Positions 1 to 64,000 of a DNA stretch of 64,000 bases are shown in pieces. The position numbers were made by a program, and so were the translations under genes. The notes under the pieces were generated by a model that was not told where the DNA came from, ran no database searches, and was given only the letters and a program-made list of their open reading frames with translations. The stretch is from positions 30,038-94,037 of the forward strand of contig MKWA01000025.1 in the NCBI GenBank assembly GCA_001899285.1, in the 5' to 3' direction. Source of the DNA: Rhizobiales bacterium 64-17. Its GTDB lineage: Bacteria > Pseudomonadota > Alphaproteobacteria > Rhizobiales > Xanthobacteraceae. Position 1 is the first letter of the stretch. Each line of letters opens with the position of its first letter.

Positions 1-119
1 CCGCAGCATGGCAGCCCGCCGGCCTGACCGTCTCCGGCCCCGCGACAAACGATTGCAGCCACGCTAGGCTCTCCCGACCAGAACAACAGACCGAGGCGAA
101 AGCCCGGCATGCGGGAGAA

Positions 120-1244
120 ATGCTCATGTTCGGTCGCTTTACATCATCCAGCCTGTCGTCCCCGACCTCTTCGTCCCTTTGCACCTGCGGCCAATCGCAC
201 GAGACGGTGAGTTTCAGCCGGCGTGGCCTGTTGACCGGCGCTGGCGCGGTGCTCGCCGCTGGCATCGCCGGCGTCCCGAATTTCGTCGCAGACGCCGTCG
301 CGCAGACGGCCACGCCGGCGCACCGCATCGACGTGCACCATCACATTTCGCCGCCGACCTGGCTCGATGCGGTGAAGAGCATGAAGAAGGATAATCCGCC
401 GCTCGCCAACTGGACGATCCAGAAGACGCTCGACGACATGGACAAGGGCGGCGTCGCTGTCGCCATCACCTCGCCGACCACGCCGCAGACCTTCGGCCTC
501 GACGCCGCCGCAGCAGCGCGCGTCGCCAAGGAGAGCAACGAATACGCCAAGAAGCTGGAGGCGGATCACAAGGGCCGGTTCGGCACCTGGGCGATGCTGC
601 CGCTGCCTCATATCGACGAAAGCCTGAAGGCGATCGAATACGCGTTCGATACGCTCAAGGTCGACGGCGTCGGCATCATGACCAGCTACGGCGACAAGTG
701 GCTGGGCTATGCCGAATTCGAGCCGGTATGGGCCGAGCTGAACCGCCGCAAGGCCACGGTCTATACGCATCCGACTGCCGCCAACTGCTGCGTCAATCTG
801 GTGCGCGGCATCGATCCGGCCCTGATCGAGTTCGGCACCGACACGACACGCTCGATCTTCTCGGTGATTTTCTCCGGCGTCGCACAGAAATATCCCGACA
901 TCAAATGGATCTGGTCGCATGGGGGCGGCGCGCTGACGGCGTTCTATGAACGTTTCACCGTGCAGTCGATCGCGATCCCGCCCTACAAGGGCAAATTCAC
1001 GCGCGAGCAGATCGACCAGTTGATCGATGGCTTCTACTACGACACGGCGGCGATCCCGAACGACGTGACGCTCGCCGCAGTCAAGAAGATGGTGCCGGTG
1101 TCGCAGATCGTGTTCGGCACCGACTTCCCGTATCGCCGCGCCACCGACTATCTCGACGCGCTGAAAAAGAATTTCAGCGCCGATGAGTTGAAGGCCATCG
1201 ACCGCGACAATGCGTTGAAGCTGGTGCCACGGCTGAAGGCGTAA
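120..1244 (+). CDS. Tat-exported amidohydrolase-family metal-dependent hydrolase
   Basis: 374 residues. An SRRGLL twin-arginine motif near residue 33, a hydrophobic Ala/Gly stretch and an AVAQTA cleavage-like site indicate Tat export of a folded metalloprotein. The mature part opens with DVHHHISPP, the metal-binding start of the amidohydrolase 2 family (ACMSD, gamma-resorcylate decarboxylase, 4-oxalomesaconate hydratase relatives), and ends with VFGTDFPY, whose Asp is the usual C-terminal ligand. The family hydrolyses or decarboxylates small cyclic acids; the substrate here cannot be read. A GGGAG ribosome site at 113-117 precedes the ATG at 120; a second ATG at 126 is possible. It is a single gene with its own terminator. 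Confidence 0.85.
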   Translation: MLMFGRFTSSSLSSPTSSSLCTCGQSHETVSFSRRGLLTGAGAVLAAGIAGVPNFVADAVAQTATPAHRIDVHHHISPPTWLDAVKSMKKDNPPLANWTIQKTLDDMDKGGVAVAITSPTTPQTFGLDAAAAARVAKESNEYAKKLEADHKGRFGTWAMLPLPHIDESLKAIEYAFDTLKVDGVGIMTSYGDKWLGYAEFEPVWAELNRRKATVYTHPTAANCCVNLVRGIDPALIEFGTDTTRSIFSVIFSGVAQKYPDIKWIWSHGGGALTAFYERFTVQSIAIPPYKGKFTREQIDQLIDGFYYDTAAIPNDVTLAAVKKMVPVSQIVFGTDFPYRRATDYLDALKKNFSADELKAIDRDNALKLVPRLKA

Positions 1245-1267
1245 ACACCGTTTCGGAGACGACGAAG

Positions 1268-1295
1268 CCCCCGCCCTATCGGCGGGGGTTTTTTT
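1268..1295 (+). terminator. Rho-independent terminator of the amidohydrolase gene
   Basis: Perfect 8-bp stem (CCCCCGCC/GGCGGGGG) with a 5-nt loop, followed by seven T, 23 nt after the stop codon. Confidence 0.9.
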
Positions 1296-1304
1296 ATGCG
1301 CAGA

Positions 1305-1919
1305 TCAGCCCGCGCTCGGATGCCAGAGCGGCCGGTAACCGCGCCGCAGCACATCGAGGATCGCTGGCGGCGTTAGCACGTCGACATCGCCGCAGTCCGG
1401 ACGCGAGCCTGCGTCCGCATAGCCGCTGGGGGACCAGCGCAGCAGACGATTGCCCTTGAGCATCAGCACGGCGCCGTCCGACGCGATCGCCGCACCATCG
1501 GGCAATGATTTGACCGGCAAGCGGTGCAGCCGCTTGCCCCGACCGTCGAGACGCTGCGCATGCAGCACGCGGTCCATCGCCTCGGCGCGCGCACGCGTCC
1601 CGTTGCCAAAAGCTTGCGCGAACGCAACCGCATCGGCATGGCGGCACTCGAAACACGGACGATGCCCGACCGCGAACGCCGTCGGCTCGTCGAGGAAGAA
1701 CAGCTCGGTGTAGCTATCGCCCCAGACCGTGCGTTGCCGGTCGTGGAAATCGAGCACGCAGCAAATCCATTGTCGCGAGGTCCAGCGTCGGGTGCCGAGC
1801 ACGCGCGGAGAGACATGCAACCGGCCGCCGCGATTGCCCATCAGCGTGCCACGCGTCGCGGTGGCGAATAGCTCGCCGAACGGATCGACGCGGGAGGCGC
1901 GCGGTGGATTTTCCGTCAT
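1305..1919 (-). CDS. uncharacterised protein translationally coupled to nnrS
   Basis: 204 residues; I do not recognise a named family. The chosen ATG overlaps the nnrS stop codon (ATGA at 1916-1919), so the two are probably translationally coupled. Visible traits: soluble, Arg-rich, an NRGGRLH stretch, a WICC motif in the first half, an acidic FFLDEPTAF segment, and a compact HRPCFECRH Cys/His cluster that could bind a metal, followed by an Asp/Ala-rich helix. There is no signal peptide or membrane segment. The coupling suggests a role tied to nitric-oxide or haem/copper stress, but that is inference. The reading frame continues upstream inside nnrS; that extension is discounted because it is antisense-like, Arg-rich and lacks a ribosome site. 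Confidence 0.75.
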   Translation of the reverse strand: MTENPPRASRVDPFGELFATATRGTLMGNRGGRLHVSPRVLGTRRWTSRQWICCVLDFHDRQRTVWGDSYTELFFLDEPTAFAVGHRPCFECRHADAVAFAQAFGNGTRARAEAMDRVLHAQRLDGRGKRLHRLPVKSLPDGAAIASDGAVLMLKGNRLLRWSPSGYADAGSRPDCGDVDVLTPPAILDVLRRGYRPLWHPSAG

Positions 1920-3136
1920 GCGGTCCGCTTCGCGGGCGGCCAGCCGAGCAGCGCCGGGCCATAGCTCGCGGCGAAGCCGAGAAACGCGCCGGCCCAACCG
2001 AGACCCGCAATCGTCAGCAGCGTGTGGTCGCCGGTGCAGGCGGCAACGATACGCAGCAACGCCGCGACGAACACGGCGAGATAGATCGCCTGCGTCCCTG
2101 CCGACGCGGTGAGCGGATAACCGAGATGGCCGAGGCTGGCGCGGGTCATCACCGCAAGCGTCATCATGCCGATCGCGCCGGCGGTCCAGGCATGCAGCCC
2201 AGCGCTCACCGGAATCGCGTGGATGCCGTCGAGCCAGATGGCGCCACCGAGCAGCAGGAAGCCCGCCGGCACGAACAGATAACCTATATGCAGCACCAGC
2301 AGCAGCTGTTCCTTTGTCGTGCGGTGACCGGCCCAGCGGCTGACGCGCACGAGATGCAGCACACCGGCGAGCAGCAGCAACGTGCCGGTGATGCGTGTGT
2401 CCGGCGCTGCGATCCAGCTTGCCAGCGCCAGCGCGGTGAGTACGACGGTCGCGCCATCGATGCGGCCGAACGGTGCGGGCATGCGGCCGGGGTTATGTTT
2501 CACCAGCCAGTTGCCGGTGAAAGTCGGGATGATACGGCCACCGATCAGCGAGATCAGCAGGATCAGCGCCGCGATCGACAGTCGCGCTGCCATCTCGGTT
2601 CCGGTACCGCGCAACACGCCGACGTGGAACAGGACATTGCCGGCGATCAGCAATCCGATCACCACTACCACGCGCAGATTGCGCCAGTTACCACTGGCGA
2701 CAATCTCGCGCGCGCCGACCGCGACCAGCGCGACAAGGAACGCGCAATCAATCACCGCCGTGGCCAGTGGCGGCACCAGCGGCAACAGCATCACCGCGCG
2801 GCCGGCGGCCCAGAACAGCACCAAGATCGCCAGCGTCGTGCCGGACACAGGCGCCCGGCCGGTCCAGTTGGCGGCGGCGGTGAGCAGGAAGCCGCCAATG
2901 ACCGCAGCGGCATAGCCGAACAGCATTTCATGAATATGCCAGTCGAGCGGCGAGACTTGCGCTGGCAACGCGATGCTGCCGGAATAAACCGGCAGCCAGA
3001 GCAGCACCGCGGCCCCTGCCCACAGCGCGGCCAGCAGGAAGAACGGGCGGAAACCCGCCGCCAGAACCGGGATGGCAAAGACTGATTTGCCAAGGGTAGC
3101 CTCGCCACGTCCCGCGTCGGATGTCGTCGTGGTCAT
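1916..3136 (-). CDS. nnrS: NnrS family haem/copper membrane protein
   Basis: 406 residues with about twelve hydrophobic segments, typical of NnrS, a haem- and copper-containing membrane protein induced with denitrification genes and linked to resistance to nitric oxide in other bacteria. Family-like features are the N-terminal FRPFFLLAALWAG segment and the WHIHEMLFGYAAAVIGGFLL stretch, whose histidines are candidate haem ligands, plus HAWTAGAIGMMTLAVM later. The start at 3136 is supported by a GGAGG site 8 nt upstream, in preference to an in-frame ATG 24 nt earlier. No denitrification enzymes are present in the window. It overlaps the following unknown gene by 4 nt. Confidence 0.9.
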   Translation of the reverse strand: MTTTTSDAGRGEATLGKSVFAIPVLAAGFRPFFLLAALWAGAAVLLWLPVYSGSIALPAQVSPLDWHIHEMLFGYAAAVIGGFLLTAAANWTGRAPVSGTTLAILVLFWAAGRAVMLLPLVPPLATAVIDCAFLVALVAVGAREIVASGNWRNLRVVVVIGLLIAGNVLFHVGVLRGTGTEMAARLSIAALILLISLIGGRIIPTFTGNWLVKHNPGRMPAPFGRIDGATVVLTALALASWIAAPDTRITGTLLLLAGVLHLVRVSRWAGHRTTKEQLLLVLHIGYLFVPAGFLLLGGAIWLDGIHAIPVSAGLHAWTAGAIGMMTLAVMTRASLGHLGYPLTASAGTQAIYLAVFVAALLRIVAACTGDHTLLTIAGLGWAGAFLGFAASYGPALLGWPPAKRTA

Positions 3137-3226
3137 ATCAGCGCCTCCGAAGACGAGCATAGTCCGACGATCCGGCCGCGCCGAATATGACTTTGATCAA
3201 GAGTCGTTCCGTCAAGAGTCTAGAGG

Positions 3227-3541
3227 CTAAAGCACAGCGCGCAACGCCGCCACGATGGCAAGGCCGCAGAACACGGCGAGCAAATCGTTACGTCGCAGCG
3301 CCATCACCAGCACCGCGCCAGCGATGGCAATGCCGGAGGCGAGCCCGCCGCGCACCACGATCGGCAGCACCGTCGCCACCACCACCGCGCCGGGCAACAC
3401 TTCGAGCATGCGGCGTAGCCGCGGCGTCAACGGAACATGCTCCATCAACCAGAAGCCGCCAGCGCGGATCAGGAAAGTAACGGCCGCCATGGCGGCGATG
3501 GCCACCCAGACGCCATAACGGTCGAGATCGATGCCGCTCAT
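3227..3541 (-). CDS. azlD: AzlD-family branched-chain amino acid exporter small subunit
   Basis: 104 residues with about four hydrophobic segments and no signal peptide, the size expected for AzlD. The family motif region TFLIRAGGFWLM and the PGAVVVATVLP segment are present. It works with AzlC to export branched-chain amino acids or their analogues. Its ATG overlaps the azlC stop (ATGA at 3538-3541), so the two are translationally coupled. The upstream in-frame extension lies inside azlC and is rejected. Confidence 0.88.
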   Translation of the reverse strand: MSGIDLDRYGVWVAIAAMAAVTFLIRAGGFWLMEHVPLTPRLRRMLEVLPGAVVVATVLPIVVRGGLASGIAIAGAVLVMALRRNDLLAVFCGLAIVAALRAVL

Positions 3542-4281
3542 GACGGTTTCTTTGCGGCCGTGCCGTCCGGTTCGAGAAAGCCGCCGGCGATGGCGCCGGC
3601 GATCGAACCGGCGACGATGAACCACCAGCCCGGTACAAAATGTTGCACGGCAAGTGCGACCGCGCCGGCAATCACCCAGGCGACCCCGCGGCGCGGGCCG
3701 CGCCACAGCGGCACCAGCATCACCGCGAAGAACACCGGCATTGCCAGATCGAGACCGTAACGTTGCGGATTAGCGATCAGCGAGCCGAGGAAATAGCCGC
3801 CGATCACGGCGACGAGCCACACCAGCAGGAACAATACGGTGGTCGCGCCGTGGACGCCGAGATCGCGGCCGCCCTCGCCGCGATAGCGCATCGAGATCAG
3901 CCAGCCCGGATCGGTGAGATAATACAGCAGCGGATAGACCTGCCAGCCCGGCAGCGGCGCGAACCACGGCTGCAGCGACGCGCTCATCAGCAGGAGCCGC
4001 GAATTGACCACCGCGACCACCAGCGTCAGCGCGGCGATGGCGCCCCAGGTCATGCTCTGCGGCCAGATTTCCATCGCCACCATCTGCGCGATGCCGGCAT
4101 AGACGAACACGTTCATCAGCAGCACATCGACGAAATCGAGCCCGATGCGTGCGCTGGTGGTGCCGACCGCGACGCCGAACAACGACATGCCGGCCAGCAC
4201 CGGCATGCCGAGCTTGAAGCCCTGCCGCCAGCCCTGCCGCGACCAGATCGGAGCGCCGGATGGCGCTGAAGGTTCAACCAT
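3538..4281 (-). CDS. azlC: AzlC family ABC-independent amino acid exporter
   Basis: 247 residues with multiple membrane segments. The FKLGMPVLAGMSLFGVAVGT opening and the DVLLMNVFVYAGIAQM segment are typical of AzlC, the large subunit of the AzlCD exporter for branched-chain amino acids. I start it at the ATG at 4281 (MVEPSAP); a GTG at 4317 in the same frame is possible but has no better ribosome site. It follows a TetR gene on the same strand by about 60 nt, so TetR-azlC-azlD may be one transcript. Confidence 0.88.
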   Translation of the reverse strand: MVEPSAPSGAPIWSRQGWRQGFKLGMPVLAGMSLFGVAVGTTSARIGLDFVDVLLMNVFVYAGIAQMVAMEIWPQSMTWGAIAALTLVVAVVNSRLLLMSASLQPWFAPLPGWQVYPLLYYLTDPGWLISMRYRGEGGRDLGVHGATTVLFLLVWLVAVIGGYFLGSLIANPQRYGLDLAMPVFFAVMLVPLWRGPRRGVAWVIAGAVALAVQHFVPGWWFIVAGSIAGAIAGGFLEPDGTAAKKPS

Positions 4282-4340
4282 CAGAAAATCTTGCCTGAAC
4301 GAAATGCCGAGGAACACCCGGAACGCACCGGGAGCGGCGC

Positions 4341-4901
4341 TCAGGCTTTCAATAGCGCACGAACCGCCGCACCGGCAGCCAGCGCATAGTCCGGATCGCC
4401 ATGCACGAACGCATGCGTGATCGCGCCATCGAGCAGTACTGTCAACTGTCGCGCCTTGAGCGGCGCGTCGGGAAGACCGGCCTCACGCACCGCCGTTTCG
4501 AACGATTCCTCGACGCGCTTCTTGTGGGTCGACGCGAGCCTGCGGACCATATGCTGCGGATCGCCGGCGAATTCGGCGGCGCTGCGCACCAGCGGGCACC
4601 CTTTCCAGCGCGGATTGGGCGTCTCGCGCGCCACCGACGCAAACACCGCGCCGATCTTGTCAGCAACATCGTCGCCAGCCGCGTCCATGGTCTTTTTCAG
4701 CGAGGCGAGGATCGCCGCCTCGCGCAATTCCAGATAGGCGACGACCAGCGCATCCTTGGACGGGAAATAATAATAGAGCGTCGGCTTGGTGATGCCGGCG
4801 CGCTTGACGATCGCGTCGATGCCGACATTGCGGATCCCTTCCCGATAGAAGAGGTCCTTCGCGATCGCCAGAATCCGGCCCCTGGTTGATTGTGCCGCCA
4901 T
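4341..4901 (-). CDS. TetR/AcrR family transcriptional regulator
   Basis: 186 residues. The N-terminal helix-turn-helix reads RGRILAIAKDLFYREGIRNV then AGITKPTLYYYFPSKDALV, a standard TetR DNA-binding domain; the C-terminal half carries the PRWKGCPLVRSAAEF segment seen in one common TetR subgroup. It is divergent from an enoyl-CoA hydratase gene, with a perfect palindrome between them that probably is its operator, so autoregulation and repression of the hydratase are likely. It may also be cotranscribed with azlCD downstream. A longer frame running through to 5546 is antisense to the hydratase and is not real. Confidence 0.92.
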   Translation of the reverse strand: MAAQSTRGRILAIAKDLFYREGIRNVGIDAIVKRAGITKPTLYYYFPSKDALVVAYLELREAAILASLKKTMDAAGDDVADKIGAVFASVARETPNPRWKGCPLVRSAAEFAGDPQHMVRRLASTHKKRVEESFETAVREAGLPDAPLKARQLTVLLDGAITHAFVHGDPDYALAAGAAVRALLKA

Positions 4902-4911
4902 GACTCGTTTA

Positions 4912-4931
4912 TATACCGATCGGTAGGTATA
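4912..4931. promoter_or_regulatory. palindromic operator in the TetR/enoyl-CoA hydratase divergent promoter
   Basis: The site contains the perfect 12-bp palindrome TACCGATCGGTA at 4914-4925, within TATACC at 4912-4917 and GGTATA at 4926-4931, an offset second dyad. It lies 10 nt upstream of the TetR start codon and 18 nt before the hydratase start. TetR proteins of this type bind such ACCGNNCGGT palindromes. The assignment to the adjacent TetR is inference from position and symmetry. Confidence 0.75.
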
Positions 4932-4949
4932 GGCAACCCGGTGAACATC

Positions 4950-5738
4950 ATGACCGACAGCGTGCTCTACGACGAAGACGGCAGCATCGCGCTGCTGACG
5001 CTCAACCGCCCCGACAAGCTCAATGCGCTCGACTACGCCACCGTGGATGCACTGGCGCAACATCTCGACGCGATCGAGGATTGCGCCGATCTGCGCGCCG
5101 TGATCCTCACCGGCAAGGGCCGCGCCTTCTCGGCGGGCGCCGACATCGCCGAATTCGCCGGCAGCATGCAGCGCGGAGTCGAGCCGGCGCTGAAGGAGTT
5201 CCTCAAGCGCGGTCAGGCGCTGACGGCGCGGATCGAGAGCTTCGGCAAGCCCGTCATCGCCGCAGTCAACGGCATGGCGTTCGGCGGCGGCTGCGAAGTG
5301 GTGGAAGCCTGCGCGATGGCGGTGGCGAGCGAGCGGGCGCTGTTCGGCAAGCCGGAGATCAAGCTCGGCATCACGCCGACCTTCGGCGGCACGCAGCGAT
5401 TGCCGCGGCTGATCGGTCGCAAGCGCGCGCTGAAGATGATCCTCACCGGCGATCCGATCACCGCGGCGGACGCGGCCGAACTCGGCCTCGTCAGCGATGT
5501 GGTGCGCCACAGCCAGTTGCTCTCCCATGCGCGCAATCTCGCGCATCGGGTGGTCGCCTGGTCACCGATCGCGATCACGGCGTGCCTGCGCAGCGTCACG
5601 CGCGGCGTCAATGTCCCGATCGACGAGGGCCTCGCGATCGAGGCCAGTCAGTTCGCGGTGACGGTGCCGACGCAGGATTCACGCGAAGGCATCGCCGCAT
5701 TTCTGGAGAAGCGCGCGCCGCGGTTCCGCGGCGTCTGA
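4950..5738 (+). CDS. enoyl-CoA hydratase/isomerase family protein
   Basis: 262 residues, the usual crotonase length. It has the oxyanion-hole segment GRAFSAGADIAEF, the FGGGCE motif with the first catalytic Glu, and FGKPEIKLGITPTFGGTQRL with the second catalytic Glu, so it should be an active hydratase that adds water across 2-enoyl-CoA in beta-oxidation or in aromatic/branched acid breakdown. I start at the ATG at 4950; a GTG at 4941 is an alternative. It is divergent from a TetR gene and probably controlled by it through the shared palindrome, suggesting an acyl-CoA-responsive switch. Confidence 0.9.
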   Translation: MTDSVLYDEDGSIALLTLNRPDKLNALDYATVDALAQHLDAIEDCADLRAVILTGKGRAFSAGADIAEFAGSMQRGVEPALKEFLKRGQALTARIESFGKPVIAAVNGMAFGGGCEVVEACAMAVASERALFGKPEIKLGITPTFGGTQRLPRLIGRKRALKMILTGDPITAADAAELGLVSDVVRHSQLLSHARNLAHRVVAWSPIAITACLRSVTRGVNVPIDEGLAIEASQFAVTVPTQDSREGIAAFLEKRAPRFRGV

Positions 5739-5883
5739 GCGCGACAAGAGAATGAGGAAGTCGTCCCCACAACGGACGGCGGCCGGATGGCAATCCTCCG
5801 CAAGACATTCCGCGTCAAAAAGGACATGGCGGCACCGCCGCAGGCGACCTACGATCCATCACGGATGGATGAGGTGAACGCGC

Positions 5884-6993
5884 ATGACCACACCGGTGAC
5901 ATTGCCCGACACGCCCGCTGCGCCCGGCATCGCTTCGCGCGACGCGGAAACGCCAGACGGGGAATTGCACTGCCGCATCGGCTTGCCGCGCAACTGCTCG
6001 TTCCAGCCGAGCGACTGGCAGGTGTTGTCGCGCTGCTGGTTTCCGATCGCGCGCGGCGATGAGGTTGCCGACAAGCCGGTGCGCGCACGGCTGCTCGATC
6101 TCGATCTGGTCGTCTACCGCACCAACGGCATCGCGCGGGCGGCGCGCGATCTCTGCTCGCATCGCGGGGCGGCGTTGAGCCTCGGCTGGGTCGAAGGCGA
6201 CACCATCATCTGTCCGTATCACGGCTTCCGCTATGGCCCGGACGGCGCGTGTCGCGGGGTGCCGGCGCATCCCGATCTGCCGATCTCACCCCGGCTGCGG
6301 ATCGCCGCGTTTCCGACCGTGGAGAAGTTCGGCCTGATCTGGGCCACGCTCAACGGCGATGACACACCGCTGCTCCCCGACTTTTCCGCCTGGGACGATC
6401 CGGACTTCCAGCCGATCCTGGCGCCGACCATCGATATCGAGGCATCCGCCGGCCGGCAGATGGAGGGCTTTCTCGACGTCGCGCATTTCGCCTGGGCGCA
6501 TACGCAGTCGTTCGGCGACCGCAACAACCCGTTCGTGCCAAGCTACAAGGTGACGCGCACGCCGCGCGGCATCCGCGCGGACTATCTCAGCACCGTGAGC
6601 AACTATCCGCGCGGCCTGCAGCATCTCGCACCACCCGACTTCCAATGGCTGCGGGTGTTCGAGGTGTTTCCGCCGTTCTGCGCGCGGCTGATCGTGCACT
6701 TTCCGGACGGCGGCCGGTTGTGGATCCTCAACGCCGCCGCGCCGGTCGCGGCGCGCAAGACGCGGCTGTTTTGTCCGCTGGCGCGCAATTTCGACAAGGA
6801 CGGCCCGGTCGAGGCCGTGCACGCCTTCAATCTGCAGATATTCAACGAGGACAAAGTGATCGTTGAATCGCAGAAGCCGGAAGACCTGCCGCTCGATATC
6901 CAGATGGAGGCGCATATCGCCGCCGACCGCACCTCCATCGCCTATCGCAAACTGCTCAAGGAAATGGGGCTCGGCCAGCTTTATGTGAGCTGA
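5884..6993 (+). CDS. Rieske non-haem iron oxygenase, large (terminal oxygenase) subunit
   Basis: 369 residues. The Rieske [2Fe-2S] motif is complete: Cys91, His93, Cys110 and His113 (CSH and CPYH), and the mononuclear iron site is visible in GFLDVAHFAWAH with Asp198, His201 and His206. Length and organisation resemble vanillate demethylase or phenoxybenzoate dioxygenase-type terminal oxygenases, which O-demethylate or hydroxylate aromatic acids. No ferredoxin or reductase partner is encoded nearby, so electrons must come from elsewhere. The ATG at 5884 is preceded by GAGGTG. The 145 nt between the hydratase and this gene show no terminator, so cotranscription is possible. Confidence 0.9.
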   Translation: MTTPVTLPDTPAAPGIASRDAETPDGELHCRIGLPRNCSFQPSDWQVLSRCWFPIARGDEVADKPVRARLLDLDLVVYRTNGIARAARDLCSHRGAALSLGWVEGDTIICPYHGFRYGPDGACRGVPAHPDLPISPRLRIAAFPTVEKFGLIWATLNGDDTPLLPDFSAWDDPDFQPILAPTIDIEASAGRQMEGFLDVAHFAWAHTQSFGDRNNPFVPSYKVTRTPRGIRADYLSTVSNYPRGLQHLAPPDFQWLRVFEVFPPFCARLIVHFPDGGRLWILNAAAPVAARKTRLFCPLARNFDKDGPVEAVHAFNLQIFNEDKVIVESQKPEDLPLDIQMEAHIAADRTSIAYRKLLKEMGLGQLYVS

Positions 6994-7025
6994 CGGCGCC
7001 GCCAAAACTTCGCCGCGCTGAAAAC

Positions 7026-7054
7026 AAAACCGCCGCCCCGAAGGGCGGCGGTTT
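7026..7054. terminator. bidirectional terminator between the Rieske gene and ftsH
   Basis: A 9-bp perfect stem (CCGCCGCCC/GGGCGGCGG) with a CGAA tetraloop, flanked by A-rich sequence on the left and TTT on the right, lies between two convergent genes. On the minus strand the tail reads TTTTGTTTT, so it serves ftsH best. Confidence 0.85.
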
Positions 7055-7076
7055 CATTGTTCGTCCACACAGGCCG

Positions 7077-8996
<1,920 letters not shown>

Positions 8997-9077
8997 CCCG
9001 GATCCTTCAAAGGCCATTCGGCGCGCCGCAGCCCGCCTCTCGTGGCCGAAATTCGTGGCAGTTTCACGTCCCGTCCG

Positions 9078-9106
9078 AATGTAGGGAGCGCGCGGCGGAC
9101 TGCCAA
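9078..9106 (-). promoter_or_regulatory. candidate sigma-70-type promoter of ftsH
   Basis: On the minus strand TTGGCA (9101-9106) and TACATT (9078-9083) are separated by exactly 17 nt, about 82 nt upstream of the ftsH start codon. The match to a housekeeping promoter is good, but the transcription start is not known. Confidence 0.55.
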
Positions 9107-9133
9107 GCGAGAGCCCGCCGATTCCGCACTATT

Positions 9134-10237
9134 CTAGCGGGATTGAGGGCGCGCCCCATTGCCACGTCCGGGCTTGGTTAAGGGGCGTTTTGCCCCGGAA
9201 GCCGCCGGTTTTCGCCGCGCCGGAGCGGTTTCCACGCTGATTCGATCGTCCCGGCAGGTGATCAGCGCCCCGGCCAGCGTCCGCCGCAGCACCCCATCGC
9301 GGCCGGCAACGGCCGCCAAGAGGGCCTCGAGCTTGCCGAGTTCGACCGGCCCCTCGTCCCCGGCAAAGGCCACCGCCCGGCCCATCAGCCGCAGCGCCAC
9401 CTCGGCCGGAAGCCGGTCGAACGACGGGGCCTCGAAGGCGATGCCGGCGGTCCACGGCCTGGTCGAGACGGCAATCTGGGCAGCGTCGACGGCGATCTCC
9501 ACCGCCTGATCTGCCCGGCGCAGCCGCTGCGCCAGCAAAGCGAGCCGCGCGGCACCGAGCCCCTCGCGCTCCAGCGCCGTCATCAGATCGCGCAGCCGCG
9601 GCCGGGTGTAACGCGGATCGCGGTTGGTGGGATCGTCGGCATAGACCACCCGCGCGGCATCGAGGGTGGCGATCAGCCGCGTCTTCGGCAGGCCGAGCAG
9701 CGGCCGCGCCAGCAGCAGCGGCGTGGCGCCGGGCGCGACAAGCCCGGTCAGCATCGCCATGGCGCCCAATCCGGTGAGACCGCTGCCGCGCGACAGCCGC
9801 ATCAGTACCGTCTCGGCCTGATCGTCGCGGGTGTGGGCGGTGAGCACATGGGTCGCGCCGGCCTTGTGCGCGGCCTGCGCCAGCAAGGCGTAGCGGGCGA
9901 TGCGCGCGGCCTCCGGCACGCCGGTCGCGGGCTTGCGGCCGCTCCAGCGCAGCGTCCGATGCGACACGCCGAGCTGTTTCGCAAGCCGCGCCACCGCGCG
10001 GGCTTCGCCGGCGGATTCCCGCCGCAATCCGTGATCGACGGTGACGGCAAGCAACGCTGGCTTCTCGCGCGAGCGCAGCGCGCGATGCCAGCGCGCGGCG
10101 AGCCACATCAGCGCCGTGGAGTCCGGACCGCCCGACACCGCGAGCACCAGACCCGGCGCCGTTTCCAGCCCGCGAAACAGCGCGGCCGCTTCCGCGGCGG
10201 AGACTGTAGGATTGGCGGTGTGGTCCGCGCGCGCCAT
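9134..10237 (-). CDS. tilS: tRNA(Ile)-lysidine synthase TilS
   Basis: 367 residues. The ATP pyrophosphatase P-loop reads LAVSGGPDSTAL near residue 33, and the TAHTRDDQAETVLMRLSRGSG segment is the TilS family signature. The enzyme converts the wobble C34 of the tRNA-Ile(CAU) precursor to lysidine so that it reads AUA. The C-terminal domain is shorter and less distinct than in enterobacteria, as usual for alphaproteobacteria. The gene lies between cpoB and ftsH, a conserved neighbourhood in this order. Confidence 0.94.
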   Translation of the reverse strand: MARADHTANPTVSAAEAAALFRGLETAPGLVLAVSGGPDSTALMWLAARWHRALRSREKPALLAVTVDHGLRRESAGEARAVARLAKQLGVSHRTLRWSGRKPATGVPEAARIARYALLAQAAHKAGATHVLTAHTRDDQAETVLMRLSRGSGLTGLGAMAMLTGLVAPGATPLLLARPLLGLPKTRLIATLDAARVVYADDPTNRDPRYTRPRLRDLMTALEREGLGAARLALLAQRLRRADQAVEIAVDAAQIAVSTRPWTAGIAFEAPSFDRLPAEVALRLMGRAVAFAGDEGPVELGKLEALLAAVAGRDGVLRRTLAGALITCRDDRISVETAPARRKPAASGAKRPLTKPGRGNGARPQSR

Positions 10238-10252
10238 CGTGATGCCGGCGGT

Positions 10253-10330
10253 TCAGGCGTGGGTCAGAATATTGATCAGCTTACCAAACGGATCGCGGAC
10301 ATAGAACCAGCGAACGCACGGCGGCCGGTT
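10253..10330 (-). pseudogene. remnant 3' end of a VOC (glyoxalase/bleomycin resistance) family gene
   Basis: The cpoB-tilS spacer read on the minus strand has an open frame ending at a TGA at 10253-10255. Its last residues, RWFYVRDPFGKLINILTH, resemble the conserved C-terminal strand of VOC-fold proteins, where a DPxGN/K motif precedes the last strand. There is no start codon, and upstream the frame runs into cpoB coding sequence, so only about 25 codons remain. It looks like the tail of a lost gene. The match is by eye and short; chance similarity is possible. Confidence 0.5.
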
Positions 10331-11328
10331 CAGCACTTCACGCGCTTCTGTTCCTGCTCGACGCCGCGCTTCACGCCCGCCGAGGCGCGCGGATATTTGC
10401 GGCCGACCTCGTTGAGCGAGGCACACGCCATTTCCTTCTGGCCGATGGCGGCGAGCGACTGGCCGAGCCGCAGCAGCGCATCGGGCGCCTTCGCCGACTT
10501 GTCGTGATTGCGCACCACGACGAGGAAGTTGTCGGCGGCATCCTGATAACGCTGGCGCTGGAACAGGCTTTCCCCGAGCCAGTATTGCGCTTCCGCCGTC
10601 TGGCGGTCGTTCGGATATTTCTTCACGAAATCGCGGAAGGTCTGTTCGGCCAGCGCGTAATCCTTGCGCAGCACATAGCCGTAAGCGAGGTCGTATTCAT
10701 CCTTCGGCGTGTTCGAGGGCGGCGCGGTCATGCCTGGCGCGGCACTCGCCGGCGCGGGCGCGGTCTGGAACGGCACGCCGCCTGGCGGCGGCGGACCGCC
10801 GGCGGCACGGCCGGCCATGGTGGCCAGATCGAGCGGCGCGCCGGCATCACGGCCACCGGGTGCGCCGATCGGCGTGTCGGGCTCACTCGCGGCGATCGGT
10901 GGCACCCCGCCACCGGCCACGGCGCCGCCCAGCGGCTGCGATGCGCCGGGCGCATTGGGCTGCTGCGCAGGATCGAAGGCATCGGAGCGGCGGCCCGGCG
11001 CCGCCGGCGCGGGACGCCCGCCTTGCGGCGCGGCGGCAGGTGACCCGCCAGGATGGGCGCCGCCTTTAGCGCCAAGCTGCTGGAAGCGGAATTCGTTGTC
11101 TTCCTGCATCCGCTTCATCTGCTGTTCGAGCTGCTGGTTGCGGTACTGCAACTGCTCGATCTGGCCGGTGAGCTGGCGCATCTGATTCTGCAGCCGCTCC
11201 AGCCGGATCACGAGGTCGGACGCATCCGCGTCCTGTGCCCGCGCCGGACCGGCTGACAATCCAGCGCCCGCCAGCATGACGGCCACCAGCAGCGCCGGCG
11301 CCAGACGTGTAAACAATAAGCCGATCAT
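10330..11328 (-). CDS. cpoB: Tol-Pal system protein CpoB (YbgF)
   Basis: 332 residues. A signal peptide (hydrophobic core LLVAVMLAGAGL, cleavage after ARA) is followed by a coiled coil rich in Gln/Leu/Met (about residues 35-75, QQLEQQMKRMQE), a long Pro/Gly/Ala linker, and a C-terminal TPR domain starting near YDLAYGYVLRKDYALAEQTF. CpoB is periplasmic and coordinates Tol-Pal with peptidoglycan synthesis at division. The ATG at 11328 precedes the signal peptide directly; an ATG at 11361 would add a polar extension and has no ribosome site. It closes the tol-pal cluster but is separated from pal by a terminator-like hairpin. Confidence 0.93.
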   Translation of the reverse strand: MIGLLFTRLAPALLVAVMLAGAGLSAGPARAQDADASDLVIRLERLQNQMRQLTGQIEQLQYRNQQLEQQMKRMQEDNEFRFQQLGAKGGAHPGGSPAAAPQGGRPAPAAPGRRSDAFDPAQQPNAPGASQPLGGAVAGGGVPPIAASEPDTPIGAPGGRDAGAPLDLATMAGRAAGGPPPPGGVPFQTAPAPASAAPGMTAPPSNTPKDEYDLAYGYVLRKDYALAEQTFRDFVKKYPNDRQTAEAQYWLGESLFQRQRYQDAADNFLVVVRNHDKSAKAPDALLRLGQSLAAIGQKEMACASLNEVGRKYPRASAGVKRGVEQEQKRVKC

Positions 11329-11511
11329 CGCTATGACCTTGGACGAGGTGACGGTGAACATCGGGGCGTTTGAGAAAAAATCCCCCGCGCGGTCTCCACC
11401 CCCGAGGACCGGTAAGGAAGCCGGCAGGAGGCCGGCGCGCGCGGAACTAGCATAAGTTGCGCTGCGTCGAAATTGTGACTGAACCTCAAGGACGGATCCA
11501 TCGGCCCGCGC

Positions 11512-11547
11512 CAAAAGGAAATGCCCAGGCCGCAAAGCCCGGGCATT
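11512..11547 (-). terminator. terminator or attenuator after pal
   Basis: On the minus strand AATGCCCGGGC pairs with GCCTGGGCATT (one G-T wobble) around a 6-nt loop, followed by TTCCTTTTGG. It lies 25 nt after the pal stop codon and about 190 nt before cpoB, so cpoB may have its own promoter or depend on read-through. Confidence 0.7.
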
Positions 11548-11572
11548 CGCCTCCCCCGAAACCGGGCCGACC

Positions 11573-12073
11573 TCAGGAACTGGCGTTGAGCACCGTCACG
11601 GCGCGACGGTTCTGCGACCAGCAGGAAATGTCGTTACAGACCGCGACCGGCCGCTCCTTGCCGTAGGAGATCGTGCGCATGCGGTTCGCCGCGATGCCGC
11701 GCGAGATCAGATATTCGCGCACCGACTGCGCGCGCCGCGCACCGAGCGCGATGTTGTATTCGCGGGTGCCGCGTTCGTCGGCGTGACCTTCGATGGTGAA
11801 GGTGTATTGCGAATAGCGGGACAGCCACTGCGCCTGATTGTCGAGCGTCGAGCGCGCCTGCGACGACAGATCGGTCTGGTCGGTTTCAAAGAACACGCGG
11901 TCCCCGACATTGACCACGAAGTCCTGCTGGCTACCCGGCGTCGCGGCGCCGGCACCACCACCGGCCAGATTGGCCGCGTCATCCGCGTTCTTGGCACAAG
12001 CGGAAATCGCCAGCGCTGCCGCGAAGAGCGCGGCGAACCGGACACCGCGAAGAATTTTGCTGCCACTGATCAT
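11573..12073 (-). CDS. pal: peptidoglycan-associated lipoprotein Pal
   Basis: 166 residues. The lipobox ISAC ends the signal sequence near residue 24, giving an outer-membrane lipoprotein. The OmpA-like peptidoglycan-binding domain follows, with the signature FTIEGHADERGTREYNIALG and ARRAQSVREYL. Pal anchors the outer membrane to the wall and is pulled to the septum by TolQRA. A GGAGA ribosome site supports the ATG at 12073. The same frame is open to 12247 without a ribosome site; that extension would bury the lipoprotein signal and is rejected. Confidence 0.97.
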   Translation of the reverse strand: MISGSKILRGVRFAALFAAALAISACAKNADDAANLAGGGAGAATPGSQQDFVVNVGDRVFFETDQTDLSSQARSTLDNQAQWLSRYSQYTFTIEGHADERGTREYNIALGARRAQSVREYLISRGIAANRMRTISYGKERPVAVCNDISCWSQNRRAVTVLNASS

Positions 12074-12332
12074 GCGGGCATTCTCCGTTATCACACTGAA
12101 CATAAACCCGGATCGCATCGGTCCGGGGATCGCTGACGATCGCGAGTGATCGCTTGTACCTGCAATCGCTTGGGCGTCGTGCGTCCGGTCTAAGCCCCGT
12201 TCGTTAAGCGAACGTTCCATCAACCTTGATGGAGCCTTGCACGACACCGCTAAACTTGTCGAAGCGGTGGAAACCGTTCGTTGTGGTTAAAGGCCGGTAA
12301 ATCCGCAGCGTCAACACGGAACTTCACACTGC
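12074..12332 (-). other. pal leader region between tolB and pal
   Basis: This 259-nt spacer contains no gene. It holds two compact dyads: CGTTCG/CGAACG at 12198-12214 and CCATCAA/TTGATGG at 12217-12232 with a 2-nt loop. Neither has a T-run. They could be folds in a pal leader RNA or protein-binding sites; pal may have its own promoter here. Confidence 0.4.
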
Positions 12333-13715
12333 TCAGGCGAGTAGCGGCGACCACGCGGGATCCGACGCGAAACTCGGCGTCGGAACCTTCTGCTCGTTGC
12401 GGCCGGTGACGTCGATCGTATAGAGCGACGGCCCCTGACCAGGATCGCGGAAGAACATGACGACGCGGCCGTTCGGCGCGAAGGTCGGACCTTCGTTATG
12501 GAAACCTTCGGTGAGCACACGCTCGCCGGAACCGTCCGGCTTCATGATGCCGATGCCGAACTTGCCGCCGGCCTGGCGCGTATAGGCGACGAAGTCGCCG
12601 CGCGGCGACCACACCGGCGTCGAATACGAGCCTTCGCCAAACGAGATGCGTTGCGCCTGTCCGCCGCCCGCACCCATCACGTAAATCTGCGGCTTGCCGC
12701 CGCGATCGCTTTCAAAACAAATGCGCTGGCCATCCGGCGAATAGGACGGCGAGGTGTCGATCGCCGCGGTGTCGGTGAGCCGCGTGGTCTTGCGCGAGCG
12801 CAAATCCATCACGAACAGATTGGAGTTGCCGCCCTGCTGCAAGCTCATGATCACGCGCTGGCCGTCGGGTGAGAACCGCGGCGCGAATGTCATGCCGGGA
12901 AAATTGCCGACGGTTTCGCGCTGGCCGGTCTCGATGTTGAGCAACAGCACGCGCGGATCGCCCTGCCCGTAGGACATATAGGTGATTTCCTGCGTCGACG
13001 GATTGAAGCGCGGCGTGAGCACGAGATCCTCGCCGCGCGTCAGGTAGCGCAGATTGGCGCTGTCCTGATCCATGATCGCGAGCCGCTTGACGCGGCGATC
13101 CTTCGGACCGGTCTCGTCGACGAAGACGATACGCGTGTCGAAATAGCCCTTCTCGCCGGTGAGCCGCTCGTAGATCGCATCGGAGATGATGTGCGCGACG
13201 CGGCGCCAGTTCTCCGGCGTGGTGAAATACTGCTGGCCGGCGAGCTGCTGGCCGGCGAATACGTCCCACAGGCGGAATTCCGCCTTGAGCCGGCCGTCGC
13301 CCTGGCGCGTCAGCCGCCCGGTGATCAGCGCCTGCGCATTGATCGCGCGCCAGTCCGGGAAGCGCGGCACCGCATCGCTGTTGGCGATCTTCTCGATGAA
13401 CGCCGCCGGATCAATCGGCGCGAACAAACCGCTGCGCCGCAGATTGGCGCTGATGATGCCGGAGACATTGCGCGCCATCTCGCCTTCCGCCGGCGCACCC
13501 GCGCCGAAGTCGGTGATCGCCACCGGCATCGGCTGCACATTGCCCTGCGTCACGTCGAGGCGCAGCACCGCGTGAGCGGGCCGGATCAGACCGGCGCCGC
13601 CAAGCCCGATGCCAGCGGTCAGTCCGGCGCCCGCCAGCAACAGGCGGCGGCGCGACATTCCAAAAGCAGGAAATTCATTCGACACAGTATCGGCCACGAT
13701 TTTGCTATCCATCAT
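12333..13715 (-). CDS. tolB: Tol-Pal system beta-propeller protein TolB
   Basis: 460 residues. A signal sequence is followed by the TolB N-terminal domain and a C-terminal six-bladed beta propeller visible as repeated PxFSPDGQ units ([34 protein letters not shown]). TolB is periplasmic and binds Pal and TolA. The signal contains [12 protein letters not shown], a twin-arginine motif, so export may be through Tat rather than Sec. The ATG at 13715 is 9 nt after tolA; ATG at 13712 or 13658 are alternatives, the last starting right at the RR motif. Confidence 0.97.
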
Positions 13716-13723
13716 GAGAGAAA

Positions 13724-14578
13724 TTATCCGCGGAACATCTCACGCGGATCGAACGTCACTTCGATGTCTTTCCAGAGGTCGTAGTTTTCCGGGCGCAGCA
13801 TCGTATACGGCGCGCCACGGAACACCGCGCGGATGGCGCTGTCGCGCGCCGTCTCGAACAACACGCCACGGCCCGAGGTGAGCACCATCGGCGGCGCGCC
13901 GACCGTGCCGTCGCGCTTCAACTGGATGCGCACGCGGATCACATAGTCTTCCGGATTCTGGATGCCGACCGGCGGATTCCACAGCGACATCAGCCGCGCG
14001 CGCAGCGCATCGATTTCGCTCTGCGACAGCGACTTGGCATTGCCCTGCGCGGTACCGAGCGACGGTGCATTGGAGAGTTCCTGACCGGCCGACGCCTGAC
14101 GCTGCGGCGCGCGCTTGTCGAGCAACGCGGCGATCTTGCTGGCGTCGAACTTCGGCTGCTCCTTGACCTCCTGCTTCTTCGGCGGCTTCTTCTTTTCTTC
14201 CTTCTTCAGCGCCTCGGCGATCGGGTCGGGCTTCTTCTCCTCGACCTTCTTCTCAGGCGGCTTTTCCGGCGGCGGCGGGGTCGGCTCCGGCGCGGCGGTC
14301 GGTTTGATCTCGGGTTTCTTCTCGACGATCTTCTCGACCGGCTCGGGCGCCGGCTTCGGCTCGTCCGCCTTCTTCTCGACCAGCGGCTTCGGCGTCTCTT
14401 TCGGCTTCGCCTTCTCGACGCCCTTGGTGATCTGCGAGAACTGCTCGGCGGAGATCACGTCAACGGGAATCGATTGCGGCGCGGCGTCGAGCGGCTTGCC
14501 GGAAAACGTCAGCACGCACCAGCCGAGGAACGCGGCATGCGCCCCGACCGACAGTGCGGATGACGTCCGGAAATTCAT
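13724..14578 (-). CDS. tolA: cell envelope integrity protein TolA
   Basis: 284 residues. One N-terminal membrane segment (residues 7-25, [17 protein letters not shown]) is followed by a long charged linker of Lys, Pro and Glu (about residues 50-150) and a C-terminal TonB-like domain carrying the [17 protein letters not shown] and [11 protein letters not shown] segments. It spans the periplasm and carries the TolQR force to Pal/TolB. Its ATG overlaps the tolR stop by 4 nt, so it is coupled to tolR. Confidence 0.95.
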
Positions 14579-15033
14579 TTCGACGTGCCCTGCTCCACTT
14601 CGGTCACCAGCGCGACCTTGGTAAATCCGGCGCCCGACAACTGGCCCATGACGCGCATGACCGTGCCGTAATCGACCTTGCGGTCGCCCCGCACGAAGAT
14701 GCGCGCCTCGAAGCCGCCGCGGGCTTCCGCCACCGCCTTGAGCTTCGCAACCAGATCATCGAACGGAATTTCGGCATTTTGCAGGTACACCTTGCCCTTG
14801 TCATCGACCGAAACCGTGAGCGGCTCCTTGTCCTGATCGAGCGAGGTGGCTTTCGACTGCGGCAGGTCGACGGCAACGCCGACCGTGAGCAGCGGCGCCG
14901 ACACCATGAAGATGATGAGCAGCACCAGCATCACGTCGACCATCGGCGTGACGTTGATCTCGGCCATCACCGCGCGGCGATGCCGACGGCGGCGGCCGCC
15001 GCCCAGCGCGGGTGTCCCGGCATTCATGGCCAT
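14575..15033 (-). CDS. tolR: Tol-Pal system protein TolR (ExbD family)
   Basis: 152 residues, the normal size for TolR/ExbD. After an Arg-rich cytoplasmic tail come MAEINVTPMVDVMLVLLIIF, with the essential Asp in the membrane helix that takes part in proton flow, and a periplasmic domain. It pairs with TolQ to energise TolA. It follows tolQ by 22 nt and overlaps tolA by 4 nt. Confidence 0.97.
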   Translation of the reverse strand: MAMNAGTPALGGGRRRRHRRAVMAEINVTPMVDVMLVLLIIFMVSAPLLTVGVAVDLPQSKATSLDQDKEPLTVSVDDKGKVYLQNAEIPFDDLVAKLKAVAEARGGFEARIFVRGDRKVDYGTVMRVMGQLSGAGFTKVALVTEVEQGTSK

Positions 15034-15055
15034 CGCGACAATCCCCTACTGACCC

Positions 15056-15769
15056 TTAACCGCGCTCATCAATCTGCCGCGACAGGATCGCGGAGAACTC
15101 ATCGGCGAATCCTTCCAGCCGCTGCGTCTGCTTGTTCACGTCGGCCGCGAACTTGTTATAGAAAATTGTCGCCGGGATGGCGGCGACGAGGCCGATGGCG
15201 GTCGCGAACAGCGCCTCGGCGATGCCCGGCGCGACCACCGCCAGCGACGTGTTCTTCGATGCGGCGATCGACTGGAAGCTGGTCATGATGCCCCAGACGG
15301 TGCCGAACAGGCCGATGAACGGACCGGCAGAGCCGATGGTCGCCAGCACCAGCAGACGACGCTCCAACCGCTCGACCTCGCGGGCAATGGTGACTTCCAT
15401 CACCTTCTCGATCCGCATCTGCAGACCGGCGAACGACTTGGCGTGGCTTTCAAAGCTGCGCTTCCATTCGCGCATCGCCGCGACGAACAGCGCCTCCATC
15501 GAATGCGTGGTGCGCGACGACAGCGAGCGGTACATCTCCTCGAGCGACTGGCCGGACCAGAACGCCTGCTCGAACCGATCCATGGCACGGCGGTTGCGCG
15601 CGTAGAGGAACGTCTTGTCGATGGCGATCGCCCACACCCAGACCGAACACACCAGGAGGCCCAGCATCACGCCCTTGACGATCCAGTGCGCCTGCCAGAA
15701 CAGCGTGAACAGCGACAGGTCGGCGGAGGTCATCGGCAGAACCGATTGGGCTACGGCCGCGGAATTCAT
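15056..15769 (-). CDS. tolQ: Tol-Pal system protein TolQ (MotA/ExbB family)
   Basis: 237 residues with three membrane helices; the family signatures LLVLATIGSAGPFIGLFGTV and AIGLVAAIPATIFYNKF mark the second and third helices of the TolQ proton channel. The ATG at 15769 has an AAGGA ribosome site nine nt upstream; the TTG two codons earlier is less likely. It is the first gene of tolQ-tolR-tolA-tolB-pal. In relatives ybgC usually lies directly upstream; here it is at 22 kb. Confidence 0.97.
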   Translation of the reverse strand: MNSAAVAQSVLPMTSADLSLFTLFWQAHWIVKGVMLGLLVCSVWVWAIAIDKTFLYARNRRAMDRFEQAFWSGQSLEEMYRSLSSRTTHSMEALFVAAMREWKRSFESHAKSFAGLQMRIEKVMEVTIAREVERLERRLLVLATIGSAGPFIGLFGTVWGIMTSFQSIAASKNTSLAVVAPGIAEALFATAIGLVAAIPATIFYNKFAADVNKQTQRLEGFADEFSAILSRQIDERG

Positions 15770-16113
15770 AAGCAAAGATCCTTCATGCAGGTCTGACAGG
15801 CATCCGTCGGTTCAAGTCTGACGGTTTCGGGCGGGGCCACACCGGCGACACGCAAGCCGGATGGCGGCCGAGCTGAGCGACCGGGCTCGCTGCAATGCAC
15901 GAGGAAATGCCGTCCACCACCGGCACCGACAGGAAATCCCCGTCAAACTTGACCAAACTAGGGCCTAACCAGCACCCATCATGGTTAAGGACGGGTTAGC
16001 GAGGCAATTTTAGAAGGTTTTTCAAGGGGGAACCCGCCAAACGGCACCCGCGCCCGAGGGCTATCGGCACCCTGGTTTCGCCCGCCCGGCCAACTTGCCG
16101 TATACCAGCGGGC
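15770..16113. other. divergent intergenic region between tolQ and the LysR gene
   Basis: This 344-nt region contains no gene. It must hold the tol operon promoter on the minus strand and the LysR promoter on the plus strand. It contains TTAAGGACGGGTTAG at 15985-15999, one base from a TTAA-N7-TTAA CtrA half-site pair, and an imperfect dyad CTAACC/GGTTAAG around it. No clear -35/-10 pair stands out. Confidence 0.4.
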
Positions 16114-17049
16114 ATGACCGTCACCCTGTCGCGCCTGCGCAGTTTTATCGCCCTGGCGGAGACCCGAAGCTTCGAAAAGACCGCCGATCTGGTCGGCCGC
16201 AGCCAGCCGGCCGTGACCGAGCAAATCCGGACCCTGGAAGAGACGCTTGGGGTCGCGCTGTTTCATCGCCAGACCCGGACCGTCAGCCTCACCCCCGAGG
16301 GCGAACTGCTGTTCGACCGTCTGAAGGTGATTCTGCAGGATCTCGACGACCTGATGGACGACGTCGCGAAAGTCGCATCGCTCGAGGTCGGGCAGGTCCG
16401 CGTCGGTGCGACGCCAACCCTCGCCGGGCAGATTCTGGCGGAGATCATCGGCTCGTTCCGCAAAAAACACCCCGGCATCCGCGTCGAGTTCATCGACGAG
16501 CCGGCCGCGCGCCTCGAGCAACTGGTGCAGGATCAGGCGATCGATTTCTATTTCGGGCCGAAGCCCTCGCTGCGCTCGGGTTTGCGCTTTCAGGTGATCG
16601 CCACCGATCCGTTCGTGGCCATCGTGCCGAAGGGTCATCCGCTCGCCCGCGCCGGCTGCTCAAAAGTCAAACAACTCACCGAATACCCCATGCTGCTGAT
16701 GAGCAAGGGGACGAATGTGCGCGAGCAGGTCGATCAATTCATCCAGCGGCATCGGCTGAAACTTCAACTCGTGGAAGAAGTCACCAACCACTTCACGCTT
16801 GGCGGATTGGTGCAGGCGGGTTGCGGCATCACGCTGCTGCCGCGCTCGGCACACCCGGTGATGGCGCATCCCGCGACCGTCGCCGTTGCCATACCGGACG
16901 ACGCTTTCGTGCGCGTGCTCGGGATTGCCACGCGCGCCGACTATCATGCGTCACCAGCCGCGAGTGCCTTTCTCACGGAAATGGTGCCCGGCATCAAGCA
17001 TCTGCTGAATCGCCCGGACCGTGCCGACGCGCCGGTGCCCGTCAAATAA
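16114..17049 (+). CDS. LysR family transcriptional regulator
   Basis: 311 residues. The N-terminal winged helix-turn-helix reads LRSFIALAETRSFEKTADLVGRSQPAVTEQI, and the C-terminal effector-binding domain follows from about residue 90 (VGQVRVGATPTLAGQIL). It is oriented tail-to-tail with the CoA-transferase/ornithine cyclodeaminase pair, overlapping the transferase 3' end by 8 nt, and is the likely local regulator of that pair and of the Bug binding protein, although its position is not the classical divergent one. The effector cannot be read. Confidence 0.93.
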   Translation: MTVTLSRLRSFIALAETRSFEKTADLVGRSQPAVTEQIRTLEETLGVALFHRQTRTVSLTPEGELLFDRLKVILQDLDDLMDDVAKVASLEVGQVRVGATPTLAGQILAEIIGSFRKKHPGIRVEFIDEPAARLEQLVQDQAIDFYFGPKPSLRSGLRFQVIATDPFVAIVPKGHPLARAGCSKVKQLTEYPMLLMSKGTNVREQVDQFIQRHRLKLQLVEEVTNHFTLGGLVQAGCGITLLPRSAHPVMAHPATVAVAIPDDAFVRVLGIATRADYHASPAASAFLTEMVPGIKHLLNRPDRADAPVPVK

Positions 17050-18265
17050 CACCGGCGTTGCGCAACGCTTCGATCTTGTCAGCCGAATAACCCAGCTCGC
17101 CGCGGTAGATGTCGTCGTTATGCGCGCCGATCGCCGGCCCGAGGAATTCGATCGCGCCGGGCGTTTCCGAAAACTTCGGGATGACATTGGGCACGATCGC
17201 CTCACCGAGGTCGGGATCGGCAACGCGGATCATCGTCTCGCGCGCCGCATATTGGGGATCGGCGAAGATATCGGTGATGTCGTAGATCACCGAAAACGCG
17301 ACGCCGTGAGCATCGAACCGCTCCACGACCTCGTCGCGCGTGCGCGCACCGATCCACTCGGCCACCACCTGATTGATCTCGTCGGAATGGGTGACGCGGC
17401 TGACATTGGTCTCGTATTTCGGATTGACCGGTAAATCCTTGCGGTCCATCGCGTCGCACAGCCGCAGCCAGACATTGTGGCTGCTCGCCGCCATGGTGAT
17501 GTATTTGCCGTCGCGCGTCCGATAGGTCGAACTCGGCGCCGCGTAGGCCACCTGATTGCCGCAACGCGTATGCACCACGCCGGTCTTGTCGTACTGGATC
17601 GCATCGAAATCCATCAACCGGAACAGCGATTCATAGAGCGCCAGATCGATGACCTGTCCCGGACCGTGCAGGGCATCACGCTGATAGAGCGCCGTGACCA
17701 CGGAAAATGCGCCGAACAGTCCGGTCACGAGGTCTCCGAGCGGATAGCCCGGCGACATCGGCGGGCCATCCGGGTCGCCGATCAGATGCGTCAGGCCGCT
17801 CATCGCCTCGGCGACGCGGCCGAAACCGGCGCGCGTCCGATACGGACCGGTCTGACCGAAGCCGGAGATGCGCAACAGCACCGCCCTGGGCTCGACCGCG
17901 CGGATCACATCGTAGCCAAGCCCCCATCGTTCGAACGTGCCGGGGCGATAATTCTCGATGATCGCATCGGCGCCTTTGATGAGATCCTTGAACACTGCCG
18001 CGCCCTGCGGCTTGCCGAGATCCAGCGTGACGCAACGCTTGTTGCGCGCGATCGACTTCCACCACAGCGGAATGCCCTGATGGATCGGCTCGAGCTTGCG
18101 CTGGCCGTCCCCATGAACGGGATGTTCGATCTTGATGACATCGGCGCCGAGATCGGCGAGCAGCACCGCCGCGAACGGCGCCGCGACCAGATTGCCGGCA
18201 TCAATGACCCGCACGCCCGCAAGCGGGCCTTTGCCCGGACGCGGGCGTTCCGCCGTTCCGCTCAT
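17042..18265 (-). CDS. CaiB/BaiF family (class III) CoA-transferase
   Basis: 407 residues, the standard length. LAGVRVIDAGNLVAAPFAAVLLADLGADVIKIE opens the family fold; ISGFGQTGPYRTRAGF and YPLGDLVTGLFGAF follow, the latter containing the Asp that carries the CoA thioester-forming carboxylate. Class III enzymes move CoA between carboxylic acids such as carnitine, oxalate, succinate or aromatic acids. It overlaps the ornithine cyclodeaminase-like gene (ATGA), so both act in one pathway, probably activating an acid as a CoA ester for breakdown. Confidence 0.92.
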   Translation of the reverse strand: MSGTAERPRPGKGPLAGVRVIDAGNLVAAPFAAVLLADLGADVIKIEHPVHGDGQRKLEPIHQGIPLWWKSIARNKRCVTLDLGKPQGAAVFKDLIKGADAIIENYRPGTFERWGLGYDVIRAVEPRAVLLRISGFGQTGPYRTRAGFGRVAEAMSGLTHLIGDPDGPPMSPGYPLGDLVTGLFGAFSVVTALYQRDALHGPGQVIDLALYESLFRLMDFDAIQYDKTGVVHTRCGNQVAYAAPSSTYRTRDGKYITMAASSHNVWLRLCDAMDRKDLPVNPKYETNVSRVTHSDEINQVVAEWIGARTRDEVVERFDAHGVAFSVIYDITDIFADPQYAARETMIRVADPDLGEAIVPNVIPKFSETPGAIEFLGPAIGAHNDDIYRGELGYSADKIEALRNAGVI

Positions 18266-19374
18266 GACGCCAGCGCCTTGCGGCGGCCGAGGAAGGCGGT
18301 ATCGCGAATTTCGCGCAGATCATCGTCGTATTGCATGAAAAACGCGGAATCGACTTCGGTGCCGACGCCCTTGGCCTTGGCACGTTCATAAAGCAGCCGG
18401 CCCAACGCGGCGAACTGGATGCCCATGCCGACATTGTTGTTGTGATAGGTGATCTGCGCGGCAGTGGAGCGGCCGTGAATGTTCTTCTTCACCAGCAGTT
18501 CGCCCACTTCATAGATATCGCCCCATTCCAGCGTGCCTTTGCGCAGATGCGGATAAAGCTCCGGCTGCTTGTCGAGCCGGACGGATTCGCGTGAATTGAC
18601 GACGATGATATCGCTGCGCAGAACCGTCGTGTCGTCGGTTTCCCGGCGCGGCAGGAAGTAATCGCTACCGATCATGGTGTTGACGTGTGTGCCCGGCTCG
18701 AGCCACTGGCCGTCGAACACCGCTTCGTTGGAGCTGGTGGCGGTGGTGACGATATCGCAGCCGCTGACCGCATCGCGCGGATGATCGACCGCAACGGTTC
18801 GCACGCCGACCAGTTCGTTGAGCTGTGCCGCGACGCGCTCGCGGCGTTCCTTGCGCGTGCTGTAGACGCGAATCTCCTCGATGCCGGTCACGGCGCAGGT
18901 GCATTCGGCCTGCAGCAATGCCTGTGTTCCCGAACCGAACAGCCCCATCACCTTGGAGTCGTCGCGCGCCATCCGCTTGGTGACGATCGCGCTCGTCGCC
19001 GCGACTCGGATGGGGTTGAGGTAGAAATCCTGCAGCACCGCCAGGAGTTCGGTGGTTTCGGTGTCGAACAGGAAAACCAGCGCCGAGAACGCGCCCGGAA
19101 ATCCGAGCCGCGCGTTGCCGCGCTTGCGCGCCACCGAGACGGTCGCGGAATTGATGCGCAACCCCATGGAGCGGATGCCCGGCACGACACCCGCCATCTC
19201 GTTGAACCAGTAATAATGGTCCGGCCGATCCTCGCGCGGATGATAGATGCGCCGTCGCGCCAGTTCCTGCGCCGTGCCGCGGCCATGCTCGACGTAAGCC
19301 CCCTCGATGGCGGCGATACATTCGTCCGTGCTTGCCAGCCCCGGCAGATCCTTGTTTTGCAGCAACAGTGTCAT
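18262..19374 (-). CDS. ornithine cyclodeaminase/mu-crystallin family protein
   Basis: 370 residues. The N-terminal part carries the family substrate segment SMGLRINS and the middle part the Rossmann nucleotide-binding site VMGLFGSGTQALLQAECTC. Members include ornithine cyclodeaminase, alanine dehydrogenase and ketimine/imine reductases; the exact reaction is not predictable. The ATG at 19374 has GAGG upstream. It is first in a two-gene minus-strand unit with the CoA-transferase and divergent from a Bug-type binding protein, a combination that suggests uptake and degradation of an amino- or imino-acid. Confidence 0.9.
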   Translation of the reverse strand: MTLLLQNKDLPGLASTDECIAAIEGAYVEHGRGTAQELARRRIYHPREDRPDHYYWFNEMAGVVPGIRSMGLRINSATVSVARKRGNARLGFPGAFSALVFLFDTETTELLAVLQDFYLNPIRVAATSAIVTKRMARDDSKVMGLFGSGTQALLQAECTCAVTGIEEIRVYSTRKERRERVAAQLNELVGVRTVAVDHPRDAVSGCDIVTTATSSNEAVFDGQWLEPGTHVNTMIGSDYFLPRRETDDTTVLRSDIIVVNSRESVRLDKQPELYPHLRKGTLEWGDIYEVGELLVKKNIHGRSTAAQITYHNNNVGMGIQFAALGRLLYERAKAKGVGTEVDSAFFMQYDDDLREIRDTAFLGRRKALAS

Positions 19375-19548
19375 TCCAACCTCGCGCGCGTCATTCGCTG
19401 CGAATGGGCGGGATCAAACGAGACGGGTCAAATCGGATTTACTCCCGCGATCCATCAGAATTTTTTCCGCGCCGTCGGACACGAGATGCCTAGACTGCAT
19501 CGACGTCACGCACGCCGGCCGAACCGGCGGCCAAGGGGAGGATGCTTG

Positions 19549-20562
19549 ATGCGATACGGCACGCGACGCCGGGAGTGCATGAACACCGGAGCACCCATGC
19601 GGCGATGGGTTTCCGCTTTTCTCGGATCAATGAGTATTGCTGCCCTGTTCGCCGCGATGCCGGCGCAGGCCGACGATTATCCTTCGCGGCCGGTACGTGT
19701 GGTGTCTCCTTACGCAGCCGGCGGCACGCCGGACACCGTTGCCCGGGTGATCGCCGAGCAACTGCAGACACGGCTCAAGCAAAGTTTCTTTGTCGAAAAC
19801 CGCACCGGCGCCAATGGCACGATCGCCTCGGAGAACGTCGCCTCTTCGCCGGCCGACGGATATACGCTGCTGCTGGCATCCGATGGGCCGATCATCATCA
19901 CGCCGTTGCTCAAGGGCGGGGTCGATCCGACCACGCGGCTCGTGCCGGTCAATCTCGCCGCCGAATCCGCCTTCGTCCTGATGGCGCGCAGCGATCTCGG
20001 CGTGCGTACCTTGCAGGACGTGATCGCGCTCGCGCGCAAACAGAAACTCACCTTCGGCTCGGCCGGTGTCGGCAGCCAGCACCATCTCGCCGGCGAACTG
20101 CTCAAGAGCCGCGCCGGAATCGACCTGATCCACGTTCCCTACAAGGGATCGGCTGAAGCCGTCGGCGACCTTGTCGGCAAGCGCATCGATCTCTTGTTCG
20201 GCGGCATTCCGCCGTCGCTGCCTTACATCACCGCCCATCAGGTCGTGCCGATCGCGGTCACGTCGGACAAACGCAGCGTGAAATTGCCGTCGGTGCCGAC
20301 CTTCAACGAATCCGGTTTCCCGGGATACAAGGTGCTGTTCTGGGCCGGGATCATGGCCCCGGCGGAAACGCCGCCGACCGTCATCGGCAAGCTCAACGAG
20401 ACGATTTCGGCGGCGCTGAAATCCCCGGAAGTCCTGACCCGGTTCGACCGGATCGGCGCCGATCCGGTGAATCTCGGGCCGGAGGATTTCAAGAAGCGGA
20501 TCGAATCCGATCGCAAGATGTGGGGCGACCTGATCCAACAGACCAACCTGCGCAGCAACTGA
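19549..20562 (+). CDS. tripartite tricarboxylate transporter (Bug family) substrate-binding protein
   Basis: 337 residues. After an N-terminal signal peptide (hydrophobic AFLGSMSIAALFAAMPAQA) comes the Bug fold: YPSRPVRVVSPYAAGGTPDTVARVIAEQL, then GANGTIASENVASSPADGY and HVPYKGSAEAVGDL. These periplasmic receptors bind carboxylates, amino acids or related ligands. No TctA/TctB membrane genes are nearby, so it is an orphan receptor. The start at 19549 is backed by a strong GGGGAGG site at 19535-19541, in preference to the ATG at 19579. It is divergent from the cyclodeaminase gene. Confidence 0.92.
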   Translation: MRYGTRRRECMNTGAPMRRWVSAFLGSMSIAALFAAMPAQADDYPSRPVRVVSPYAAGGTPDTVARVIAEQLQTRLKQSFFVENRTGANGTIASENVASSPADGYTLLLASDGPIIITPLLKGGVDPTTRLVPVNLAAESAFVLMARSDLGVRTLQDVIALARKQKLTFGSAGVGSQHHLAGELLKSRAGIDLIHVPYKGSAEAVGDLVGKRIDLLFGGIPPSLPYITAHQVVPIAVTSDKRSVKLPSVPTFNESGFPGYKVLFWAGIMAPAETPPTVIGKLNETISAALKSPEVLTRFDRIGADPVNLGPEDFKKRIESDRKMWGDLIQQTNLRSN

Positions 20563-20583
20563 CGCGCATCGCCCGCGCAAACA

Positions 20584-20611
20584 AAAAGGCCGCCCAGCGG
20601 GGCGGCCTTTT
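20584..20611. terminator. bidirectional terminator between the Bug gene and the DUF2852 gene
   Basis: AAAAGGCCGCCC pairs perfectly with GGGCGGCCTTTT around an AGCG tetraloop. It lies between two convergent genes and has A/T tails suited to both strands. Confidence 0.93.
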
Positions 20612-20631
20612 CGCATCAGTGGTTGCGCGGT

Positions 20632-21084
20632 TCAGTTCTGCGGCGCGGGATTGTCCGGCGAAGGATTCGGAGTCTGCCGGTTGCGACGCTCGGCCATGAA
20701 CTGGTCGAACTCGGACTTGTCCTTGGCGAAGCGCAGACGGTCGAGGAACGACCGGAATTCGCGCTGCTCCTCTTCCAGACGGCGCAACGTCTCGCTCCGG
20801 TATTCATCGAAGGCATGATTGCCGCTCGACGGGCCGGACCAGAAGCCCCAGTTGCCGGGGGCGCTGCCGAAACCGGTCCCCATGCGCTCACGCATGCGGT
20901 CCATTTTCCACTGCATGCGCTCCATCTTGTTCTGCCAGCGACCTTGTCCGCATCCCATGCGACCGCTCCCGATCAGAAAGGCGAGGGTCATCAGGCCGAT
21001 CGGCCACCACACCATGAAACTCAGGATCAGCAGGGCGATCCAGGCAGGCTTTCCGTAGTGATCCAGGGTGGCGGTGATCGGCAT
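20632..21084 (-). CDS. DUF2852 domain-containing membrane protein
   Basis: 150 residues. One or two hydrophobic segments (AWIALLILSFMVWWPIGLMTLAFLIG, about residues 14-40) are followed by Met/Arg-rich and charged helices (MERMQWKMDRMRERM) and a C-terminal segment EYRSETLRRLEEEQREFRSFLDRLRFAKD, which matches DUF2852 as found in Bradyrhizobium and relatives. Function is unknown. The ATG at 21084 has an AGGA site 8 nt upstream. A perfect 19-bp palindrome 24 nt upstream of the start codon matches one at the start of the neighbouring TetR gene, so this gene is probably its target. Confidence 0.85.
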   Translation of the reverse strand: MPITATLDHYGKPAWIALLILSFMVWWPIGLMTLAFLIGSGRMGCGQGRWQNKMERMQWKMDRMRERMGTGFGSAPGNWGFWSGPSSGNHAFDEYRSETLRRLEEEQREFRSFLDRLRFAKDKSEFDQFMAERRNRQTPNPSPDNPAPQN

Positions 21085-21107
21085 GGCGACATTCCTCACA
21101 CGTGTGA

Positions 21108-21126
21108 ATGTAAATAACATTTACAT
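21108..21126. promoter_or_regulatory. 19-bp palindromic operator upstream of the DUF2852 gene
   Basis: ATGTAAAT-AAC-ATTTACAT is a perfect 8-bp dyad. A near-copy, ATGTGAAT-GGT-CTTTACAT, overlaps the start of the neighbouring TetR gene (21998-22016). Half-site spacing and length are typical for TetR dimers. Confidence 0.8.
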
Positions 21127-21303
21127 AGATGGTTCGGCCCGTCAAGCCCGCAAGGGGTCTGGACGCCGGATTTGCCGGGGTGCGGCAATTTTTTCGGAGG
21201 CCGGTGGTGTCCCCGGCGGGAACCGAGCCAGGCCGCATCCCAGTCATACGAAATGGCCCCGCTCCGAACGCCCCGCAAGTGACTGCCGCAGAACGCGCGA
21301 GGT

Positions 21304-21999
21304 TCACCGCGGCGCGGTGATGCCGAGGCCCTTGAGATAGACGAGGAAGCCCGCTTCCAGGAGATCGTCGGCCGGCATCGGCAAGGTGCGCCGCGCCGCG
21401 TCGCCGCGACCGAACAGCGAGGCGATGCCGTGCGTCAGGCTCCAGATGTGCAGCGCCACCATCAGCGCCGGTGGGCGTTCTTTCTCCGGTGCCTGAAGCA
21501 CCAGCTTTTCCGCCGCGCGGCGCAACACCGCGAAAGCGCGATCGCCCGCGTCCTTCAGGCCGGGATCGGCATCGAGCGGCACGCCGGCCTCGAACATCGC
21601 CGAATAGTAAGCCGGCTCGCGCCGCGCGAAGTCGAGATAGGCTTTGCCGAGCCGGTCGAACGCCGCGAACGTGTTCGGCTTCCCCTCGTCCCAGGCGCGC
21701 GTCAGCGCCGCCTCGAACTGGTCGAAACCGCGCCGCGCCACATCGGCGAGCAACGCATCGCGATCGCGGAAGTGCCGGTACGGCGCCGCCGGGCTGACGC
21801 CGGCCCAGCGCGCGGCATCGGCAAAGGTGAAACCGGCCGGGCCTTTTTCCTTGATCAGTTCGAGCGCGGCGCGGATCAGCGTCTCGCGCAGATTGCCGTG
21901 GTGATAGCCGCGCGGACCGCCGGGGCCTGCATCACCGGCTCCGCCGTCGCGCGACCCTCCGCGTGTGTCGCCGTGTCCGCCGGATTTCGACCATCGCAT
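21304..21999 (-). CDS. TetR/AcrR family transcriptional regulator
   Basis: 231 residues. A Gly/Arg-rich N-terminal tail of about 35 residues precedes the DNA-binding domain YHHGNLRETLIRAALELIKE ... GVSPAAPYRHFRDRDALL. The C-terminal domain resembles the WHG subgroup (MVALHIWSLTHGIASLF). The first ATG is at 21999; no other Met lies before the conserved domain. A palindrome matching the one at the DUF2852 promoter covers the start codon, implying tight autorepression, and no clear ribosome site precedes the ATG, so the message may be leaderless or nearly so. The next gene upstream on this strand is ybgC. Confidence 0.9.
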   Translation of the reverse strand: MRWSKSGGHGDTRGGSRDGGAGDAGPGGPRGYHHGNLRETLIRAALELIKEKGPAGFTFADAARWAGVSPAAPYRHFRDRDALLADVARRGFDQFEAALTRAWDEGKPNTFAAFDRLGKAYLDFARREPAYYSAMFEAGVPLDADPGLKDAGDRAFAVLRRAAEKLVLQAPEKERPPALMVALHIWSLTHGIASLFGRGDAARRTLPMPADDLLEAGFLVYLKGLGITAPR

Positions 22000-22016
22000 G
22001 TGAATGGTCTTTACAT
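21998..22016. promoter_or_regulatory. palindromic operator overlapping the TetR start codon
   Basis: ATGTGAAT-GGT-CTTTACAT matches the DUF2852 operator in half-site sequence and spacing (19 bp). Its first two bases lie within the TetR start codon on the minus strand. Confidence 0.75.
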
Positions 22017-22055
22017 GAGCCGGAGCGCCGCGTCGATGGCGTTGACGGTCTGCTT

Positions 22056-22520
22056 TCAGCTTTTGCTGGCTTCGTGGTCCGCGTGCATGGCGATGCGTAG
22101 CGGTTTCGGGATCGGCCGCGCTCTGCCGCCCGAGATGAAAGCGACCTGCACTTCCGCGTCCAGCAGCAATTCCTCGCCGCGCATCACGCGCTGCGCCATC
22201 ATCACCGACGCGCCTTTCACCTCGGCGCATTCGGTGACGATCTCCAGCATGTCGTCCATCTTCGCCGGCTTGCGGAAATTCATGCTCATCTGCCGCACGA
22301 CGAAGGCGAAGCCCGGCGCTTCCTGCTGCGCTTCCTCGAACAGGCCACGCTGGTCGGCGCCGATCAGCCGCAGGTAATTCGTGCGGCCACGCTCCATGAA
22401 GCGCAGATAGTTGGCGTGGTAGACAATGCCGGTGAAGTCCGTGTCCTCGTAATAGACGCGCACCGTCATGTGGTGGCGGCCGTTGCGGATTTCGCCGTCG
22501 AGATGCGCGGTCGTACTCAT
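22056..22520 (-). CDS. ybgC: acyl-CoA thioesterase YbgC
   Basis: 154 residues. The hot-dog fold signature YYEDTDFTGIVYHANYLRFMERGR carries the catalytic Asp. YbgC-type 4-hydroxybenzoyl-CoA-like thioesterases hydrolyse short acyl-CoA and are linked to the Tol-Pal system by gene neighbourhood. The ATG at 22520 starts 5 nt after ruvB; an ATG at 22532 that overlaps ruvB is an alternative. It ends the ruv operon, while tolQ lies some 6 kb away. Confidence 0.93.
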   Translation of the reverse strand: MSTTAHLDGEIRNGRHHMTVRVYYEDTDFTGIVYHANYLRFMERGRTNYLRLIGADQRGLFEEAQQEAPGFAFVVRQMSMNFRKPAKMDDMLEIVTECAEVKGASVMMAQRVMRGEELLLDAEVQVAFISGGRARPIPKPLRIAMHADHEASKS

Positions 22521-22524
22521 CTGC

Positions 22525-23562
22525 TCAATCATCTTCGCTCGAGAACAAACCGAACTGCCCGGTGTCACGCGACGGCTCAGCTAAACCGAGATGCTTGTAC
22601 GCATGCCCGGTCAGCAGCCGGCCGCGCGGCGTCCTTTGCACGAACCCTTTCTGAATCAGATAAGGCTCGATGATGTCCTCGATCGCATCACGCGGCTCCG
22701 ACAACGCGGCCGCGATCGTATCGACGCCGACCGGACCGCCGCCATAGTTCATGGCGATCATGGAGAGATAGCGGCGGTCCATGGCATCGAGACCGGCGCT
22801 GTCCACTTCGAGCGCGCCAAGCGCCTTGTCGGCGATGCGGCGGTCGATCGCTGCGACACCATCCACATGGGCGAAGTCGCGCACGCGCCGCAGCAGCCGC
22901 CCGGCGATGCGCGGCGTCCCGCGCGCGCGCCGCGCGATCTCGTTGGCGCCATCGTCGGTGATGCCGACACCGAGCACGCGCGCGCCGCGACGCACGATCA
23001 GCTCAAGTTCCGACTCGGTATAGAAATTGAGCCGCACCGGAATGCCGAAGCGATCGCGCAGCGGCGTCGTCAGCAGGCCCGCGCGCGTGGTCGCGCCGAC
23101 CAGGGTGAACTTGGCGAGGTCGATCTTCACCGAGCGCGCCGCCGGCCCCTCGCCGATGATCAGATCGAGCTGGAAGTCCTCCATCGCCGGATAGAGCACC
23201 TCTTCCACCGCCGGATTGAGGCGGTGGATCTCGTCGATGAACAGCACATCGCGCTCTTCCAGATTGGTGAGCAGCGCCGCGAGATCTCCGGCCTTGGCGA
23301 TCACCGGACCGGAGGTCGAGCGGAAATTGACGCCGAGTTCACGCGCAACGATCTGCGCCAGCGTGGTCTTGCCCAGACCGGGCGGACCGACGAACAGCAC
23401 ATGATCAAGCGCATCCTTGCGCGCGCGCGCCGCGTCGATGAACACCTTCATGTTCGCGCGCGCCTGCTCCTGCCCGACGAAATCGGCGAGCTTCTGCGGC
23501 CGCAGCGACGCTTCGAGATCGTCGTCGCGCTTCTGCGCGCTGAGAAGCCGGTCCGCGCTCAT
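22525..23562 (-). CDS. ruvB: Holliday junction branch migration helicase RuvB
   Basis: 345 residues. Walker [13 protein letters not shown], Walker [10 protein letters not shown], the sensor segment [23 protein letters not shown] and a C-terminal winged helix are visible. With RuvA it drives branch migration for RuvC cleavage. The ATG at 23562 overlaps the stop of the preceding membrane-protein gene (ATGA), showing translational coupling; a longer frame to 23673 lies inside that gene and is rejected. Confidence 0.98.
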
Positions 23563-24023
23563 AACAGCCTCGCCTTGCGCCCGATCTGCCAGCAGGCGAC
23601 CGCCGCGAGCAGCATCGGCAGCAGCACGAATTTTGCCGACGCGAGCGACACCGGCAGCGCCGTGTGCAGCCACGCGGCGAGCGCGCTTTCACCGGCAATG
23701 GTGTTGAGCAGCGCCGCCGATCCGTAGACGAGAATGGTGGCGGCGAGCGGCGTCGCCAGAGTCGTACGGCCGCCATAGTGACGCGACAGCGCCACCACCA
23801 GGCCGATCAACAACGCGAGCACACCACCGAACCCGTAAGCCAGCATCGGTGTCGCGACCAGGATCGCCGGCAGCGAGGCCAACGTGCTCTGCTGGATGGC
23901 CATAACAATCCCCAGCGCCAGCGCCACCAGCACACCGCCGATCAGCGGGCCGAGCGCGACGAAGATCGCCGCGACCGGCAGCAGCATCGGGCGCACAGGC
24001 ATGGCGTCATGGACCGCCGTCAC
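23559..24023 (-). CDS. hypothetical membrane protein between ruvA and ruvB
   Basis: 154 residues with four or five hydrophobic segments ([27 protein letters not shown] as the first) and a short Lys/Arg-rich C-terminus. I do not recognise a named family. Its start overlaps ruvA and its stop overlaps ruvB, each by 4 nt, so it is translated as part of the ruv operon. An integral membrane protein coupled to Holliday junction genes has no obvious role in recombination; it may be a local passenger conserved by synteny. Confidence 0.85.
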
Positions 24024-24637
24024 TTCGATAGCTCCTTCAGCCCAAGCCGGATGAGTTGCGCGGTCTCCGGCTGATCGCCCGCATGGCGCGCGGCCGCAGC
24101 GATCGCCGCCGCCGCCTGCGGCTGGCCATAGCCGAGATTGACCAGCGCCGACACTGCATCGCGCACCGGCTGCGGCGCGCGCGCCTCGTCGATGGCGCCG
24201 GCGAGATGCACCACCGCCGGATCGACCGCGGCGAAGGCCGGGGCCTTGTCCTTGAGTTCGGTGACGATGCGCTCCGCCACCTTCGCGCCGACGCCGGGCG
24301 TGCGCGCCACCGCCGCCTTGTCACGTAGCGCGATGGCATTGGCGAGATCGGCCGGCGCCAGCGTGCCGAGCACCGACAGCGCGCTTTTCGCACCGACGCC
24401 CTGCACCGTCTGCAACAGGCGGAACCATTCGCGCTCGAGATCGCTGGCGAAGCCGAACAGCTTGAGCTGGTCCTCGCGCACATAGGTTTCGATCGATAAG
24501 GTTGCCGCCTCGCCCGGCTGCGGCAGCGCCTGCAAGGTGCGTGGCGAGGCATGCACCACGTAGCCGACGCCGTGCACATCGAGGATCACATGATCCTCGC
24601 CGTAGCTGTCGACGACGCCTTTGAGCTTGCCGATCAT
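24020..24637 (-). CDS. ruvA: Holliday junction branch migration complex subunit RuvA
   Basis: 205 residues, as expected. The OB fold opens with [26 protein letters not shown]; helix-hairpin-helix motifs follow ([16 protein letters not shown] and [20 protein letters not shown]), and the C-terminal domain III, which contacts RuvB, is present ([13 protein letters not shown]). It overlaps the next gene by 4 nt. Confidence 0.98.
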
Positions 24638-24663
24638 ATGCGCTTGCCGATCATCGAAACGTC

Positions 24664-25278
24664 CTATTTCGTCACAACGGCGACCGCGGCGCAGCCCATC
24701 AGCGCGCCGCCCGTGCGGTTGAACAGCCGCAACGCCCGCGCGCTACGGAACAGGGCGCGCGCCCGCGCCGCGGCGACGGTATAGCCGCCGAGCACCACGG
24801 TGAGAATCGCGATGCACAGCAAAGCAAGCTCGGCATATTGCAAAATGCCGACGCGCGCGATGTCGATCAGGTTCGGCACCAGCGCGAGATAGAAGGCGAT
24901 CACCTTCGGATTGCCAAGCGCGACCGACAATCCGCCGAGGAACAGCCGCAACCGGCTGTCGCGGCGGCAATCGGCCTCGACCGTCGCCGGTTGCGCCGGC
25001 GCCGTCCACATTTTCCAGGCGAGATAGAGCAGATAGGCCGCGCCGCCGAATTTGATGACGAGAAAAATCTCGCCGAACACATGAGCGATGGCGGCAAGGC
25101 CGAGCACCGCGACGCCGAGCCAGACGAGATCGCCGGCGATCATGCCCGCCGCGAAAGCACCCGCGCCATGGGTACCGGCGCCGATCACGCGCGCCACCAG
25201 CGCGATGATGCCCGGTCCGGGCGACGCCGCGGCGATCAGCAGCGCCGCGCTGAACACGCCGATAGCCGTCAAATCCAT
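24664..25278 (-). CDS. LysE/RhtB family amino acid exporter
   Basis: 204 residues with about six membrane helices. The signature [21 protein letters not shown], with the [16 protein letters not shown] continuation, marks the LysE/RhtB superfamily, which exports basic or neutral amino acids and homoserine lactones. It sits between ruvC and ruvA on the same strand with 26-nt spacers, an insertion into the ruv cluster. The ATG at 25278 has GGGGA upstream; the frame further upstream lies inside ruvC. Confidence 0.9.
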
Positions 25279-25303
25279 GGTCCGTCCCCGTCGCTCATCA
25301 CAT

Positions 25304-25813
25304 TCATCGCGCGACCGCGCGCAACAGCGCCGCACTGCGCCGATGATGCGCGTGGCAGATGGCGATGGCCAGAGCGTCCGCCGCATCCTCGGATTGCGGA
25401 TCGGCCTTCGGCAGCAGCATGCCGATCATCACCCGGATCTGCGTCTTGTCCGCATGCCCCGCGCCGACGATGGTCTTCTTCACCAGATTGGGCGCGTATT
25501 CGGCGATCTCGAGCCCGTGCCGCGCCGGCACTAGCATGGCGATGCCACGCGCCTGCCCGAGCTTGAGCGTCGACGCGCCGTTGACGTTGACAAAGGTCGA
25601 TTCCACCGCCGCCTCCTGCGGAGCGAACGACGCGATGACCTCGGTCAAGCCGTCATGCAGGGCAACGAGCCGCACGCCCAGTGCCACGCGCTCGCTGGTC
25701 TCCACCGAGCCGCAGGCGACGTAAACGAGCCGGTTGCCGTCACTTTCGATCAGGCCCCAGCCGGTCCGGCGCAGACCCGGATCGATACCCAGAATGCGAA
25801 TCGGGGAACGCAT
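25304..25813 (-). CDS. ruvC: crossover junction endodeoxyribonuclease RuvC
   Basis: 169 residues. The RNase H-like fold with acidic active site is visible: [14 protein letters not shown] (first Asp), [20 protein letters not shown] (Glu), and [17 protein letters not shown] (the last Asp pair). RuvC resolves Holliday junctions. The start at 25813, MRSPIRILG, puts the first catalytic Asp at residue 11 as usual; upstream codons to 25879 are unlikely. It is the first gene of the ruvC-lysE-ruvA-membrane protein-ruvB-ybgC unit. Confidence 0.97.
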
Positions 25814-25960
25814 GGGGGCGAAGTTTAAGGAGACGGCCCGGCCGCGCATAGGCGCCCTGCGGCGGAGTGCCGGGGACAATATGGTCTAACCGGTCGCGGC
25901 CACGACGCCCCGCTGCTACAGAAGCCGACCGCAATTATTCATCTCCGCGAAGTTCCTCCG

Positions 25961-26734
25961 ATGACCCTGCCCGACAGCACCGTCTTTGCCGCCGTTCTCG
26001 CCGATCCGCGGGTGTATGTGGTGATCGGCATCGCCTTCATCACTGGATTCGTGCGGGGCTTCTCCGGCTTCGGATCGGCGCTGATCTATATCCCCCTGAC
26101 GAGCGCGGTGTTCGACCCGAAATTGGCGGCCGCCACCTTCGTCATCATGGACCTGATCACGGCGTTCCCGTTTCTGCGCGCGGTCGGCCCGCGCGCGGCC
26201 TGGCGCGAGGTGCTGCCGATCGCCATCGCCGCCGCGATCGGCGTGCAGTTCGGCACGCAAATCCTGCGCTTCGCCGATCCGGTCAATTTGCGCTGGGGCG
26301 TCTGCGTCTTTGTCGCAATGATCGTGGTCGTGCTCGCCTCCGGCTGGCGCTATCGCAACAACCCGACGCTGTGGCTGACCTTCGCGGTCGGCCTTATCGC
26401 CGGCGTGATCGGCGGCGCGGCGCAAATCTCCGGTCCGCCGGTGATCATCTACTGGCTCGGCGGCATGCACCCGCCGGACGTGCTGCGGGCGAACTTTCTC
26501 TGGTACTTCACGCTGTTCAACGTCGCCGCCACCATCACCTATGCGTGGTACGGCCTGATCACCGCGCAGGCGCTGGCGATCGTCGTCCTGATCACGCCGG
26601 TCTGCATGGTCGGCATGTGGCTCGGCGGAAAGTTGTTCCCCTATGCGTCAGAGCGCACCTATCGGCGCATCGCCTATGCGATCGTCGCGTTCTCGGCGAT
26701 CGCCGGCCTGCCGCTGTGGGACAGTTTGCGGTGA
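25961..26734 (+). CDS. TSUP family (TauE/SafE) transporter
   Basis: 257 residues with about eight membrane segments. The GFVRGFSGFGSALIYIPL motif and the later AGVIGGAAQISGPPVIIYWL motif are the two TSUP half-signatures. The family exports sulfite or organosulfonates in the studied cases; the substrate here is unknown. It is divergent from ruvC and followed by a short terminator. Confidence 0.88.
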   Translation: MTLPDSTVFAAVLADPRVYVVIGIAFITGFVRGFSGFGSALIYIPLTSAVFDPKLAAATFVIMDLITAFPFLRAVGPRAAWREVLPIAIAAAIGVQFGTQILRFADPVNLRWGVCVFVAMIVVVLASGWRYRNNPTLWLTFAVGLIAGVIGGAAQISGPPVIIYWLGGMHPPDVLRANFLWYFTLFNVAATITYAWYGLITAQALAIVVLITPVCMVGMWLGGKLFPYASERTYRRIAYAIVAFSAIAGLPLWDSLR

Positions 26735-26746
26735 GACAATGAACTG

Positions 26747-26769
26747 AGCGCACTACGCGCTTTTTTGTT
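26747..26769 (+). terminator. Rho-independent terminator of the TSUP gene
   Basis: A short AGCGC/GCGCT stem with an ACTAC loop is followed by TTTTTTGTTT, 13 nt after the stop codon. Confidence 0.75.
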
Positions 26770-26770
26770 T

Positions 26771-26819
26771 GCGCATGATCCGATCCGAAAACCGATTCCC
26801 GCTTTTCGGGATCATGCGC
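26771..26819. repeat. dispersed nested palindromic repeat, family 1, copy a
   Basis: Outer arms GCGCATGATC/GATCATGCGC (perfect, 10 bp) enclose inner arms CCGAAAA/TTTTCGG. A near-identical inverted copy lies at 44131-44177. The right arm overlaps the 3' end of yebC and supplies its stop codon. Elements of this sort are common between genes in Bradyrhizobium-like genomes. Confidence 0.85.
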
Positions 26820-27558
26820 TCAGTTTCTGCACCAGCGCGTCCGACACCTCAAAGTTGGCGTAGACGGTCTGCACGTCGTCAAGCTCTTCCAGCGTCGAGA
26901 CCAGCGACAGCAGTTGCTCGCCCTTCTCGTCGTCGACCGCGATGGTGTTCTGCGGCTTCCAGATCAGCTTCGCCTTGCGCGGCTCGCCGAACTTGGCTTC
27001 GAGCGCCTTGCTGACATCGCCGAGCGCGTCCGGCTGCGTATAGATGGCATGGCCGCTGTCGTCGGAGACGACATCCTCGGCGCCAGCATCGATCGCCGCT
27101 TCCAGCACCGCGTCGGCGTCGGCGACCTTGGTGTCGAACTCGACCGCGCCGACATGGTCGAACATGAACGACACCGCGCCGGTCTCGGCGAGGTTGCCAC
27201 CGTTCTTGCTGAAGGTGGAGCGCACTTCGGAGGCGGCGCGATTGCGGTTGTCGGTCAAGACCTCGACGATGATGGCGATGCCGCCCGGCCCGTAGCCCTC
27301 GTAGCGGATTTCGTCATAGGTCTCCGCGTCGTTGCCGGAAGCCTTCTTGATCGCCCGCTCGATATTGTCCTTGGGCATGTTCTCGGCGCGGGCAGCGAGG
27401 ATCGCGGCGCGCAGCCGCGCATTCATCGACGGGTCGGGCAGGCCGAGCTTGGCGGACACCGTGATTTCACGGGCGAGTTTCCCGAACAGCATCGAGCGCG
27501 CCTTATCCTGGCGGCCCTTGCGGTGCATGATGTTCTTGAATTGCGAATGTCCGGCCAT
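26812..27558 (-). CDS. yebC: YebC/PmpR family DNA-binding transcriptional regulator
   Basis: 248 residues, the standard length. [22 protein letters not shown] is the classic YebC start, and [21 protein letters not shown] and [22 protein letters not shown] the conserved body. Members act as transcriptional regulators, and in several bacteria as translation factors for polyproline stretches. The start codon is preceded by GAGGA. In many bacteria yebC is next to ruvC; here they are about 1 kb apart, separated by the TSUP gene. The final codons overlap a palindromic repeat. Confidence 0.97.
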
Positions 27559-27561
27559 GAA

Positions 27562-27601
27562 TCCTCGGAATGGTCCTCAGAATGGGGTCTTCAGAATGGG
27601 C
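27562..27601. repeat. three short tandem repeats in the yebC leader
   Basis: Three imperfect 12-14-nt units, consensus TCCTCAGAATGGGG, stand directly before the yebC start. Read on the minus strand, two of the units contain a GAGGA ribosome-binding-like core and the third GAAGA. Confidence 0.6.
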
Positions 27602-27669
27602 CCTGGGGAAGCGGTCTCAACCGCGCCTTGGATAAAGGGGTCGTGGTGAAATTGTAAAGCCCGTCAGGC

Positions 27670-28692
27670 TCAGAGCGCCGTTCGCATAGGGGCCGGGTAG
27701 AACCGGTAGCCCTCGCCGACCCCCTGACCCAACTTGGCCACATGTCCCACCCCCGGAAACGGGAAGTGATAGGCAATCAACGGGATGCGCTGCGCCGCCA
27801 GCATGTCCAGGACCTTGATCCGGGTCGCCACTGCCTGCTTGCCGTCAGTGTCGAAGACAAATTCGATCTTCGGCTTTTCCAGCATCAGCACCGAATGGTG
27901 AGCAATGTCGGCGAGGACACAGAGCGAGGCGCTGCCCGAGGTGATCATATAGACGGTGTGGCCAACGGTATGACCGGGCGCGGCCATGGCCTGCACGCCG
28001 GGGACCACTTCAGCCCCGTCCTTGATGAAGGTGATGTTGTCCTTCAACGGCAGGAGCTGGCCACGGGTCGGGCCGATCATCGCGCCGATCGCCGGATGCT
28101 TGGCCTTACTCTCGTCGGTCCAGAACTTGAAGTCGGACTCGGCCATATAGATTTGCGCGTTGGGGAAGTTCGGCGCGCCGATGTGACCCATCAGTGCCCA
28201 ACAATGGTCCGGATGCGCGTGGGTGAGGATCACCGCGTCGATGTCCTCGGCGCGGATGCCGGCGGCTTGCAGGGTGTCGAGCAGCCGCCCGCTATTCGGA
28301 CCCATCGTCTTGGCGCCACCCATGCCGGTGTCGAACAGGACGAGCTGCGAGCCGGTGTTGATCACCAGTGCATTCTGCTCGAGCGTGATGTTGTCCGGAT
28401 CGAGATAGTTGGCGGTGAGCAGCGCCTTCAACTCATCGATCGGCGTCTGTCCTTTGAAAAAGTCGGGCTTCAGCGGTCCCATTGCCAGCGGACCGTCGGA
28501 AATCACCGTGGCTTCGATGGTTCCGACCTTGAAGCGGTAGAACATCGGCGCCTGCGTTTTGATAAGCGGCGCCTTGGCGAACACGGGAGCCGGCACAGCG
28601 CCGAGCGCGGCCAGCGCCGCGCCGCCGGCAATCAGGTTGCGGCGCGAGAATGCAAGCGGGCGGGTAAAGGACGTGGTGTCGAGCGCGATCAT
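27670..28692 (-). CDS. Tat-exported MBL fold metallo-hydrolase
   Basis: 340 residues. FSRRNLIAGGAALAALGAV is a twin-arginine signal with cleavage near VFA-KAP. The metallo-beta-lactamase motif LTHAHPDHCWAL gives the HxHxDH zinc ligands, and AAPGHTVGHTVYMI supplies a further His. The closest well-known relatives are lactonases and aryl hydrolases of the AidA/methyl parathion hydrolase type; the substrate is not predictable. The ATG at 28692 is the first that precedes the signal; the longer frame to 28875 overlaps the ymdB end and is discounted. Confidence 0.88.
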   Translation of the reverse strand: MIALDTTSFTRPLAFSRRNLIAGGAALAALGAVPAPVFAKAPLIKTQAPMFYRFKVGTIEATVISDGPLAMGPLKPDFFKGQTPIDELKALLTANYLDPDNITLEQNALVINTGSQLVLFDTGMGGAKTMGPNSGRLLDTLQAAGIRAEDIDAVILTHAHPDHCWALMGHIGAPNFPNAQIYMAESDFKFWTDESKAKHPAIGAMIGPTRGQLLPLKDNITFIKDGAEVVPGVQAMAAPGHTVGHTVYMITSGSASLCVLADIAHHSVLMLEKPKIEFVFDTDGKQAVATRIKVLDMLAAQRIPLIAYHFPFPGVGHVAKLGQGVGEGYRFYPAPMRTAL

Positions 28693-28789
28693 GGACGGGC
28701 TCCAAAGCCGATGATCGCAAATCGTGCGCGCGGCACGTGGCGAACTCAAGACGCCGCCCGCGAACCGCCGCATAAAATTCAGCCGAAGG

Positions 28790-29614
28790 TCATGCCGACC
28801 AGAACGGCGGCTGCACCTGATCGAGGATACCGCCGAGCCGCACCGGCGCGACCTTGACGGCAAGGCCGGTGGCATCGTCGGTTTCCACCGCCAGGGCGCA
28901 CAGCGTCGCCGGTCCCGAGGCGGCCTCGAACTTGCCGCTCGGAATCTTGCGGATGAACCGCTCCAGCGGCTGCTCCTTGACCATGCCGATCGAGGAATCG
29001 AAATCGCCGGTCATGCCGACGTCGGACTGATAGGCGGTGCCGCCGGGCAAAATGCGATGATCGGCGGTCGGCACATGGGTGTGCGTGCCGACGACGAGGC
29101 TGGCGCGGCCATCGACGAAAAAGCCCATGCACTGCTTCTCGCTGGTCGCCTCCGCATGCACATCGACGATGATCGCATCCGCCGCCTCGCGTAGCGGACA
29201 CGCGGCGATCTCGCGGTCCACCGCCAGGAACGGATCGTCGAGCGGGTCCATGAAGATGCGACCCATGACGTTCATGACGAGCGCGCGCTTGCCGTTCTTG
29301 GCGTCGATCAGCGCGGCGCCGCGACCCGGCGTGCCGGCCGGGAAGTTCATGGGACGGATGAGGCGTGGCGCGCGCTCAATGAACACCAGCGCCTCGCGCT
29401 GGTCCCAGGCGTGATTGCCGAGTGTGACCACATCGGCGCCGGCATCGATGAACTCGTTATAGATCGTCTCGGTGATGCCGAAGCCGCCGGCGGCGTTCTC
29501 ACCGTTGATGACGACAAGATCGAGTTTCCAGTCGCGGATCAGCCCCGGCAGGCGCTCCAGCACCGCCGTGCGCCCGCTGCGTCCGACCACGTCGCCGATG
29601 AAGAGAATGCGCAT
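28790..29614 (-). CDS. YmdB family metallophosphoesterase (TIGR00282)
   Basis: 274 residues. MRILFIGDVVGRSGRTAVLE, INGENAAGGFGIT and VTLGNHAWDQREAL are the conserved metal-binding blocks; DVHAEATSEKQ and VVGTHTHVPTADHRILPGGT finish the site. Relatives hydrolyse 2',3'-cyclic nucleotides; a physiological role is not fixed. It begins one nucleotide after the fthC stop codon, so the two are cotranscribed. Confidence 0.93.
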   Translation of the reverse strand: MRILFIGDVVGRSGRTAVLERLPGLIRDWKLDLVVINGENAAGGFGITETIYNEFIDAGADVVTLGNHAWDQREALVFIERAPRLIRPMNFPAGTPGRGAALIDAKNGKRALVMNVMGRIFMDPLDDPFLAVDREIAACPLREAADAIIVDVHAEATSEKQCMGFFVDGRASLVVGTHTHVPTADHRILPGGTAYQSDVGMTGDFDSSIGMVKEQPLERFIRKIPSGKFEAASGPATLCALAVETDDATGLAVKVAPVRLGGILDQVQPPFWSA

Positions 29615-29615
29615 G

Positions 29616-30212
29616 TTATCGTTTCCGGAAATCGATCACTTCGCGCTCGGTGAGCACGAAGTCGAGTTGTTCGTCGTGATTCGTCGCCGGCACGCGGTCG
29701 ATCTCCTGCAGCGCGAAGGCGACGCCGAGCGTCACCACCGATTTCCGGCTGCGCGCACGATGGATCGTCATGTCGAAATAGCCGGCGCCGTAGCCGATGC
29801 GATGGCCGGTGCGGTCGAAGCAGGCGAGCGGCACGATCATGATGTCGGGATCGACCTCCGGTGCGTCGGGCTTCGGTTCGCGGATGCCCCACTGACCGGA
29901 GGCGAGTTCGTCGCCGGTCGACCAGGCGCGCAGCGTCAGCGGCTTGCCGCGACCGGCGATCACCGGCAGCGCGAGTTGCGCGCCCTCGCCCGCGAGCCTG
30001 CGCATCAACGGCAGCGGATTGATCTCCGAGCGCATCGGGAAAAAGCCCGACACGATGGCGCCTTTCGGCACCGCGACCGGCAGCGGCCGCGTCGCCAGGA
30101 TCTCGGCGGCAGCCATGCGCTCGGGTGCCGGCATGGCATCGCGTCTCGCGAGTGTGGCATTGCGCAATGCAGTCTTCTGCGCGGTAACGTCCGGCAACAT
30201 CACATCCGTCAT
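29616..30212 (-). CDS. fthC: 5-formyltetrahydrofolate cyclo-ligase
   Basis: 198 residues. The N-terminal ATLARRDAMP segment, FPMRSEINPLPLMRRL, and the C-terminal phosphate loop GYGAGYFDMTIHRAR are family features. The enzyme converts 5-formyl-THF to 5,10-methenyl-THF using ATP. It is just downstream of the 6S RNA gene, the arrangement found across Proteobacteria, where the ssrS transcript and this gene can be cotranscribed. Confidence 0.95.
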   Translation of the reverse strand: MTDVMLPDVTAQKTALRNATLARRDAMPAPERMAAAEILATRPLPVAVPKGAIVSGFFPMRSEINPLPLMRRLAGEGAQLALPVIAGRGKPLTLRAWSTGDELASGQWGIREPKPDAPEVDPDIMIVPLACFDRTGHRIGYGAGYFDMTIHRARSRKSVVTLGVAFALQEIDRVPATNHDEQLDFVLTEREVIDFRKR

Positions 30213-30252
30213 CGTGGAATACGGCGCGCATCGCGCGCCGCGAAAGAGAAAG

Positions 30253-30402
30253 TGCGGGGCCGCAAAAGCCGTTGGAGTCGTGATCCCGGGAACCTACAGA
30301 AGTAGGTGGGCGCCATGTGTCCGAACCCACGGGTCCGGCAGGGACAGCTCCCTAAGGAATCGTAAGGCCCCGGGGAATGTTAACTCCTGACGCACCCCGC
30401 AG
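30253..30402 (-). ncRNA. ssrS: 6S RNA
   Basis: The minus-strand sequence is a long hairpin-like RNA closed by TGCGGGG (5' side, 30395-30401) and CCCCGCA (3' side, 30253-30259), with a 5' AGGAGTT complementary to a 3' AACTCC. Conserved blocks GGTTCGGACAC-TGGCGCCCACCT and CTTCTGTAGG match the alphaproteobacterial 6S RNA consensus as I remember it. It lies directly upstream of fthC and downstream of zapA, the known 6S locus. 6S RNA binds the housekeeping RNA polymerase by mimicking an open promoter. The ends are estimates from the closing stem. Confidence 0.88.
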
Positions 30403-30468
30403 CTCCGCAGCGACAATGTAGTCCTCGCGCGGGTGAGATGCCAGCGGCATCACCCATCATTTGGTCGG

Positions 30469-30909
30469 TCAATCGCGCAGATCGCCCGACATCCGCACGA
30501 CAGCCATGGTGGCGGTGATCAGCGCCACATGCTTCTCCTCGCCTTTGTCGATCGCGAACACATCGCCGGAACAAATCACCAGCCGGCGGCCCGGCCGCAC
30601 CACGCGGCCGACCGCGCGCAGCAATTCGCCGGTCGCCGGCGACATCAGGTTGATCTTGAACTCTGCCGTGAGCACCGCGGCGTCTTCCGGCATGGTCGTC
30701 AGTGCGGCATAGCCGCAGGCGGAATCGGCAATGCTCGCCACCAGTCCGCCATGAATGAAGCCGTGCTGCTGGGTGTTGCCCGCCGCATAGGGCAGTTCGA
30801 TCTCCACATGGCCGGCACGCACCGTGGCCATGCGCGCGCCAACCGTCGCCATGAACGCTTGCCGGGCAAAGCTGTCGCGAATGCGCTTCTCGATCGCCGC
30901 CGAATCCAT
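30469..30909 (-). CDS. PaaI family thioesterase (hot-dog fold)
   Basis: 146 residues. The hot-dog core QQHGFIHGGLVASIADSACGYAAL is the PaaI signature, where the conserved Gly-Gly and Asp shape the active site for acyl-CoA hydrolysis. The substrate is unknown. It starts 3 nt after zapA and precedes the 6S RNA gene, so it sits inside the otherwise conserved zapA-ssrS-fthC arrangement. Confidence 0.9.
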   Translation of the reverse strand: MDSAAIEKRIRDSFARQAFMATVGARMATVRAGHVEIELPYAAGNTQQHGFIHGGLVASIADSACGYAALTTMPEDAAVLTAEFKINLMSPATGELLRAVGRVVRPGRRLVICSGDVFAIDKGEEKHVALITATMAVVRMSGDLRD

Positions 30910-30912
30910 CGC

Positions 30913-31296
30913 CTATCCGATCGACACGTCGTCGCCGGCGGTCTGGTTGAGCCGCTTGGTGATGCCTTCGATCCGCTCCGCCGCGGAGTTGAATGCATGC
31001 ACCACCGCCGCCTGCGCCTGCCGCGCGCGGTCGGTTGACAGCACGCGCGCATCCTGCATCGCCGTGACTTCTTCCTCGAGCCGGCGGATGCGTTGCTCGG
31101 CATCGCGCAATTCGTCGGCGACCTGAATCGCCGCCATCACCGTGAGCCGCGTATCGCCGATCTCGCCGAACGAGCCGCGCATCGCCTCGATGCGCTGATC
31201 GAGCGAGGTCGCGAGCGCAGTGAGGCTTTCCTCCTGCCCGTCGTCGCAGGCGATGCGGAACTGCCGTCCGTTGATGCTGACGCTGACCTGGGCCAT
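30913..31296 (-). CDS. zapA: cell division protein ZapA
   Basis: 127 residues. The N-terminal MAQVSVSINGRQFRIACDDGQEE and LATSLDQRIEAMRGSFGEIGDTRLTVMAAIQVADEL form the ZapA globular domain, and the C-terminal part is a coiled coil. ZapA bundles FtsZ filaments at the division site. It is 11 nt downstream of the DUF4164 gene and 3 nt upstream of the thioesterase. Confidence 0.94.
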   Translation of the reverse strand: MAQVSVSINGRQFRIACDDGQEESLTALATSLDQRIEAMRGSFGEIGDTRLTVMAAIQVADELRDAEQRIRRLEEEVTAMQDARVLSTDRARQAQAAVVHAFNSAAERIEGITKRLNQTAGDDVSIG

Positions 31297-31307
31297 CGGC
31301 TGCCCCC

Positions 31308-31589
31308 TTATCGGTCGTTGGCTTCGATCACGGCGCGGATCGTGTCCATCGCCGTGTCGATGCGTTGCGCGATGTCGCGATGCGTGGCTTCCAGCGACTG
31401 GCCGCGCGCGGCTTCGCCGTCGAGCGCGGCGGCGAGACGCGACCTGTCGGCAGCGAGCGCCTGCACCTGCTGCGCCAGTCCGTGCTGGCGCTGATCGCTC
31501 TCACGATGCCGCTCCACAGCCGCATCCAGCGCGTCGAGCGCCGAAGCGAGACGCTTCACTGCCGAATCGAGGGTGCCTTCGTCGCTCAT
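31308..31589 (-). CDS. DUF4164 coiled-coil protein
   Basis: 93 residues, almost entirely helical with heptads (VKRLASALDALDAAVERHRE, then RLAAALDGEAARGQSLE). It matches the small DUF4164 coiled-coil family found just upstream of zapA in Hyphomicrobiales. Function is unknown; position suggests a partner of ZapA in division, which is inference. The ATG at 31589 is the first one before the conserved part. Confidence 0.85.
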   Translation of the reverse strand: MSDEGTLDSAVKRLASALDALDAAVERHRESDQRQHGLAQQVQALAADRSRLAAALDGEAARGQSLEATHRDIAQRIDTAMDTIRAVIEANDR

Positions 31590-31847
31590 GATCTTGTTGT
31601 CGAATCCGCGTGGGCGATGATGTCGTGCGGGTGATCGCCAAAAAGCCACGAAACCGCAAGCATTTACGCTTGAAAGCTTATGTTCCGCGCGACCGCCGCG
31701 TCAACCGCACCCAGCCGTTAGCCCCGGCTATTTACCCCGCCTGTGCATCCCCTTGTGCATGGGACCGCCGCGCCGCGCGGGCCGCGTTGGACTCAAGGCC
31801 CCTGCGTGCTAATCCACCGCCACCTCAGAACAGGGCCCAAAGTTACA

Positions 31848-33881
31848 ATGAGTGGATCAGCTTCGTCGGCCGCAGCCGTGAAACCCTCCGTGGACCGCGC
31901 CCGGCACGACCGGATGGCGAATGCGATCCGCGCGCTGGCGATGGACGGCGTGGAACAGGCCAAATCCGGCCATCCGGGCCTGCCGATGGGTGCCGCCGAT
32001 ATCGCCACCGTCCTGTTCAGCCAGTTCCTGAATTTCGACCCGGCCGAACCAAAATGGCCGGACCGCGACCGCTTCATTCTCTCGGCCGGCCACGGCTCGA
32101 TGCTGCTCTACGCGCTGCTCTATCTTACCGGCCACACGTCGGTGACGATCGACGAGATCAAGCGCTTCCGCCAGCTCGGCAGCCGTACGCCCGGCCATCC
32201 GGAAAACTTCGTCACCGAAGGCATCGAGACCACCACGGGTCCGCTCGGCCAGGGCATCGCCAGCGCGGTCGGCTTCGCCATCGCCGAGCGCCACATGGCC
32301 GCGGTGTTCGGCGACAGCGTCGTCGACCACAAGACCTATGTGCTCGCCTCCGACGGCGACCTGATGGAAGGCATCTCGCAGGAAGCGATCGCGCTCGCCG
32401 GCCATCTCAACCTCAACAAGCTGGTCGTGCTGTTCGACGACAACGGCATTTCCATCGACGGCAAGATCTCTCTGTCGGACTCGACCGATCAGGTGAAGCG
32501 GTTCGAAGCCTCGGGCTGGCGCGCCGAGCGCATCGACGGGCACGATCCGCAAGCGATTGCCGCCGCGCTGACGCGCGCGCAGTCGTCCGACCGCCCGACC
32601 ATGATCGCCTGCAAGACGCAGATCGCGTTCGGCTCGCCGAACAAGGCGAACAGCGAAAAGGCGCACGGCTCGCCGCTCGGCGCCGACGAAATCGCCGCGA
32701 CGCGCAAGAACCTGAACTGGACATCGCCGCCGTTCGAGGTGCCGGCCGACATTCTGAGCGACTGGCGCAAGACGGCCGAGCGCGGCCAGTCGGCCCGCGC
32801 CGCGTGGAGCAAGAAGCTCGCGGCGCTCGATGCCGGCCAGCGCGACGAATTCAGCCGCCGCATGCGCGGCGACCTGCCGGCGCAGGCGCTCGCCGACGCG
32901 GTGCGCAAGACCAAGGAGACGCTCGCGGCGACGCCGAAGGACATCGCCACCCGCGCGTCCTCGGAATTCGCTCTGGAAGCTTTGGTGCCGGCGGTGCCGG
33001 AGATGATCGGCGGCTCCGCCGACCTCACCGGCTCCAACAACACCCGCACCAAGTCGATGAAGGCGATCAACGCCGGCGACTTCTCCGGCCGCTTCATCAA
33101 CTACGGCATCCGCGAGCATGGCATGGCCGCCGCCATGAACGGCATGGCGCTGCATGGCGGTGTCATCCCCTATTCCGGCACGTTCCTCGTGTTCTCCGAC
33201 TATTGCCGGCCGTCGATCCGCCTCGCCGCGCTGATGGGCGAGCGGGTGATCCACGTCATGACCCACGATTCGATCGGGCTCGGCGAGGACGGCCCGACCC
33301 ACCAGCCTGTGGAACACCTCGCCGCGCTGCGCGCGATCCCGAACCTCTTGGTGTTCCGCCCGGCCGACGCGGTCGAGACCCTGGAATGCTGGCAACTCGC
33401 GCTGGAAAACCGCGACCGGCCGAGCGTGCTGGCGCTCACCCGCCAGAACCTGCCGCAGTTCCGCAAGGCCGTGGACCCGCAGAACCGTTGCTCCGCCGGC
33501 GCTTACGAGGCGGCGGCCGCGTTCGGCAAGGCCCAGGTCTCGCTGTTCGCCACCGGCTCGGAAGTTTCGCTGGCGCTGGAAGCCAAGGCGCTGCTCGACG
33601 AGAAGGGCGTTTCGTCGCGGGTGGTTTCAGTCCCCTCGTTCGAACTGCTGGCGGAAGCCCCCGAAGCCGCTCGTCACGCCGTGATCGGCGATGCGCCAGT
33701 GAAAATCGGCATCGAAGCCGCCATCCGGCAGGGCTGGGACGCCATTATCGGCTCCGACGGCATCTTCGTCGGCATGACTGGATTTGGCGCCAGCGCACCC
33801 TATAAAGAGCTTTATAAGCACTTCGGCATTACCGCCGAGGCGGTTGCACAAGCCGCATTGAGCAAGCTCGGGAAGAAGTGA
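31848..33881 (+). CDS. tkt: transketolase
   Basis: 677 residues. [12 protein letters not shown], the thiamine-diphosphate motif [13 protein letters not shown] followed by DDN, and the Pyr-domain block [22 protein letters not shown] with the catalytic Glu are all visible. It transfers two-carbon ketol units between sugar phosphates in the pentose phosphate and, where present, Calvin pathways. The ATG at 31848 begins the conserved protein; an in-frame ATG at 31743 would add 35 residues without family support. It opens the tkt-gap-pgk-fba series. Confidence 0.97.
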
Positions 33882-33917
33882 TAGCAAGGCGCGCCAAGAA
33901 CGCATTCTTGGTGTCAC

Positions 33918-34000
33918 GCCCGGCCCCGCGCCGGGCATCCACGTCTTCCCGCTTGCATATCTGGACGTGGGTGGCTGGGGTTTTCCCGGTCATGACGGGT
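33918..34000. repeat. rhizobial-type intergenic palindromic repeat between tkt and gap
   Basis: GCCCGG/CCGGGC (33918-33936) is followed by ATCCACGTC (33937-33945), which pairs with GACGTGGGT (33964-33972), then CCCGGTCATGACGGG near 33986-34000. The composition CCCGGGC-ATCCACGTC and TCATGACGGG is typical of intergenic repeats in Bradyrhizobium relatives. It could also shape the tkt 3' end or the gap leader. Confidence 0.6.
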
Positions 34001-34023
34001 TCGACAACGCTGGGATTAGACAC

Positions 34024-35031
34024 ATGACTGTTCGCGTCGCCATTAACGGATTTGGCCGGATCGGCCGCAACGTCCTGCGCGCCATCGCCGAAAACGGCCG
34101 CAAGGATATCGAGGTCGTCGGCATCAACGATCTCGGCCCGGTCGAGACCAACGCGCACCTGCTGCGCTTCGACAGCGTGCACGGCCGCTTCCCCGGCGAA
34201 GTGACGGTCAAGGGCGACACGATCAGCGTCGGCAACGGCGCCATCAAGGTCAGCGCCGAGCGCGACCCGTCCAAGCTGCCGTGGAAGGATCTCGGCGTCG
34301 ACATCGCGCTGGAATGCACCGGCATCTTCACGTCGAAGGACAAAGCCTCGGCCCATCTCACCGCCGGCGCCAAGCGCGTGCTCGTCTCCGCGCCGGCCGA
34401 CGGCGCCGACCTCACGGTGGTCTACGGCGTCAACCACGACAAGCTGACCAAGGATCATCTGGTCGTGTCGAACGCCTCGTGCACCACCAACTGCCTCGCG
34501 CCGGTCGCCAAGGTGCTCAACGATGCCATCGGCATCGACAAGGGCTTCATGACGACGATCCACGCTTACACCGGCGACCAGCCGACGCTCGACACCATGC
34601 ACAAGGATCTCTACCGCGCCCGCGCCGCGGCGATGTCGATGATCCCGACCTCGACCGGTGCCGCCAAGGCCGTCGGTCTGGTGCTGCCGGAACTCGCCGG
34701 CCGCCTCGACGGCGTCTCGGTGCGCGTGCCGACGCCGAACGTCTCGGTCGTCGATTTCAAGTTCGTCGCCAAAAAGAAGACCGACAAGGACGAGGTGAAC
34801 AACGCGATCAAGCGCGCCGCCTCGCAGCAGCTCAAGGGCATCCTCGGCTTCACCGATGCGCCGAACGTGTCGATCGACTTCAACCACGATCCGCACTCGT
34901 CGATCTTCCACATCGACCAGACCAAGGTGATGGACGGCACGCTGGTGCGCGTCATGTCCTGGTATGACAATGAGTGGGGCTTCTCCAACCGCATGGCCGA
35001 CACCGCCGTGGCGATGGGCAAGCTGGTCTAA
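34024..35031 (+). CDS. gap: type I glyceraldehyde-3-phosphate dehydrogenase
   Basis: 335 residues. The NAD-binding opening [20 protein letters not shown], the catalytic block [12 protein letters not shown] with nucleophile Cys153, and the C-terminal [13 protein letters not shown] are standard. It oxidises glyceraldehyde 3-phosphate to 1,3-bisphosphoglycerate. The ATG at 34024 is the canonical start. A GC-rich palindromic repeat precedes it and another follows it. Confidence 0.98.
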
Positions 35032-35043
35032 CAAGAAAATGTC

Positions 35044-35150
35044 GTGATGGCCGGGCATAGCCGTTCGAAGAACGGCGTTCTTCGAACGCCTATCGTCTCG
35101 GCCATTCGCGTTTTTGAAAGGCTTGCATGCCCGGAACCCAACCGGGCATG
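35044..35150. repeat. palindromic repeat between gap and pgk with two strong hairpins
   Basis: CGTTCGAAGAACG and CGTTCTTCGAACG form a perfect 13-bp dyad around a single base (35062-35088), and CATGCCCGG/CCGGGCATG forms a second hairpin (35126-35150). The surrounding GATGGCCGGGCAT and GGCCAT resemble common Bradyrhizobium-type intergenic repeats. The hairpins lie in the gap-pgk transcript and could tune processing. Confidence 0.65.
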
Positions 35151-35167
35151 AAAACTGAGTGAAGCAC

Positions 35168-36358
35168 ATGAGTTTCCGCACCCTCGATCAGGCCGACCTC
35201 GCCAACAAGCGCGTGCTGCTGCGCGTCGATCTCAACGTGCCGATGGCCGACGGCAAGATCAGCGACGCCACCCGCATCGAGCGCGCGGCGCAGACCATCA
35301 AGGAAATCGCGAGCAAGGGCGGCAAGGTGATCCTGCTGTCGCATTTCGGCCGGCCCAAGGGCCGCGATCCGAAGGAGTCGTTGAAGCCCGTCGCCGCCGC
35401 GGTGGCGCATATCGTCGGCAAGCCGGTAGCGTTCGCCGACGACTGCATCGGCGAGCCCGCGGAGAAAGCCGTCGCGGCGATGAAGGCCGGCGACATTCTC
35501 TGTCTCGAGAACACCCGCTTCCACAAGGAAGAGGAAAAGAACGATCCCGCTTTTGTCGCCGCGCTCGCCAAGCTCGGCGACATTTTTGTGAATGATGCCT
35601 TCTCGGCCGCGCATCGCGCGCACGCCTCGACCGAAGGTCTCGGCCACAAACTTCCCGCTTACGCCGGCCGCGCGATGCAGGCCGAACTCGAAGCGCTCGG
35701 CAAGGCGCTGGAGCATCCGCAGAAGCCGGTGATCGCGGTGATCGGCGGCGCCAAGGTCTCGACCAAGCTCGACCTCCTGGAAAACCTGATCGCCAAGGTC
35801 GATGCGCTGGTCATCGGCGGCGGCATGGCCAACACCTTCCTGCACGCGCAGGGAATCAACATCGGCAAGTCGCTGGCAGAGAAGGATCTCGCCGACACCG
35901 CGCGCCGCATCATGGACAAGGCGGAATCAGCGAACTGCGCAATCATCCTGCCGGTCGATGCGGTGGTCGCGTTCCACTTCGAGAAGGATGCACCGTCGCA
36001 CGCTTACGGGCTCGACGCGATCCCGGCCGACGGCATGATCCTCGACGTCGGCCCGCAGTCGATCGCGCGTGTGAAAGCCGCGCTCGACGACGCCCGGACG
36101 CTGGTGTGGAACGGACCGCTCGGCGCGTTCGAACTGCATCCGTTCGACAAGGCGACGGTGGCGGCGGCAAAATACGCGGCCGAACGCACCAAGGCCGGCA
36201 AGCTTGTGTCGGTCGCCGGCGGCGGCGATACGGTCGCCGCGCTGAACCATGCGCAGGTCGCCGACGACTTCACCTACATTTCGACCGCGGGCGGCGCTTT
36301 CCTCGAATGGATGGAAGGCAAGGCGCTGCCGGGCGTCGAGGTACTGCGGAACAAGTGA
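35168..36358 (+). CDS. pgk: phosphoglycerate kinase
   Basis: 396 residues. The N-terminal [16 protein letters not shown], substrate-binding [16 protein letters not shown], the hinge region [18 protein letters not shown], and C-terminal [11 protein letters not shown] are family landmarks. It makes ATP and 3-phosphoglycerate from 1,3-bisphosphoglycerate. I start at the ATG at 35168 (MSFRTLD), three codons after an in-frame upstream codon. It lies 136 nt after gap and 51 nt before fba. Confidence 0.98.
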
Positions 36359-36409
36359 CGATGGGTCTACGCCAAGGGCGTGCCCCGGAATGATCAGAGG
36401 GAGCGAACG

Positions 36410-37435
36410 ATGAATCTCGATGAACTGAACAAGGTCGCGCAGGCGATGGTCGCCCCGGGCAAGGGCATCCTCGCCGCCGACGAATCCTCCGGCACCATCA
36501 AGAAGCGGTTCGACGCGATCGGCGTCGAGTCGACCGAGGACAACCGCCGCGACTATCGCGAGATGATGTTCCGCACCGCCGAGGCGATGAAGAACAACAT
36601 CTCCGGCGTGATCCTCTATGACGAAACGATCTGGCAGAAGGCCAAGGACGGCACGCCGCTGGTCGAACTGATCAAGAAGGCCGGCTCGATCCCCGGCATC
36701 AAGGTCGACGAAGGCACGCAGCCGCTGCCGAACTGCCCTGGTGAACTCATCACCGTCGGCCTCGACAAGCTCGCCGGCCGCCTCACCAAGTACTACGAAC
36801 AGGGCGCGCGCTTTGCCAAGTGGCGCGGCGTGATCGACATCGGGCCGGGCAAGCCGAGCTACACCTGCGTCAGCGCCAACGCACATGCGCTTGCCCGCTA
36901 TGCCGCGCTGTGCCAGCAGGCGCAGATCGTGCCGATCGTCGAGCCGGAAGTATTGATGGACGGCGACCACAATATCGATACCTGTTACCAGGTGACCGAG
37001 TGGGTGCTGAAGGAAACCTTCCAGCAGCTCTACTATCAGAAGGTCGCGCTCGAAGGCATCGTGCTCAAGCCGAACATGGCGATCGCTGGCAAGAAGAGCG
37101 CGAAGCAGGCGTCGGTGCAGGAAGTCGCCGAGAAGACCGTGCGGATGCTCAAGAACTGCGTGCCGGGCGCGGTGCCAGGCATCGCCTTCCTGTCGGGCGG
37201 CCAGTCCGACGAGGACGCGACCGCGCATCTCGACGCCATGAACAAGATCGGCAACCTGCCGTGGCACCTCACCTTCTCCTACGGCCGCGCGCTGCAGGCG
37301 GCGCCGCAGAAGGCGTGGAGCGGCAAGGCGGGCAATGTCGGCGCCGCACAGAGCGCGTTCGCCCACCGCGCCAAGATGAACGGCCTCGCCTCACTCGGCC
37401 AGTGGAAGGCCGATCTGGAGAAGAAAGCGGCCTGA
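36410..37435 (+). CDS. fba: class I fructose-bisphosphate aldolase
   Basis: 341 residues. GILAADESSGTIKKRF and the Schiff-base block LEGIVLKPNMAI with Lys220 show a class I (metal-free) aldolase, which splits fructose 1,6-bisphosphate or runs in reverse for gluconeogenesis. A GAGGGAG ribosome site supports the ATG at 36410. It is the last gene of the tkt-gap-pgk-fba group and is followed by a strong terminator. Confidence 0.97.
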   Translation: MNLDELNKVAQAMVAPGKGILAADESSGTIKKRFDAIGVESTEDNRRDYREMMFRTAEAMKNNISGVILYDETIWQKAKDGTPLVELIKKAGSIPGIKVDEGTQPLPNCPGELITVGLDKLAGRLTKYYEQGARFAKWRGVIDIGPGKPSYTCVSANAHALARYAALCQQAQIVPIVEPEVLMDGDHNIDTCYQVTEWVLKETFQQLYYQKVALEGIVLKPNMAIAGKKSAKQASVQEVAEKTVRMLKNCVPGAVPGIAFLSGGQSDEDATAHLDAMNKIGNLPWHLTFSYGRALQAAPQKAWSGKAGNVGAAQSAFAHRAKMNGLASLGQWKADLEKKAA

Positions 37436-37457
37436 TCTGTCCGCCGATTGGTGAATG

Positions 37458-37488
37458 AAAATGGCCCCGCTTGCGGGGCCATTTTTTT
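37458..37488. terminator. bidirectional terminator between fba and the AraC gene
   Basis: AAAATGGCCCCGC pairs perfectly with GCGGGGCCATTTT around a TT loop and runs into a T tract. The AraC-family stop codon (minus strand, 37487-37489) is formed by the end of that tract. Confidence 0.93.
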
Positions 37489-38416
37489 ATGAAGCCATTC
37501 TGCGCCGCAGGTCGCGCGGCGTCTCGGCATAACGCGCGCGGAACGCGCGGCTGAAATGCGAGAGGTCATTGAAGCCATGGCGGTAAGCGATGTCGGAAAT
37601 GCCGCACGCCGCTTGCGCCGGATCGCTCAGAGCCTGATGGCAGGCCGCGAGGCGGTTCTCCAGCAGCCAGCGGCTGAAGCTGGTGCCTGTCGCCGCGAAA
37701 CGAAGTTGCAGCGTGCGCAACGATATCTTCAGATGCGCGGCGACCTGCTGCGGCGAGAGTTCGGGATCGCCGAGATGCGCGCGGCAGAAGGCGACGATCG
37801 CCTGCATCTGCGCCGTGCCGGGCGCAGTAGCCACATCGTCTCCCGAGGTCGCGAGCGCCAGCAGATTGCACAGATTGTCAGTGAGCAGGTGCGCCTGCGC
37901 CGGATCGAGCGGCTCCTCGCCGGCGAGTTGCAGGATGTGGCGGCGCGCCAGATCGGCAAATGGCGACGACGCGGCGATCTTGCCGACCCCGGTCCGCCGC
38001 AACCACGGCGCACGCAATTCCAATGTCTCGCGCGGCACGACGGCGAGGATGCGGCTCACCGCGCCAGGAAACGCCACCTGAAACGGCCGAGCGCCGTCGA
38101 TGATGCCAATCTCGCCCGGCTCCAGCCAGAATTCACGACCGGACTGCATCATGGCGCTGCGGCCGCGCTGCTGGATGCTGATGAGATAGCGGTCGTCGTC
38201 CGCCGTCACGAGGTGATGCCGGTCGCGGACGATGGTGTGGGCGGTCGAGCGGAACGACGCGAACCGCAGATCGCCGAACTGGCGGCCGGCGATCGTCGCG
38301 CGGAAATCCTGCCGCGGCGCTTCCGGCGTGACGTTCAGCACGGTGGCACACACCGCCTCGCGCCAGAACGCGATGCTGTCGGACGCCTTGACCGTATCCG
38401 TCGACCACTCCTGCAC
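37487..38416 (-). CDS. AraC family transcriptional regulator
   Basis: 309 residues. The N-terminal two thirds form an AraC-binding-like sensor domain (about residues 15-180); the C-terminal tandem helix-turn-helix reads LSPQQVAAHLKISLRTLQLRF and ISDIAYRHGFNDLSHFSRAFRARY. The start is a GTG at 38416 preceded by GGGAG. It is divergent from the Fe-S/FAD oxidoreductase pair and is probably its activator; the ligand is unknown. Confidence 0.92.
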   Translation of the reverse strand: MQEWSTDTVKASDSIAFWREAVCATVLNVTPEAPRQDFRATIAGRQFGDLRFASFRSTAHTIVRDRHHLVTADDDRYLISIQQRGRSAMMQSGREFWLEPGEIGIIDGARPFQVAFPGAVSRILAVVPRETLELRAPWLRRTGVGKIAASSPFADLARRHILQLAGEEPLDPAQAHLLTDNLCNLLALATSGDDVATAPGTAQMQAIVAFCRAHLGDPELSPQQVAAHLKISLRTLQLRFAATGTSFSRWLLENRLAACHQALSDPAQAACGISDIAYRHGFNDLSHFSRAFRARYAETPRDLRRRMAS

Positions 38417-38529
38417 TGCTCGCTCCCGTCAGGCTGCCGGCGGCAAAGCCTACACCCTTTGCGCGCCCGGCAAAATCCGGCTGCGCGCTGGTCCAAGACC
38501 GCCGGCCGGCGTCAGCCTACCCTGCCGCC

Positions 38530-39861
38530 ATGCAGACGCACTTCACGGCCACGCAGTTACAGGATCCCGGCATCGCCGAGGCCGACACGATCCTGCGCAC
38601 CTGCGTGCATTACGGCTTCTGCACCAACACCTGCCCGACCTATGTGCTGACTCGCGACGAGAACGAATCGCCGCGCGGCCGCATCGACCTGATCCGGGCC
38701 ATGCTGGAACGCGGCGGCGTGCCGGACGCGAAGACCGTCGCGCATCTCGATAGCTGCCTCTCCTGCCTGTCGTGCATGACCACCTGCGCGGTGAAGGTCG
38801 ATTACGCGCATCTGATCGACCGGGCGCGCGTGCATATCGAGCAGCATTTCAACCGTGGCCTCACGGACCGTTTGATGCGTGCGCTGCTCGCCACGGTGCT
38901 GCCGCGGCCACGGCTGTTCCTCGCATTGCTGTCCGCAGGACGGCTGGCGAAGCCGCTTGCAGCGCTCCTGCCGGGGCGGCTGCGCGTCCTGCTGACGATG
39001 ATCCCGGCGCGGATCACGCCCGATGTGCTGACGTCGCAGGTGTTTCCCGCCGAAGGAACGCGGCGCTATCGCGTCGCGCTGCTCGCCGGCTGCGCGCAGC
39101 AGGCGCTCGACGGCGACATCAACGCCGCCACCATCCGGCTGTTGCGCCGCCACGGCTGCGAAGTGGTGATCGCGCCGGAGAGCGGCTGCTGCGGTTCGCT
39201 GCCGCTGCATATGGGCCGCGAGGCCGACGCGAAAGGCTATGCGCGGGCCAATGTCGCCGCGTGGATGCGCGAGCAGGCGGTGGGCCTCGACGCCATCATC
39301 GTCAATGCGTCGGGCTGCGGCACCACGGTGAAGGACTACGGCCATCTGCTCGGCGATGACGACGCGCGGCGAATCGCGGCGCTGACGAAAGATGTCAGCG
39401 AATTTCTCGCCGACATCGGCTTGCAGGCCGGACACCTCCCCGCCTATCGCGTCGCCTATCACGATCCCTGCTCGATGCAGCACGGGCAGAAGGTGATCGA
39501 GCAGCCGCGCGCGCTGCTGCGCGCCGCTGGCCTGCGCGTCGTCGATGTGCCGGAACGGCATTTCTGCTGCGGCTCGGCCGGCACCTACAATCTGTTGCAG
39601 CCGGCGATGGCGAAACAACTCGGCGAGCGCAAGGCCGCGCACATCGTCAGCACCGATCCCGACATCATCGCCACCGGCAATATCGGCTGCATGACGCAGC
39701 TCGCGCATCATCTCGGCCGTCCGGTGGTGCATACGGTCGAACTGTTCGACTGGGCGACCGGCGGCCCACGTCCGGCCGCGCTCGATAGCGTCACGCTGCG
39801 CGAGCCAGCGCCCGAGATTCAAACCGACAGCGCGCCGGCCGCCAATGCCGGCTTCTGGTGA
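38530..39861 (+). CDS. GlcF-like two-cluster (Fe-S) oxidoreductase subunit
   Basis: 443 residues. Two ferredoxin-type motifs near the N-terminus are followed by two CCG domains (APESGCCGSLPLHMG and ERHFCCGSAGTYNLLQ) typical of glycolate oxidase subunit GlcF and heterodisulfide-reductase-like proteins. The second cluster motif is complete (Cys76, Cys79, Cys82, Cys86), but the first reads CVHYGFCTNTCP with Tyr28 where a canonical CxxC second cysteine would be. It should pass electrons from the adjacent flavoprotein to the respiratory chain. It ends 11 nt before the flavoprotein start, so the pair is one operon. Confidence 0.88.
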   Translation: MQTHFTATQLQDPGIAEADTILRTCVHYGFCTNTCPTYVLTRDENESPRGRIDLIRAMLERGGVPDAKTVAHLDSCLSCLSCMTTCAVKVDYAHLIDRARVHIEQHFNRGLTDRLMRALLATVLPRPRLFLALLSAGRLAKPLAALLPGRLRVLLTMIPARITPDVLTSQVFPAEGTRRYRVALLAGCAQQALDGDINAATIRLLRRHGCEVVIAPESGCCGSLPLHMGREADAKGYARANVAAWMREQAVGLDAIIVNASGCGTTVKDYGHLLGDDDARRIAALTKDVSEFLADIGLQAGHLPAYRVAYHDPCSMQHGQKVIEQPRALLRAAGLRVVDVPERHFCCGSAGTYNLLQPAMAKQLGERKAAHIVSTDPDIIATGNIGCMTQLAHHLGRPVVHTVELFDWATGGPRPAALDSVTLREPAPEIQTDSAPAANAGFW

Positions 39862-39872
39862 TGGAGAGCGCC

Positions 39873-41396
39873 ATGTCCACCAACCTGCCCGCCAATTTCG
39901 ATGCCTTCTTTCAGGAGATCGCGCGCAGCCTCGGCGCGGAAGCGGTCAACCGCAGCGAGGAAACGCTGATCCGCTACGGCGAGAACACCATGCCCGGCGG
40001 CGACCGCCGCCCGGCCGGCGTCGTCTATCCAGGTTCGACGGCGGAGGTGCAGACCGTCGTGCGCGCGGCGAATACGCATCGCGTCCCGCTTTATCCGGTG
40101 TCGACCGGCAACAATATCGGCCTCGGCAGCCGCTCCGCCTCCACCGCCGGACAAGTGATCCTCGATCTCGGCCGGCGCATGAACCGTATCCTCGAGATCA
40201 ATGACCGGCTCGCTTATGCCGTGGTCGAGCCCGGCGTTACGTATCAGGCGATGTATGACGAACTCGTCCGGCGCGGCAATCAACTGATGCTCGACGTCAC
40301 GTCCGGGCCGCCACAGGGCGGCATGATCGGCAATTCGCTCGACAAGGGCGCGGGCTACACGCCCTATTTCGACCACTTCGGCTTCTCCTGCGGCATGGAA
40401 GTGGTGCTCGGCAATGGCGAGTTGCTGCGTACCGGCGACGGCTCGCTCGACGCCGACACGCTGGTGAACTGGCATACCTCGAAATATTCGTTCGGGCCGA
40501 TCCTCGACGGCCTGTTCACGCAGTCGAATTTTGGCGTGGTGACGCGCATGGGCCTGTGGCTGATGCCGCGCCCGCCGGCGGTCCAGTCGTTCCACTTCAC
40601 CTTCCCGGATGACGACGACCTCGCCGAGGTCATTGAACTGTGTCGCCCGCTGAAGCTGTCGAACTTCGTGCCGACCCTGTTTCGTGTCGCCAATGATCTC
40701 TATCTCACCGCCTCCGAAGGCGAGAGCCCGGAGGCGCGAAGCGGCCGCTCGCTCAGCAACGACGCGCGCAAGGCGCTGCAGCAGAAACACGGCGTCGGTG
40801 CCTGGACTGTGTCCGGGGGATTCTACGGGCCGAACGAAGCCGCCATCGCGCCGATGATCCAGCGCGTGCGCGACCATTTCGGCAAATCCGGCAAGGCGCG
40901 CTACATCGACCATCAGCAGGCGCAGAGCGTGCCGACCTTGCAGGTCGCGATCAATGCCTTCTCCGGCAAACCGTCACTGGGCGAACTGGGTCTGCTGAAG
41001 TGGCATCCGGGCGGCGGCAATATCTGGTTCACGCCGGGGACGCCCATGGACGGCGCCGTCGCCAACGAATTCCAGACGTTGTGCCGGGGCATCTACGAGC
41101 GCCACGGGCTCGATTACACGGTGATGAATGTCTGCGGCGCGCGCTTCGCCCGCGGCCTCCACGTCATCACATTCAACCGCGAGGATCAGGACGAGCGGCA
41201 ACGCGCGGACGCCTGTTACCGAGAAATGGCGGACGCGTTTGCCGCGCGCGGCGTGTTCGTCGGGCGCGCGCCGCTCGACTACCACGCCCTGCACTTCGGC
41301 CAGACCATGCCCGGCTTCCAGAGCGCCTGCAACGCGGTGAAGCGTGCTCTTGATCCCAACGATGTGATTGCGCCCGGCCGTTACGGCATGGCGTAA
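39873..41396 (+). CDS. FAD-binding oxidoreductase, vanillyl-alcohol oxidase/4-cresol dehydrogenase type
   Basis: 507 residues. The N-terminal FAD-binding domain shows VPLYPVSTGNNIGLGSRS and AYAVVEPGVTYQAMYDEL, and the rest resembles the VAO/PCMH flavoproteins such as 4-cresol dehydrogenase (DVTSGPPQGGMIGNSLDKGAGYTPY by position), not GlcD. Likely substrates are para-substituted phenols or related alcohols; this is family inference. The ATG at 39873 has GGAGAG upstream; GTG 39858 and ATG 39861 in frame are alternatives that overlap the Fe-S gene. Pairing of a VAO-type flavoprotein with a GlcF-like protein instead of a cytochrome is noteworthy. Confidence 0.85.
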   Translation: MSTNLPANFDAFFQEIARSLGAEAVNRSEETLIRYGENTMPGGDRRPAGVVYPGSTAEVQTVVRAANTHRVPLYPVSTGNNIGLGSRSASTAGQVILDLGRRMNRILEINDRLAYAVVEPGVTYQAMYDELVRRGNQLMLDVTSGPPQGGMIGNSLDKGAGYTPYFDHFGFSCGMEVVLGNGELLRTGDGSLDADTLVNWHTSKYSFGPILDGLFTQSNFGVVTRMGLWLMPRPPAVQSFHFTFPDDDDLAEVIELCRPLKLSNFVPTLFRVANDLYLTASEGESPEARSGRSLSNDARKALQQKHGVGAWTVSGGFYGPNEAAIAPMIQRVRDHFGKSGKARYIDHQQAQSVPTLQVAINAFSGKPSLGELGLLKWHPGGGNIWFTPGTPMDGAVANEFQTLCRGIYERHGLDYTVMNVCGARFARGLHVITFNREDQDERQRADACYREMADAFAARGVFVGRAPLDYHALHFGQTMPGFQSACNAVKRALDPNDVIAPGRYGMA

Positions 41397-41420
41397 CCCC
41401 GCGACGACGCGAAAACGAGT

Positions 41421-41450
41421 CAGGGCTGCCCACGCCCGTGGGCAGCCCTG
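41421..41450 (+). terminator. strong hairpin terminator after the FAD oxidoreductase
   Basis: A 14-bp perfect stem (CAGGGCTGCCCACG/CGTGGGCAGCCCTG) with a 2-nt loop follows the stop codon by 24 nt. The T tail is weak (TTCGTT). Confidence 0.65.
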
Positions 41451-41472
41451 TTCGTTGGTGGAACGAAAACGA

Positions 41473-41523
41473 CCTCAGTCGCAGTCTTACCTCAGTATCA
41501 ATCTTGCCTCAGTAGCAGTCTTG
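41473..41523. repeat. three 17-nt tandem repeats at the 3' end of a small gene
   Basis: Three adjacent 17-nt units, consensus CCTCAGTAGCAGTCTTG, with 2-4 differences. The third encodes, on the minus strand, the last residues and stop (QDCY-stop) of the adjacent small secreted protein; the other two lie just after its stop. The unit length is not a multiple of three. Confidence 0.85.
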
Positions 41524-41823
41524 CCGCCTGCGGGTGTCGGTCCCAAGCAGGGTGGTATCGCGCGTCGTGGTGGTCTTGCAGTCCACGCCGGCGCCGGTGG
41601 TGGTCGTTGTGGTCTGACTGCGCACGCCACCCAGGATCGGCGACGTCGAATGCTCCGTGGTTGTCGAGGTGGCTGGTGCCTGCTCGATCACGACCGGAGC
41701 GCGCTCCTCGACCACGACGGGCGGGTTGCGATGCTCGATCACGGTGGTGGTTTGCGCGGACGCCGCCAGCGACCCGAATGCCGAGGCAGCCAATCCAAGC
41801 ACGATGACATGCGTTTTCTTCAT
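41509..41823 (-). CDS. small Thr-rich exported hypothetical protein
   Basis: 104 residues, no family recognised. A signal peptide (MKKTHVIVLGLAASAFGSLAASA) is followed by a mature part rich in Thr, Val and Glu (VVVEERAPVVIEQAPATSTTTEH and TTTTTTGAGVDCKTTTT), with two Cys residues, one near the end (RRRQDCY). It looks like a small periplasmic or surface low-complexity protein. The ATG has AGGGGA seven nt upstream. It is a single gene, divergent from the GST gene. Confidence 0.75.
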   Translation of the reverse strand: MKKTHVIVLGLAASAFGSLAASAQTTTVIEHRNPPVVVEERAPVVIEQAPATSTTTEHSTSPILGGVRSQTTTTTTGAGVDCKTTTTRDTTLLGTDTRRRQDCY

Positions 41824-41923
41824 GGGTGGTTCCCCTGGTTAAAGACTGCCAAGAAAACGCTGAGACCCGCCCCGTGTTCCTGTAAGTTCCCCGTCACTTT
41901 TTCGAGGCCATAAGGAACCCACC

Positions 41924-42553
41924 GTGATCGACCTGTACACTTGGACCACGCCGAACGGCCGCAAGGCTTCCATCATGCTGGAAGAGATCGGCATCCCCTA
42001 CACCGCCCATGCCGTCGATATCGGCAAGGACGAACAGTTCAAGCCGGACTTCCTGAAAATCTCGCCGAACAACCGCATTCCGGCGATCGTCGATCGCGAC
42101 AACGGCATGTCGCTGATGGAGACCGGCGCGATCATGATCTATCTCGCGGACAAGACCGGCAAGCTGCTGCCGAAGTCCGGCGAGGCGCGCTACCGCGTGA
42201 TCGAGTGGCTGATGTGGCAGATGGGCGGCATCGGCCCGATGCTCGGTCAGGTGCATCACTTCGTGAAGTACAATCCCGGCAAGGCGCCCTATGCCGAGGA
42301 ACGCTACAGCAAGGAAGCAGCGCGACTTTACGGCGTGCTCGACCGCCGCCTGGCAAACCGCGAATTCGTCGCCGACGATTACTCCATTGCCGACATCTCG
42401 ATCTGGCCGTGGATCTCGCGCTACGAGTGGCAGCAGATCGACATGACGAAATATCCGAACGTGAAACGCTGGTACGAAACCATCGCCAAGCGCCCGGCCG
42501 TGCAGCGCGGCTACAAGGTGCCGAAGGATGTGGGTGAAATCCCGATGCCGTGA
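41924..42553 (+). CDS. glutathione S-transferase family protein (YghU/Ure2p-like)
   Basis: 209 residues. The thioredoxin-like N-terminal domain has IDLYTWTTPNGRKASIMLEE and NNRIPAIVDRDNGMSLMETGAI, with an Asn-Gly motif as in nu-class or YghU-type enzymes, and an all-helical C-terminal domain follows. These proteins reduce disulfide bonds or conjugate electrophiles with glutathione. The start is a GTG at 41924 with AAGGA seven nt upstream. It is followed by a strong terminator. Confidence 0.9.
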   Translation: MIDLYTWTTPNGRKASIMLEEIGIPYTAHAVDIGKDEQFKPDFLKISPNNRIPAIVDRDNGMSLMETGAIMIYLADKTGKLLPKSGEARYRVIEWLMWQMGGIGPMLGQVHHFVKYNPGKAPYAEERYSKEAARLYGVLDRRLANREFVADDYSIADISIWPWISRYEWQQIDMTKYPNVKRWYETIAKRPAVQRGYKVPKDVGEIPMP

Positions 42554-42574
42554 TTGGCGCAATCCAAACCCGAC

Positions 42575-42605
42575 AAAAGCCGGCGCTTCTTGCGCCGGCT
42601 TTTTC
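42575..42605 (+). terminator. Rho-independent terminator of the GST gene
   Basis: AAAAGCCGGCGC pairs with GCGCCGGCTTTT around a TTCTT loop, with a T-rich tail, 21 nt after the stop codon. Confidence 0.93.
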
Positions 42606-42843
42606 ATTTCAGAGTTTCCGCTTGGTGTCGGTGGCCACTCTGGCATTCAGCATTTCGTCGGGAACCGGAAGGAACTGCGGCAACGATGCGGCAATGGAAC
42701 CGGTAAATGTCGCGCTGTCGCCGCAACATTTCCCCACAACCTGCATGATCGCGCGCCACAAGCGCGCGCAACGAGGGGATTCACCAGTCCGAATGACATC
42801 AGCGCCGGGCGCATGACGCCCGGCTTCAGGATCAATCAACGAC

Positions 42844-44130
42844 ATGCGGCATCTGTTCGTTCCCGCCTGCGTCTGCGTCATGACCTTGAGCGGGTCGACC
42901 GCGACGGCTCCGATCGCCACCCTCGACAGCTTTGCCGGCACGCCGGAAAAATCCGAATTACGTTTGACGACGGATACCGCCGACACCAAGCAAGCCGCCG
43001 ACACGCCGCGCGTGCAGATCGCCAGCGCCGACACCACGGTCGAAGCCTGGACCCTGTTCGACGCCGCACGCCGCCACGCCTTCGAACTGAACCGCGCGCC
43101 GTCGGCCGAGATCAAAATCCCACCGCTCACGCCGGACGATGCCATCGTCGGCTCGCATGAAAACGAGGATGCCGAATTGCGCGAGGTCGAGGGACCGCCC
43201 GCGCCGCCGCCGAAGCCGGTCGTGCATCGCTCGCGCCGCGAGGTGTGCGACGCGCTCGCCACCGCCGCCGAAGCGAACAACCTGCCGGCGCCGTTCTTCA
43301 TCCGTTTGCTGCTGCAGGAAAGCGGCTTCCGTCCCGGCGTCGTATCGCCGGTCGGCGCGCAGGGCGTCGCCCAGTTCATGCCGGAGACCGCCGCGCGCAT
43401 GGGTCTCGACAATCCGTTCGACCCGCTGCAAGCGATTCCCGCCTCGGCGCGGCTGTTGCGCAATCTGTTCGAGAAGTTCGGGAATCTCGGCCTCGCTGCC
43501 GCGGCCTACAACGCCGGACCGAAGCGCATTCACGACTGGCTCGCCAAGAAGGGCAAGCTGCCCGACGAAACGCGCGGCTATGTGAAAATCATCACCGGCA
43601 AGGAAGCCGAGAACTGGCGCGTCACAGCGGCCGCAGGCATCGCCGGGATCAAGCTGCCGCGCATCGCGCCCTGCCAGGAAGAGGCCGGTCTGCATGCCTG
43701 GAACGGTCCGTCGGAAATCCCGATGCCGCCGCCCAATCCGGCCACGCGCGGCGACGAGCCGGTGGTCGCCGACGCCACGCCGGCGCGCCATCGCAAGCAT
43801 GACGTAACGCACGAGTCGAAACCTGAGGTCGTGGCCCATGCCGCCGACACAACGAACCGGGTCGCGGTGAAGGAAAGCCGCGACGGCAAGCGGATGACCG
43901 CCGTGATCGACGTCAAGCCTGCGGCGCATACGCCCAAACACGGCAAGCAGACCCAGACCGCCAGTACCGGCAAGCTCAAGATCATGCGGCCGGAGCGGAC
44001 CACGCTGCAGCTCGCGGCGCAGAAGACGAAGGCGCCGAAGGCCGCGCCGGGCACCGCGACACGCAAGCGCACCGCGGCAGCGGCAGGCAAATCCAATCAG
44101 CCGCTCCGCATCGCCAATGCGGGGCGTTAG
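42844..44130 (+). CDS. lytic transglycosylase domain-containing protein
   Basis: 428 residues. The SLT domain (about residues 130-230) has the catalytic Glu159 in LLLQESGFRP, then GAQGVAQFMPETA, and AAAYNAGPKRI, so it should cleave peptidoglycan glycan strands to 1,6-anhydro products. The N-terminal region has a weak signal-like stretch and a Pro/Glu linker; the C-terminal 150 residues are Lys/Thr/Ala-rich and low in complexity, perhaps binding wall or DNA-like polyanions. It is preceded by a 238-nt region without a gene, which must contain its promoter, and followed immediately by a palindromic repeat. Confidence 0.9.
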   Translation: MRHLFVPACVCVMTLSGSTATAPIATLDSFAGTPEKSELRLTTDTADTKQAADTPRVQIASADTTVEAWTLFDAARRHAFELNRAPSAEIKIPPLTPDDAIVGSHENEDAELREVEGPPAPPPKPVVHRSRREVCDALATAAEANNLPAPFFIRLLLQESGFRPGVVSPVGAQGVAQFMPETAARMGLDNPFDPLQAIPASARLLRNLFEKFGNLGLAAAAYNAGPKRIHDWLAKKGKLPDETRGYVKIITGKEAENWRVTAAAGIAGIKLPRIAPCQEEAGLHAWNGPSEIPMPPPNPATRGDEPVVADATPARHRKHDVTHESKPEVVAHAADTTNRVAVKESRDGKRMTAVIDVKPAAHTPKHGKQTQTASTGKLKIMRPERTTLQLAAQKTKAPKAAPGTATRKRTAAAAGKSNQPLRIANAGR

Positions 44131-44177
44131 AGCATGATCCCGAAAAGCGGGAGCCGGTTTTCGGAAAAGATCATGCT
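44131..44177. repeat. dispersed nested palindromic repeat, family 1, copy b
   Basis: Outer arms AGCATGATC/GATCATGCT enclose CCGAAAA/TTTTCGG. Apart from a few bases it is the inverse complement of the element at 26771-26819. It begins at the base after the transglycosylase stop codon. Confidence 0.85.
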
Positions 44178-44298
44178 CAAACAAAAGGATGAGCGACTAA
44201 CCTGATTCAACGCAGTTGGATCAGATTGATCGTGAGTGCTCGCTCACCCACAGGGTGACTGCCCTCATTCCGTCCGAATGCGCTACCATGCGAACATC

Positions 44299-44955
44299 AT
44301 GGCCAGTGCTTCGAAATCCGTCCCGCCCCGTCCGCAACCCCGGCTGATGCTGGTGACGCCGCGCCTCGATGGCGCGGCGGATGCCTTGGCACGCACGCTC
44401 GCCGAGGCGATGGCGGCTGCCGACATCGCCGCCGTTATCCTCTCTCTCGGCGACGGTAGCGAGCGCGACCTGATCAACCGGGTAAAGACAGTGGCGAAGC
44501 CGGTGCAGGCCGGCGGCGCGGCGTTGCTGATCGCCGGTCACCCGACGCTGGTGCCGCATGCAGGCGCCGACGGCGCACATGTCACCGAGGTGGGCCAGTT
44601 CGCCGATGCGCTCGGTCTGCTCAAGCCCGACCGGATCGTTGGCGCCGGCGGCCTCTCCACCCGTCACGATGCCATGTCGGTGGCCGAAGCCGGAGCCGAC
44701 TATGTGATATTCGGCGAACCGGATGCGGACGGACGCCGCCCCGCGCGCGAGGCGATGCTGGAACGGGTCGCCTGGTGGGCGGACCTGTTCGAGGCCCCCT
44801 GCGTCGGCTATGCGGGATCGGCGGACGACATCGCACCGCTGGTCGCGGCAGGCGCCGATTTCGTCGCGCTCGATCCGGCGATCTGGGTCGCCGCACCAGG
44901 GCCGGCGCTCCAGACCGCGACCGCCGGACTTGTGATCGCGGAGCCGGCCTCATGA
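44299..44955 (+). CDS. thiamine phosphate synthase (ThiE/TenI) family protein
   Basis: 218 residues. The beta-alpha barrel start PRLMLVTPRL and the phosphate-binding VGAGGLSTRHDAMSVAEAGADYVIFGEPDADG are consistent with ThiE, which joins the pyrimidine and thiazole phosphates. Usual ThiE motifs in the pyrimidine site are weak, and no other thi gene is present, so it may be a divergent member with another role. The start could also be ATG at 44278 (MRYHANIM); neither has a clear ribosome site. It overlaps the Sel1-repeat gene by 4 nt. Confidence 0.75.
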   Translation: MASASKSVPPRPQPRLMLVTPRLDGAADALARTLAEAMAAADIAAVILSLGDGSERDLINRVKTVAKPVQAGGAALLIAGHPTLVPHAGADGAHVTEVGQFADALGLLKPDRIVGAGGLSTRHDAMSVAEAGADYVIFGEPDADGRRPAREAMLERVAWWADLFEAPCVGYAGSADDIAPLVAAGADFVALDPAIWVAAPGPALQTATAGLVIAEPAS

Positions 44956-45929
44956 CGCCCCTCTCCAAGCATGCGGGCGTGCTAGCGCTCGCCCTGCTCG
45001 CCTTTGCGCCGGCGACCGCACTGGCGCAGGCACCGGCAAAGCCCGCGCCGGCCGCAAAGGATCCGGCTCCGAGTCCGGCCGCAGTGCCGTCGCCGGAAAC
45101 GACCTATTCCGCCTATCAGCGCGGCTTTTTTCTTACCGCCTTCAACGACGCGACGAAGCGCGCCGAGACCGGCGACGCCAAGGCGATGGCGCTGATCGGT
45201 GAAATGTATGCGCGCGGCCAGGGCGTCTCGCGCGACGATGCGAAAGCTGCCGAGTGGTACAAGCTCGCCGCCGATCGCGGCGACCGCGAGGCGTTGTATG
45301 CGCTCGGCACCTTCCGCCTCGACGGCCGTGCCGGACCACGCGACCGCGCCGAGGCGATGCGGTTATTCGCACAGGCCGCCAAGCTCGGCCAGCCGAGCGC
45401 CGCCTACAATCTCGCCCTCGCCAATCTCGAGCCTCAGGGCAACCTCAAGATCGCCATCGACAACCTGACCCTGGCGGCGCAGGCGGGCCTCTCCGATGCG
45501 CAATACGCACTGGCGCTGATGTACCGGGAAGGTCACGGCGTCAAAAAGGATCTGAACGAGGCGATGCGGCTGATGCAGCAAGCCGCCATTGCCGACTATC
45601 CCGACGCGATGGTGGAATTCGCCATCGCCCAGTTCAACGGCACCGGCACGGCCAAGAACGAAGCCAACGCCATCGCGCTGCTGACGCGTGCCGCCCGGAT
45701 GGGCAATCCGGTCGCCCAGAACCGCCTCGCCCATATCTACGTCATGGGGCGCAGCATCAAGGTAGACCCAGCGCAGGCGGTGAAATGGCATCTCGCCGCA
45801 CGCGCGGGCGGGGTCAGCGACCCGGCCCTCGACGAATACGCCGCCAAACAGACCCCGCAGGTCCGCGGCGAGGCCGAAAAAGCCGCCGCCGTCTGGATCG
45901 AATACTACAAGAACAGCCCCCGCACTTGA
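44952..45929 (+). CDS. exported Sel1-repeat (TPR-like) protein
   Basis: 325 residues. A signal peptide (VLALALLAFAPATALAQ) and a Pro/Ala linker precede about six Sel1-like repeats, seen as GDAKAMALIGEMYARGQGV, GDREALYALGTFRLDGRAG, GLSDAQYALALMYREGHGV and later units. Such periplasmic scaffolds mediate protein contacts. Its ATG overlaps the ThiE-like gene stop. It precedes the inositol phosphatase gene by 34 nt and may belong with the envelope genes that follow. Confidence 0.9.
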   Translation: MTPLSKHAGVLALALLAFAPATALAQAPAKPAPAAKDPAPSPAAVPSPETTYSAYQRGFFLTAFNDATKRAETGDAKAMALIGEMYARGQGVSRDDAKAAEWYKLAADRGDREALYALGTFRLDGRAGPRDRAEAMRLFAQAAKLGQPSAAYNLALANLEPQGNLKIAIDNLTLAAQAGLSDAQYALALMYREGHGVKKDLNEAMRLMQQAAIADYPDAMVEFAIAQFNGTGTAKNEANAIALLTRAARMGNPVAQNRLAHIYVMGRSIKVDPAQAVKWHLAARAGGVSDPALDEYAAKQTPQVRGEAEKAAAVWIEYYKNSPRT

Positions 45930-45963
45930 CGCCGCGCCGGGCTGCGGGCAGACCGACGCCGTC

Positions 45964-46755
45964 ATGCTCCACTCCGCACTGCTCAATGTGATGATCCAGG
46001 CCGCGCGCAAAGCCGGCCGCGCGCTGAAACGCGATTTCGGCGAAGTCGAAAAGCTGCAGGTCTCGCTCAAGGGGCCGGCGAATTTCGTGACCGCCGCCGA
46101 CCGCAAGGCGGAAGAGACGATCTATGCCGAATTGAACAAGGCGCGGCCGGGCTACGGCTTCCTCGGCGAGGAAGGCGGCGAGCGGCCCGGCCCCGACAAG
46201 AGCCACGTCTGGGTGGTCGATCCGCTCGACGGCACCACCAATTTCCTGCACGGCATCCCGCATTTCGCCATCTCGATTGCGCTGGCGCGCGACGGCGTCG
46301 CGGTGGCCGGTGTCGTTTACAACCCGGCGACTGACGACCTGTTCGTCGCCGAACGCGGCAAGGGTGCGTTCCTCAACGAGCAGCGGATTCGCGTCGCCGC
46401 GCGCAAGCGCCTGCACGATTGCGTCATCACCTGCGGCCTGCCCCACTACGGCCGTGGCGATCTCGCGCTCGGCACCCAGGAAACCTCCGCCATGCAGGCG
46501 GAAGTTGCCGGCCTGCGCCGGTTCGGCGCGGCGGCGCTCGATCTCGCCTGGGTCGCGGCCGGCCGGTTCGACGGCTATTGGGAGCGGAATCTGCAACCGT
46601 GGGACATTGCCGCCGGGCTCGTCCTGGTGCGTGAGGCCGGCGGCTTCGTCACCGACATGGTCGGCAAGGACGCGACCTATCTCAACGGCGATATCGTCGC
46701 CGGCAACGACACCGTGCTGCGGCAAATGGTGAAGGTGCTCAAGGGCGCACGCTAG
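45964..46755 (+). CDS. inositol monophosphatase family protein
   Basis: 263 residues. Metal-binding motifs are visible: FLGEEGGE, VVDPLDGTTNFLHGIPHF, and the C-terminal WERNLQPWDIAAGLVLVREAGG. It hydrolyses inositol or related sugar phosphates; SuhB-type members also act in rRNA transcription antitermination. Lies between the Sel1-repeat gene and the MotA-like gene. Confidence 0.92.
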   Translation: MLHSALLNVMIQAARKAGRALKRDFGEVEKLQVSLKGPANFVTAADRKAEETIYAELNKARPGYGFLGEEGGERPGPDKSHVWVVDPLDGTTNFLHGIPHFAISIALARDGVAVAGVVYNPATDDLFVAERGKGAFLNEQRIRVAARKRLHDCVITCGLPHYGRGDLALGTQETSAMQAEVAGLRRFGAAALDLAWVAAGRFDGYWERNLQPWDIAAGLVLVREAGGFVTDMVGKDATYLNGDIVAGNDTVLRQMVKVLKGAR

Positions 46756-46935
46756 CCGGGTACGCGTTCATCGCGCGCACTGACCGGGCAATCCGCTTCC
46801 GCAATTTCAACGCATTCCAAGGCTTGATGGCGGGCCTTGAAGGCTGGAACTGCCCCGAGCCATGGCATTTTTCCAAATGTCATAGCTGTGCCATATTGTG
46901 AGTCGGCCCCCCTCACAGAGCGATCCTCCGCACCG

Positions 46936-47907
46936 ATGGCGAAAGATTACGATCCGCTCAAGCTCTCCTCACCCCGCATCTATCTGTTCCGGATGCTGGT
47001 GTTCGTCATCCTCTGCGGCCTGATCGGCTTCGTCCTGTACAAGCAGGTTGCCGCCGCCTTCATGTCGAACCCCGGCCTCAACGGCCTGATCCTCGGCGTG
47101 CTGGCGATCGGCATCATCCTGTCGTTCCGGCAAGTGCTGCGGCTCTATCCGGAAATCTCCTGGGTCAACAATTTCCGCCTCGCCGATCCCGGCATCGCGG
47201 TGGAGCGCCCGCCCGTGCTGCTCGCGCCGATGGCGGCGATCCTCGGCGGCCGCATGGGCCGGATGGCACTGTCGGCGCAGTTGATGCGCGGCATCCTCGA
47301 TTCCATCGCCACCCGCCTCGACGAGGCGCGCGACATTTCGCGCTACATGACCGGCTTGCTCGTGTTCCTCGGCCTGCTCGGCACCTTCTGGGGCCTGATC
47401 GAGACGGTCAGTTCGGTCGGCAATGTGATCCAGACGCTGAAGCCCGGCGGCGACGGCGCGTCGCTGTTCGACAGCCTGCGCGATGGTCTTGCCGCGCCGC
47501 TGTCGGGCATGGGCATTTCGTTCTCGTCCTCGCTGTTCGGCCTCGCCGGCTCGCTGGTGCTCGGCTTCCTCGATCTGCAATCGAGCCAGGCGCAAAACCG
47601 CTTCTACACCGAACTGGAAGACTGGCTATCGACCACCGTCTACGACCATGGCGTCGAAGGCGTCGCCGCGCCGGCCGACATGCGCACCGCCATCGAGCGG
47701 CTGCGGGAATCGATCCACGAGACCGGCTCCGGCAAGGTCGCGACCAACGCCATGGCCAATCTGGCCGAAGCGATCCAGGGGCTCGTCAACCACATGCGCT
47801 CGGAACAGCAGATCATCCGCGACTGGGTGGAGTCGCAGGGCGATCAGAACCGCGAAATCCGCCGGCTGCTGGAAATCGTCGCGCGCGAGTCGACCAAGCA
47901 ACGCTAG
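46936..47907 (+). CDS. MotA/TolQ/ExbB-family proton-channel protein
   Basis: 323 residues. Four hydrophobic segments, with channel signatures FLGLLGTFWGLIETVSSVG and GMGISFSSSLFGLAGSLVLGF like the core helices of MotA, TolQ and ExbB. The C-terminal region is helical and cytoplasmic. It pairs with the next gene, which supplies a MotB-type anchor, so together they probably form an ion-driven rotary or stator complex separate from Tol-Pal. I start at ATG 46936 (MAKDY); an upstream in-frame start adds a polar tail with no support. There are no flagellar genes nearby. Confidence 0.88.
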   Translation: MAKDYDPLKLSSPRIYLFRMLVFVILCGLIGFVLYKQVAAAFMSNPGLNGLILGVLAIGIILSFRQVLRLYPEISWVNNFRLADPGIAVERPPVLLAPMAAILGGRMGRMALSAQLMRGILDSIATRLDEARDISRYMTGLLVFLGLLGTFWGLIETVSSVGNVIQTLKPGGDGASLFDSLRDGLAAPLSGMGISFSSSLFGLAGSLVLGFLDLQSSQAQNRFYTELEDWLSTTVYDHGVEGVAAPADMRTAIERLRESIHETGSGKVATNAMANLAEAIQGLVNHMRSEQQIIRDWVESQGDQNREIRRLLEIVARESTKQR

Positions 47908-47936
47908 AGTTGTCGCTTTAGCGTCGGGAGAACATC

Positions 47937-48962
47937 ATGGCTCTTGCCCGCGGCCGCCGCGCTGAAAGCATGAACTACTGGCCGGGCTTCGTCGACGCGC
48001 TGTCGACGCTGATCCTCGGCATCATCTTCCTGCTCACGGTGTTCGTGGTCGTGCAGTTCTATCTGCAGCAGGAAGTGGCCGGCAAGGACACCGCGCTGCA
48101 GCGGCTCAACGCGCAGATCGCACAACTCACCGACCTGCTGGCAATGGAAAAATCCGGCAAGATGTCGCTGGAGGACCAGATCGCGCAGTTGCGCGCGAGC
48201 CTCGCCGCCTCGCAAGGCGAACGCGACAAGCTCGCAGGCCAGTTGCAGGGCGCCGGTGCGGGCGCTGACGCCGCGCAGAGCCGGATCGGCTCGCTCACCG
48301 CCGATCTCGACAAGGAAAAGAACCTGTCGCAGCGCGCGCTGGCGCAGGTCGAGGCGCTGAACCTGCAAATCGCCGCGTTGCGCCGCCAGCTCGCTGCGCT
48401 GGAGGAAGCCCTCGACGCCAGCGAGAAGAAGGACAAGGAATCACAGAACCGCATCGCCGATCTCGGGCAGCGGCTCAATGTGGCGCTCGCGCAGCGCGTG
48501 CAGGAACTGTCGCGCTATCGCTCCGAGTTCTTCGGCCGGCTGCGCGCGATCCTCGGCAACCGCCCCGACATCCGCATTGTCGGTGACCGCTTCGTGTTCC
48601 AGTCGGAAGTGTTCTTCGACAGCGGCAAGGCCGACCTGCTGCCGGAAGGCAGCGCGGAGATCGACAAGATCGCCGCGGCGCTGCTTGAACTGGAAAAACA
48701 GATTCCGCCGGAGATCGCCTGGGTGATGCGCGTCGACGGCCATACCGACGTACGGCCGATCTCCAGCCCGCTGTTCAAGTCGAATTATGAGCTGTCCGCC
48801 GCGCGCGCGATCGCCGTGGTGCGCTATCTCGTCAGCAAGGGCGTGTCGCCGCAGCGGCTCGTCGCCGCGGCGTTCGGCGAATTCCAGCCGATCGACACCG
48901 ACCGGACAGAGGAAGCCTATCGGCGCAACCGCCGCATCGAGCTGAAGCTGACCGAACGGTGA
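47937..48962 (+). CDS. MotB-like, coiled-coil, OmpA-domain peptidoglycan-binding protein
   Basis: 341 residues. The single N-terminal membrane helix is preceded by GFVDALSTLILGIIFLL, where Asp20 occupies the position of the MotB proton-carrying Asp. A long coiled coil (about residues 45-180) leads to an OmpA-like wall-binding domain with VMRVDGHTDVRPI and LSAARAIAVVRYLVSKGVSPQRL. A GGGAG site precedes the ATG. It follows the MotA-like gene by 29 nt and overlaps the GNAT gene by 4 nt. The set suggests an envelope machine driven by the ion gradient and anchored in the wall. Confidence 0.88.
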   Translation: MALARGRRAESMNYWPGFVDALSTLILGIIFLLTVFVVVQFYLQQEVAGKDTALQRLNAQIAQLTDLLAMEKSGKMSLEDQIAQLRASLAASQGERDKLAGQLQGAGAGADAAQSRIGSLTADLDKEKNLSQRALAQVEALNLQIAALRRQLAALEEALDASEKKDKESQNRIADLGQRLNVALAQRVQELSRYRSEFFGRLRAILGNRPDIRIVGDRFVFQSEVFFDSGKADLLPEGSAEIDKIAAALLELEKQIPPEIAWVMRVDGHTDVRPISSPLFKSNYELSAARAIAVVRYLVSKGVSPQRLVAAAFGEFQPIDTDRTEEAYRRNRRIELKLTER

Positions 48963-49429
48963 GCGGCCATCCCCCGGCACTTGCCCCGACGCTGCGGCCG
49001 TATCGGCCGTCCGATGAGGATGCCGCGATCGCTCTGTGGCTTAAAAGCTGGCAGACGACCATGCCGCAGATCGACTTTACCGCGCGGCTCGACTGGTGGC
49101 GCAAACGCTGGCGCGAGGAACTGGTGCCCGCGGTGCAGATCGTCGTCGCCCACCACGACGATGCGCTCGTGGGCTTCGTCACCGTCGATCCCAGGACGCG
49201 CTATCTCGACCAGATCGTCGTCGCACCGGACGCCTGGGGCGGCGGCATCGCCGTGCGGCTGCTCGACGCAGCGCGGGCGCTCTCGCCCACCGGGCTCGAC
49301 CTCCTCGTCAACAAGGACAATGCCCGCGCCATCCGCTTCTATGAAAAGCACGGCTTTCGGTACGACGGCGAGGACGTCAATCCGACCTCGGGCCGGCCGG
49401 TGAACCGCATGGTCTGGCGGCCCGCCTGA
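48959..49429 (+). CDS. GNAT family N-acetyltransferase
   Basis: 156 residues. The acetyl-CoA-binding segment DQIVVAPDAWGGGIAVRLLDAA and the ALSPTGLDLLVNKDNARAIRFYEKHGF motif are typical of GNAT. The start is GTG at 48959, overlapping the OmpA-domain gene by 4 nt, so it is coupled to the envelope pair. The acceptor is unknown; modification of a protein in that complex is one possibility. Confidence 0.88.
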   Translation: MSGHPPALAPTLRPYRPSDEDAAIALWLKSWQTTMPQIDFTARLDWWRKRWREELVPAVQIVVAHHDDALVGFVTVDPRTRYLDQIVVAPDAWGGGIAVRLLDAARALSPTGLDLLVNKDNARAIRFYEKHGFRYDGEDVNPTSGRPVNRMVWRPA

Positions 49430-49552
49430 CGGGATAGGCCCCGGTGGCGCGGCGATTTTTCCCCTGACATGGCGCCGGGAAAACAGGACACTGACCGCAC
49501 ATCACAATGCCCGCCGTCAACGGCGGCGACAAACGGCCTATGGGAGGAACTC

Positions 49553-50521
49553 ATGCGGACATTTTACGCGGCGGCCGCCGCGCTGACCTTGCTTGCCTTG
49601 CCGGTGACGGTCGTGGCGCAGACCACGCCGCAGAAACCCGTGCATCTGATCGTCGGCTTCGGCGCCGGCGGCGGCACCGACATCGTTGCGCGTATTTTGC
49701 AACAGCCGTTGCAGGAGCGGCTCGGCCAGCCAGTGATCGTTGAGAACCGGCCGGGCGCCGGTGGCACCATCGGCGCGGAAGCCGTCGCGCGCGCCGACAA
49801 GGACGGCACCACGCTCGGCCTCCTCGTCAACGGCCATGTCATTACCGGCGTACTGGCGAAGACACCGAAATACGACACCGCCACCGCCTTCGACGCGGTC
49901 GGCATGGTGGCGACCGCCGGCCTGATCATCGCCGCGCGGCCGGACCTGCCGGCGAACAATGTGAAAGAACTGATCGCGCTCGCCAAGGCGCAGCCCGGCA
50001 AACTGAGCTTCGGCAGCCCCGGCTTCGGCGGCACGCAGCATTTTACCGGCGAATTGTTCAAGCAGATAGCGCAGGTCAACATGCTGCACGTCCCGTTCCG
50101 CACCTCGCCGGAACTGGCGACCGCGGTGATCGGCAAGCAAGTCGATCTGCTGTTTGAAACCGTTCCCGCAGTGCTCGGCATGATCAAGTCCGGGCAGCTC
50201 AAGGCCATCGCCGTCACCGGCGACGAGCGGTTCGAGGCGTTGCCCGACGTGCCGACCGTGAAGGAGTCTGGTGTGCTGCCCGGCTACGTGGTCACCACCT
50301 GGTACGGTCTCGTCGCGCCGCGCGACACGCCGCCGGCGCTGCTCGCGACACTCAACAAGGCGCTGACGGATTCGCTCGCCACCAAGGACGTGCAGGACAA
50401 GCTCGCCAAGGCCGGTGCGGTGGCACAGTCATCGAGTGCCGATGCCTTCGGCAAGCACATCGCCGCCGAGGTCGTGCGCTGGGAGAAGGTGCGCGAAGCC
50501 GCGAATATCGAGAAGAAATAA
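49553..50521 (+). CDS. tripartite tricarboxylate transporter (Bug family) substrate-binding protein
   Basis: 322 residues. A signal peptide (AAAAALTLLALPVTVVAQ) is followed by KPVHLIVGFGAGGGTDIVARI, RPGAGGTIGAEAVARAD, and GSPGFGGTQHFTGELFKQIAQVNMLHVPF, the Bug binding-protein motifs. No transporter membrane genes adjoin it, so it is an orphan receptor. The ATG at 49553 has GGGAGGAA just upstream, making it the preferred start over an in-frame ATG at 49469. Confidence 0.92.
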   Translation: MRTFYAAAAALTLLALPVTVVAQTTPQKPVHLIVGFGAGGGTDIVARILQQPLQERLGQPVIVENRPGAGGTIGAEAVARADKDGTTLGLLVNGHVITGVLAKTPKYDTATAFDAVGMVATAGLIIAARPDLPANNVKELIALAKAQPGKLSFGSPGFGGTQHFTGELFKQIAQVNMLHVPFRTSPELATAVIGKQVDLLFETVPAVLGMIKSGQLKAIAVTGDERFEALPDVPTVKESGVLPGYVVTTWYGLVAPRDTPPALLATLNKALTDSLATKDVQDKLAKAGAVAQSSSADAFGKHIAAEVVRWEKVREAANIEKK

Positions 50522-50525
50522 CAAA

Positions 50526-50569
50526 GCGTTTTCAAGCGAAGTGGGAACCGGTTCGCGTCAAGAAAACGC
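50526..50569. repeat. dispersed nested palindromic repeat, family 2, copy a
   Basis: Outer arms GCGTTTTC/GAAAACGC enclose GCGAA/TTCGC. An inverted copy with about 85-90% identity lies at 52930-52974. It sits between the convergent Bug and ABC-exporter genes. Confidence 0.85.
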
Positions 50570-50588
50570 GCCAACTTTAAAATTAACT

Positions 50589-52379
50589 TTAGGCCGCTTC
50601 GAACTGCAGGCGCGCCAGGCGGGCATAAAGCCCGCCGGCCGCCGACAACGAGGCGTGGGTGCCCTGCTCGACGATCCGGCCCTGATCGAGCACGAGGATG
50701 CGGTCGCACGACAGCACGGTGGCGAGACGATGCGCGATCACCAGCGTGGTCCGATCCTGCATCAGCCGCGACAGCGCCTCCTGCACCAGCCGCTCGCTGC
50801 CAGCATCGAGCGACGATGTCGCCTCGTCGAGCAGCAGCAGCGGCGCGTCGCGCAGAATCGCCCGCGCGATGGCGATGCGCTGGCGCTGGCCACCGGACAG
50901 CGTGATGCCACGCTCGCCGATCTGGGTATCGAAGCCCTGCGGCATGCGCGCGATGAACTCGGATACCAGCGCCTGCTCGGCCGCGCGCGCGACCTCGGCA
51001 TCGGTCGCATCGAGCCGGCCAAAGCGGATGTTGTCACGCACCGAAGCGGCGAACACCACGCTGTCCTGCGGCACCAACGCGATCCGCTTGCGCAACTCTG
51101 CCGGATCCGCCTGATCGATGTTCACGCCATCGAACGCGATCCGGCCCCGACGCGGATCGTAGAACCGCAGCAACAGATGGAAGATGGTGCTCTTGCCGGC
51201 GCCGGACGGCCCGACGATGGCGATCTTCTCACCCGGCTTCACCGCAAATGAAACTCCGTCGAGCACGGTCGTGTCTGGCCGCGTCGGATAGGCGAACGAC
51301 ACCTGATCGAACATCACCTCGCCGCGCGGCGGCATTGGCAGCGCGACCGGCTGCGCCGGCGCTCGAATCTCAGGCTCCACCGCCAGCAGCTCCGCGAGCC
51401 GTTCGGCCGAACCCGCAGCTTGCGAGATTTCACCCCAGACCTCGCTCAACTGTCCGAGCCCGCTCGCGGCGAACACGGCGAACAGAACGAACTGCCCGAG
51501 CCGGCCCGGCGTCATGTCGCCGGCGATCACGTCCTGCGCGCCGACCCACAGGATGGTGATGACGCTCCCCGTCGCGAGGAAGATGATGATCGCGGTGAGC
51601 ACCGCGCGGGCCTTGATGGATTGCAGCGCCGCCTGGAACGCGCGCTCGACCGCTGCGCCAAAACGGCCTGCCGCCATTGTCTCGTTGGTGAAGGCATGCA
51701 GGATCCGCGTTGCCCCGATCAGTTCCGCCGCATAGGCGGAAGCATCTGCCAGCGTGTCTTGCGCGGTGCGCGAGCGGCGGCGCACGGCGCGGCCGAACGC
51801 CACCAGCGGAAACACGATGACCGGAATAGCAAGCAGCACGAACAGCGACAGTCGCGGGCTGGTGATCACCATCATCACCGCCGCGCCGAAGAACAGCACC
51901 AGATTGCGTAGCGCGATCGATACCGACGCGCCGACCGCGGATTTCATCTGCGTGGTGTCGGCGGCGAGCCGCGACACCAGCTCGCCGGTCTTGGCCTGAT
52001 CGAAGAACGACGACGACAAGCGCGTGATATGCGCGAACACGGTTTCGCGCAGATCGGCCACCACGCGCTCGCCGAGCGAGGTGACGAGGTAGTAGCGCGC
52101 GGCGCTCGCCAGCGCGAGCACGGCGGCGATCGCCAGCATCACGCTGAAATACTGGTTGATCAGGGCAATCCTGTCGGCGGAGAAGCCGAAGTCGATCATC
52201 CGCCGGAACGCGATCGGCACCACCAGCGTCGCCACCGACGCAATCAGCAGAGCAACCAGCGCCGCAGCCGCGCGCCAGCGATAGCGGACCACATAGGGGA
52301 TCAGGAGCCGCAGCGGCCGCAGATTACGGCGGGAAGCCGCCGCCGTGGCAGATTGATCGCTGGCCGTTTCCGCACTCAT
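50589..52379 (-). CDS. ABC exporter (fused transmembrane and ATP-binding domains)
   Basis: 596 residues. An N-terminal six-helix membrane domain (about residues 25-310) is followed by the nucleotide-binding domain with Walker [13 protein letters not shown]-loop LVPQDSVVF, signature [13 protein letters not shown], Walker [13 protein letters not shown] and the switch His in VIAHRLATV. This is an MsbA/multidrug-type half-transporter that works as a dimer; the substrate is not predictable. The ATG at 52379 (MSAETAS) begins the conserved protein; an upstream extension to 52469 is unsupported. It is divergent from rpmE. Confidence 0.93.
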
Positions 52380-52599
52380 CCTACTGCAACCCGATCCCGG
52401 CCCCGCAACCGGACGGCATCGCGCCCGCACGCTGGAACCCGTCGCAAAATGCCCCCCAAGCCACGGCAAAACAAGGGATTTTTCCGTCGCAGCGGCGGCT
52501 ATCCGGCGACTTGCCCACGGCGGCTGGCTCCTGTATAGAGCGCGGCAATTCCATCAACCTCCAGACAAGCGCGCCCTCGCCGCGCGGGATTTGAGCGTC

Positions 52600-52836
52600 A
52601 TGAAGGCCGATCTGCACCCCGATTACCACACCATCACCGTCAAGATGACGGATGGCACCGAATTCACCACCCGCTCGACCTGGGGCAAGGAAGGCGACGT
52701 GCTGGCGCTCGACATCGACCCGAAGTCGCACCCGGCCTGGACCGGCGGCCAGCAACAGCTCATGGACCGCGGCGGCCGTCTGTCGCGCTTCCAGAAGAAG
52801 TTCTCGGGCTTCCTCAAGGAAGACGCCAAGAAGTAA
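52600..52836 (+). CDS. rpmE: 50S ribosomal protein L31
   Basis: 78 residues. [22 protein letters not shown] and [25 protein letters not shown] are the family blocks. It lacks the zinc-binding cysteines, so it is the zinc-independent type usual in alphaproteobacteria. The ATG at 52600 is the canonical start; a TTG three codons earlier is in frame. Confidence 0.97.
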
Positions 52837-52862
52837 CTTCTTGCCGCAACGGCAGAAACGAC

Positions 52863-52888
52863 AAAGCCCCGCTGACGCGGGGCTTTTT
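52863..52888 (+). terminator. Rho-independent terminator of rpmE
   Basis: AAAGCCCCGC pairs with GCGGGGCTTT around a TGAC tetraloop, followed by T residues, 26 nt after the stop codon. Confidence 0.93.
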
Positions 52889-52929
52889 ATTTTTGGCGGG
52901 TTGCCTCGTCGTCGCCGGAGTCTGGTGTC

Positions 52930-52974
52930 GCGTTTTCTTAACGCGAACCGATACCCACTTCGCTCGAAACCGCT
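52930..52974. repeat. dispersed nested palindromic repeat, family 2, copy b
   Basis: Inverse complement of the element at 50526-50569 with a few changes; arms CGTTTTC/GAAACCG, inner GCGAA/TTCGC. It abuts the rcdA stop codon. Confidence 0.85.
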
Positions 52975-53499
52975 CTAGTGCGCGCTCTGCTCGAAGGCGG
53001 CGCGCAGCAGCCCGAGCTGATGGCTCACCGGACTGACCACCGGCGAATGCTCCGTCTGCGCTGCATTGTGCAGAGTCGCATCGAAGCGCCGCACCTTGGT
53101 CTGAAGATCATTGGCACGTGCGATCAGATTCTGTAGCCGCTCTGGCAGCAATTCCATCAGATGCGATTCCAGCTTCTCGCCGCCGGCAAACTTGACCTTG
53201 TGCTTTTCCTTGTTGGCTTGCGCCAGCGACATCTCGCCCTCACGCACCGCCCGATGCAGCAACAGCCAGGAGGCAAGTTGCATCAACCGCGTGGTCAGCC
53301 GCATGCTTTCGGTCGCATAGGCGAGCGCCGCGGTGCGGTCGAGAAGCTTGGCTTCCTTGCGGCCCGGTCCGTCGAGATAGCCGGCGGTCTCCTCGACCAG
53401 CGCCATGCCGTCGCGGAACATGTCAGAAAACGCCGGCGAATTGGCCAGACGCTCGCTGAACGACACAGGCGCGCTGTGTTGCAAAGACTTCTCGAACAT
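52975..53499 (-). CDS. rcdA: protease adaptor RcdA family protein (DUF1465)
   Basis: 174 residues. FRDGMALVEETAGYLDGPGRKEAKLLDRTAALAYATESMRLTTRLMQLASWLLLHRAV is the conserved helical core (residues 28-85); residues 86-174 are charged and probably flexible. In Caulobacter RcdA is an adaptor in the CpdR-RcdA-PopA hierarchy that delivers CtrA and other proteins to ClpXP. I start at the ATG at 53499 (MFEKSLQ); an in-frame ATG at 53532 is less likely. The nearby CtrA-type box and candidate small RNA make this neighbourhood of interest. Confidence 0.85.
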   Translation of the reverse strand: MFEKSLQHSAPVSFSERLANSPAFSDMFRDGMALVEETAGYLDGPGRKEAKLLDRTAALAYATESMRLTTRLMQLASWLLLHRAVREGEMSLAQANKEKHKVKFAGGEKLESHLMELLPERLQNLIARANDLQTKVRRFDATLHNAAQTEHSPVVSPVSHQLGLLRAAFEQSAH

Positions 53500-53635
53500 G
53501 CCGGTATGCCCCACCCGCCACTCATTTACCAATCGTTTACGACGTGAGGATGGCTGGCGGCGCGGCGGCTGTCCAGAACTGGCCTGCGGTTATGGTTGCC
53601 AGCGCCAAGTTTTGCCCCAAAACGAGACAACATGG

Positions 53636-53735
53636 TTAAAAAAAGAGCCGCCGAAAGCGGCGGCTCAGTTGATAACAGGGAGGCGTCAAACAGAGTGGAC
53701 AGGAGCCACTCACGTCCACGAAGATGGACCTCATG
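53636..53735 (-). ncRNA. candidate small RNA with anti-Shine-Dalgarno motifs
   Basis: Read on the minus strand, hairpins GTCCA/TGGAC and GAGTGG/CCACTC (loop CTCCTGT), a single-stranded CCTCCC, and a terminator hairpin GAGCCGCCG/CGGCGGCTC followed by T7 follow in that order. C/U-rich loops complementary to ribosome-binding sites are typical of alphaproteobacterial regulatory RNAs. A TTAA-N7-TTAA box lies 20 nt upstream. The same stretch also has a 32-codon ATG-to-TAA frame (53636-53734) with no ribosome site. The length and start are estimates; no transcript evidence is available. Confidence 0.6.
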
Positions 53736-53753
53736 ATTAATGATCGAGAAACA

Positions 53754-53768
53754 TTAACGACGCGTTAA
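53754..53768. promoter_or_regulatory. CtrA-type box TTAA-N7-TTAA
   Basis: TTAACGACGCGTTAA is a perfect TTAA-N7-TTAA and is itself a dyad (TTAACG/CGTTAA). It lies 33 nt downstream of the DUF1192 stop and upstream of the candidate small RNA, at a distance fitting the -35 position of a CtrA-controlled promoter on the minus strand. Chance occurrence is possible. Confidence 0.6.
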
Positions 53769-53800
53769 GTCGAATTTTATCGATCAAATGGGCGTTTTAT

Positions 53801-53995
53801 TCACTTCTTGAAAAACAGATCCGCCGCCGTGCGCGACGCGCCTTTGCGTGCCGCATCGGCTTCGAGACGCGCGATTTCATCCTTCAGCGCGGCGATCCTT
53901 TCGCTGAGTTCAGACGCTGACAACAGCGAGAGATCCTGTCCGATCTCGTGCACGATTTTTTTCTTCGGCCGATCGTCGTCATCACTGGCAGCCAT
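53801..53995 (-). CDS. DUF1192 family protein
   Basis: 64 residues. An acidic N-terminus (MAASDDDDRPKKKIVHEIGQ) is followed by LSLLSASELSERIAALKDEIARLEADAARKG, a short coiled coil, matching the DUF1192 family. Function is unknown. The longer frame to 54010 has no better start. It is on the same strand as rcdA, with the CtrA-type box and candidate RNA between them. Confidence 0.85.
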   Translation of the reverse strand: MAASDDDDRPKKKIVHEIGQDLSLLSASELSERIAALKDEIARLEADAARKGASRTAADLFFKK

Positions 53996-54140
53996 GACAC
54001 CTCGCAACAATCACATCCTCGGCACTGAAGATTTCCGTTGCATGTTAGTCATGCCCCGCCGGGTTGTCACACCGGAAGGAGCGGACTAAGACTGCGGCAT
54101 CCAATCCCATTTGATCGTGACGAACCGCAAAGGACAGCCG

Positions 54141-55139
54141 ATGACGGCGCTGCCGACCCGCATGACCGCGATTGCCATTCCCGCTCCGGGCGGGCCGGAA
54201 GCATTGGTGCCGCAGGAGATCGCGGTGCCGCAACCGGGCGATGGCGAGATCCTCGTCAAGGTCGCGGCCGCCGGCGTCAATCGTCCGGATGTCGCGCAGC
54301 GGCGGGGCGTCTATCCGCCGCCGAAAGGCGCGCCGGAAACACCCGGCCTCGAAATCGCCGGCGGGGTCGTTGCGCTCGGCAAAGGCGTGACGCGCTGGAA
54401 GATCGGCGACAAGGTGATGGCGCTCGTCGTCGGCGGCGGCTACGCCGAATATTGCCTCGCCTACGAGAACCACGCGCTGCCGATTCCGCCCGGTCTGTCG
54501 ATGGTGGAAGCGGCCGCGATCCCGGAAACATTCTTCACCGTCTGGCACAACGTGTTCGAACGCGGCGCACTCCAGCGCGGCGAGACGCTGCTGGTGCATG
54601 GCGGCACGTCTGGCATCGGCACCGTCGCGATCCAGCTCGCCAAGCAATTCGGCGCGCGCGTTATCACCACCGCCGGCTCGGCAGAGAAATGCGATGCCGC
54701 GCGCAAGCTCGGTGCCGACGTGGCGGTGAACTACAAGACGGACGATTTCGTCGCCGCGACCAAGGCGGCGACCGACGGCAAGGGCGCCGATGTGATCCTC
54801 GACATGGTCGGCGGTGATTACATCGAACGGAACTACGAAGCCGCCGGCGTCGAAGGCCGCATCGTGCAGATCGCGTTCCAGGGCTCGCCCAAGGCGACGG
54901 TGGATTTCCGCCGCATCATGCTCAAGCGCCTGCACCACACCGGCTCGACGCTGCGCTCGCGCTCGGTCGCCGACAAGGGAGCCATCGCCAAAGCGATCGA
55001 GCAGCAGGTGCTGCCGTTGATCGCCGCCGGCAAGGTGAAGCCGATCATGGATTCGACCTTCCCGCTGCGGGAGGCCGCCGCCGCCCACGCCCGGATGGAA
55101 TCCAGCGCCCATATCGGCAAAATCGTCCTGACCCTGTAG
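54141..55139 (+). CDS. NAD(P)H-quinone oxidoreductase (zinc-independent MDR family)
   Basis: 332 residues. AAAGVNRPDVAQRRGVYPPP and the nucleotide-binding HGGTSGIGTVAIQLAKQFGA mark the zinc-free quinone reductase branch of the medium-chain dehydrogenases, close to the PIG3/TP53I3 type. It reduces quinones with NAD(P)H. The ATG at 54141 has AAAGGA six nt upstream. It is on the opposite strand to the DUF1192 gene. Confidence 0.92.
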   Translation: MTALPTRMTAIAIPAPGGPEALVPQEIAVPQPGDGEILVKVAAAGVNRPDVAQRRGVYPPPKGAPETPGLEIAGGVVALGKGVTRWKIGDKVMALVVGGGYAEYCLAYENHALPIPPGLSMVEAAAIPETFFTVWHNVFERGALQRGETLLVHGGTSGIGTVAIQLAKQFGARVITTAGSAEKCDAARKLGADVAVNYKTDDFVAATKAATDGKGADVILDMVGGDYIERNYEAAGVEGRIVQIAFQGSPKATVDFRRIMLKRLHHTGSTLRSRSVADKGAIAKAIEQQVLPLIAAGKVKPIMDSTFPLREAAAAHARMESSAHIGKIVLTL

Positions 55140-55271
55140 ATTATGGCGGGTCTGGGGAGACCAACCCATCAGCGGATGACCGCGGCCGCGAAATCGGCAC
55201 AATGAGACCGCTTAGATCAGCCTCGGGGATTGGGGAACTTTGAAATTTCTTTGAAATCCGAACAACTTATT

Positions 55272-55301
55272 GCCGGGCCGATGGCCCGGCCGGAGGCCGG
55301 G
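55272..55301 (+). promoter_or_regulatory. alternative hairpins around the GGDEF-EAL ribosome-binding site
   Basis: Hairpin A (GCCGGGCC/GGCCCGGC, 55272-55290) ends 1 nt before the GGAGG ribosome site. Hairpin B (CCCGGCC/GGCCGGG, 55285-55301) would pair the ribosome-site region. The two share 55285-55290, so they are mutually exclusive. A switch is possible, but GC-rich sequence makes such dyads easy to find. Confidence 0.45.
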
Positions 55302-55303
55302 GT

Positions 55304-58195
55304 TTGAATTTTCTGCGCGCCGCGCTGGCGCCGCTGATCGCGATGGCTCTCTGGGTCTGCGCTGGCCTCGCCGGCGCGCCCGCCTATGCGCTCGACGCCG
55401 TCAATGTGCGCACCGACGTGCCGGCCATCGACCTCACCGATGCGGTGCAGCGCCAGCGCACGGAAAGCGACCGCATCCAGGTCTCCACCGCGGCGGGTGC
55501 CGACGGGATCGTGCGCCGCATCGAGGTGCGCGCCCGTGAAGGCTCCAACAACTGGGCGGTGTTCGCGCTCGCCAACAACGGCGACGAGCAGATCGACCGG
55601 CTGATCGTCGTGCCGCACTACCGCATGGTCGGCTCCGGCCTGTTCTGGCCCGATCTCGGCCTCTCCCGCGTCGTGTCGATCACGCCCTCGTCGGGCGACC
55701 GGCCGGACCGGCAGGACGCCAACAACTCCGACATCTTCCGCGTCACGCTCGATCCCGGCACGGTGATCACCTTCGTCGCCGAACTGCGCAGCGACCGGCT
55801 GCCGCAGATCTATTTGTGGGAGCCCGACGCTTACAAGGACAAGGTCAACAGCTTCACGCTGTACTACGGCATCGTCATCGGCATTTCCGGCCTGCTCGCG
55901 CTGTTCCTGACAATCCTGTTCGTGGTGAAGGGCAGCGTGATGTTCCCCGCCGCCGCCGCGCTCGGCTGGGCGGTGCTGATCTATATCGGCAACGATTTTG
56001 GATTCTGGGGCAAGGTGTTCGACCTGTCCGCCCGCGCGGAACGGGTTTGGCGCGCCGGCGGCGAGGCGATCCTCGCGGCGACGCTGCTGGTGTTCCTGTT
56101 CGCCTATCTCAACCTCAACCGCTGGCATGTGCGTTACATGCACATCACGCTCGGCTGGCTGGCGATGCTGGCCGCGCTGGTCGCGGTCGCACTGTTCAAT
56201 CCGCCGATCGCATCCGGCATCGCGCGCATGTCGCTCGGCGCCATCGCCGTGGTCGGCTTCGCGCTGGTCGTCTATCTCTCGACCCACGGCTTCGACCGCG
56301 CGGTGCTGCTGATCCCCACCTGGCTCCTGCTGGTGTTCTGGACCATCGCCAGCGCGCTCACCGTCACCGGCGCAGTGACCAACGACATCATCGGCCCCGC
56401 TTTGCTCGGCGGCCTCGTGCTGATCGTCATGCTGATCGGCTTCACGGTGATGCAGCATGCCTTCGCCGGTGGCATCACCCAAGGCCCCGTTACCGATATC
56501 GAGCGGCGCGCGCTCGCTTTGACGGGCGCGGGCGACATGGTGTGGGACTGGGACGTCTCCGCCGACAAGGTGTTCACCAGTGCGGAGACCGAGCAGATGC
56601 TCGGCCTCAAGCGCGGCGCGCTGGAGGGTCCGGCGGTACTGTGGCTCGACGAGCTGCACCCGCTCGACCGCGACCGCTTCCGCACCGCCATCGACAGCCT
56701 GCTGGAACAGCGCCGCGGACGCCTGACGCAGGATTTGCGCATGCGCACCGCCGAGGGCCATTACATCTGGTTCGCGCTCAAGGCGCGGCCGGTGGTCGGC
56801 TCCGACGGCGAAGTGGTGCGGCTCGTCGGCACGCTGACCGACATTACCGAATTCAAGAATTCCGAGGACCGGCTGCTGTTCGACGCGGTGCACGACAACC
56901 TCACCGGCCTGCCGAACCGCGAACTGTTCCTCGACCGGCTCGAAGCGGCGCTCAACTTCTCCCGCACGGATTCGACCATCCGCCCGACTGTGATGGTGAT
57001 CGATCTCGACCGCTTCAAGCAGGTCAACGATTCCGTCGGCATGGCGGTCGGCGACTCGATCCTCCTGACCATGGCGCGCCGCCTCGGCCGCCTGCTCAAG
57101 CCGCAGGACACGCTGGCGCGGCTGTCCGGCGACCAGTTCGCACTGATCCTGGTCTCAGACCGCGAGCCGCCGCGCGTCAATGCGTTCGCGGAAACCCTAC
57201 GCCGCGCCGTGCGTGCGCCGATCACGTTCAACGATCGCGAGATCTTCCTGACGTCGTCCATCGGACTCGCCATGACCGATGAGCAGCCGCAACGTAATGA
57301 AGAGCTGCTGAAAGATGCCGAACTGGCGATGTATCACGCCAAGCGGATTGGCGGCGACCGCATCGAGATGTTCAAGCCGGCGATGCGCTCGCGCAAGACC
57401 GACCGGCTGACGCTCGAATCCGAACTGCGCCGCGCCATCGAGCGCGAGGAAATCTCAGTCTATTACCAGCCGATCATCCGGCTCGAGGATCGCGCCGTCG
57501 CCGGGTTCGAGGCGCTGGCGCGCTGGGATCATCCGAAGCTCGGCCGCATGGCGCCGGCCGAATTCATCTCGGTCGCGGAAGAAATCGGCCTGATCGTCGA
57601 TCTCGGCCTGTTCATGCTGGAGCGCACGGCGCGGCAACTCGCCGTCTGGCAGCGCATCGAGCGCGAGGGCGATCCCGTGTTCGCCAGCGTCAACGTCTCG
57701 TCACGGCAACTGCTGCGGCAGGATCTGCTGCACGATCTGCGCACGGTGCTTGCCCGCACGCCACTGGTGCGTGGCACGCTCAAGCTCGAACTCACCGAGT
57801 CGCTGGTGATGGAAAACCCGGAACACGCGGCGCAGCTTCTCACCCGCATCCGCGATCTCGGCGCCGGCCTCGCGCTCGACGATTTCGGCACCGGCCATTC
57901 GTCGCTCGCCTATCTGCAACGCTTCCCGTTCGACACCATCAAGATCGACCAGTCGTTCGTGCGCACCACCCATCGCGGCACGCGGCCGGTGATCCTGCGC
58001 TCGATCATCTCGCTGGCGCACGATTTGCGTATGGACGTGGTGGCCGAAGGCGCGGAGACGGATTCCGATGCGGTCGAGCTTTATCAGCTTGGTTGCGAAT
58101 ACGCGCAGGGCTATGCGTTCGGCGAGCCGATGACGGCCGAGGAAGCGACGCGGCTTCTGACCGGCGAACAGGTCGTGGCAGCGGTCGCGCGCTGA
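55304..58195 (+). CDS. membrane GGDEF-EAL protein, probable c-di-GMP phosphodiesterase
   Basis: 963 residues from a TTG start with GGAGG 7 nt upstream. A signal peptide and a periplasmic region (about residues 30-185) precede seven or so membrane helices (about 185-385), a PAS-like segment (residues 400-520), then GGDEF and EAL domains. The GGDEF motif is degenerate (SGDQF, residues 608-612) and there is no RxxD inhibitory site, so cyclase activity is unlikely. The EAL motif (736-738), Asn in VNVSSRQ, ELTES and Asp859-Asp860 are intact, so it should hydrolyse c-di-GMP in response to a periplasmic or membrane signal. Confidence 0.92.
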   Translation: MNFLRAALAPLIAMALWVCAGLAGAPAYALDAVNVRTDVPAIDLTDAVQRQRTESDRIQVSTAAGADGIVRRIEVRAREGSNNWAVFALANNGDEQIDRLIVVPHYRMVGSGLFWPDLGLSRVVSITPSSGDRPDRQDANNSDIFRVTLDPGTVITFVAELRSDRLPQIYLWEPDAYKDKVNSFTLYYGIVIGISGLLALFLTILFVVKGSVMFPAAAALGWAVLIYIGNDFGFWGKVFDLSARAERVWRAGGEAILAATLLVFLFAYLNLNRWHVRYMHITLGWLAMLAALVAVALFNPPIASGIARMSLGAIAVVGFALVVYLSTHGFDRAVLLIPTWLLLVFWTIASALTVTGAVTNDIIGPALLGGLVLIVMLIGFTVMQHAFAGGITQGPVTDIERRALALTGAGDMVWDWDVSADKVFTSAETEQMLGLKRGALEGPAVLWLDELHPLDRDRFRTAIDSLLEQRRGRLTQDLRMRTAEGHYIWFALKARPVVGSDGEVVRLVGTLTDITEFKNSEDRLLFDAVHDNLTGLPNRELFLDRLEAALNFSRTDSTIRPTVMVIDLDRFKQVNDSVGMAVGDSILLTMARRLGRLLKPQDTLARLSGDQFALILVSDREPPRVNAFAETLRRAVRAPITFNDREIFLTSSIGLAMTDEQPQRNEELLKDAELAMYHAKRIGGDRIEMFKPAMRSRKTDRLTLESELRRAIEREEISVYYQPIIRLEDRAVAGFEALARWDHPKLGRMAPAEFISVAEEIGLIVDLGLFMLERTARQLAVWQRIEREGDPVFASVNVSSRQLLRQDLLHDLRTVLARTPLVRGTLKLELTESLVMENPEHAAQLLTRIRDLGAGLALDDFGTGHSSLAYLQRFPFDTIKIDQSFVRTTHRGTRPVILRSIISLAHDLRMDVVAEGAETDSDAVELYQLGCEYAQGYAFGEPMTAEEATRLLTGEQVVAAVAR

Positions 58196-58207
58196 TCTCG
58201 TGAAATC

Positions 58208-58936
58208 TCAGGCGTGACCGGCGTCGCTCGACAGCATGCCGGGATGGATGCCGATCTTCTGCAAGGCGCGATTGTATTTCTGCTCGACGTTCTGGCCGAA
58301 CAGCAATTCCGGATCGGCCGGGCAATGCAGCCAGCCGTTGCTCTGGATTTCCTGTTCAAGCTGACCCGGCGCCCAACCGGCATAGCCGAGCGCCAGCACG
58401 GCGCTGCGCGGACCTTCACCGCTGGCGATCGCCTTGAGGATATCCAGCGTCGCCGTCAGGCACACGCCGTCGTCGATCGGCAAAGTCGCGTTCTCGACCA
58501 CATAATCGGCGGAGTGCAGCACGAAACCGCGGCCGGTCTCGACCGGGCCGCCCTTGAGCACGCGAACATTCTCCGCATGGTTCGGCAACTGGATGCCCTC
58601 GCCGTCCGGGATCACGTCGAGTTGCACCAGCAGTTCGGGAAAGCTGATATTCGGCGCCGGATGATTGACGATGATGCCCATCGCACCCTCGGACGAATGG
58701 GCGCAGATATAGATCACGCTGCGGTTGAACCGCTCGTCGTTCATTGCCGGCATCGCCACGAGCATCTGCCCGTCGAGAAAGCCGCTGGCTTTCTCCAGGC
58801 CGCCTTTGCGTGCACCTTTGCGGGGCAATCCTATCTCCAGATGATCGTTCGTGACTCGCCCGATACCGTGCATGTTGGACGAGATCAGGGCCTGCGCAAG
58901 GCCATTCGGGCGCGAAATTGCCGAAATCGCACGCAT
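58208..58936 (-). CDS. yqgE: YqgE/AlgH family protein (UPF0301)
   Basis: 242 residues. [43 protein letters not shown] and FGYAGW-like [16 protein letters not shown] are the UPF0301 signature. Function is unclear; alginate regulation was claimed in Pseudomonas. The ATG at 58936 has GAGAG upstream; ATG at 58873 is an alternative. Antisense to nothing; it is convergent with the GGDEF-EAL gene and divergent from the DsbD-like gene. Confidence 0.92.
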
Positions 58937-58997
58937 TTCGCCGCTCTCACGATGAATTCAGTGGCAAGTGTCCCCGGCCGCGCCTAAATCGGCCGTC

Positions 58998-59816
58998 ATG
59001 ACGCGCCCTCTCGCTCTGGCCCTGTGCGGGCTTGCCGCTCTTGCCGCGCCGATGTTCGCACCGGCCTTCGCCGCGCCAGCGGACACGCGCTCGCAGGTCA
59101 ATCTGATCGGCGGCACGCGCAACGGCGACGGCCCATGGCAAGCCGGCGTGGAAGTGATCCTGGCGCCTGGTTGGAAAACCTACTGGCGCTATCCGGGCGA
59201 TTCCGGCGTGCCGCCCAATTTCGATTTCAGCAAATCTGACAATGTCGCCTCGGTCGCGCTCGCCTGGCCGGCGCCGCACGCCTTCGCCGACGGCAGCGGC
59301 ACTTCGATCGGCTACAAGCAGCGTGTGGTGTTTCCGCTCACGGTGACACCGCGCGATCCAAAACAGCCGGTGACGCTGCGGCTCGAACTCGATTACGCTG
59401 TCTGCGAGAAGCTGTGCGTGCCGGAACAGGCGAAAGCCGAGCTGTCCCTGCGGACTCCGCCAGCGACGCTCGATCCGCGTCTCGCGGATGCGCGCAAGCG
59501 TGTTCCGGTGCAGGCCAAAATTGGCGATACCGCGCCGCTCGCCGTGCAGTCCGTAAGCGTTACTCCCGGCCAGAAACCGCAGGTGGCCGTGACCGTAGCG
59601 GCACCCGCCGATACGCCGGTGGAATTGTTCGCCGAGGGGCCGACATCGGCATGGGCGCTGCCCGTCCCGCAGCCGCAGCCCGCGGCCGCCACGCCGCGCC
59701 GCTTCACCTTCGATCTCGACGGTCTGCCGAGCGGCGCGACGGCCAAAGGCGCGACGCTGATGCTCACGGTGGTCGCCGGCGACAAGGCGATCGAGGTTCC
59801 CGCCCGCCTCGACTAA
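58998..59816 (+). CDS. periplasmic DsbD-alpha-like (DsbC/DsbD N-terminal) domain protein
   Basis: 272 residues. A signal peptide (LALALCGLAALAAPMFAPAFA) is followed by a domain with WQAGVEVILAPGWKTYWRYPGDSG and the redox pair CEKLC (Cys136/Cys140), as in the N-terminal domain of DsbD/ScsB. No membrane helices or thioredoxin domain follow, so it is a free-standing version that must receive electrons from another DsbD or CcdA. It is followed by a peroxiredoxin 63 nt downstream. Confidence 0.85.
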   Translation: MTRPLALALCGLAALAAPMFAPAFAAPADTRSQVNLIGGTRNGDGPWQAGVEVILAPGWKTYWRYPGDSGVPPNFDFSKSDNVASVALAWPAPHAFADGSGTSIGYKQRVVFPLTVTPRDPKQPVTLRLELDYAVCEKLCVPEQAKAELSLRTPPATLDPRLADARKRVPVQAKIGDTAPLAVQSVSVTPGQKPQVAVTVAAPADTPVELFAEGPTSAWALPVPQPQPAAATPRRFTFDLDGLPSGATAKGATLMLTVVAGDKAIEVPARLD

Positions 59817-59879
59817 TCCGTCGCGCACGTTATTCTGCGCTCACTTTCCTTTTGCCCTTTTGTCAGTTGAGAGGATGCC

Positions 59880-60365
59880 ATGACGATCAAGGTCGGTGAC
59901 AAGCTGCCCAGCACCACATTCTTTGTGATGACCGGCGAAGGCCCGAAACCGAAGACCACCGACGAGGTATTCAAGGGCAAGAAGGTCGCGCTGTTCGGTC
60001 TCCCCGGCGCCTACACGCCGACCTGCTCCAACATGCACATGCCAAGCTTCATCAAGAACACCGACGCCATCAAGGCGAAGGGCGTCGCCAATATCGTCAT
60101 GACCGCCGTCAACGATCCGTTCGTGCTGACCCAGTGGGTGAAGGACACCGGCGCCGACGGCAAGGTCGAGGCGTTGTCCGACGGCAACGCGCAATTCGCC
60201 AAGGCGATCGGCATGGACTTCGATGCGTCCGGCCGTGGCCTCGGCACTCGTTCCAAGCGCTATTCGATGATCGTCGAGGACGGCGTGGTGAAGACGCTGA
60301 ACATCGAGGAGTCGCCCGGCGCCTGCACCGTCTCCGGCGGCGAAACGCTGCTGAAGCAGCTTTAA
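59880..60365 (+). CDS. peroxiredoxin (Prx5 type)
   Basis: 161 residues. LFGLPGAYTPTCSNMHMPSF holds the peroxidatic Cys49, and ESPGACTVSGGETLL the likely resolving Cys149, as in atypical 2-Cys or thiol-dependent Prx5 enzymes reducing organic peroxides. A GAGAGG site precedes the ATG. It sits next to a DsbD-like periplasmic thiol protein but has no signal, so it is cytosolic. Confidence 0.95.
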   Translation: MTIKVGDKLPSTTFFVMTGEGPKPKTTDEVFKGKKVALFGLPGAYTPTCSNMHMPSFIKNTDAIKAKGVANIVMTAVNDPFVLTQWVKDTGADGKVEALSDGNAQFAKAIGMDFDASGRGLGTRSKRYSMIVEDGVVKTLNIEESPGACTVSGGETLLKQL

Positions 60366-60417
60366 GTCTTTTCTCTGAAAAGCATTCGACGGCCATGCGC
60401 GGAAACGTGTGTGGCCA

Positions 60418-60873
60418 TCAGCTTTTGCGCGCGACCTTGATCTCGGCGATCGCCTCGCGCGCCAGTTCGTCGGCCCGCTCGTTGAGATCGTGGCCGGCGT
60501 GTCCTTTCACCCAGTGCCACTTGACCTCGTGCTGGCCGAGCGCGGTTTCGAGCCGCTGCCAGAGATCGACGTTCTTCACCGGCTTTTTGTCGGCGGTGCG
60601 CCAGCCGTTGCGCTTCCAGCCATGGATCCAGCTCATGATCCCGTTCCGCAGATACTGGCTGTCGGTATAGAGATCGACCGGACACGGCTTCTTCAACGCC
60701 TCCAGCGCCGCGATCGCGCCCATCAACTCCATGCGGTTGTTGGTGGTGTGCGGCTCGCCGCCCTTCATCTCTTTCTTGTGGTCGCCGAATTCGAGGATCG
60801 CGCCCCAGCCGCCCGGCCCCGGATTGCCGGAACAGGCGCCGTCGGTGTGGATCGTCACGCGACCTGAACTCAT
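60418..60873 (-). CDS. rnhA: ribonuclease HI
   Basis: 151 residues. The four acidic active-site residues are Asp11 ([16 protein letters not shown]), Glu49 (NRMELMGAI), Asp71 (YTDSQYL) and Asp135 (NERADELA), and WVKGHAGH carries the catalytic His. It removes RNA from RNA-DNA hybrids. Its ATG overlaps the thrB stop (ATGA), forming ispH-thrB-rnhA. Confidence 0.98.
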
Positions 60874-61832
60874 GTGAGGCCGTAATCCGCCGCGGTCTTC
60901 ACGGCGCGGTGGAAGCGCAGCTTGCGGAAATATTCGATCGGGTCTTTTGGCTTCACCAGCGCGCCGGGTGGCACGGCGAGCCAGTCGACCAACCGTGTCA
61001 GCAGGAACCGCAGCGCGGCGCCGCGCGCCAGCACCGGCAGCGCGGCGCGCTCCGCCGCGGTGAGCGCCCGCGCCTTCTCGTAGCCCTTGAGCAGCGCGCG
61101 CCCCTTGGTGACGTTGAACGACTGGTCCGGCTCGAAGCACCAGGCGTTGAGGCAAATGGCGACGTCATAAGCGAGCGTGTCGGTGCAGGCGAAATAGAAA
61201 TCGATCAGCCCGGACAAATCCGCGCCGAGGAAGAACACATTGTCCGGAAACAGGTCGGCATGGATCACGCCCTGCGGCAGGCCGCGCGGCCAGCTTTTTT
61301 CCAGCGCCGCGAGTTCGGAGGCGATAATCTCGCCGAGGCCGGAATGCACGCCATCGGCGCCGGCTTTCGCCTGCTCGTAGAGTGGCCGCCAGCCGGCGAC
61401 GGAGAGCGCATTCTGGCGCTGCATCGGGAAATCCTGCCCGGCGAGGTGCAGCTTGCCGAGCGCCTCGCCGACCGCCGCGCAATGCGCCGCCGACGGACGG
61501 CGGATCCACATGCCGTCGAGGAACGTCACCATCGCCGCCGGACGCCCCGCGAGCGTGCCGAGCATCCCACCGGCGCGGTTCTTCACCGGCTGCGGACAGG
61601 TGATGCCGCGCCGCGCCAGATGCTCCATCAGGCCAAGGAAGAACGGCAGATCGCCCGCCGCGACGCGCTTCTCGTACAGCGTCAGGATGAAATGCGCGGA
61701 CGAGGTATGAACGAGGAAATTGGAATTCTCCACACCCTCGGCGATGCCCTTGTACGACAAGAGCGTGCCAACGTCGTACCCGGCCAGAAAACGTTCGAGG
61801 TCATCGACCCCGACATCGGTATAGACCGCCAT
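60870..61832 (-). CDS. thrB: homoserine kinase (ThrB, APH-fold type)
   Basis: 320 residues. The protein kinase-like aminoglycoside phosphotransferase fold is marked by [24 protein letters not shown] and [40 protein letters not shown], the type II ThrB form of alphaproteobacteria rather than the GHMP form. It phosphorylates homoserine for threonine synthesis. It starts 4 nt after ispH and is coupled to rnhA. Confidence 0.95.
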
Positions 61833-61835
61833 GAC

Positions 61836-62819
61836 CTACTCCGCGGCCTGCGGACCGCCGGCGTCACGCAGCGTGCGCGGCAGCGGGAAGAACACGTCTT
61901 CATCGGCGGCGGAGATCGTATCGACCTTCACGGCGTAGCGTTGCGCGAAGGCATCGATGATCTCCTCGACCAGCACTTCGGGCGCCGATGCGCCGGCGGT
62001 GATGCCGAGCGAGCGGATATTGTCGAACTGCGACCAGTCGAGATCGGCGGCACGCTGCACCAGCACCGCGCGCGGGCAGCCGGAGCGCTCCGCCACCTCG
62101 CGCAACCGCTGCGAGTTCGACGAATTCGGCGCGCCGACAACGATCATCGCATCGACCAGCGGCGCGACCTTCTTCACCGCTTCCTGCCGGTTGGTGGTGG
62201 CGTAGCAGATGTCTTCCTTATGCGGCCCAACCATCGCCGGGAAACGCCGGCGCAGCAGCGCGACGATCTCGGCGGTGTCGTCGAGCGACAGCGTGGTCTG
62301 AGTTACGTAGGCAAGTTGCTGCGGGTCGCGCGGTGCAAACATCGCTGCGTCCTCCAGCGTCTCGACCAGCGACACGGCCCCGTCCGGCAGTTGCCCCATG
62401 GTGCCGACCACTTCCGGATGGCCGCGATGGCCGATCAGAATGATCTGGCGGCCGCGCTTGTGGTGGATTTCGGCCTCGCGATGCACCTTGGTCACCAGCG
62501 GGCAGGTCGCATCGAGCGCAAACAGGTTCCGCCGCGCCGCCTGGTCCGGCACCGTCTTGGCGACGCCGTGCGCGGAGAATATTACCGGCGCGGTGGTCTC
62601 CGGAATCTCGTCGAGTTCCTCGACGAAAATCGCCCCCTTGGCACGCAGGCTATCGACCACATAGCGATTATGGACGATCTCGTGCCGGACATAGACCGGC
62701 GGCCCGTAGAGCGACAAAGCGCGCTCGACCGAATCGATCGCCCGCACCACGCCGGCGCAGAACCCGCGCGGCGAGCACAGCAGGACGGTCAGAGCCGGTT
62801 TTGCGTCGGTTTCAGGCAT
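61836..62819 (-). CDS. ispH: 4-hydroxy-3-methylbut-2-enyl diphosphate reductase IspH
   Basis: 327 residues. The three cluster-ligating cysteines are in [28 protein letters not shown] and [13 protein letters not shown], with the substrate His residues in EIVHNRYVV and [15 protein letters not shown]. It performs the last step of the MEP isoprenoid pathway. It is the first gene of ispH-thrB-rnhA and is divergent from the DUF1013 gene. Confidence 0.98.
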
Positions 62820-63104
62820 CGTTGTCCGTCAAAGGCCGCCAGAGCAGCAAAATCGTCGTCCGGGCGGATTTTTTACCCCCTAAATGGGTCAAATTGTGCC
62901 CCGGCACACCTTCCCGACATGGGACGTCCGGTGTTCCGCTGTCAAGCCAAGCACCCCGATTCACGCCTGTTTCTGTTGCGCCCTCAGGCCCGCAACCCTA
63001 TATTCCGGCCACTTTCCGATCATCGCCGATGGTCTGGTGCTTCGCCCGGAAGGGCGGGCGGAGCGCGGGAAAGCTTTGCGTTAAACGCCGTTCGGAGGCC
63101 GACC

Positions 63105-63827
63105 ATGACCCCTGCTCCGCTGATGCCGAAAGCCACCGCCGTGTGGCTGGTCGAGAACACCGCGCTGTCGTTCGACCAGATCGCGCAGTTCTGCAATCTG
63201 CATCCGCTTGAAGTGCGCGCCATCGCCGACGGCGACGCCGCGCAGGGCATCAAGGGAACCGACCCGGTGCTGATGGGCCAGCTCACCCGCGAGCAGATCG
63301 CCGCCGCCGAAGCCGATCCGAGCATCAATCTGAAGCTCAAGGAGCCGACGGTGCCGCTGACCAGCGCCGCCAAAACCGGCCGCGGCCGCAAGGGCCCGCG
63401 CTACACGCCGGTGTCGCGCCGTCAGGATCGTCCGAATGCGATCCTGTGGCTGGTGCGCAACCATCCCGAACTCAAGGACGCGGCGATCATGCGCCTCGTC
63501 GGCACCACCAAGTCGACCATCACCGCGATCCGCAACCGGACCCACTGGAACGCGGCGACCCTCGCGCCGATGGATCCGGTGACGCTCGGTCTCACCACCC
63601 AGACCGAACTGGACATGGAAGTGAACCGCGCCAACAAGGAAAAGCCGCCGACCGCCGCTGCCGGCGCGACGCTGCTCTCCGCCGCCGAAACCACCGCGCG
63701 CAAGGAAGCCGAAGCCGCGGCTGCCAAGAGCGAGAGCGAGGGCAAGCCGGGCGGCGACATCGACGTCAGCGCCGTGTTCGCCAAGCTCAAGCAGCTCGGC
63801 GGCGACAAGAAGCCGGACGACGAATAA
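63105..63827 (+). CDS. DUF1013 family putative cell-cycle regulator (TrcR-like)
   Basis: 240 residues. MPKATAVWLVENTALSFDQIAQFCNLHPLEVRAIADGD is a helix-turn-helix-like start, and DRPNAILWLVRNHPELKDAAIMRLVGTTKSTITAIRNRTHWN the conserved second HTH; a low-complexity Ala/Glu/Lys tail ends the protein. This is the DUF1013 family, found across alphaproteobacteria and annotated in some databases as the cell-cycle regulator TrcR. A GGAGG site precedes the ATG. The 285-nt region between it and ispH contains no other gene. Confidence 0.88.
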   Translation: MTPAPLMPKATAVWLVENTALSFDQIAQFCNLHPLEVRAIADGDAAQGIKGTDPVLMGQLTREQIAAAEADPSINLKLKEPTVPLTSAAKTGRGRKGPRYTPVSRRQDRPNAILWLVRNHPELKDAAIMRLVGTTKSTITAIRNRTHWNAATLAPMDPVTLGLTTQTELDMEVNRANKEKPPTAAAGATLLSAAETTARKEAEAAAAKSESEGKPGGDIDVSAVFAKLKQLGGDKKPDDE

Positions 63828-63850
63828 CGCGTCCGTTGTTTTTCGAACAC

Positions 63851-63877
63851 AAATGCCCCGCTCGCGCGGGGCATTTT
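63851..63877. terminator. bidirectional terminator after the DUF1013 gene
   Basis: AAATGCCCCGC pairs perfectly with GCGGGGCATTT around a TCGC tetraloop, between two convergent genes. Confidence 0.93.
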
Positions 63878-63896
63878 GCTGTCAGGGTCTTGCCAG

Positions 63897-64000
63897 TCAG
63901 AAGCTGCGACCGTCGACCTTTTTCGGCGACAGCCCGTCGAGATCAATATCGTCGAGGCTGCGGGCATTCACTGCGATCATCTCCTTGCCGTCCGGCGTCT
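63897..64000 (-). CDS. partial gene, probable GFA (glutathione-dependent formaldehyde-activating) family, C-terminus only
   Basis: The last 33 codons of a minus-strand gene that begins beyond the window. The visible end, GKEMIAVNARSLDDIDLDGL and then VDGRSF before the stop, resembles the common C-terminal motif of GFA-family zinc proteins (VNxRxLDxVDLxxLxxxxxDGRS). The conserved Cys ligands would be outside the window, so the family call is tentative. Confidence 0.55.
   Translation of the reverse strand, partial: TPDGKEMIAVNARSLDDIDLDGLSPKKVDGRSF

Follow-up and report, generated by a model that had tools for sequence, protein, structure and literature searches.

In Alphaproteobacteria, the cell cycle is governed by the master regulator CtrA. 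To our knowledge, the RNA outputs of CtrA are little known beyond Caulobacter, where CcnA is the example. An sRNA of Bradyrhizobium japonicum, BjrC1505, was reportedly shown by Madhugiri et al. in 2012 to be expressed, as seen on Northern blots, and its level is said to be lower in nodules. For rcdA, the text of Brilli et al. accessible to us names RcdA among the genes with conserved CtrA control, on the basis of predicted sites (PMC2877005). In Sinorhizobium meliloti, the accessible part of a ChIP-seq study states that CtrA occupies the rcdA promoter, that depletion of CtrA leaves rcdA unaffected, and that the ChIP fragments were about 300 bp on average (PMC4433202). In this study, the spacer between rcdA and a DUF1192 gene in a 64 kb window (the whole stretch of DNA that was analysed) was compared with these systems.

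The features of the locus are listed in Table 1. The first-pass annotation of this DNA had read the spacer as a candidate sRNA gene, and the minus-strand elements that it named (the box, the -10-like element, two hairpins, CCTCCC and the terminator with T7) were all found there. The sequence from 53638 to 53775 on the minus strand matched Rfam RF02356 (BjrC1505) over model positions 1-140 of 140 with 104.8 bits (cut-off 50), and this was the one match in its own genome. The predicted fold of the 94-nt RNA was -36.9 kcal/mol, compared with -23.0 kcal/mol for shuffled sequences (z = -4.7), and none of 200 shuffles was as good. With the covariation described below, these results bear out the sRNA gene. 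Judged from the sequence, the sRNA is real but belongs to a family already catalogued, Rfam BjrC1505, so that as an RNA it had been described before. CCTCCC had been called single-stranded; the sequence is there, but a weak third hairpin may enclose it in its loop. TTAA-N7-TTAA occurs once in the window, while dinucleotide shuffles average 0.01 occurrences, and the strand label of the box has no meaning because the box is palindromic. The downstream gene product belongs to DUF1465, which we take to be the RcdA family. The single RcdA with 98% identity to it comes from a Pseudolabrys MAG, which places the window in Pseudolabrys or near it. The same genome also encodes a homologue of CtrA, with 81% identity over 121 residues. 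Elsewhere in the window lies a 6S RNA (RF00013; 30253-30408, minus strand, 85.5 bits).

Table 1. Positions of the sRNA locus and its flanking genes in the window.
Feature	Position	Strand	Remarks
CtrA-type box TTAACGCGTCGTTAA (TTAA-N7-TTAA)	53754..53768	-	perfect
-10-like element ATTAAT (family consensus ATTACT)	53736..53741	-	12 nt past box
Predicted sRNA transcript	53638..53731	-	about 92-94 nt; 5' end predicted from the -10 element
Hairpin 1, GUCCA...UGGAC	53714..53729	-	
Hairpin 2, GAGUGGCUCCUGUCCACUC, loop with CUCCU	53693..53711	-	
Linker UGUUUGACGCCUCCCUGUUAUCAACU	53667..53692	-	candidate anti-Shine-Dalgarno CCUCCC at 53683-53678
Intrinsic terminator	53638..53666	-	9 pairs (53666-53645), then T7 to 53638
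rcdA (DUF1465)	52975..53532	-	downstream of sRNA; PF07323, E 5.8e-54; start codon uncertain
DUF1192 gene	53801..54010	-	upstream of sRNA; PF06698, E 3.2e-22

Covariation, which the first-pass annotation had proposed to look for, supported both hairpins and the terminator. In an alignment of 67 sequences with 20 pairs, 96.5% of the cells were paired and 13 of the 20 pairs showed two-sided changes. Pairing fell to 36-54% once the partner was slid, and none of 500 shuffles reached any of five measures. The two helices of hairpin 1 had 96.2% and 96.8% of cells paired (two-sided changes in 4/6 pairs), hairpin 2 had 97.4% (3/6 pairs) and the terminator stem 95.8% (6/8 pairs). In the linker, each base of the core GUUUGACGCCUCCCUGU was invariant or at least 90% conserved in the same sequences, and the 3' part was variable. 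A covariance model, R1, was built from the sequence that follows the box with an alignment that includes the window sequence, and gave 105 bits on the window over 53637-53750. In S. meliloti, Shinella and related loci, a stem of the UCAGAC...GUCUGA type stands in place of hairpin 2, and the box, CUCCCUGUU and the terminator are retained. Three loci (L151, L152 and L154) scored 43-46 bits with R1 and fell below the cut-off with the Rfam model (27-32 bits); L151 is the S. meliloti RNA between DUF1192 and rcdA, with 43.1 bits from R1 and a sub-cut-off 27.2 bits from Rfam. The record that carries L151, CP090106.1, is labelled as the S. meliloti plasmid pSymB, and is probably a chromosome under a wrong label, because it is 3.7 Mb long and carries rcdA and rpmE.

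The same alignment bears on a small peptide gene, which had been suggested as the alternative content of the spacer. An open reading frame of 32 codons at 53636-53734 was confirmed, and 107 of 172 loci had a frame of 25 codons or more. However, the open frames differed from locus to locus, an ATG stood at the start codon of the window's frame in only 2 of the 67 aligned sequences, and the distance between the hairpins and the length of hairpin 2 varied across all three frames. The open stretch thus exists, but the peptide reading was rejected because neither the start codon nor the reading frame is kept, and we give it almost no chance.

Conservation of the promoter was scored as the best match to the eight bases of TTAA-N7-TTAA within the 65-nt stretch upstream of the RNA, with the window's locus included. 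At least seven of the eight bases were matched in 162 of the 167 loci whose upstream DNA was long enough (8/8 in 98, 7/8 in 64 and fewer in 5). Some of these loci had been found via the Rfam model, in which the box region is included, with a site picker that gave a small bonus to the box. The controls reached this level in 4.4% of shuffled stretches and 1.8% of random stretches from the same loci. Without the bonus no site shifted, and adding L055 gave 162/168. In the loci selected by rcdA, the box was present at this level in 78 of 79 scored loci, compared with 4.2% of shuffles; 79 of 84 such loci could be scored, the others being excluded for a short flank (two) or because they were not located (three). 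In 170 box-anchored loci, the -10 consensus was A 81%, T 71%, T 59%, A 77%, C 59% and T 73%, at a constant consensus spacing of 12 nt from the box. GANTC (CcrM) sites near the box were depleted (8 of 170 loci, 20.3 in shuffles). The box-free model R1 was also applied to 289 genomes of the class, where 26 genomes outside the order contributed loci, all with at least 36.5 bits; G411, G480 and G591 had similar scores and were left out of this set. In a phylum sample of 150 used for calibration, five genomes outside the class matched R1 at E <= 0.001, the best with 30.5 bits, and the weaker of the 90 genomes matched in the class search were therefore not trusted. Outside the order, 20 of the 26 loci had the box with at least seven of eight bases (shuffled 9.3%, random windows 2.2%), and in three of the six others (L342, L345 and L347) a box was seen by eye just beyond the scanned stretch. 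The box noted in the first-pass annotation is thus conserved, and the sRNA promoter looks like one that carries a strongly conserved CtrA-type box, a candidate CtrA site.

The box could instead be a plain AT-rich promoter element or the site of a regulator other than CtrA. The base following the second half-site was G in 78% of 170 loci, which departs from the S. meliloti consensus TAA-N7-TTAAC given in the accessible text of PMC3616915. On the other hand, two half-sites are kept at a spacing fixed at 7 nt, the forms outside the order include TTAACCTTTTGTTAAC and TTAACCATTCGTTATC, and the accessible text on S. meliloti reports a CtrA ChIP signal in the region (PMC4433202). From these observations, we regard a non-CtrA origin of the box as rather unlikely.

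The hairpins, linker and terminator of the window RNA are common to the Rfam model of BjrC1505, and model positions 1 to about 45 correspond to the box and the -10 element of the window locus. Rfam consensus positions 8-22 (UUuACggccuAUUaa) are the CtrA-type box. The pairs that Rfam draws within positions 1-43 had 47.9% of cells paired in 170 loci taken at fixed offsets from the box, compared with 29-41% when slid, and 63.5% compared with 20-52% in nine high-scoring loci taken as Bradyrhizobium-like. Because the pairing of 47.9%, which is above the slides, lies far under the 96.5% of the transcript helices, positions 1-45 of RF02356 are probably promoter DNA inside an RNA family model.

The spread of the RNA was examined in 297 genomes of the order. 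RF02356 matched at E <= 0.001 in 245 of them and above the cut-off in 212, and rcdA was found in 265. Both were present in 238 genomes, rcdA only in 27, the sRNA only in 7 and neither in 25, which gives an odds ratio of 31 (Fisher) from a tally made by eye that ignores shared ancestry. Six of the seven genomes with the sRNA only were above the Rfam cut-off, and G050 was below it (42.3 bits). These genomes without rcdA retained the box: of their 8 loci, 7 had at least 7 of 8 bases by script, and the box of L168 was seen by eye. In some of the 27 genomes with rcdA only, the sRNA may have diverged rather than being absent. Seven such loci (L176-L182) were inspected for a diverged sRNA with R1; L176 gave 42.9 bits, and L177 and L178 gave 24.2 bits, matches that are tentative because they lie below the best control match of the R1 phylum sample. 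The R1 search found no sRNA in L180, L181 and L182, and L179 ends too near rcdA to judge. L181 (G269) has rcdA and DUF1192 without the sRNA, and a 7-of-8 box TTAAGCTTTCGGTAA lies ahead of rcdA, a pattern that would fit loss of the sRNA and retention of a box.

The gene order was also kept. Among 84 loci selected by rcdA (the best 80 of 227 rcdA matches and 4 others, a choice by which the window's relatives are over-represented), the sRNA lay upstream of rcdA on the same strand in 83, of which 81 were found by script and L061 and L153 by the covariance model; L055, where no sRNA was found, was the sole exception. The spacer comparison suggested in the first-pass annotation thus found the RNA kept between the two genes. 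Among 90 loci selected by Rfam (29 top-scoring, 40 chosen to cover families and 21 further), rcdA lay downstream on the same strand in 80, and eight of the ten others came from the seven genomes without rcdA, which were fetched for that reason. In 143 of 171 loci, a same-strand DUF1192 gene lay upstream within 1 kb. In the 26 loci outside the order, rcdA was downstream in 12 and DUF1192 upstream in 11 on the same strand (at L330, 862 nt off). Copy number varied in places: L337, outside the order, has two tandem copies (19-129 and 208-328), and G541, G334, G346 and G576 each have three matches, some of them weak.

This arrangement can also be read with the box as a distal rcdA promoter and the hairpin RNA as an attenuated leader of rcdA, from which read-through would now and then yield rcdA mRNA. 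The two lie on the same strand, and the median distance from the terminator end to the rcdA match was 190 nt in 162 loci. The conserved CtrA control of rcdA predicted from sites (PMC2877005), and multiple start sites with a possible CtrA site at agrobacterial rcdA in the accessible text of PMC10469942, would fit such a leader. However, the terminator between the box and rcdA is strong and its stem is conserved, a near-invariant linker is unexpected in a mere attenuator, and the RNA and its box are kept in seven genomes (8 loci) without rcdA. An attenuated leader is accordingly unlikely in our view, and a separate sRNA with its own promoter is preferred.

A second box with at least seven of eight bases was present between the terminator and rcdA in 30 of 158 loci (10 perfect), compared with 3.6% in shuffles. 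A CtrA-type box thus stands at the sRNA nearly everywhere examined, and some lineages have a separate one for rcdA. S. meliloti is one example: L151 has the sRNA box at 2701-2715 and, ahead of rcdA, a second perfect box at 2875-2889 (TTAACCCTTTCTTAA). The CtrA binding without an effect on rcdA, described in the accessible text for S. meliloti (PMC4433202), could in part be that of the sRNA promoter. The ChIP peak is not assignable to the sRNA alone because of the second perfect box between the terminator and rcdA, and since the fragments are about 300 bp and the boxes about 175 bp apart, we offer this account of the puzzle as a hypothesis.

The first-pass annotation had further suggested an undescribed feedback loop, from a CtrA-driven RNA beside rcdA. 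In the form considered here, the sRNA would pair with rcdA or ctrA mRNA and tune CtrA, as CcnA does in Caulobacter. The tight linkage to rcdA in the Rfam-selected loci and the joint presence across the 297 genomes agree with this idea, and according to the accessible text CcnA is a CtrA-controlled RNA that acts on the ctrA and gcrA leaders (PMC8959179). In the window, the linker was predicted to pair with rcdA at an internal ATG with -20.1 kcal/mol, within the 9 best of 323 control ORFs, which were called mechanically and some of which are surely not genes. However, in 162 loci the predicted pairing of the linker with rcdA leaders showed no gain over shuffled leaders (-19.8 and -19.7 kcal/mol). 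At the ctrA ribosome site (-30 to +3) the predicted mean for the linker was -14.1 kcal/mol, and none of the 30 orthologues covered, out of 40 loci, reached -20 or lower. The mean was -13.2 kcal/mol in the 154 control ORFs whose Shine-Dalgarno score was 5 or more, of which 8 reached -20 or lower (9 of all 323). The mean pairing at either place was thus not clearly above the control, and the RNA persists without rcdA in the seven genomes described above. These results do not support the loop, which we consider very unlikely.

Other partners of the linker were searched by complementarity. In its own genome, no excess of linker-complementary 15-mers with up to 3 mismatches was detected (81, the sRNA gene included, compared with 93 when the pattern was reversed). 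Across the family (41 genomes), AACAGGGAGGC-N2-8-ATG gave 21 matches in 17 genomes, compared with 2 for the reversed control, an excess that is largely expected, as for any ribosome site. Among these matches, a CBS-domain gene and a TctC-type transporter gene (labels read from sequence) each occurred in two genomes. The CBS-domain orthologues found in 30 of the 41 genomes reached -20 kcal/mol or lower in 11 cases, compared with 8 of the 154 control ORFs, or in 10 of 29 without the window genome's own gene, which had originally been chosen for its pairing. S. meliloti, Shinella and Methylobacterium do not share this pairing, and the CBS-domain gene is therefore only a weak target candidate within the window's family. 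As the first-pass annotation had pointed out, an exposed C-rich stretch would suit pairing with ribosome-binding sites, and from the anatomy we infer pairing of CCUCCC to Shine-Dalgarno sequences as the mode of action.

Taken together, we propose the following model. Phosphorylated CtrA would bind the TTAA-N7-TTAA box across the -35 region and activate an RNA of about 92 nt, the trans-acting BjrC1505 sRNA. As this RNA would stop at its own terminator, the box would serve the sRNA rather than rcdA by read-through. The RNA would display CUCCU and CCUCCC, and repress several mRNAs through pairing at their Shine-Dalgarno sites. We consider this model likely as a whole, and CtrA binding and activation, the position of the 5' end and the pairing are its predicted steps. 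Since the sRNA is real and its box is kept in many relatives, BjrC1505 is probably an overlooked output of CtrA cell-cycle control, as far as genome comparison can tell. A broader version, in which BjrC1505 is a general CtrA-output sRNA of the Alphaproteobacteria, in and beyond the window's order, and many boxes credited to rcdA are its promoter, seems to us evenly balanced. If it is true, the CtrA-occupied but unresponsive rcdA of S. meliloti would be partly explained, with the sRNA terminator insulating rcdA. More generally, an sRNA with such deep conservation and a CtrA box of its own would offer one RNA to delete across several model species. It would also change how CtrA boxes and additional start sites ahead of rcdA are interpreted, and allow Rfam to trim promoter DNA from the BjrC1505 model. 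The CtrA link can be tested at once where CtrA and start-site data exist.

In the literature searched, from which subscription papers were mostly absent, no published link between BjrC1505 and CtrA was found. The sRNA family is known and ordinary as an annotation, and the new point is the link to CtrA. Like the window RNA, MmgR/suhB (RF00519) and SorY (RF02651) have a CUCCCU stretch ahead of the terminator, but the window RNA scored only 23 bits with the former (cut-off 41) and 25 bits with the latter (cut-off 111). The comparisons with cell-cycle sRNAs that follow rest on the accessible portions of the cited papers. EcpR1 (PMC4414408) and GspR (PMC5928217) of Sinorhizobium are sRNAs of cell-cycle mRNAs; EcpR1 adjoins divK-pleD and GspR lies between SMc03844 and SMc03845, whereas the BjrC1505-like RNA of S. 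meliloti is located elsewhere, between DUF1192 and rcdA. CcnA of Caulobacter crescentus and the window RNA are both alphaproteobacterial RNAs linked to CtrA, the former by CtrA control (PMC8959179) and the latter by its predicted box. CcnA, however, sits at the replication origin and targets the ctrA and gcrA leaders (PMC8959179), while the window RNA sits beside rcdA and its predicted pairing with the ctrA leader stays at the level of the control.
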